A DNA stretch of 28,392 nt, taken from positions 1 to 28,392 of IMG/VR virus record IMGVR_UViG_3300013014_000099, one strand, 5' to 3'. Origin of the DNA: a virus. This document shows positions 1 to 28,392 of the stretch, piece by piece. The first letter of the stretch is position 1. The number at the start of each line of letters is the position of its first letter. Below the pieces are notes generated by a model. It was not told where the DNA came from, did no database searches, and was given only the letters and a program-made list of their open reading frames with translations. Made by a program: the position numbers and the translations under genes.

Positions 1-1
1 A

Positions 2-1846
2 GATTTATTAAACACAGACATAACTGTATCTGCTCAATGCGCAGTTGCATATTTTATAGATAGAGTTAAACTTGATAGTGCAGATCCTGGATATTTCCAA
101 GCCGGACTAAAAGCAGTTGGTGGGGCTCAATCCGGTTGGCCAAAGAAAGAAGCATACTATCAATACTTTCTTGGCGAGTCTCCTCCTACAGAACAAACTG
201 ATAAGTCTACAAAACCTGGTGTTGAAGCTCAAGGAATTCCAGTAGCAGATAACGGATTACCAGTAGATCGCCAAAAAAATCTTGTCATTGGATTTAATGA
301 TCCAAATATGAAATATCCTCTTCGTCAATATATTGGAGAACCAGACACGAATCGTCTTGCGCGTGGTAAGATTGAAGGTACTGTTGTAGAGTATAAAGAT
401 GAGAAGCGTTTAGACAACGTAATCACTGGAAATAAATTCGAATGGGATCAGCCAGACATTCCATACAATGCGAAGTATCCTTATAATAAAGTAATGGAGT
501 CTGAATCTGGTCACATCATGGAATTTGATGATACTCCAGAGAATGAACGTATTCATATGTATCATAGAAAAGGCACATATACAGAGATAGATGCAAATGG
601 AACGCAAGTAAATCGTATTGTTGGCGATGGGTATTATATCATGGAACGCAATGGGTATGTATTCATTGGAGGTGATTGCAACTTAACAGTGAATGGAAAT
701 GTTAGAATTTTAGTTCAAGCAGATGCATATATTGACGTAACAGGCGATACGAAAGTTAACATGGGTGGAAACGCTGAGTTTAATGTAGCATCCAACATGA
801 AATTAAACGTCGGTGGTGAGTTAGGTATTAAAGCAAACAACATTAAAATAGATTCTAATTCTGACTTTAATGTTAAAGCTTCTAGTAATACTAAGATATC
901 TTCTGGTGGCTCATTCAATTCTACTTCTAGCGGAGCAACTAATCTAACTTCTCGTGGAAATTTTGAGGTTAACGCATCTGGTCAAGCTAATATAGAAGGA
1001 TCTACTGTTCATTTAGCTGAAGGCGCTGCAAGTGCAAGTGCTGCAGATTCTTCTGGACTTGGTAATCCTATTACTGCAGGTGAAAAAAATAATCAGACAT
1101 TCAAACAATTGATTCCACCACCTAGAAATTTAGAAGCAGAACTAGGATATGAAACTCCTGAGGAAAATACTGAACCAGGTGCTGCTACATATCACGCTGA
1201 TAGAGCTACACCAACAACTAGCGATAAAGCTACTACTATTGAATCAACGCCTCCTCCTACTAACATAACAAAATCTACAAAAGCTGATTGTGATCTGATT
1301 TATGGAATGACATCATTCCCAGAATCTTATGTATTACACACAGATGGCACCGGTTATAAGTGGACTATTGGAAGCGTAAGTAAAGGAAACCAAGTTACTG
1401 CTGGAACGTATGGTGGCAAGGCTTATACCACACAAGAGATTGTGTGTAATATGAAAGCATTGGCTATAAATATACTTGGACCACTCAATGAACAGATCGG
1501 TCAAGTTGGAAAATCTTGGATTATGACATCAGGCTATAGAAATTATGTGCCTGCTGGAGGATCATCTACTTCTCAACACTTAATTGGAAGTGCAGTTGAT
1601 ATTTCTATTGGTGGTAACTTTGGATATAAAGTAAATTATGATTGGGCCACTAAGTTAGCGGCAAGTCTTCCACTTGATCAAATGCTGCTCGAATATCGTG
1701 ATCCAGGAATAAATGGTAATAAGAATCCAAAGCGTATTAATTGGATTCATATTTCTTATAATAATTATGGTCCTGGAAGGAAAAAAGTAAGCACATTCTT
1801 AAACGATAAGACTCACTCTCAAGGGTTGACATATCTTGGCACTTAG
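2..1846 (+). CDS. 5: Baseplate hub/tail-spike protein, gp5-like, with C-terminal M15 peptidase (5' partial)
   Basis: The frame is open from base 2, so the start lies upstream of the window; the Met at 308 is internal. Numbering from the codon at base 2, residues 1-75 resemble the end of a phage tail-lysozyme domain (FIDRVKL, KKEAYYQYFLGE). Residues about 165-205 carry the gp5/VgrG signature (ESGHIMEFDDTPENERIHM, then HRKGTY). Residues about 210-335 are short repeats of alternating hydrophobic and polar residues, as in the gp5 beta-helix. After a Pro/Thr-rich linker, residues about 475-600 look like a peptidase M15 domain: SQHLIGSAVD (His codon 1577, Asp codon 1598) and WIHIS (His codon 1748) match the zinc-binding SxHxxGxAxD and WxH motifs. 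The role inferred is the central spike that pierces the envelope and digests peptidoglycan. The stop overlaps the next gene. The hub assignment is strong; the lysozyme remnant is tentative because most of it is missing. Confidence 0.85.
   Translation, partial: DLLNTDITVSAQCAVAYFIDRVKLDSADPGYFQAGLKAVGGAQSGWPKKEAYYQYFLGESPPTEQTDKSTKPGVEAQGIPVADNGLPVDRQKNLVIGFNDPNMKYPLRQYIGEPDTNRLARGKIEGTVVEYKDEKRLDNVITGNKFEWDQPDIPYNAKYPYNKVMESESGHIMEFDDTPENERIHMYHRKGTYTEIDANGTQVNRIVGDGYYIMERNGYVFIGGDCNLTVNGNVRILVQADAYIDVTGDTKVNMGGNAEFNVASNMKLNVGGELGIKANNIKIDSNSDFNVKASSNTKISSGGSFNSTSSGATNLTSRGNFEVNASGQANIEGSTVHLAEGAASASAADSSGLGNPITAGEKNNQTFKQLIPPPRNLEAELGYETPEENTEPGAATYHADRATPTTSDKATTIESTPPPTNITKSTKADCDLIYGMTSFPESYVLHTDGTGYKWTIGSVSKGNQVTAGTYGGKAYTTQEIVCNMKALAINILGPLNEQIGQVGKSWIMTSGYRNYVPAGGSSTSQHLIGSAVDISIGGNFGYKVNYDWATKLAASLPLDQMLLEYRDPGINGNKNPKRINWIHISYNNYGPGRKKVSTFLNDKTHSQGLTYLGT
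1821..1825 (+). promoter_or_regulatory. Ribosome binding site supporting a TTG start
   Basis: AAGGG lies ten bases before TTG 1836, inside the end of the hub gene. An in-frame TGA at 1827-1829 blocks any start further upstream. The only other early candidate is GTG 1881; the first in-frame ATG is about 90 codons in. Confidence 0.45.
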
Positions 1847-2363
1847 TATAACAAAATCGAGTGAGTCTGGGTTTCCAGATGTGTATGAAGCAGATCCTGC
1901 AGAATTACAGTTAAAGATAAAAGCTGTATATGAATATGGAGGACCATTTTCAGTAAATTTGATATTTGTTAATACGCCTGCTGTGAGTGTGCAGCTTATT
2001 AGTTTTACATCTACGTTAAATGGTACAAACGTAGTTCAAAGCGGAGTCAATTCATTTACGTTATCAGGTTCAGCAATTAATTTGTTTAATGACGCGTACT
2101 ATCAATTCATTATGCCGGATAAAACGTTAAAGATATTAAAAGCTGACACGACTGAAACATATCTTTCTCTTATAAAGTGGGAACCTCCATCCGTGAAAAT
2201 GTTAACTGCTACTCATAGCATTACGTATTTAGTTACACCTCTTGTTCCAAGTGCAGAAGAATTGCCATATACTACAACATCTACATTTACTCAAGATATA
2301 TTCTGGCAATGGAGAATAGCTATAGCTCAATTTAGAACTGTTCTAGCAAAGGGAACTATATAA
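1836..2363 (+). CDS. Unrecognised protein between hub and PAAR tip, probable virion structural protein
   Basis: This 175-aa protein is not one I recognise. The reading frame begins at TTG 1836, overlaps the last 11 bases of the hub gene in another frame, and ends in TAATG, whose ATG starts the PAAR gene. No signal peptide, membrane segment or cysteine is visible. The composition (many Val, Thr, Ser, Leu; short alternating hydrophobic strands such as SVNLIFVN and SVQLISFTST) suggests an all-beta fold. The C-terminus FWQWRIAIAQFRTVLAKGTI is likely helical. Its place between the hub and the PAAR tip suggests a small baseplate-centre protein. T4 gp53 is of similar size but normally lies upstream of gene 5, so I do not assign that name. 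Confidence 0.7.
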   Translation: MALSITKSSESGFPDVYEADPAELQLKIKAVYEYGGPFSVNLIFVNTPAVSVQLISFTSTLNGTNVVQSGVNSFTLSGSAINLFNDAYYQFIMPDKTLKILKADTTETYLSLIKWEPPSVKMLTATHSITYLVTPLVPSAEELPYTTTSTFTQDIFWQWRIAIAQFRTVLAKGTI

Positions 2364-2677
2364 TGCCAGCAGTTGCTAGATCAAATGCAAATGATTCGGT
2401 ATTCTCGCCAACAGGTACTGGGTGGCAATGTGGATCTCCAATTACTACGAAAACAGGCACTGCAATACAACAAAAAGTGTTTAGTCAGGGTAAATTAATA
2501 GTTGTTAAAGGTGAAATGGTTGCGCCACATGCACTGGGAGGATGCGGTCCCGATGAACAAACTTTAAACACACACTCGTCTAGAGTTTCTGCAATGGGAA
2601 AGAAAATAGGCAGAATTGGAGATAATTACGGTGATAACGCTATTATATCTGGATCTCCAAGAGTCTTTAGTAACTAG
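2363..2677 (+). CDS. PAAR-like spike tip protein (T4 gp5.4-like)
   Basis: A 104-aa protein with the layout of PAAR-repeat spike tips: an N-terminal MPAVAR start, a central VKGEMVAPHALGGCGPDEQ stretch and a C-terminal GDNAIISGSPRVFSN stretch. PAAR proteins form a small metal-bound cone on the distal end of the gp5/VgrG beta-helix. Candidate ligands visible here are His at APHALGG, the adjacent Cys, and His at NTHSS. The ATG shares one base with the upstream stop (TAATG), with AAAGGGAAC as a ribosome binding site at 2348-2356, so translation is probably coupled. In T4 the equivalent gene 5.4 also lies between genes 5 and 6. The short length and the immediate hub neighbourhood support the call. 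Confidence 0.8.
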   Translation: MPAVARSNANDSVFSPTGTGWQCGSPITTKTGTAIQQKVFSQGKLIVVKGEMVAPHALGGCGPDEQTLNTHSSRVSAMGKKIGRIGDNYGDNAIISGSPRVFSN

Positions 2678-2704
2678 TCATCAGAAAATCTAATAAATAA
2701 AGAT

Positions 2705-3097
2705 ATGGCACGAAATACAAGAACATTTTCAGATTTAGATTTTAATTTTCTAAAGCACCCTGCTACTAGAGATGCTACAACGCGTTATGACGAAGAAGCT
2801 ATTAAGCAATCTTTGCGTAACTTGATTCTAACTCGAAATTATGAAAGACCATTTAGAAGTTATATTGGATCACAAGTTAACTCATTATTGTTTGAGCCAA
2901 TCTCACCGCTTTTAACTGCAATGCTTGAAAGAGCGATATCAGACGTTATTCAGAACTTTGAACCACGGGTAGATCTTCTTAAAGTCATCGTAATATTTAG
3001 TCCTGAAAACAATAGCGTATATATTACTATTTCTTTTAAAATAAAAAATACGTCAACTCCATTGTCAGTTAATATAATATTAGAACGTACTCGGTAA
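2705..3097 (+). CDS. 25: Baseplate wedge subunit, gp25-like
   Basis: A 130-aa protein, the normal size for the GPW/gp25 family (T4 gp25 is 132 aa). The diagnostic EPR motif is present at residues 86-88 (NFEPRVDLLKV). The N-terminus (FSDLDFNFLKHPAT) and the NLILTRNYERPF stretch followed by GSQVNSLLFEP are typical of phage gp25 proteins. In T4 and related contractile systems this protein joins the baseplate hub to the wedge and helps start sheath assembly. It lies 27 bases after the PAAR gene and six bases before gp6. In T4 itself gene 25 is in a different cluster; placement beside gene 6 is, as far as I recall, usual in marine T4-like phages. Confidence 0.9.
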   Translation: MARNTRTFSDLDFNFLKHPATRDATTRYDEEAIKQSLRNLILTRNYERPFRSYIGSQVNSLLFEPISPLLTAMLERAISDVIQNFEPRVDLLKVIVIFSPENNSVYITISFKIKNTSTPLSVNIILERTR

Positions 3098-3103
3098 TCA
3101 ACT

Positions 3104-4948
3104 ATGGCAACAACTTCATCAAATAATAGAATTAAAGTATCTGATTTAGATTATAATCAGATACGTGAAAATTTAAAAACTTTTATGAGAGGTCAATCAC
3201 AGTTTAGTGATTATGACTTTGAAGGTAGTGCGCTTTCTACATTAATCGACGTTCTTGCATATAATACACATTATAATGCGCTATACACTAACTTAGCAGT
3301 GAACGAGATGTTTTTAGATTCTGCTAGTAAGAGAAGCAGTGTTGTTTCGATTGCTAATAATTTTGGATATACTCCATTGTCATGTGTGGCATCAAAAGCA
3401 GTTATAAATGTCACAGTTAATGCATCCAGCAATACTCCAACTCAAACTAAATCTATTTCTGCATTCTCTAGTTTTTCATCTACTATCGATTCAGTTCAAT
3501 ATTCGTTTTATACACTTCAAGATTACACCGCTGACTTAAACGGTAGTTCATATTCTTTTGCAAATGTAGAAATATACGAAGGAATTTCGCAAACACAATT
3601 ATTTTTATGCACAGAACTTGAAGAAACTTTTATACTTCCAAATACTAATATAGATATATCTACCGTATCAGTTACAGTACAACAAACTGGTGAACAACCC
3701 GATTACGTAAAGTATACTTTAGCAACAGACATTTTAGAACTTCTTCCAACAAGTAAAACATATTTTATTAAAGAATTAGATAATCAGACATACAGATTAT
3801 CATTCGGTACTAATAATCTTGGGCTTCCTATTATTCCTGGTAATATCATAACAGTTAGTTATATTATCACTAATAAAACATTGGGAAATGGCGCAAGATT
3901 ATTCACGTACACTGGTAATGGCCTTGGCGGCCTAACAACATGTTCTACAGTTGCAGTGTCCTATGGTGGTAAGGAAAGTGAAACCATTGATGAAATTAAG
4001 TCTAATGTTTCAAACTCATTCTTTAATCAAAATAGAGCTGTAACATCCGGTGATTATGTTTCTATTATTAAGAAATTATATACAAATTTAGATTCTATAA
4101 GTGTTTGGGGAGGAGAAGATAATGATCCACCACAATATGGAAAAGTTTTTATCGCTATTAAACCAACAACTGGTCCGTATCTTACGCCACCGGAAAAGGC
4201 ATATTTAACGAACACATTATTAAAATCTAAGAATATTGTTTCAATAACTCCAGAAATAGTTGATGCTTCTTATCTAGAAATAGAAATAACTAACACTATA
4301 TATTATAGTCCTAATAACACAACTAGATCGAGTAACGAGATAACTGCCGCTGCAATTGCAGCTATAATTTCTTATAGAAATACTAATCTAAGAAAATTTG
4401 ATGGTGTATTTAGAATGTCAAAATTCGCTGCTGCAATAGATGTAGTAGATCAGTCTATTCTAAGTAACATTACTACTTTTAGAATATTCAGCGAAATGAT
4501 TCCTACGTATAATTTGGCTGCTACATATACAGTGAACATTAATAATCCAATTTATACTGATGGTTCTGCAGTAGATGCATTCAATAGTACTGGATTCTAT
4601 ATAGATAACACAGATACTGTTTATTATTTAGATGATAACGGGCTTGGTGCTATTAGACTTTATAGTATTGTTGAAAACACTGGAACTAAAGCATTTAAAA
4701 ATAGTAGTATTGGTACTATCGATTATACTAATGGTATAATAAAGATATATGGTCTTATAATTACGAATTTACTTGAAGCTAATTTCTATTTTATATTTAA
4801 AACACAATCCTATGATGTTGTTTCTGTGAGAAATCAGATAGTTGATATTCCAGAATCTCGTGTTATCGTTAATATTATCCAAGATAAAAATATTTCAACC
4901 GGATTAATCTCTGGAAATAATTACAACTTTACTTCAAGTAGAAACTAA
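3104..4948 (+). CDS. 6: Baseplate wedge subunit, gp6-like (baseplate J family)
   Basis: A 614-aa protein close to T4 gp6 in length (660 aa). The N-terminus (RIKVSDLDYNQIRENLKTF, then DFEGSALSTLIDVLAYNTHY and NEMFLDSASKRSS) is the conserved start of T4-like gp6. The middle has the baseplate-J hallmark, a residue-310 stretch RAVTSGDYVSIIKKLY followed by SISVWGGEDNDPP, and the residue-390 domain VDASYLEIEITNTIYY. In T4, gp6 dimers form the ring that holds the six wedges together. The C-terminal 130 residues (SRVIVNIIQDKNI and upstream beta stretches) probably mediate wedge contacts. The ribosome binding site is weak. The stop overlaps the next ATG by one base (TAATG at 4946-4950), so coupling with gp7 is likely. 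Confidence 0.92.
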   Translation: MATTSSNNRIKVSDLDYNQIRENLKTFMRGQSQFSDYDFEGSALSTLIDVLAYNTHYNALYTNLAVNEMFLDSASKRSSVVSIANNFGYTPLSCVASKAVINVTVNASSNTPTQTKSISAFSSFSSTIDSVQYSFYTLQDYTADLNGSSYSFANVEIYEGISQTQLFLCTELEETFILPNTNIDISTVSVTVQQTGEQPDYVKYTLATDILELLPTSKTYFIKELDNQTYRLSFGTNNLGLPIIPGNIITVSYIITNKTLGNGARLFTYTGNGLGGLTTCSTVAVSYGGKESETIDEIKSNVSNSFFNQNRAVTSGDYVSIIKKLYTNLDSISVWGGEDNDPPQYGKVFIAIKPTTGPYLTPPEKAYLTNTLLKSKNIVSITPEIVDASYLEIEITNTIYYSPNNTTRSSNEITAAAIAAIISYRNTNLRKFDGVFRMSKFAAAIDVVDQSILSNITTFRIFSEMIPTYNLAATYTVNINNPIYTDGSAVDAFNSTGFYIDNTDTVYYLDDNGLGAIRLYSIVENTGTKAFKNSSIGTIDYTNGIIKIYGLIITNLLEANFYFIFKTQSYDVVSVRNQIVDIPESRVIVNIIQDKNISTGLISGNNYNFTSSRN

Positions 4949-7896
4949 TGACTAGTAAGTTAAAGCAATCTATTGCTGTTCAGAGACAGATTCCTGAACA
5001 CATTAGAAACAATTATCCGGTATTCGTAGAGTTTATTAAACTCTATTACGATTTCTTGCAACAAACGCAGGCGCAAGATCTTGAATCAATTCGCGATATT
5101 GACACTACATTAGAAGAGTTTATCGATAACTTCAAATCAGAACTTTCTAGTAATTTTCCGATTGATATGGCGCAAGATAAACCATTGTTGCTTAAACATC
5201 TAAGAGAATTTTATTTATCTAGAGGTAGTGAAGATTCATTTAAATTTTTATTTAGAGCACTCTTCAATAAAGAAGCTGAATTATACTATCCGTCACAACA
5301 GATACTCAGAGTGTCTGATGGAAGATGGACTCAAGATGTTTCTATTTTCGTTAAATTAACTGGATCAACTACGACGTTATTTCCAGTGAATGGCCAATTT
5401 ATAACGATAACTACTAGTAGAAAAACACTAACAACATTTGTAGAAAATGTAACTGAATACACGACTGATACCTTTGAGATATTCATTCAGCGCGATTATA
5501 TAAACGAAATAACAGTAGGATCTACTATTTTATGTACTTCTGGTTCTAATACATACACTGGAATAATATTACAATGTCCTACTAAAATTGATATATTTAA
5601 AGCCGGGTCTGGCTTTAAAGTTGGAGATCTATATGCACTTAAGACAAGTATAGGGCGTGGATGCGTTATAAAAATAACTAAAACTGGATCTCTCGGAGAG
5701 ATTAAAGCTATTCAAGTTATTAGTTTTGGACTAGATTACGAAACTAAGTTTTATTCGTATCTTTCTAGCAAAGATATAGTCGCCTTTGAATACGTTCATC
5801 CAGCTCGCTTAAATAATACTACTCCTCCTAATCCATCATATACTGAAAGAACTGGTGGATTCATCGAGTATGGCTTTGCAAGTAAACAGACATACATGTA
5901 TTATGATCAGACTATCAATGTAGCTAATGAATCACAAGGAGTAGATAGATTCTATGCAGATCCATCGTATGTTGGCGAAATACAAGCCCAATTTTATGAT
6001 GATCAAACTGAAAAAGTTATAGACGATTCTCTCGCAATTATTGAAATATCTTTAGGAGCTGTCGCTAAGTATCCTGGTTATTATATGACTGCAAATGGAT
6101 TCATTTCAGATGAAATGTATATACATGATGGTGAATACTATCAAGCATTTTCTTATGTAGTAAAAGTAGAAGAAGAACTTAGAAGATATGCAGATATATT
6201 AAAAACTTTATTACATCCTGCAGGCATGAAAATGTTTGCAGAGTATAATATATTTACAGAACTTAAACTTTCATTCGTACAACCATTAATTGCACAACTT
6301 TTACAATTTTCAGATACTATACTTTTAAGTGATAATAGTAGTATCTATAGTTCATATGTTATAGAAAAAACTGGTATATATACAGAAGTAAATATTAACG
6401 GAATCACATACCAAATACCTGAATATAGTTTTACACCTGCAGTAGGCGCTACATTATCATTTACTTCTCAAGGTAAAGTTTCTTTACTTGCATTCAAGTT
6501 TCTTGGTCATGCAATAACTGATATCTTTGATTCTAATAACTATTCAATGAATAAAGGTTTAAGTGATACTCCAAGTGCATCAGATACTGCTAGTGATGCA
6601 TTTAAGAAAGCCGTTTCTAAATTAATAGATCCAGATACTGCAAGTGCATTAGATACTGCCAGTGATGCCTTTAAGAAAGCTACTTCTAAATTAATAAATG
6701 ATACTCCAAGTGCATCAGATACTGCCAGTGATGCCTTTAAGAAAGCCGTTTCTAAATTAATAGATCCAGATACTGCAAGTGCATTAGATACTGCCAGTGA
6801 TGCCTTTAAGAAAGCTACTTCTAAATTAATAGATCCAGATACTACAAGTGCATCAGATACTGCTGCTGATGCTTTTAAGAAAGATACTTCTAAATTAATA
6901 GATCCAGATACTACAAGTGCATCAGATACTGCTGCTGATGCTTTTAAGAAAGATACTTCTAAATTAATAGATCCAGATACTACAAGTGCTGGTGATCTAC
7001 CGACTCTAGAACCTAAATTAGTATACGCTGATTCTACGAATTCAACCAGTGATCTGCCAGTTCTACATCCAAAACCAGTATACGCTGATACTAATAGTGC
7101 ATCAGATACTGCCAGTGATGCCTTTAAGAAAGATATTTCTAAATTAATAGATCCAGATACTACAAGAGCTGGTGATCTACCGACTCTAGAACCTAAATTA
7201 GTATACGCTGATAGTACGAATTCAACTACTGATCTACCAGTTCTACATCCAAAACCAGTATATAGCGATAGTACGAATTCAACTACTGATCTGCCAGTTC
7301 TACATCCAAAACCAGTATATAGCGATAGTACGAATTCAACTACTGATCTGCCAGCACTAGAACCAAAACCAGTATACGCCGATGCTATAGATAATATTAT
7401 AGATTTAATTCAGCTTTCTAGAAATATTCCTGTAAATGATAGTACGAATTCTACTACAGATCTACCAGTTCTACATCCAAAACCGGCATATAATGATAGT
7501 ACGAATTCTACTACAGATCTACCAGTTCTACATCCAAAACCGGCATATAATGATAGTACGAATTCTACTACAGATCTACCAGTTCTACATCCAAAACCAG
7601 TATACGCCGATGCTATAAATAATATTATAGATTTAATTCAGCTTTCTAGAAATATTCCTGTAGATGGAGATTCTGTTTCTGCGTCAGACGTTGCAGCAGA
7701 TGCTTTCAAGTCAATCATTGATAAAAAATTAAACGACATTGCAGAAGCGCTAGACATTACATCTATTAACGTAAACCAACAGTACCCAGATGCTATAAAT
7801 ATAAGTAACACTGGCGAAATAATCCTGTCACCATATAATTCAGAATCATATTTTGAAGTATATAGTGGCTTTCAACCCTCGATAACAATATCCTAA
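4948..7896 (+). CDS. 7: Baseplate wedge protein, gp7-like, with long tandem-repeat C-terminal half
   Basis: A 982-aa protein (T4 gp7 is 1032 aa). Residues 1-120 carry the conserved start of marine T4-like wedge proteins: IPEHIRNNYPVFVEFIKLYY, the IRDIDTTLEEFIDNFK stretch, HLREFYLSRGSEDSFKFLFR and a YYPSQ turn. Residues about 120-535 form the rest of the body (ADILKTLLHPAGMKMFAEYN near 412). From residue 539 to about 906 the chain is tandem repeats of two kinds: 22-23 residues around SASDTASDAFKKAVSKLI, and 19 residues around DSTNSTTDLPVLHPKPVY. Repeats DAINNIIDLIQLSRNIPV are interspersed. A degenerate A-type unit (SVSASDVAADAF) and a unique tail follow. The repeats probably form an extended rod or flexible arm. 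The gp7 name rests on position between genes 6 and 8 and on the N-terminus; some annotations call such proteins only structural. Confidence 0.75.
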   Translation: MTSKLKQSIAVQRQIPEHIRNNYPVFVEFIKLYYDFLQQTQAQDLESIRDIDTTLEEFIDNFKSELSSNFPIDMAQDKPLLLKHLREFYLSRGSEDSFKFLFRALFNKEAELYYPSQQILRVSDGRWTQDVSIFVKLTGSTTTLFPVNGQFITITTSRKTLTTFVENVTEYTTDTFEIFIQRDYINEITVGSTILCTSGSNTYTGIILQCPTKIDIFKAGSGFKVGDLYALKTSIGRGCVIKITKTGSLGEIKAIQVISFGLDYETKFYSYLSSKDIVAFEYVHPARLNNTTPPNPSYTERTGGFIEYGFASKQTYMYYDQTINVANESQGVDRFYADPSYVGEIQAQFYDDQTEKVIDDSLAIIEISLGAVAKYPGYYMTANGFISDEMYIHDGEYYQAFSYVVKVEEELRRYADILKTLLHPAGMKMFAEYNIFTELKLSFVQPLIAQLLQFSDTILLSDNSSIYSSYVIEKTGIYTEVNINGITYQIPEYSFTPAVGATLSFTSQGKVSLLAFKFLGHAITDIFDSNNYSMNKGLSDTPSASDTASDAFKKAVSKLIDPDTASALDTASDAFKKATSKLINDTPSASDTASDAFKKAVSKLIDPDTASALDTASDAFKKATSKLIDPDTTSASDTAADAFKKDTSKLIDPDTTSASDTAADAFKKDTSKLIDPDTTSAGDLPTLEPKLVYADSTNSTSDLPVLHPKPVYADTNSASDTASDAFKKDISKLIDPDTTRAGDLPTLEPKLVYADSTNSTTDLPVLHPKPVYSDSTNSTTDLPVLHPKPVYSDSTNSTTDLPALEPKPVYADAIDNIIDLIQLSRNIPVNDSTNSTTDLPVLHPKPAYNDSTNSTTDLPVLHPKPAYNDSTNSTTDLPVLHPKPVYADAINNIIDLIQLSRNIPVDGDSVSASDVAADAFKSIIDKKLNDIAEALDITSINVNQQYPDAINISNTGEIILSPYNSESYFEVYSGFQPSITIS
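6562..7665 (+). repeat. In-frame tandem repeat block inside the gp7-like gene
   Basis: About eighteen units lie head to tail. A-type units of 66-69 bases include a 135-base duplication (6565-6699 and 6700-6834) and an exact 69-base pair starting at 6838 and 6907. B-type units are exactly 57 bases, starting at 7210, 7267, 7324, 7438, 7495 and 7552. C-type units, also 57 bases, start at 7381 and 7609, giving a 228-base higher-order period. A further near-copy recurs 180 bases apart (near 6988 and 7168). All lengths are multiples of three, so the frame is kept. Confidence 0.95.
7794..7801 (+). promoter_or_regulatory. Possible T4-type late promoter box
   Basis: An exact TATAAATA lies inside the 3' end of the gp7-like gene, about 110 bases before the ATG at 7913. 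It could give an extra late transcript for the 184-aa protein. The AT-rich coding context makes chance occurrence quite possible. Confidence 0.25.
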
Positions 7897-7901
7897 TGGA
7901 T

Positions 7902-7907
7902 AAGGAG
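7902..7907 (+). promoter_or_regulatory. Strong Shine-Dalgarno sequence
   Basis: AAGGAG lies five bases before ATG 7913. It is the best ribosome binding site in the window, in contrast to the weak sites of most neighbours, and predicts high expression of the 184-aa protein. Confidence 0.8.
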
Positions 7908-7912
7908 ATAAC

Positions 7913-8467
7913 ATGATTTTAATTCCAAAACACAAAGACGCACTTCAAATCAGTGGTGCACTATCATTAATTTTGACAGATACTACTAATGACAAAATTA
8001 AACAAGAAATGTACGTTCCAAATTTAGTAGTTACTACCGGTAAAAATTGGATTGCATCTCGCTTCATAGGTAACACTCCAACTAATACGCCCATGACCCA
8101 CATGGGCATTGGTATTGGTACTACGAATGCAGGTACTGATGCTGCAGCCTTGGCCATGACGATGCTTGCTGATGAATTATCGCAAACAAGATCGGGTACT
8201 GCTGACACTAGTTATACCAGAGTTACTACAACTGCAACAAATGCTACTAATACTAATAGCGTTCAATATATTTCTACGTTCAATGCTAATAACCCAAACG
8301 TTACAGCTGGCGTTATACTTAGAGAAGCAGGCATATTTACCTTAGTTAGTACAGGGCCGACAGCTGGGACCCCTGTTGGTATTATGCTTTGCAGAACAGT
8401 ATTTCCAACAGTTACAAAAATGCCTAATGACTCATTGACAATCACTTGGACAATTACAATTAATTAA
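7913..8467 (+). CDS. Small tail structural protein with REAGIF motif
   Basis: A 184-aa protein between the gp7-like and gp8-like wedge genes. It starts with a hydrophobic, strand-rich segment (ALQISGALSLILTD), continues with VVTTGKNWIASRFIG and a glycine turn THMGIGIGTT, and ends with LREAGIF, then GIMLCRTVFP and DSLTITWTITIN. This pattern (a 'REAGIF'-type motif, then a conserved arginine strand and a terminal TxxWTI strand) occurs, from memory, in many small phage tail or fibre-attachment proteins; I cannot give a family number. The strong ribosome binding site and short length fit a protein needed in several copies per baseplate, perhaps at fibre sockets. That role is inference. Confidence 0.65.
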   Translation: MILIPKHKDALQISGALSLILTDTTNDKIKQEMYVPNLVVTTGKNWIASRFIGNTPTNTPMTHMGIGIGTTNAGTDAAALAMTMLADELSQTRSGTADTSYTRVTTTATNATNTNSVQYISTFNANNPNVTAGVILREAGIFTLVSTGPTAGTPVGIMLCRTVFPTVTKMPNDSLTITWTITIN

Positions 8468-8484
8468 TTTTAATTAAGGCTACA

Positions 8485-10803
8485 ATGGCAAATATCACGA
8501 CTCTATTGAAGTATTCGTTAAAGACGAATATAGTCAAGTCAATATATTTTGAAATAATTTCAAAGGTATCGCGTTACTACTATACCTTTGGAAAAAGTAC
8601 TGCGTGGCCTACTGTTACAACTGTTGTTAATAATCAAACAACTGTAGTCTCTGATGAAGATAGTCCTCCAGCTATACCTGACACATATCCTTACGAACTT
8701 CAAACTCGTGGGGATATGATCTATATGAAATACATTGATTCTAATGATGCGGCAGTTGTAATTAATAGAATTAATTGGATAACTGGTTTCGTTTATGATA
8801 TGTATGATGATTACACCGAAACCTATCCAGCTGCATCTGGAGCACATTCAATTGACACTGCTAAATTCTACGTAATTACTGATGAATACAATGTTTATAA
8901 GTGTTTATCTAATAACGGAAATTCTCCATCAATATCTAAACCAATTAGTACGTCATCTTTAGCTACTATCACTACAGATGGATATGTATGGAAATTTATG
9001 TATACGATCCCTCTATATTTAAGAAACAAATTTTTAAATAGTACTTATATGCCGGTAGTTACTGCTTTAACCAATCAGTTTTATTCTAAAGGATCTATTA
9101 TATCATACGCTATTGAGAATAGAGGATATGGATACGTCAGAAATACTTGGAAAGTAAAACGAATTAGTGTTATAAATGGTGGAACAGGTTATACGACTTC
9201 TACACCTATTACATTTCCAGTTAATAGTTCGGGAACTAGAGCTACTGCAGTCATCTCTGAAGTTACAGCATCTGGAAGTGTTAACAAAATATCAGTTACT
9301 AACACTGGGAATTTATATACTTATCAACCACAATTAACAGTTACTGCTCCTGTTGGCGCGTCAGGTTTAGACTTTATTATTGAATATGCAATGGATGATG
9401 TTGCATATACTAAACTTTCAATAACCGGTGATGGTTATAATGAATATAATCCATATAGTATAAAGAAAGTTAATATACTTAATCGCGGAACGTTTTTAGC
9501 ATCACAATCTGGTGATCCATTTGCCTTTACTCCACCGGGATTAAGTCCAGGTGAGTTACCACAAATTGCTGTTACATTTAGAGCAAAGTCTGGAACTGCA
9601 TTCTTTGAAGTAGATACAGTTACAGTAACAAATAGTGGATATGGTTATACAACACCATTAGTATTCGGTGTTAATGTATTTGCAAATACATTAACTAGCG
9701 TAAATACTGCTGCTGGTGAAGTAGCGTTTAATTGTAATTTAGATTTAGCATCACAAAAGAATGAAGCAGAACTTGTTCCATTAATTAGTTCTAGTGGAGA
9801 AATACAAGCAATTCAAATAGTTACACCAGGAATAGGTTATACTTATGCTACAGTTAATGTAATAGGTAAGAAAAGTGTTTTACTGGGTGGCGTAGATATA
9901 GTGTCTGTAGATTTAAGTTCTAATCCATTAGCATTAGGTTATGTTGCGGGTTTTACTAAAGCCAGTGTAGTTTTGAATTTTGGTATTGGAACTATTGATA
10001 CTAAACAGTCTAATGTTGAATTATTAGCAGTGGATGGATCTATTGAAGTTATAAAAGTTGTTAATGGCGGAAATAGTTACAATAGTGCCACTACGATTAC
10101 AGTACAAGGTGATGGAACAGGATGCACAGGCCAAGCGGTTGTAGTTGATGGAGCAATAACTAAAATCATAGTAACAAATCCAGGTAGAGGATATACTTAC
10201 GCTAATATAATTGCATCAATTGGATCTAACGCAGTATTAAGACCAATAATTGCACCACGTGGAGGTCATGGAAAAGATGCTATTTCAGAATTGTATGCAA
10301 AAACTCTAATGTTATATACTCGTCTTACTTCTGAGAAGAACAGAGGTTTAGATATGACTAATGATTTTAGACAAATTGGAGTTCTAAAAAATCCGTATAT
10401 ATACGGTGACGATAGCTTCTATAGAAAATCTACAGGATCGACTTGTATATTGATAATATGCGATATTATCACTGCCAATACTAATGCTTATAATTCTATA
10501 TCTATTGACACTCAGTTAATTTCAGAAGTAGATAATACTAAATCTTTTACTGTAATAGAAAAGCAAATACTAAACGGTTCTTATTATTTAGTGCTTTCCG
10601 TGAATAGCAATTATATACCAACTTCAGGAACAGCATTCATTAATGTGGTTTCTTCAACAATTTCCTATTCTATAAGCGCATCCACAGTATCTAATCCAGA
10701 GGTTAATAAATACTCCGGAGAGTTATTATACATAGACAATAGAGTTAAGTTTGTATCATCGGCTGAACAAACTGTAGCAGTATCTACTCTAATCACATTC
10801 TAA
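8485..10803 (+). CDS. 8: Baseplate wedge subunit, gp8-like, enlarged
   Basis: A 772-aa protein against 334 aa for T4 gp8. Residues 1-190 match the gp8 N-terminal pattern: YYYTFGKSTAWP (31-42), RGDMIYMKYIDSNDA, INRINWITGFVYDMYDDY (93-110), KFYVITDEYNVYKCLSNNG (127-145) and DGYVWKFMYTIPL. The gp8 C-terminal signature returns near residue 593 (GGHGKDAISELYAKTLM, then TNDFRQIGVLKNPY). Between them, residues about 210-590 hold repeated beta units with a glycine-tyrosine turn: NRGYGY, NGGTGYTT, TNSGYGYTT, TPGIGYTYA and NPGRGYTYA. In T4, gp8 dimers link wedge proteins gp7 and gp10. The insert probably forms extra surface domains. The ribosome binding site is AAGG at 8476-8479. Confidence 0.85.
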   Translation: MANITTLLKYSLKTNIVKSIYFEIISKVSRYYYTFGKSTAWPTVTTVVNNQTTVVSDEDSPPAIPDTYPYELQTRGDMIYMKYIDSNDAAVVINRINWITGFVYDMYDDYTETYPAASGAHSIDTAKFYVITDEYNVYKCLSNNGNSPSISKPISTSSLATITTDGYVWKFMYTIPLYLRNKFLNSTYMPVVTALTNQFYSKGSIISYAIENRGYGYVRNTWKVKRISVINGGTGYTTSTPITFPVNSSGTRATAVISEVTASGSVNKISVTNTGNLYTYQPQLTVTAPVGASGLDFIIEYAMDDVAYTKLSITGDGYNEYNPYSIKKVNILNRGTFLASQSGDPFAFTPPGLSPGELPQIAVTFRAKSGTAFFEVDTVTVTNSGYGYTTPLVFGVNVFANTLTSVNTAAGEVAFNCNLDLASQKNEAELVPLISSSGEIQAIQIVTPGIGYTYATVNVIGKKSVLLGGVDIVSVDLSSNPLALGYVAGFTKASVVLNFGIGTIDTKQSNVELLAVDGSIEVIKVVNGGNSYNSATTITVQGDGTGCTGQAVVVDGAITKIIVTNPGRGYTYANIIASIGSNAVLRPIIAPRGGHGKDAISELYAKTLMLYTRLTSEKNRGLDMTNDFRQIGVLKNPYIYGDDSFYRKSTGSTCILIICDIITANTNAYNSISIDTQLISEVDNTKSFTVIEKQILNGSYYLVLSVNSNYIPTSGTAFINVVSSTISYSISASTVSNPEVNKYSGELLYIDNRVKFVSSAEQTVAVSTLITF

Positions 10804-10816
10804 TAAAGAAAAACTT

Positions 10817-13800
10817 ATGGCACTAGACCTTTCGATTGAACCATTCTTTGACGATTATTCTGAAGATAAAAAATTCCATAGAATTCTTTTTAGACCTGGA
10901 TACGCAGTTCAAGCGCGTGAATTAACTCAAATGCAGACTATTCTGCAAGAACAAATTCGTCGTCATGGAGATCATATATTCAAAGAAGGTGCAATGGTTA
11001 TTCCAGGTCAAGTTGCATATGACGTTGACTTGGGTTATGTTACAGTACTTGGTACAGCTTCGGCATTACTTAGTTTAAGTACATTAACCGGTAAAGTAAT
11101 AAAGAATTCAGCTGGACTTCTCGCTGTAGTTATATCACACGCATTAAAAACTACTACAGATCCTGACACTATTTTTGTAAAATATTTAAATTCTATTCAA
11201 AATTCAGCTGGTAATAATGTAAATACATTTTTACCAAATGATGTTATTTCTACAGTAGATAATCTATTATCTTATACTGTAGACGACGACGTAACTGCAG
11301 CAAATTCTTCAGGTGTTGTTGTTACTATTCCACCGATTGGAACTGCGTGTTCAGCAACTATTGCTCGTGGCGTATACTATATTAAAAAGAATTTCGTATT
11401 AGTAACTGACCAAACTATTATACTTGACAAATATACTAATACTCCAAGTTATAGAATTGGACTTCAATTAAGTGAAAGTGTAGTTTATCCTGAAGATGAT
11501 GAAAGTCTATTAGACAACGCTCTTGGATCTCCAAACTATTCAGCGCCTGGCTCTGCGCGATATTATATGGATTTAGTGTTATCTAAGAAAACATTGACAG
11601 ATACACAAGATTCAGATTTTATTGAATTATTACGATTAAATTCTGGTAAAGTGACATTTAAAATAGATCGTACTTTATATGCAGAAATAGAAAAAACACT
11701 TGCTCGTAGAACTTACGATGAATCCGGCGATTATACACTTTCTCCATTCACAATGTCTACACTAGAGTTTAGAAATAATCTACGTGGAGACTGGGCCGCT
11801 GGTGAAAAATTTGTTCAAGGCGATCTAATTAAAGTTCCAGATGGTGCTTTAGGATTTTATTATTTTGTTGCAACTACAAATGGAACAAGTGGTTCTATAA
11901 GACCAACAACGTTTACTCCAACAGTAGACTATGTAACCGATAATACTATCACTTGGGAATTCATGGTTAATCCCAATTTCAATCGTGGCGTTAACACCTT
12001 CACTGCTGGAGATCCTCTATATTCTGCATTTACTATAAACGATCACATTAGATTAAATGGAATGATTGCTATAGGAATTGAAGCTGGCAAAGCATATGTT
12101 CGTGGTTATGAAATTGCGAAAATATCAACTGAATATGTACCAGTATATAAGTCTAGATCTTTACCTGCTGGATCTACTGGAACTGGTTCATTAAGTCAAT
12201 ATTTTAATGTAACTTCTTTACCTGCAGTTACAGATTCGTTATCTGCAGAAAAAACTGCTAGTATAGATTTATCTAGTGGATCATATATTATATGTAATAC
12301 TATTAAGTATGTACCTAATGTAACAACGTTTCCCGCTATAAATTTACATAGTGCAGTTACTGCTTCTGCTGTACAAACTGGTGCCGGTTCAACTGTTATA
12401 GGTACTGCTAGAATTCGTGGAATTGAAAGACATGATGGTTCTAATACTGACTTCAAAGTATTTTTATTTGATATTAAAATGAATACTGGAAAGGACTTTG
12501 TTAATACAAAGTCTCTTGGTAATTCTACTACTTCATTCTCTGCAAATGCTATTCAGGTTTCTAGTCAAACTATTTTAGATAGTTCTTTAAGTACTTCTTT
12601 AATATACTCTATTCCACAATACGCAGTAGCAACCGTTACCGAATTAGATTATTCAGTAGTTGTACCATTCACACGAACTAGTACTGGTGGCACTACTTGG
12701 GATATAACTGCGCCGACTGGATACACATTTGAAAGCGTGGCAAATGCATCAACAAACTATATTCTTAGCAATGACGCTCTTGGGACGTTAGTATCTAGTC
12801 CAACATTAGTGGCTGGGACTGGCAATGCTAGTCTACAAATACAGGGACTAACTGCTGGTTATGTATACTCACTTTTAGCTACTATGAAAAGAGCTAACGT
12901 TGCCAGTCCACATATCAACCTTACTGTGACTGATGATCACGATGCTAATACAACGTCGGTTACAGCTACTCCAGTAACTATAGTTTTAAGTAAACCATTT
13001 GTTACCAGAATAGTTTCTGTAATGATGGATAGTCGTGGATTTACTCTTTCTGGCGGAGCTGCTAATACTTCTCCTATTTACAATACAGATATTACAAATA
13101 GATATTCGTTTAATTCTGAGCAATATACTACACATGCTGGAAAATCAACTATTACATTATTAGATCCAAGCACTCCACCAACTGGTCCAATTGATATTAA
13201 ATACGAATACCTTGCATTAGGCAGCGTAAATCCCGGTGGTATATTTGACGTAAACTCTTATACTCATAGTCAATCTAAAATTATCTATGATCAGATTTTC
13301 ATGGTGTCTAATTATGCGTTAAGAGATTCGCTTGACTTTAGACCAGTTGCTGCGCCAACTGATTTTATAGCAAAATACTTGCCAAAGTATGGTAGTACTG
13401 CATCTGTTAAATATATACATCATCTTGAAAGAATAGACAATATTTCATTATCTACTACCGGTGATTTTATTGTATCTAGAGGAATTCCTTCTATTACAGC
13501 ATCTGAACCTAAGATTCCGAATAATACTATGAAATTAGCAACTCTTGCTATTGAACCATACACATTTAATCGCGATAATAATATAGGATTGGTTATTAGT
13601 AGAACTGAAAATAAACGCTATACGATGCGTGACATTGGTAGATTAGAACGCAGAATTCAAGATCTCGAATATTATACAGCATTAACTCTATCTGAGATAG
13701 ATACTTCAAATATGCGTATAGTTGATAGTAACGGATTAGATAGATTCCAAAATGGATTTTTAGTAGATTCATTTAATGGGCAAGGCATTGGAAATGTTGC

Positions 13801-16800
13801 TTCGGAAGATTGGAATGCATCTATAGATTCTGCTAATAAAGAATTACGCCCATTCTTTTCACAAAAGCAAGTTACGTTAGTAGAAAATGTAAGTGCTACT
13901 ACTAGAGATTACAAAGTATCTGGTGATTTGGTTACATTACCATTCACAGAAGTAGACATGATTGTACAAGATAAAGCATCTATGTCTGTGAATTTAAATC
14001 CTTATGATTTATATAGTTGGAAAGGTATAGTAGACATTAACCCATGGTCTGACACTTGGTTTTCAACAACATATCGTCCTGATATTGTTTTAAATGATGA
14101 AGGACAATATAACGCTTTAGTAGCTAAAGCAGAACAAGATGGATCATTAGGAACAGTTTGGAATGCTTGGCAAGTAGTGTTTGCTTCTTCAAGCACAATA
14201 GGAACAAAATTACAAAGTATTGGCGCATGGTCACAAGCAGATACTGAGATTTTAAGTTCAGGCAATAATGGTGGTAGTTTTTGGCGAAATCGTGCTACAT
14301 TCACAACAGAAGAATTAGCTTTTATAGGCGCAACTTCGAATTTAAGTAGCGCGCAATCAAACGCTGCTGCTGGTTCACGAGTTGTTACGATTGAAACTAC
14401 CGCAGTAGAAACTCAGACTTCAAGAACAGGAACTAGAACTTTTATCACAGATAAAGTAGATTCGCGTATTTTAGAAGATAGAATAGTTGATACGTCTTTA
14501 GTTCCATATATTCGTCCACGAGCAGTACTATTCACTGGATATGGATTTAAGCCAGGTGTGGCAATGAATGCATTCTTTGACAATACTCTGGTAAATGATT
14601 ACATAACTCCTGTTACTAGAATTGAAATTACAGCAATAGATTCATATAGTAGCACTTTCGATGTTACTCGTAATGCAGGATCTGCGGTTTCAGATTCTAC
14701 TAGAACTGTGTTCTATTCAGATGGCGCAACGGTTACTGGAACTGTAGCATTAACGAATAACAGTAATATTGTAACTGGGACAGCTTCAGATTTTTTGAAA
14801 GATTTTGCAGTAGGTGACACATTAAACATTGGAACCAATGATGGCAATAATTATACAGTTACTGAAATAACTGGAATTTATAGTATGAAAATTAAACCTG
14901 TATATGCTGGTGCTTCTATCACAGGCGTTAGTGTAAAAGTTCAAGGACCTAAACATACTACACAAGAAGTTGAAGTTGCGTTTAATCACGGGGAAGTTAT
15001 TAAAGAATATGTTAATGGAGTTGCTACAGGCAATACGGCGATCGTAGTTGGACAAGAAATAGTAAACACAGTTGTTGAAGGATTCCATAGATATATTTTC
15101 GTTATGAATATTAAAGGCAATGGTCAGTTTTCAACTGCTACTGATTCATATTTAATAGGCGAGTATAACGTTGGCACTACTACAGTTAAACCTAGAGTCA
15201 AATTCTTAAACAAAACTAATTACTCTCAACTTATAACTACTGGTACTGGTTTATTACTTGGTACATTTAGAATCCCAAGTAACCCATCAATTAAATTTAG
15301 AACTGGTATTCGTGAATTAAGATTCTCAGACGACTTTTCTACTGTTCCATCGATTAGAACTGCTAGAGAACAGACTGGCGGCGGTGCTTTATACGAAGCT
15401 AATGGTTATCTAACTACTATGCAACGAACTATTGTTTCTACTAGAACTGCTACTTTAGTATCTGAGCAAACATCTGACAATAACACTGTAGTCACTAATA
15501 AAGATACAATGACTAGAGATACTGGTTGGTTCGATCCTCTTGCGCAAACATTCATGGTTCAACAAGAAGGAGGAGCGTTTATTACTTCTGTTGATTTATT
15601 CTTTGAAACTGCAGATCCAAAAATTCCAGTTCGCATAGAAATTCGTGAAGTTGTTAACGGATATCCTGGTAGCGCAGTTCTTCCATTCTCGAGAGTAGAG
15701 AAAAAAGGCGCATCAGTATTAACAAGTGCTAATGCTACAGTTGCTACAACGTTTAAATTTACATCTCCAGTGTTTGTACAGAATGGAGTTGAGTATGCTT
15801 TAGTTGCGTTATCAGATTGTAATTCGTTTAGGGTTCATATTTCGCAGACTGATACTGTTATGTATGATGGCGTAACTAGAATTTCTTCACAACCTTATAA
15901 TGGTGTGTTGTTCAAATCACAGAATGCTTCTACTTGGACTGCTGATCAAACGCAAGACATGAAGTTTACTATTCGTCGAGCACAGTTTTCTAGTACACCT
16001 TTGACTATCGAATTTATTCCACCTCCGTTAGGTATGCAAACACTTGGATTTAATCCATTTAATCTTATAAAGGACAGTAGAAAATGTAGGGTAGTTCATA
16101 AAAATCATGGTATGCGCACTGGAAACTATGTGAAATTTATAAGCAGCCAAGTTATTGATAGTATTAATGCTATACCTGCAGCTAATATATTTAACATAAA
16201 TCTGCAAATACTTGCAGTAGAATTAGATGCGTATGTCGTTGAATTTGCTGGGACAATTCCTTCAAGTGCCACTGGACGAGTAGGTGGTGGATTTATTAAA
16301 GCAAGCGAAAACTATGAGTTTGAAACGGCTATGATTGAGATGACTGAGATTGTTCCACCCGGAACTTCTATTTCATATGTGACAAAAGTTATTAATCATG
16401 CCGGTGTTGCAGCGTCATATCCTATGATTCCAAAAACAAACATTACATTTGAAGAAGAAAAAGTATATCCATCGTTAGTTAACTATACTAATAGTGCATT
16501 TCCAACTGGTTTAAGTGTTACTGCTACTTTAACACCATCATCAACACTTGACTCAGTTTCGCCGGTTATTGACGTGGCTAGACTTGCTATGACTATGGTA
16601 AGTAATAAAATTGATAGCCCAGATTTAACTGTTAACGATTCAACGTTAGACTATTTTCCAATTACTACAGTTGGTAGTCCTACTCAAATTGGATCTGGCA
16701 AGCCATTTACTCTTGTAAGTGATACTCTAGTTGTAAATTCTACATCTCAACCAACGTTATTCACCAATCTGAATAATAATGTAAATTCTGGTGACGTAAT

Positions 16801-17338
16801 AAGATTTGTGTATAGCGCTATTACTAATCCTGTTAGAAATATGGTTATAGTAGAAAAGAGTCAAGATTCTAGTGGAAATTTATTCTTAAAGCTTGAATCG
16901 TTTGATGGAACTCCTATGATAGTTGAAACAACTACTAATACTGTCGCTATGACATGGTTATCACACTTTAGATCTGAATATGCAGCAAGTGGTGGATCTA
17001 CTCATAGTAAGTATGTTACTAAGAAGATTAATTTCTCGCGCCCATCCGATATGTTGAAGATTATGTTTGCAGCAATTATTCCTCCTGCGGCAGATGTTGA
17101 AATATATTACAAGACTGGTGCTTCAGTATCTGGAGATTTCATAGCTTCAAGATATTATAAATTGACACCAGATTCTGGTTATGTAAAGTCTGAAACTGAA
17201 TTTACAGACATCACTGCTAGCGTAGAAAATCTATCACCGTTTGATAGTGTAATTATTAAGCTAGTTATGAAGTCTATAAATAAATCTAAAGTACCACGTA
17301 TTAAAAACTTTAGAGTAATTTCATGCGCAGCAGCATAA
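10817..17338 (+). CDS. Giant DUF4815-type virion structural protein (baseplate/fibre)
   Basis: At 2173 aa this is the largest protein here. Its N-terminus (SIEPFFDDYSEDKKFHRILF, then FRPGYAVQARELTQMQTIL, RRHGDHIFKEGAMVIPGQ) is the hallmark of DUF4815 proteins found in marine T4-like phages next to gp8. Other recognisable stretches are DSLDFRPVAAP near residue 836, the helical IGRLERRIQDLEYYTALTLSE near 940, VRGY-type turns, and near residue 1568 DTGWFDPLAQTFMVQQEGG followed by VRIEIREVVNGYPG. The last motif recurs, from memory, in T4-like phage baseplate proteins annotated as gp10-like. The position after gp8 is where T4 has genes 9, 10 and 11, so a wedge-periphery or fibre-base role is likely but inferred. 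The stop lies inside the next gene. There is no frameshift and the ribosome binding site is weak (AAAGAAAA). Confidence 0.8.
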   Translation: MALDLSIEPFFDDYSEDKKFHRILFRPGYAVQARELTQMQTILQEQIRRHGDHIFKEGAMVIPGQVAYDVDLGYVTVLGTASALLSLSTLTGKVIKNSAGLLAVVISHALKTTTDPDTIFVKYLNSIQNSAGNNVNTFLPNDVISTVDNLLSYTVDDDVTAANSSGVVVTIPPIGTACSATIARGVYYIKKNFVLVTDQTIILDKYTNTPSYRIGLQLSESVVYPEDDESLLDNALGSPNYSAPGSARYYMDLVLSKKTLTDTQDSDFIELLRLNSGKVTFKIDRTLYAEIEKTLARRTYDESGDYTLSPFTMSTLEFRNNLRGDWAAGEKFVQGDLIKVPDGALGFYYFVATTNGTSGSIRPTTFTPTVDYVTDNTITWEFMVNPNFNRGVNTFTAGDPLYSAFTINDHIRLNGMIAIGIEAGKAYVRGYEIAKISTEYVPVYKSRSLPAGSTGTGSLSQYFNVTSLPAVTDSLSAEKTASIDLSSGSYIICNTIKYVPNVTTFPAINLHSAVTASAVQTGAGSTVIGTARIRGIERHDGSNTDFKVFLFDIKMNTGKDFVNTKSLGNSTTSFSANAIQVSSQTILDSSLSTSLIYSIPQYAVATVTELDYSVVVPFTRTSTGGTTWDITAPTGYTFESVANASTNYILSNDALGTLVSSPTLVAGTGNASLQIQGLTAGYVYSLLATMKRANVASPHINLTVTDDHDANTTSVTATPVTIVLSKPFVTRIVSVMMDSRGFTLSGGAANTSPIYNTDITNRYSFNSEQYTTHAGKSTITLLDPSTPPTGPIDIKYEYLALGSVNPGGIFDVNSYTHSQSKIIYDQIFMVSNYALRDSLDFRPVAAPTDFIAKYLPKYGSTASVKYIHHLERIDNISLSTTGDFIVSRGIPSITASEPKIPNNTMKLATLAIEPYTFNRDNNIGLVISRTENKRYTMRDIGRLERRIQDLEYYTALTLSEIDTSNMRIVDSNGLDRFQNGFLVDSFNGQGIGNVASEDWNASIDSANKELRPFFSQKQVTLVENVSATTRDYKVSGDLVTLPFTEVDMIVQDKASMSVNLNPYDLYSWKGIVDINPWSDTWFSTTYRPDIVLNDEGQYNALVAKAEQDGSLGTVWNAWQVVFASSSTIGTKLQSIGAWSQADTEILSSGNNGGSFWRNRATFTTEELAFIGATSNLSSAQSNAAAGSRVVTIETTAVETQTSRTGTRTFITDKVDSRILEDRIVDTSLVPYIRPRAVLFTGYGFKPGVAMNAFFDNTLVNDYITPVTRIEITAIDSYSSTFDVTRNAGSAVSDSTRTVFYSDGATVTGTVALTNNSNIVTGTASDFLKDFAVGDTLNIGTNDGNNYTVTEITGIYSMKIKPVYAGASITGVSVKVQGPKHTTQEVEVAFNHGEVIKEYVNGVATGNTAIVVGQEIVNTVVEGFHRYIFVMNIKGNGQFSTATDSYLIGEYNVGTTTVKPRVKFLNKTNYSQLITTGTGLLLGTFRIPSNPSIKFRTGIRELRFSDDFSTVPSIRTAREQTGGGALYEANGYLTTMQRTIVSTRTATLVSEQTSDNNTVVTNKDTMTRDTGWFDPLAQTFMVQQEGGAFITSVDLFFETADPKIPVRIEIREVVNGYPGSAVLPFSRVEKKGASVLTSANATVATTFKFTSPVFVQNGVEYALVALSDCNSFRVHISQTDTVMYDGVTRISSQPYNGVLFKSQNASTWTADQTQDMKFTIRRAQFSSTPLTIEFIPPPLGMQTLGFNPFNLIKDSRKCRVVHKNHGMRTGNYVKFISSQVIDSINAIPAANIFNINLQILAVELDAYVVEFAGTIPSSATGRVGGGFIKASENYEFETAMIEMTEIVPPGTSISYVTKVINHAGVAASYPMIPKTNITFEEEKVYPSLVNYTNSAFPTGLSVTATLTPSSTLDSVSPVIDVARLAMTMVSNKIDSPDLTVNDSTLDYFPITTVGSPTQIGSGKPFTLVSDTLVVNSTSQPTLFTNLNNNVNSGDVIRFVYSAITNPVRNMVIVEKSQDSSGNLFLKLESFDGTPMIVETTTNTVAMTWLSHFRSEYAASGGSTHSKYVTKKINFSRPSDMLKIMFAAIIPPAADVEIYYKTGASVSGDFIASRYYKLTPDSGYVKSETEFTDITASVENLSPFDSVIIKLVMKSINKSKVPRIKNFRVISCAAA
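17275..17282 (+). promoter_or_regulatory. Probable late promoter inside the end of the DUF4815 gene
   Basis: An exact TATAAATA ends 40 bases before ATG 17323. In T4 the start of transcription lies roughly six bases past the box, so the leader would be about 35 bases. The site is coding (SINKSK), so it may be chance, but the spacing to the next gene is ideal. Confidence 0.4.
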
Positions 17339-17565
17339 TTCCAGAATTTGCAAAAGTAGAAGGACATAGTTCTCTTATTAGAGATATGTCCTCTCATGCC
17401 ATTATATCTAATAATGACGACGAGTATCTTGCGCATAAGAGAAAAAATGAAGCTGCTAAGAAAAATATGAATATTATATTAGAGCAGACTAATCAAATTC
17501 AATCTCTTAAGTCTGAAGTTGAAGAAATAAAAGAAATGTTAATACAGATCCTTAAAGGGAAATAA
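17323..17565 (+). CDS. Small conserved coiled-coil structural protein
   Basis: An 80-aa protein starting at ATG 17323 inside the last 16 bases of the giant gene, in a different frame. The N-terminus (IIPEFAKVEGHSSLIRDMSS, then HAIISNNDDEYLAH) follows the pattern of small marine T4-like phage proteins that carry a 'V-x-GH-x-x-L-x-RD ... AIIN' motif and sit after the large baseplate gene. Residues about 38-80 are strongly helical with heptad-like hydrophobic spacing (NIILEQTNQIQSLKSEVEEI), so a coiled-coil oligomer is likely. The function is not known to me; an adaptor between fibre and baseplate would fit the position. The gene ends three bases before the next ATG, which has AAAGGGAAAT just upstream. 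Confidence 0.75.
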   Translation: MRSSIIPEFAKVEGHSSLIRDMSSHAIISNNDDEYLAHKRKNEAAKKNMNIILEQTNQIQSLKSEVEEIKEMLIQILKGK

Positions 17566-17568
17566 CAG

Positions 17569-19464
17569 ATGGCAATAATATTAGCACAAGTTAGAGCAGC
17601 TACACTTGCAAATATAACACTAGCAACTACTCTTTCACTAGGTCTTTCTACGATAGATGGCGTATTAGTTGCAGCTGGTGACAGGATTCTCGTAAAAGCT
17701 CAAACAGTTAGATCTCAAAATGGTATCTATACTTTAGGCAGTGATGGTATTTTGACTAGAGCAATTGATTTTGCAACTACGTTAAGCACCACCGGCACTG
17801 TTGGTAGTATCAGTGGTAGTGGGCCATGGAATGCAACTATTACTAACATGGTTGCTGGTTCTACTGCTGGACTGGCGCAAGGTAGTAGTTTATTAGCAAC
17901 TAGTGGTGGTGGTAGTTTATATGGTGGATCCCCAACTAGTGTTATAGTGACAGATATTATTAGTGCAACTAGCATTAATTACACTGTAACTGGTGGAACT
18001 ACTCCAACTGTTGGAACTATCACAAATATTAAAAGCCCACAACTAGGTGGCACCGCAGTATTCGTACAAGAAGGTGATACGCTAGCAGATACTGGATGGG
18101 TTATTAGTTCTAATGGAGTATTAGTAGTTGGAACTAGTGACATAGAATTTGAAAAATTTACTGTTAATCTAAAATTACAGGGCGGTAGTATTACTGGGTC
18201 GATGGTTCTTCGACAAGAAAAAGGATATCCTCTTACTACGGCAGAATTAGATAACAACTTTAAGTATCTTTCTACTTCGCTTGTCCAAAAATTAAATACT
18301 GTAGATTTTACACCGACTGCAATTGTATTTAGAATCAATCAGTTAAGCGCTGGAGATGCTAATATTAATGCGTGGAAGTTGAATGGATATTTACCAAGTG
18401 AAAGCGCAAGTAATAGCACTATTGCTGCTCGCGATATAAATGGAAATATAACAACTAATACTTTCAATGGTGCTTTAAGTGGAAATGCTCTTACTGCTAC
18501 ATTAGCTGCGAGAGCAACAATTGCAAATAATGTTGATGGAGTAGTAGCTGTTATTAATGGTGGAACTAATGCAAACAATAGTGCAACTGCAAGAGCTAAT
18601 CTTGGAGCAGTTGCACTGGGTGGCGACACTATGACTGGTAAGTTAACGCTACAAGCAGCAACAACTGCTGCAGCATCATTAAATATTCCAGCTTATGCCA
18701 CTTCAATCGCATCTCCAGCTAATGGCGATGTATGGAGTGATGCAACTAATTTGTTCTATAGAAAAAACTCAACTACATATACTGTTGCACCTCTAGAATC
18801 TCCTATATTCACTGGAGGACCTCTTGCTCCAACAGCAGAAAATAGTAGTAATAGTACTGCAATCGCCACAACTCAGTTCGTTAAAAATATCAAGGTGTTA
18901 ATAGATCAAGACATTGCCCTTAAAGCAAATATTGCATCTCCAACATTTACTGGAACTCCACTTTCTACAACACCTGCTACAACTGATAGTAGCACTAAGA
19001 TTGCAACTACTGCATTCACCACAGCAATAATTGATAGCAAACTAACATCATACTATACACAAACACAAATAGACACTACATTTACTAGTTATTACACTAA
19101 AACGCAAGTAGACAATACATTTACTAGTTACTCTACGACTAGTCTTATGAATACTGCAATAGATAATAAGATAACCAATAATAATTTAAATTACTATACA
19201 CAAACACAAATAAACACTACTTTAAATGGTTATTATACTACTTCTGGAACTAATACTGCTATATCAAACGCAATAACTAGTAATAATAATAATTACTCTA
19301 CAACTAGTGTTATGAATAGCGCAATTAGTACTGCAGTAAGTACTAAAGCTAACACGACATATGTAGATGATCTACAAGATAAATGGGGAACATCAAAAAA
19401 ATTCGTGCAAACAGCTGACCCCGGTAGTGCTGCAGCAAATGGTGACTTTTGGTTTAAGATTTAA
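17569..19464 (+). CDS. Tail fibre protein with QNGIY domain and YYTQTQ repeats
   Basis: A 631-aa fibre-like protein. Residues 5-70 and 155-200 together form a domain seen in phage fibres (AAGDRILVKAQTVRSQNGIY ... GTAVFVQEGDTLADTGWVIS). It is split by an 80-residue insert at about 72-154. Residues 200-255 (GGSITGSMVLRQEKGYPLTT) and 285-365 (NGGTNANNSATARANLGAV, GGDTMTGKLTL) are typical fibre-shaft segments. Residues about 515-610 hold repeats of the YYTQTQID / YYTKTQVD / YYTTSGTNTAI type, known from many trimeric phage fibres. The C-terminus DPGSAAANGDFWFKI resembles a fibre tip end. Thr, Asn and Ser dominate. It presumably forms a trimeric fibre attached to the baseplate; the receptor is unknown. 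Compare the same QNG domain, uninterrupted, in the gene at 24368. Confidence 0.8.
   Translation: MAIILAQVRAATLANITLATTLSLGLSTIDGVLVAAGDRILVKAQTVRSQNGIYTLGSDGILTRAIDFATTLSTTGTVGSISGSGPWNATITNMVAGSTAGLAQGSSLLATSGGGSLYGGSPTSVIVTDIISATSINYTVTGGTTPTVGTITNIKSPQLGGTAVFVQEGDTLADTGWVISSNGVLVVGTSDIEFEKFTVNLKLQGGSITGSMVLRQEKGYPLTTAELDNNFKYLSTSLVQKLNTVDFTPTAIVFRINQLSAGDANINAWKLNGYLPSESASNSTIAARDINGNITTNTFNGALSGNALTATLAARATIANNVDGVVAVINGGTNANNSATARANLGAVALGGDTMTGKLTLQAATTAAASLNIPAYATSIASPANGDVWSDATNLFYRKNSTTYTVAPLESPIFTGGPLAPTAENSSNSTAIATTQFVKNIKVLIDQDIALKANIASPTFTGTPLSTTPATTDSSTKIATTAFTTAIIDSKLTSYYTQTQIDTTFTSYYTKTQVDNTFTSYSTTSLMNTAIDNKITNNNLNYYTQTQINTTLNGYYTTSGTNTAISNAITSNNNNYSTTSVMNSAISTAVSTKANTTYVDDLQDKWGTSKKFVQTADPGSAAANGDFWFKI
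17782..18030 (+). repeat. Insert module, copy C
   Basis: Residues about 72-154 of the fibre interrupt its QNGIY domain between IDFATT and KSPQLGGTAVFV. The insert shares the plan of the two copies in the gene at 21691: a G(S/T)xxGxAWxAT-like strand, STAGL-x-x-G-x-x-L, a glycine turn, ITSV/VTDI and a final GTI/GAL strand. Boundaries are approximate. Confidence 0.6.
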
Positions 19465-19470
19465 TATTAT

Positions 19471-21594
19471 ATGATAGAAGCTCTTTGGAACGGTAACAGT
19501 CAATATATACGTTTAACATCTACTGTTGATTGCGCTGTAAATTTTGCAATCGTAGGTGCTGGCGGCGGCGGTGGCGGAGCGGATGCCGGGCGTGAAGGCA
19601 GCGCTGGACTTCCGGGTAAACGTGTAATCGGGAAAGTAACTTTGAACGCAGGTAATTATATTACTTGTGTTCTTGGTCAGGGCGGATTTGCAGGTCAGAG
19701 TAATGCCGGCACTGCGGCAGGAGGCGTTGGAGGTTTTGGCGAGCTTTATAACGGTAATAGCTTTTGCGGCGGCACCGGAGGAAATGGTGGGCCTTATGGC
19801 GGCAGTGGAGGTGGTGGAGGAGGAGGTGCTGCTACTACTCTTCGATATGGTAGTGGTAACCTTATTGTTGGAGTTGCTGCAGGAGGAGGAGGCGGCGGCG
19901 GCGCTGGTATTAACTCTAATGGTTATATTAAATCATATGATCCGTATTTAGAAGTATCACAGACTTCAGCAAATAATACTGCAGGAGGTAAAGGCTTAAA
20001 TCATCGATATGATGGTGGTGGCGCAGGCGGAGGTGGAGGCGGATTACCTTCTGGTAGTGGTGGAATTTGGTCAGCTGACTACGACACGGGCGCAATGTCT
20101 GGTTCTACTGGCTATAGTTCTTGGGCAATTGGGACAACGCAAGAAGCTTATTTTTCAACAATTTTAGCTTCTAATAGTAATTATATAAATGCTGGAGCTG
20201 GTGGTGCGCCCCGCTCTAATGGTCAAGGTGGTTATGCTATATTTTCTTCAACTATACTTCTTACAAATGTAAGAAATACAACAAATTCAGGTTGGGTAAA
20301 TCCTTATTTAATTTATGTACGACATGGAAATGCTTGGACTACAGTAAATGAAGCATATATAAGAGCGAATAATTCATGGGTTAAAATTTTTGGTGATAAC
20401 CCACTTAATACTGCAATAACATTTGCAACTGTTACTAATATCACAGGTCCAATGTCTTCATATCCACCAGCATATGTAGCTCCCGTGGTGCAGAATACTG
20501 GTAAAGGCTCGTTCGGCGCGCGAGATTGGGGAGATACTGAATCTACTCCTTCGCGTGGTGGTTACACATCCTCCCCGTCTGTTGGCAGCGATGGTAGTGT
20601 TGGAGGAGGTAGTGGTATGGGTCCTGCTAATGGACCTGCTACATGTTTTGTAAAAGGTACATTAGTTACACTAGAAGATAATACTAAAGTTGCTATTGAA
20701 GATGTCAAAATCGGTGATAGAGTAAAAGGTTTAAACACTATTAATAATGTGTTAGGATTTGATCGTCCTATGTTGATTATCGATAATGTGCGTGATGGCG
20801 ATCTTTATGGTATTAATGGATTAGAAAAATTTGTAACTGCTGAACATCCTATAATGACTAAACAAGGATGGAAATCTATTGATAAAGAACACGCCGTAAA
20901 ATTTGATCCACACTTAAGTGAAATATTAATAGGTAGTCTTGAAGTTGGCGATGAAATTTTAACAGAAACTGGATCAATAGTTATTGATAGTATAGAAAAA
21001 TATGAAGATCAACCACAGCAACTATTATATAATCTATTATTAGATGGTAATCATACATATTATGCTAATAGTTTACTTGTGCATAATAAAGGCGCGCCGG
21101 GTGTAAGTCCAGGAGGTGGTCCTCCATGTCATGCACCATGGACTAGAATAACACTGCCTGATGGTTCATATAAACAAATACGAGATATTCAAGTAGGCGA
21201 GTTGATTCAAGGTAATGGATGTGTCAATAGTGTGATAACTTCAGTGGCACTATACTCTACATCTAGATTAGTTTCGTTTAATGATATTGGTTATTTTGTA
21301 ACTGAAACCCATCCTATGCTTACTGATATTGGATGGGGCGCGTTTAATCCAATGCTATTAAAATTACAGACTCCTTCATATTACGAGCAATTGAAAGCAA
21401 ATAACAATGGAAAAGATTTAGTTACAATAAGCGAAGGTTCTAATTTAGCATATTACGTAAATAATAGCATAGTATATAACTCAGTAAGTAACGTACAATA
21501 TGAAAGTGGAGATAACTTTATGGTATACCGACTTAATGTATCGGGCAATGATACATTTATTGCTGAAAATATAATTTCGCATAACAAATGGTAA
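19471..21594 (+). CDS. Polyglycine adhesin-like tail protein with two tandem Hint (intein-type) domains
   Basis: A 707-aa protein. Residues 1-27 form a beta segment (WNGNSQYIRLTSTVDCAVNF). Residues 28-255 are dominated by glycine runs (31-36, 113-119, 138-144, 186-191), as in glycine-rich phage adhesins. Residues 282-308 carry a YVRHGNAWTTVNEAYIRANN surface motif with WVK, followed by a linker rich in Gly, Pro and Ser. Hint domain 1 spans 392-539: Cys392 (CFVKGTLVTLEDN), IEDVKIGDRV, Thr456-x-x-His459 (VTAEHPIM), and the end LLVHNK (His538, Asn539). Hint domain 2 spans 553-705: Cys553 (CHAPWTRITLPDGSYKQI), Thr611-x-x-His614 (VTETHPML), and SHNKW at the very end (His704, Asn705). These are the catalytic residues of inteins and bacterial intein-like domains; no homing endonuclease fits in either. 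I infer self-cleavage that frees the adhesin part. The ribosome binding site is poor. Confidence 0.85.
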   Translation: MIEALWNGNSQYIRLTSTVDCAVNFAIVGAGGGGGGADAGREGSAGLPGKRVIGKVTLNAGNYITCVLGQGGFAGQSNAGTAAGGVGGFGELYNGNSFCGGTGGNGGPYGGSGGGGGGGAATTLRYGSGNLIVGVAAGGGGGGGAGINSNGYIKSYDPYLEVSQTSANNTAGGKGLNHRYDGGGAGGGGGGLPSGSGGIWSADYDTGAMSGSTGYSSWAIGTTQEAYFSTILASNSNYINAGAGGAPRSNGQGGYAIFSSTILLTNVRNTTNSGWVNPYLIYVRHGNAWTTVNEAYIRANNSWVKIFGDNPLNTAITFATVTNITGPMSSYPPAYVAPVVQNTGKGSFGARDWGDTESTPSRGGYTSSPSVGSDGSVGGGSGMGPANGPATCFVKGTLVTLEDNTKVAIEDVKIGDRVKGLNTINNVLGFDRPMLIIDNVRDGDLYGINGLEKFVTAEHPIMTKQGWKSIDKEHAVKFDPHLSEILIGSLEVGDEILTETGSIVIDSIEKYEDQPQQLLYNLLLDGNHTYYANSLLVHNKGAPGVSPGGGPPCHAPWTRITLPDGSYKQIRDIQVGELIQGNGCVNSVITSVALYSTSRLVSFNDIGYFVTETHPMLTDIGWGAFNPMLLKLQTPSYYEQLKANNNGKDLVTISEGSNLAYYVNNSIVYNSVSNVQYESGDNFMVYRLNVSGNDTFIAENIISHNKW
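20644..21087 (+). other. Hint domain 1 coding segment
   Basis: Codons 392-539, from the Cys codon at 20644 to the Asn codon ending at 21087. At 148 residues it is the size of a minimal intein without endonuclease. It is followed by a 13-residue linker KGAPGVSPGGGPP before Hint 2. Confidence 0.8.
21127..21585 (+). other. Hint domain 2 coding segment
   Basis: Codons 553-705, from the Cys codon at 21127 to the Asn codon ending at 21585. Only Lys-Trp follows before the stop. By eye it shares the catalytic frame with Hint 1 but little other sequence, so the pair is not a recent duplication. Confidence 0.75.
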
Positions 21595-21655
21595 TAACAT
21601 TCGATGTTAATTTAAAATTGATATCGTATGCTAACACTATAGCATTATACTAACA

Positions 21656-21663
21656 TATAAATA
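21656..21663 (+). promoter_or_regulatory. T4-type late promoter
   Basis: An exact TATAAATA sits in the 96-base gap between the Hint gene and the S74 fibre gene, the longest non-coding stretch here. It ends 27 bases before ATG 21691, giving a leader of about 20 bases. T4 late promoters are read by RNA polymerase carrying the phage sigma gp55; genes for such factors are not in this window. Confidence 0.7.
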
Positions 21664-21690
21664 ACAGAGTAACTCAATAAAGATAACGCT

Positions 21691-23748
21691 ATGGCATTTT
21701 TAACATTTAGAGCTTCTAGTAGTCCTACGATTCCAACCGTCACTACGGTTAGTACAACTGGATTGACTAACCTTCAGGTTGATGGTAATTTTGCCTCGTT
21801 GGATAGTGCGAAGTACGAAAAGACTGGTGGCGCCATTTCAGGTGACGTTGCAATCACCGGTAGTTTAAGTACTAGTGGAAATTCCGTAACTATAAACTCT
21901 ACCAATGTATTGGTAAGTGATAATAATATATCTATTGGATCTGTAGTAGCAGTTAATGCGTTATCTGGTGCTATTAGTAATAACGCTGGAAGTGGAAGTG
22001 CTTGGACTGCTACAGTCACTATGACTTCTCCATCAACCACAGCTGGTCTTATTCCAGGCACAATATTAACAAAGACTACCGGAGTTGGTATTTTTGGTGC
22101 TAATGCAGTTATTACTAGTGTTGTTAGTTTAACACAGATGACAATCTCAAGCACCTCAACAAATACTAATGGTGCTTTATCATTCAACACTGGAGTAGCT
22201 AGTGACCTAACTGCAAATGGTGGTGGCATTACTTTAAAAAGTGTGATTGATAAAAGTATCATCTGGGATAGTACAAATTCTAACTGGACGTCTAGCGAAA
22301 ACTGGAATATTGTTACTGGAAAAGAATTTAAGATTAATAATGTTTCTGTTCTTAATGCTACTACTCTTGGCAGTGTTATAACTTCTTCTAGTTTAACTTC
22401 GGTTGGAACAATTGCCACTGGCACCTGGACTGCGAATACAATTGCTTCTGCTTATGGCGGTACTGGATATAGCACATACGCAGCTGGAGATATTCTATAT
22501 GCATCAGCTACTAACGTTTTATCAAAATTGCCAAAGGCTACTAATGGTAATGTTCTTATGCTTGTTGCTGGAGTACCTGCTTGGGCAGCAGAAGCAGATA
22601 CATTAGCGACAGTCACCGGTCGTGGTGCTACCACAGCAACCGCACTAACAATTACAAATGCTACCTCATCTGCTTTAACTGTTACTGGCGGCGTAACCAT
22701 TGGCGGTGACTTAGTCGTTAATGGAACTACGACAAGTATCAATTCTACTATTTTAACTGTAGATGACAAGAATATAGAACTTGGTTTTGCATCAGCACTT
22801 ACAAATCTATCTGGTTCGATCGTTACCAGCGCAATAGCAAGCGCACTTACTATGACTAGTACAGCCGGACTTATTCCAGGAATGGTATTAACTAAAGTAT
22901 CAGGCACCGGTGTATTTGGTGGTGTAACAACTATTACTAGCGTAGATAGCGCAACACAGATTACAATAGGTGGTACTACAGCTAATACTCTAGGAGCATT
23001 AGTATTTAATGCCGGAGGTGTCAGTGACCTTACTGCTAATGGCGGTGGTATTACGTTAAAAGGCACATCTGATAAGACTATCAGTTGGGATAGTACAAAT
23101 TCTAACTGGTCGTCAAGTGAGCATTGGAACATTGCAACTGGAAAATCATTTAAGATTAATAACACTGCAGTTCTAAGTGCTGGTAGTGTAAACGTAGCTA
23201 ATGGCACATTTACAACTATTACACTTGGTACAGCGGGAATTAATGCTACTAATGGTTATAATATAAGTGGCACACAAAATGGTGGTGCAATTGAAATAAG
23301 AACAAATGGTGGTACTACTGATCGTGGTTGGCGTCTAGGTATGCGAGATGCTGGTAGTGGTTTTACAGAGCACGTATCATATTTAGAATCTGCTGGAAAT
23401 GTAGTAAAATTCTTTACTAATATAACGGCAACTGGTACTATAGACGGCACCACATTCAATTCTACTTCTGACGTTCGCTTAAAATCAGAGATTGAAGTAA
23501 TTGAAAACGCACTGGATAAAACACTAAGTCTTAATGGATATACATTCTTACTTAATTCTGATAAATCAAAACGTCAAACAGGCTTACTCGCACAAGAAGT
23601 TCTTAAAGTTCTTCCTGAAGCAGTAAGCGGCACTGAAGACACACACTATAGCGTTTCATATGGAAACGTCGTTGGTCTATTAATTGAAGCAATTAAAGAA
23701 TTAAACACAAAAGTAACTGATCTACAAAATCAACTTGCTAATAAATAA
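21691..23748 (+). CDS. Tail fibre with duplicated shaft module and S74-type intramolecular chaperone
   Basis: A 685-aa protein. Residues 53-222 and 331-496 are a duplicated module (TINSTNVLVSDNNISIG and SINSTILTVDDKNIELG; SDLTANGGGITLK; DSTNSNW(T/S)SSE(N/H)WNI; K(E/S)FKINN). Each copy is interrupted by an insert of 77-85 residues. Between them lies a fibre motif, AYGGTGYSTYAAGDILYASA (254-273). The C-terminus is a peptidase S74 / intramolecular chaperone domain: SDVRLKSEIEVIENALDK from Ser593-Asp594, then YTFLLNSDKSKRQTGLLAQE and a final coiled coil (LLIEAIKELNTKVTDLQNQL). In this family the Ser-Asp pair cuts the chain just before the Ser after trimer folding, so residues 593-685 would be released. 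It has its own late promoter and a weak ribosome binding site. Confidence 0.88.
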   Translation: MAFLTFRASSSPTIPTVTTVSTTGLTNLQVDGNFASLDSAKYEKTGGAISGDVAITGSLSTSGNSVTINSTNVLVSDNNISIGSVVAVNALSGAISNNAGSGSAWTATVTMTSPSTTAGLIPGTILTKTTGVGIFGANAVITSVVSLTQMTISSTSTNTNGALSFNTGVASDLTANGGGITLKSVIDKSIIWDSTNSNWTSSENWNIVTGKEFKINNVSVLNATTLGSVITSSSLTSVGTIATGTWTANTIASAYGGTGYSTYAAGDILYASATNVLSKLPKATNGNVLMLVAGVPAWAAEADTLATVTGRGATTATALTITNATSSALTVTGGVTIGGDLVVNGTTTSINSTILTVDDKNIELGFASALTNLSGSIVTSAIASALTMTSTAGLIPGMVLTKVSGTGVFGGVTTITSVDSATQITIGGTTANTLGALVFNAGGVSDLTANGGGITLKGTSDKTISWDSTNSNWSSSEHWNIATGKSFKINNTAVLSAGSVNVANGTFTTITLGTAGINATNGYNISGTQNGGAIEIRTNGGTTDRGWRLGMRDAGSGFTEHVSYLESAGNVVKFFTNITATGTIDGTTFNSTSDVRLKSEIEVIENALDKTLSLNGYTFLLNSDKSKRQTGLLAQEVLKVLPEAVSGTEDTHYSVSYGNVVGLLIEAIKELNTKVTDLQNQLANK
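21940..22194 (+). repeat. Insert module, copy A
   Basis: Residues 84-168 of the S74 fibre lie between NNISIG and ASDLTANGGG. Core words are WTATVTM, STTAGLIPGTILTK, GVGIFG, ITSVVSLTQMTIS and NGALSFN. Boundaries are approximate. Confidence 0.7.
22786..23016 (+). repeat. Insert module, copy B
   Basis: Residues 366-442 of the same fibre lie between KNIELG and VSDLTANGGG. Core words are ALTMTSTAGLIPGMVLTK, GTGVFG, ITSVDSATQITIG and LGALVFN, closely matching copy A. Confidence 0.7.
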
Positions 23749-23765
23749 AGCAAGAGGAATATAAA

Positions 23766-24098
23766 ATGGCCGTAACAGCATACTTAGATATAGATCAAGG
23801 TTCTGATTTTGTCACTGAAATGACATTAGAGAATGATAACGGAACTCCTATGAATTTAGAATCTTTCACAGTAAAGTCGCAATTCAGAAAAAGTTATAAT
23901 TCATTGATTGGCTATACTTTTGTCGCAAACATAACTAGTGCAGTAAATGGACGATTTACGCTCTCTTTATCTGGCATAACATCATCTGCTATAAAGCCAG
24001 GAAGATACTTATATGATGTAGAAATATATAATTCTATGGTAAAGACTCGAGTAGTTGAAGGTGTTATTACTATCAATCCTGAAATAACTAAAATATAA
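23766..24098 (+). CDS. Small virion structural protein of the fibre cluster
   Basis: A 110-aa protein with the pattern of small structural proteins found beside marine T4-like fibre genes: a 'DIDQGSDF' start, NGTPMNLESFTVKSQFRKSY, then GRFTLSLSGITSSAIKPGRYLYD-type strands, and VEGVITINPEITKI at the end. The QG, the 'L-x-x-(Y/F)-x-x-x-x-Q-x-RK' stretch and the 'PGRYLYDVE' stretch are the parts I recognise. The fold is probably an all-beta sandwich like baseplate upper proteins (inference). AGAGGAA at 23753-23759 is a good ribosome binding site. The stop overlaps the next ATG by one base (TAATG), so the two small proteins are probably co-translated and may work as a pair. Confidence 0.7.
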   Translation: MAVTAYLDIDQGSDFVTEMTLENDNGTPMNLESFTVKSQFRKSYNSLIGYTFVANITSAVNGRFTLSLSGITSSAIKPGRYLYDVEIYNSMVKTRVVEGVITINPEITKI

Positions 24099-24352
24099 TG
24101 AAAATAAAAGTAAACAGCCAACAGACTAATACAGTAGCTGTAAACACCCAATCTAATAATGAAGTAATAGCTATTGGAATTCAAGGTCCAGCAGGAATTC
24201 CTGGATCGTCTATTACTATATTAGGTAATATTACAGACATAGATGCAACAACTAAAACAGAAGGTTCTCTTTTAGTCTATAAAGCAAATACACAAAAATG
24301 GACATCTACCACTACGCTGGACGCGCAGAACATGGAAGGTGGAGAGTTTTAA
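24098..24352 (+). CDS. Small structural protein with short collagen-like motif
   Basis: An 84-aa protein. Residues 28-37 (GIQGPAGIPG) form a short collagen-like Gly-x-x run. After it come ITILGNITDIDATTKTEGSL, LVYKANTQKW and the end LDAQNMEGGEF. The order 'QGPxG ... LxxLxDVD ... DGSLLVY ... W ... LxxQxxxGGxF' is, from memory, a recurrent small protein of marine T4-like fibre clusters, commonly found together with the preceding protein type. It probably trimerises through the collagen-like part and acts as a connector; this is inference. The start overlaps the upstream stop; the next gene follows 15 bases later. Confidence 0.7.
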   Translation: MKIKVNSQQTNTVAVNTQSNNEVIAIGIQGPAGIPGSSITILGNITDIDATTKTEGSLLVYKANTQKWTSTTTLDAQNMEGGEF

Positions 24353-24367
24353 TCGGAGAAAATAAAA

Positions 24368-26770
24368 ATGGCAAGCATAATTAGAATTAAAAGATCGTCG
24401 ACTGTAGGTAATCCGGGTACACTAGGTGCTGGCGAATTAGCATATTCAGCTTTAGCCAATACAGGATTTACTGGAGGTACTGCTACTGGCGGCGGTATGT
24501 TATACATTGGTGTAGGTGTTGAAACCTCTGGTAACGCCGCTACGCACGCAGTTATTGGTGGCGCATATTACACTGCGGCAATTGATAATGCTGCAAGTAC
24601 AAATACTGTATCAACACTGGTTAAACGTGATGCTTCTGGTAATTTCTCTGCTGGTACGATTACTGCTGCTCTTACTGGTAATGCTTCTACTGCCACTGCT
24701 CTAGCAACTGGTCGTACAATTGCTTTAACTGGAGATGTTACTTATACATCTAGTTCATTCGATGGAACTGGTAACGTAACTGGTACTGCAACTCTTGCAA
24801 ATACCGCAGTAACTGCAGGATCATACGGTTCTTCAACTGCAATTCCAACATTTACAGTTGACTCAAAAGGTCGACTAACTGCAGCTAGTACTGCTACAAT
24901 TAGTACAACACTCACACTAAATGCAGGTGGTTCTACTACAGCTTCTGTTGCTCTTGGTACTGATAACTTAACATTTACTAGTACTTCTGGCATTACCACT
25001 ACTATTAGCAAAGCAAGTACAACAGCAACTCTAACAATTGGTATTGATTCTACTGTTGCAACATTAACTGGTTCACAAACTCTTACTAACAAGACTCTTA
25101 CTGCTCCATTAATATCATCAATCACTGGTGTTTCTGGCAACCTTGTTATTACTGCATTTGCTGGTAATAATAGTATTAGTTTGGCACCAACGGGAACTGG
25201 TACTGTTGATGTTAATAGTAAGAGAATCACCTCTGTTGGTGATCCTACACAAGCACAAGATGCTGCTACTAAGGCATACGTTGATAGTCTATCAAATGGT
25301 CTTGATGTTAAAGCATCAGTAGTTGCAGCATCTACAACTGCACTTACTGTAACATATTCAAATGGTACTGCTGGCGTTGGTGCTACGCTTACTAACGCTG
25401 GCACCCAAGCTGCATTCACTCTTGATAGTATTGCTCTTTCATCTGGTGATCGTGTTCTTATTAAAGATCAAGCATCTGGTTTACAGAATGGTGTGTATAC
25501 TGTTACAACAGTTGGTACAGTTTCTACAAACTGGGTACTTACTCGTGCTACTGACTTTGATAATAGTCCAGGTACTGAAGTTTCTCCAGGAACTTTCTTC
25601 TTCGTTGAACAAGGCACATCAAACGCTGATAATGGTTATGTAGTTTCTACAAATACTGCAATTACTATTGGTACTACTTCTATCGACTTTAGTCAATTCT
25701 CCGGCGCAGGTCAAATTACTGCTGGTGCTGGTCTAACTAAGTCTGGTAACACTGTTGATGTTGTTGGCACTGCCGCTCGTATTACTGTTAATGCTGACTC
25801 TATTGATATTGCATCGACATATGTTGGTCAAACCTCTATTACCACTCTTGGTACTATTGGAACTGGTGTTTGGCAAGGTACACTGATCGGACCAACTTAT
25901 GGTGGCACTGGTGTTAATAATGGATCTAGTACATTTACTATTGCGGGTAACGTAACGCACTCCGGCGCTTTCACTCAATCATTTACAGCAACTGCAAATA
26001 CTGCTGTTACACTACCAACCACAGGTACTCTTGCTACTCTGGCTGGATCTGAAACATTCACTAACAAGACTCTTACTTCTCCAGTAATTGCTACTATAGT
26101 TAACACTGGTACACTGACTCTACCAACTTCTACAGATACTTTAGTTGGACGTGCTACCACAGACACATTAACTAATAAGACTTTAACAGCACCAACTATC
26201 AATGGTGGCACTCATACTGCTATTACTACTCTTGGCATCCGTGATACTTCTGCAGCATTTGATATAACTATCGCAGCAACTTCTTCTACCACTCTTACTG
26301 CTGGTAGAACATTAACTCTTGATATGGTTAATGCTGCAAGAACTATTAAACTTGCTGGTAATATTGACTTTGCTGGTAATTTAAGTACTTCTGGTGCTTT
26401 TGCTACTACTCTTACTGTTACTGCTGCAACTAACGTAACACTACCAACCACGGGTACACTAGCAACATTAGCCGGTACGGAAACTTTAACCAACAAAACA
26501 ATTACTGGTGCAGTAATTACTACTGGTAGTATTAATAACACTCCAATTGGTGCTAGCACTGCAAACACAGGTGCATTCACTACATTAACATCTAATGGCG
26601 CTACAACGTTCACCTTATCTACAGATGCAACTGCTATAGGAACTGCAGCGGTTATTCTTACTGGCGGTTTGTCAGTAGCTAAGGCAATATATGTTGGGAC
26701 TAACATCACTGGTGCAGGTGCTGCAACATCTACATTGGACGGATTCCAAATTGATGGTGGTACTTATTAA
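24368..26770 (+). CDS. Large tail fibre protein with LTNKTLT repeats
   Basis: An 800-aa protein, very rich in Thr, Ala, Ser and Gly. The N-terminus (ASIIRIKRSSTVGNPGTLGA, then GELAYS) is the common start of marine phage fibres that attach through an 'IKRSS ... GELA' segment. Shaft motifs include ALTGNASTATALATGRTIAL (101-120), RITSVGDPTQAQDAATKAYV (286-305) and four LTNKTLTAP-type repeats (near 238, 560, 600 and 710). Residues about 312-455 are an uninterrupted QNGVYT domain (SSGDRVLIKDQASGLQNGVY ... FFVEQGTSNADNGYVVS), homologous to the split one in the gene at 17569. It ends with LTGGLSVAKAIYVGTNITG. It is probably a trimeric fibre shaft. GGAG at 24355-24358 is the ribosome binding site. 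No chaperone or adhesin tip is visible, so a partner protein may supply it. Confidence 0.8.
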   Translation: MASIIRIKRSSTVGNPGTLGAGELAYSALANTGFTGGTATGGGMLYIGVGVETSGNAATHAVIGGAYYTAAIDNAASTNTVSTLVKRDASGNFSAGTITAALTGNASTATALATGRTIALTGDVTYTSSSFDGTGNVTGTATLANTAVTAGSYGSSTAIPTFTVDSKGRLTAASTATISTTLTLNAGGSTTASVALGTDNLTFTSTSGITTTISKASTTATLTIGIDSTVATLTGSQTLTNKTLTAPLISSITGVSGNLVITAFAGNNSISLAPTGTGTVDVNSKRITSVGDPTQAQDAATKAYVDSLSNGLDVKASVVAASTTALTVTYSNGTAGVGATLTNAGTQAAFTLDSIALSSGDRVLIKDQASGLQNGVYTVTTVGTVSTNWVLTRATDFDNSPGTEVSPGTFFFVEQGTSNADNGYVVSTNTAITIGTTSIDFSQFSGAGQITAGAGLTKSGNTVDVVGTAARITVNADSIDIASTYVGQTSITTLGTIGTGVWQGTLIGPTYGGTGVNNGSSTFTIAGNVTHSGAFTQSFTATANTAVTLPTTGTLATLAGSETFTNKTLTSPVIATIVNTGTLTLPTSTDTLVGRATTDTLTNKTLTAPTINGGTHTAITTLGIRDTSAAFDITIAATSSTTLTAGRTLTLDMVNAARTIKLAGNIDFAGNLSTSGAFATTLTVTAATNVTLPTTGTLATLAGTETLTNKTITGAVITTGSINNTPIGASTANTGAFTTLTSNGATTFTLSTDATAIGTAAVILTGGLSVAKAIYVGTNITGAGAATSTLDGFQIDGGTY

Positions 26771-26775
26771 TCTTG

Positions 26776-26783
26776 TATAAATA
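26776..26783 (+). promoter_or_regulatory. T4-type late promoter box just before a terminator
   Basis: An exact TATAAATA starts five bases after the stop at 26770. Transcription would begin near 26789, only about eight bases before the terminator stem, so the hairpin would sit at the very 5' end of the next gene's transcript. Confidence 0.5.
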
Positions 26784-26796
26784 AAACAAACACCAC

Positions 26797-26831
26797 AGGG
26801 AGTTTTTACTCCCTTTTCTTTTTCCTTTTTT
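26797..26831 (+). terminator. Rho-independent terminator
   Basis: A seven-base stem AGGGAGT / ACTCCCT (26797-26803 and 26808-26814) with a TTTT loop is followed by a T-rich tract to 26831. It ends the fibre gene at 24368 and is the only convincing terminator in the window. Confidence 0.9.
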
Positions 26832-26842
26832 AAGGGTGCATA

Positions 26843-28392
26843 ATGTCAAATAAACTTCTTTTAAAAAAATCTTCTGTAACTTCAAAAGTTCCTCTAACTA
26901 CAGACTTAGATTATGGTGAATTAGCACTTAACTACACCGATGGTAAGTTGTATTATAAGACAGCAAGTAATACTATTAAAAGTTTTACAGATGATACTTC
27001 TGTTGTAACTCTTACTGGTACCCAAACCCTCACAAATAAGACACTTACTTCTCCAATAATAACACTACTTGATACTCAATTTACGCTACAAGATGACGTA
27101 GACCCAACAAAACAAGCACAGTTCCAGTTGTCTGGAATTACAACTGGAACAACAGGCACTTACACATTACCCGCTGCTACTACGACCTTAGCTGGATTGG
27201 GAACTACACAGACATTTACCGGTACTACCAATACGTTCTCTGGAACTCTGACTGTTACAGGCGCGGTGTCAATAACCAGTGCAACATTTACTCGTACAGC
27301 TACAACTCAAGCGTGGCTAGACGGTTCGATGACCACTGCTGCATGGACAGTTGGAGGAACTGCTCAAACTGGCGCTATTACACTTGGTCGTTCTACTGCT
27401 GCTCAAACTGTTAACATAGCAACTGGTGCTACAGCAATATCAACTACAAAAGCAGTTAACATTGGCACTTCTGGTGTTTCCGGTTCTATTAGTAATATCA
27501 CTATCGGTTCAGCAACAGCCGGGACAGATACTACATTAAATATTACAGGTAGACTTGCAGTTGTTCAACCCACTGGTGGTATTGGAACTGTCACCAATAC
27601 AGCTTCTGGCACTACAGTTACTGGTGTTGATACTCTATTCACTAGAACATTCCAAGTAGGTGATTCAATTACTATTGGTGGTCAAACGGTTGCTATCTCA
27701 GCTATCGCATCTGATACATCAATGACAACTGCAGCTATTACTGCTGCTAATGCTACTGCAACTGCGTATACGCTAACCGGCGGTACTCGTTTTGTTGTTA
27801 ATGGTAATGGTAACGTAGCTATTGGTGGGAATACACCTGCAAGTAATCCAAAATTAGCTTTGTATGGTGGTATGCGATTCTTGTCAAATGAAACCGCCGC
27901 TGCTACCTATACGGGTATTGGTTCTATCGTTTCTGATAATGTAAGTATCAGCACTTCTGGCTCAGAACGGATTCGTATCGATTCAGCTGGCAACTTATTA
28001 TTAGGTGCATTTACTACATCTATTGTAAAGAAATTTACAGTAGTTGGTGAAGGTAACTTTACCGATCTAAGTAATACACTTAGATTGTATATGGGATTCT
28101 CTTCATCTATTCCAACAACTGGCGGAACTGGTGCGTATATCTACAATAACGATAATTCACCGTTAGTGTTTGGTACAACAAATACTGAACGTATGCGTAT
28201 CACTGCGACTGGCGATGTAGGGATAGGGACGAGTTCGCCGGGTGAACTTCTGCACATTTACAAGGCTAGTGGCGACCCAGCTTTTCGAATCCAATCCAGC
28301 GCGGGTAATTGTTATGTTGTGAATCGGGCTTCAACGTCTGCAATGGACTTGCTCAATGCGATGAATGGGCCAATGACGTTTGGTACTAACAA
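26843..28392 (+). CDS. Tail fibre protein, 3' partial
   Basis: The frame is open from ATG 26843 to the window end (516 codons, no stop). AAGGGTG at 26832-26838 is the ribosome binding site. The N-terminus (SNKLLLKKSSVTSKVPLTTD, then LDYGELALNYTDGKLYYK) is the 'KKSSV ... GELALN' fibre start shared with the gene at 24368. One LTGTQTLTNKTLTSPII repeat follows near residue 55. Later segments are typical of trimeric fibres: TAAQTVNIATGATA, TVNIGT-like strands (AVNIGTSGVSGS), SGSERIRIDSAGNLLLG, TNTERMRITATGDVGIGTSS and PGELLHIYK. The 'ERMRI-x-x-x-G-x-VGIGT-x-SP' motif is found in many fibres that end in an S74 chaperone, so one may lie beyond the window (inference). From about base 28190 GC content rises sharply. 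Confidence 0.85.
   Translation, partial: MSNKLLLKKSSVTSKVPLTTDLDYGELALNYTDGKLYYKTASNTIKSFTDDTSVVTLTGTQTLTNKTLTSPIITLLDTQFTLQDDVDPTKQAQFQLSGITTGTTGTYTLPAATTTLAGLGTTQTFTGTTNTFSGTLTVTGAVSITSATFTRTATTQAWLDGSMTTAAWTVGGTAQTGAITLGRSTAAQTVNIATGATAISTTKAVNIGTSGVSGSISNITIGSATAGTDTTLNITGRLAVVQPTGGIGTVTNTASGTTVTGVDTLFTRTFQVGDSITIGGQTVAISAIASDTSMTTAAITAANATATAYTLTGGTRFVVNGNGNVAIGGNTPASNPKLALYGGMRFLSNETAAATYTGIGSIVSDNVSISTSGSERIRIDSAGNLLLGAFTTSIVKKFTVVGEGNFTDLSNTLRLYMGFSSSIPTTGGTGAYIYNNDNSPLVFGTTNTERMRITATGDVGIGTSSPGELLHIYKASGDPAFRIQSSAGNCYVVNRASTSAMDLLNAMNGPMTFGTN

Follow-up and report, generated by a model that had tools for sequence, protein, structure and literature searches.

A Tail-Region Protein from an Uncultivated Virus Ends in Two Tandem Hint Domains That Resemble Type A BIL Domains

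Introduction

Among described systems, the bacterial intein-like (BIL) domains of type A come closest to the domains reported here. They form a thioester and undergo Asn cyclisation, and the freed amine occasionally ligates, with cleavage as the dominant outcome (PMC4031507, PMC7765530). Type A BIL domains without a nucleophile at the +1 position, the residue after the terminal Asn, mainly cleave and sometimes splice, and the ligation route runs via the alpha-amine (PMC4031507).

Inteins require Cys, Ser or Thr at +1, have a C-extein and are usually located in conserved sites of enzymes. The Hedgehog Hog domain is a C-terminal Hint that uses its first Cys (Cys1) and block B and has no His-Asn end. 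Phage fibres can bear a different C-terminal module, the Peptidase_S74 (endosialidase-type) chaperone domain, which folds the fibre and is then cut off. This domain is self-cleaving, and it is unrelated to Hint in both fold and chemistry.

Here, we analysed a stretch of 28,392 nucleotides (the window; positions 1 to 28,392 of IMG/VR virus record IMGVR_UViG_3300013014_000099). The initial annotation had proposed two Hint domains on a "polyglycine adhesin" as a device for self-processing or covalent attachment, and had called the pair possibly little described. The last point was borne out by the open literature (subscription papers and preprints were outside the scope), in which we found no account of phage virion proteins that bear BIL-type Hints. 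The new finding is that the pair belongs to a large Hint family of uncultivated viruses, which extends far beyond the pair itself.

Results and Discussion

Layout of the Protein and Its Two Hint Domains

According to the ORF list and its translation, the 707-residue protein is encoded at 19471..21594 (plus strand, as are its parts listed below) and consists of a Gly-rich N-terminus and two C-terminal Hint domains. Residues 1–391 (20643 being the last nucleotide of 19471..20643) contain 24% Gly with runs of 6–7 Gly, and a Gly/Pro-rich linker closing with GPANGPAT directly precedes Cys392. Hint 1 covers residues 392–539, from C392 to H538 and N539 (20644..21087; Pfam Vint, AF2/Foldseek and relatives), and residue 392 does lie at nucleotide 20644, as first annotated. 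Its block B is TAEH at residues 456–459 (T456 and H459; 20836..20847, from the motif position). The 13-residue linker between the two Hints is KGAPGVSPGGGPP, with the +1 residue Lys540 as its first letter (21088..21126). Hint 2, a divergent copy, covers residues 553–705, from C553 to H704 and N705 (21127..21585; Pfam, copy alignment and AF2 model), and its block B is TETH at residues 611–614 (T611 and H614; 21301..21312, from the motif position). The +1 residue Lys706 and the C-terminal Trp707 (21586..21591) make up the entire C-terminal flank of Hint 2.

The protein twice shows the layout C-(55-75)-[TS]xxH-(70-95)-HN. When the protein was shuffled (n = 20,000), the layout occurred at least once in 106 cases and at least twice in 11. 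The Pfam profile matches are far stronger evidence. Vint (PF14623) matched Hint 1 above the cut-off (1.7e-10), Intein_splicing (PF14890) matched below it (7e-7), most strongly in a stretch of Hint 2, and PT-HINT gave a weak match below the cut-off. The two copies share 26% identity (pairwise E = 2e-15). The AlphaFold model of residues 385–707, for which an alignment of 34 tandem pairs was used as input, had a mean pLDDT of 90.2 and two mainly-beta lobes, which match solved Hint folds. Foldseek ranked Tetrahymena BIL2 first (2.9e-9), then the gp41-1 intein and 2LWY, with hedgehog 1AT0 lower. A profile built from eight relatives had its best match among PDB sequences in 2LWY (a BIL domain, 7e-13), followed by Tetrahymena BIL2 and then the DnaB and gp41-1 inteins. 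Residues 392–539 and 553–705 are two complete Hint domains, and the tandem, divergent pair with intact Cys, TxxH and His-Asn stands as initially annotated. Among the BFVD matches, uncultured Caudovirales contribute a "Hint domain containing protein", so that single family members have been named earlier, probably by annotation software.

The gene is located among other tail genes. Pfam and PHROGs identified its neighbourhood as T4-like tail genes, including a gp5-like hub, a gp6-like wedge and an S74-type fibre. The gp6 of the window virus shares just 37–38% identity with its nearest counterparts, those of Pelagibacter phage Mosig, Methylophilales phage Melnitz and HTVC008M. We also observed that the next gene after the Hint gene (21691-23748) has a C-terminal Peptidase_S74 chaperone domain, so that two kinds of C-terminal processing module on tail-region proteins adjoin in the window.

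For the N-terminal 391 residues, no relatives and no Pfam profile, PDB-sequence or phage match were found, in searches that low-complexity filtering weakens. The likeness to T2-type gp38 consists of the Gly runs only. Of the "polyglycine adhesin", the Gly-rich character and the tail region held, and the protein can be described no further than as a "Gly-rich tail-region protein".

Comparison with Described Hint Classes

The window Hints share with the type A BIL domain of Clostridium thermocellum (2LWY) the fold, Cys1, the Thr and His of block B (TxxH), the terminal His-Asn (H538-N539 and H704-N705) and the lack of a +1 nucleophile, with Lys540 and Lys706 in place of Cys, Ser or Thr. Both are short, endonuclease-free and found in variable proteins. 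The nearest solved relatives are BIL domains, namely 2LWY by profile and Tetrahymena BIL2 (6Y75) by fold, the latter taken as a BIL with type A or B unspecified. Type B BIL domains lack the intein-like block G, which is present here as VHN and SHN. Judged by these features, the window Hints appear to fit type A BIL domains. However, they differ from them in the conserved Lys/Arg at +1, in arrays where HNK runs directly into the next Cys, in the frequent absence of a C-terminal flank, and in being borne by phage tail proteins and other unannotated viral proteins.

Class 1 mini-inteins (gp41-1, DnaB) have the Hint fold, Cys1, TxxH and His-Asn in common with the window Hints. However, a canonical intein was ruled out, because the residue after Asn is Lys in both copies and because the C-flank is nearly absent, with a stop after KW where a C-extein is needed. 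A conserved host protein is also lacking, since no relatives were found for the N-terminal region. At 148 and 153 residues, the Hints have no insert space for a homing endonuclease, which is a criterion for full-size inteins only. Hog (1AT0) resembles the window Hints in its C-terminal position and in the use of Cys1 and block B, but it lacks the His-Asn end, and the sterol recognition region that follows its Hint has no counterpart in a chain that terminates in KW. For the same reason, no toxin domain follows as it does in PT-HINT of polymorphic toxins, with which the weak Pfam match is shared.

We searched 50,697 annotated phage records, and none of the matches was an HNK-type Hint on a virion protein, unannotated matches being partly examined. 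The matches were mostly helicase or terminase inteins, fibres without His-Asn, or unannotated proteins. Among the matches read, which exclude those in two Ruminococcus phages and a few further ones, the tail-region relatives were all fibres, borne by Achromobacter phages JWF and 2-1 and by Providencia phage PSTNGR1. Like the window protein, these are phage tail-region proteins with a C-terminal Hint; unlike it, all lack His-Asn and end differently. In the two Achromobacter phages (2-1, L205:5083-8589; JWF, L208:2077-5598), a radical SAM gene lies one gene after the fibre gene. In both it is a possible modification partner, and in JWF it is annotated as an anaerobic sulfatase-maturating enzyme.

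The Viral Hint Family and the Residue after His-Asn

Scanning IMG/VR together with genomes of bacteria and archaea gave about 200 loci (L numbers). We then searched with a profile from which the +1 residue had been left out, and obtained a non-redundant set (<70% identity) of 84 viral and 38 cellular domains. The +1 residue was counted in the 75 viral domains with a His-Asn end, known inteins being left out. It was Lys in 59 and Arg in 10 of them (69/75), against a K+R background of 8% in the Hint-bearing viral proteins. No K/R enrichment was found at positions +2 to +4, and Cys, Ser or Thr occupied +1 in a single domain (1/75). The block-B His was invariant in these 75 domains. Cys1 and HN were invariant as well, partly by construction, because the counted domains were picked for the HN end and most loci were found via a pattern with a Cys-Phe start.

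The rule also holds where almost nothing follows. Among domains within about 6 residues of the protein end, 17/20 viral and 10/11 cellular ones carry HN[K/R], and 12 non-redundant domains (80% level) end exactly in HNK-stop or HNR-stop. Tandem domains join as HNK followed directly by CF, with the Cys of the next Hint at +2 or +3 in 19/76 viral domains and four copies in the array of L057. The longest array, at L166:1571-7084, is a single ORF of 1838 aa with seven Hint domains and mostly direct joins of HNK to CFIAG. Pairing of the +1 Lys/Arg with the acidic residue of TxxH was tried as a reason for the conservation and rejected, no association being found (Fisher p = 0.35).

The Hint domains are under purifying selection. 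The median dN/dS among related domains was 0.18 (354 non-independent pairs), and dN/dS was 0.22/1.05 for window Hint 1 versus L003. Some relatives keep Cys1 and lack HN, namely L009 and the second copy of L001. The second copies of L025-L031 and L038-L053 start with Cys (CF[VIL]xGT), have no His-Asn and align with the model in its N-terminal part only; they are apparently a derived domain class. Cellular C-terminal Hints with ANGILVHNK plus a few residues occur in L114, L116, L117, L131, L133 and others of L100-L139, and many of the L100-L139 proteins are from Flavobacteriia.

A PHROGs search with the Hints and most Hint-bearing N-termini gave no informative match, and several N-termini in the family are without a PHROG or Pfam match. 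The phrog_358 assignment, the collagen-like or Gly-rich context and the gene order suggest that most of the Hint-bearing proteins may be virion proteins. Beside the Hint genes, no conserved partner or acceptor gene was found beyond tail-gene synteny.

Origin of the Pair

Hint 1 has a best-segment identity of 57–71% to L001-L003 and of 62% to L021. The N-terminal parts of the window protein, L001, L003 and L021 have no mutual similarity, and in each of them a low-complexity Gly/Pro linker with a final Thr precedes the Hint Cys. The Hints are thus mobile modules borne by unrelated N-terminal regions. In the tree, Hint 1 groups with L001 (support 100/99) and Hint 2 falls within another supported clade (99/93), which means that two lineages contributed to the pair. 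A recent duplication in place is ruled out by the 26% identity and the separate clades. Hint 2 has a long branch (1.93) and an atypical start (CHAPWT), and its function may be weak.

Hint Arrays in the Large Tail Protein

The window also encodes a large tail protein of 2173 aa (ORF 10817-17338) with a DUF4815 match. Its Hint-bearing relatives belong to phrog_358. They contain 1–4 Hints placed 0–3 residues before DPLAQ[T/S]F (L032, L047, L055, L057, L062, L063 and others). The site is empty in the window, where DPLAQTF (15533..15553, plus strand) lies in GWFDPLAQTF with no insert. A query of the joined flanks, representing the empty site, found 1,107 phage records with a match that covers >80% of it.

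At five loci (L005, L024, L070, L071, L147), the large tail gene is split at the Hint site. The Hints close the first half, and the second half begins anew as a gene in its own right, with a start just before LAQTF. Since the downstream half is on another chain, the Hints cannot splice to it in cis, and yet they persist, which favours cleavage over splicing. The splits themselves could be ordinary gene fission.

Proposed Processing and Alternative Explanations

The self-processing that was initially proposed is well supported as an inference from the conserved catalytic residues across the 75 viral domains, from purifying selection and from the gene splits; the covalent attachment proposed beside it is a possibility only. 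We favour, as the probable explanation, a tail-region protein with two C-terminal autoprocessing domains of type A BIL likeness, in which maturation would be dominated by cleavage. Each Hint would form a thioester at its own Cys (391/392 and 552/553) by an N-to-S acyl shift assisted by the block-B Thr and His, and, through cyclisation of its Asn, would cut the chain at its C-terminal side (between N539 and K540, and between N705 and K706). The Hints would be removed after folding or assembly, and cleavage at Cys392 would leave residues 1–391 as the mature protein, the chain ending at about Thr391. In a minor share, the freed Lys amine may re-ligate to the thioester, so that the Hint is replaced by Lys. 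We infer cleavage, its timing and its purpose; the likeliest use would be the one-time maturation of an exposed virion protein, as with the S74 fibre chaperones.

The +1 residue makes canonical splicing unlikely. However, C-terminal cleavage alone would not need Asn and Lys to be kept at HNK-stop ends, and thus leaves this conservation unexplained. Besides cleavage, ligation of the Lys or a part in catalysis would also fit the Lys/Arg kept at protein ends.

One alternative is true splicing or lysine transfer, in which Asn cyclisation would free the +1 Lys and its amine would attack the thioester, releasing the Hint and joining Lys or Lys-Trp to the upstream chain; in tandem arrays one Lys per Hint would remain. 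The retention of K/R even at protein ends and the close HN-K-C spacing speak for it, as do the ligation by type A BIL domains via the alpha-amine (PMC4031507) and the Hint-less homologues of the large tail protein, which are continuous chains such as splicing would restore. However, split genes retain Hints with no downstream half to join in cis, known type A BIL domains mostly cleave, and Arg in 10/75 domains makes it doubtful that a Lys side-chain nucleophile is strictly needed. We regard this explanation as unlikely.

We hold it to be distinctly unlikely that the Hints of this widespread virus family, which has bacterial relatives, form a lysine-coupled class with the kept +1 Lys/Arg as part of the chemistry. 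Tandem arrays on virion proteins would then work as single-use ligases, capping, branching or cross-linking tail proteins during assembly or anchoring them to the host surface.

Still more doubtful is a Hog-like transfer, in which an outside nucleophile (amine, sugar or lipid) attacks the thioester and the tail protein becomes covalently fixed to a virion protein or the host surface. The C-terminal position and the intact Cys1 and TxxH would suit it, Hog requires the N-terminal step only, and the relatives that keep Cys1 and lack HN (the L001 second copy, L009 and the JWF, 2-1 and PSTNGR1 fibres) resemble Hog. However, no acceptor-binding region follows the Hint in a protein that terminates in KW, the Hint genes have no conserved neighbour besides tail-gene synteny, and HN, which is dispensable for Hog, is retained in most copies. 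That the Hints are no longer catalytic and serve as beta-rich binding or spacer modules in the style of Ig-like domains is very improbable. The tandem arrays, shuffling, terminal positions and loss of HN in some copies do resemble decoration modules, but neither the invariant block-B His of the HN-ending copies nor the kept +1 K/R is expected of a binding module.

Conclusions

Hints recur, single or up to seven in a row, on tail and other unannotated proteins of many uncultivated viruses, which suggests that trimming or re-joining may be part of how these viruses process them. The +1 Lys/Arg rule, which holds even at the end of a chain, poses a clear chemical puzzle, and the cultured phages with an HN-less Hint offer a laboratory entry point. 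Protein engineering could also gain small new domains from the family, for self-cleavage or ligation. If the cleavage-dominated explanation is true, single-use autocatalytic domains would process tail proteins in many uncultivated tailed phages, and the maturation of tail proteins by autocatalytic Hints would be a route for which our search of the open literature gave no account.
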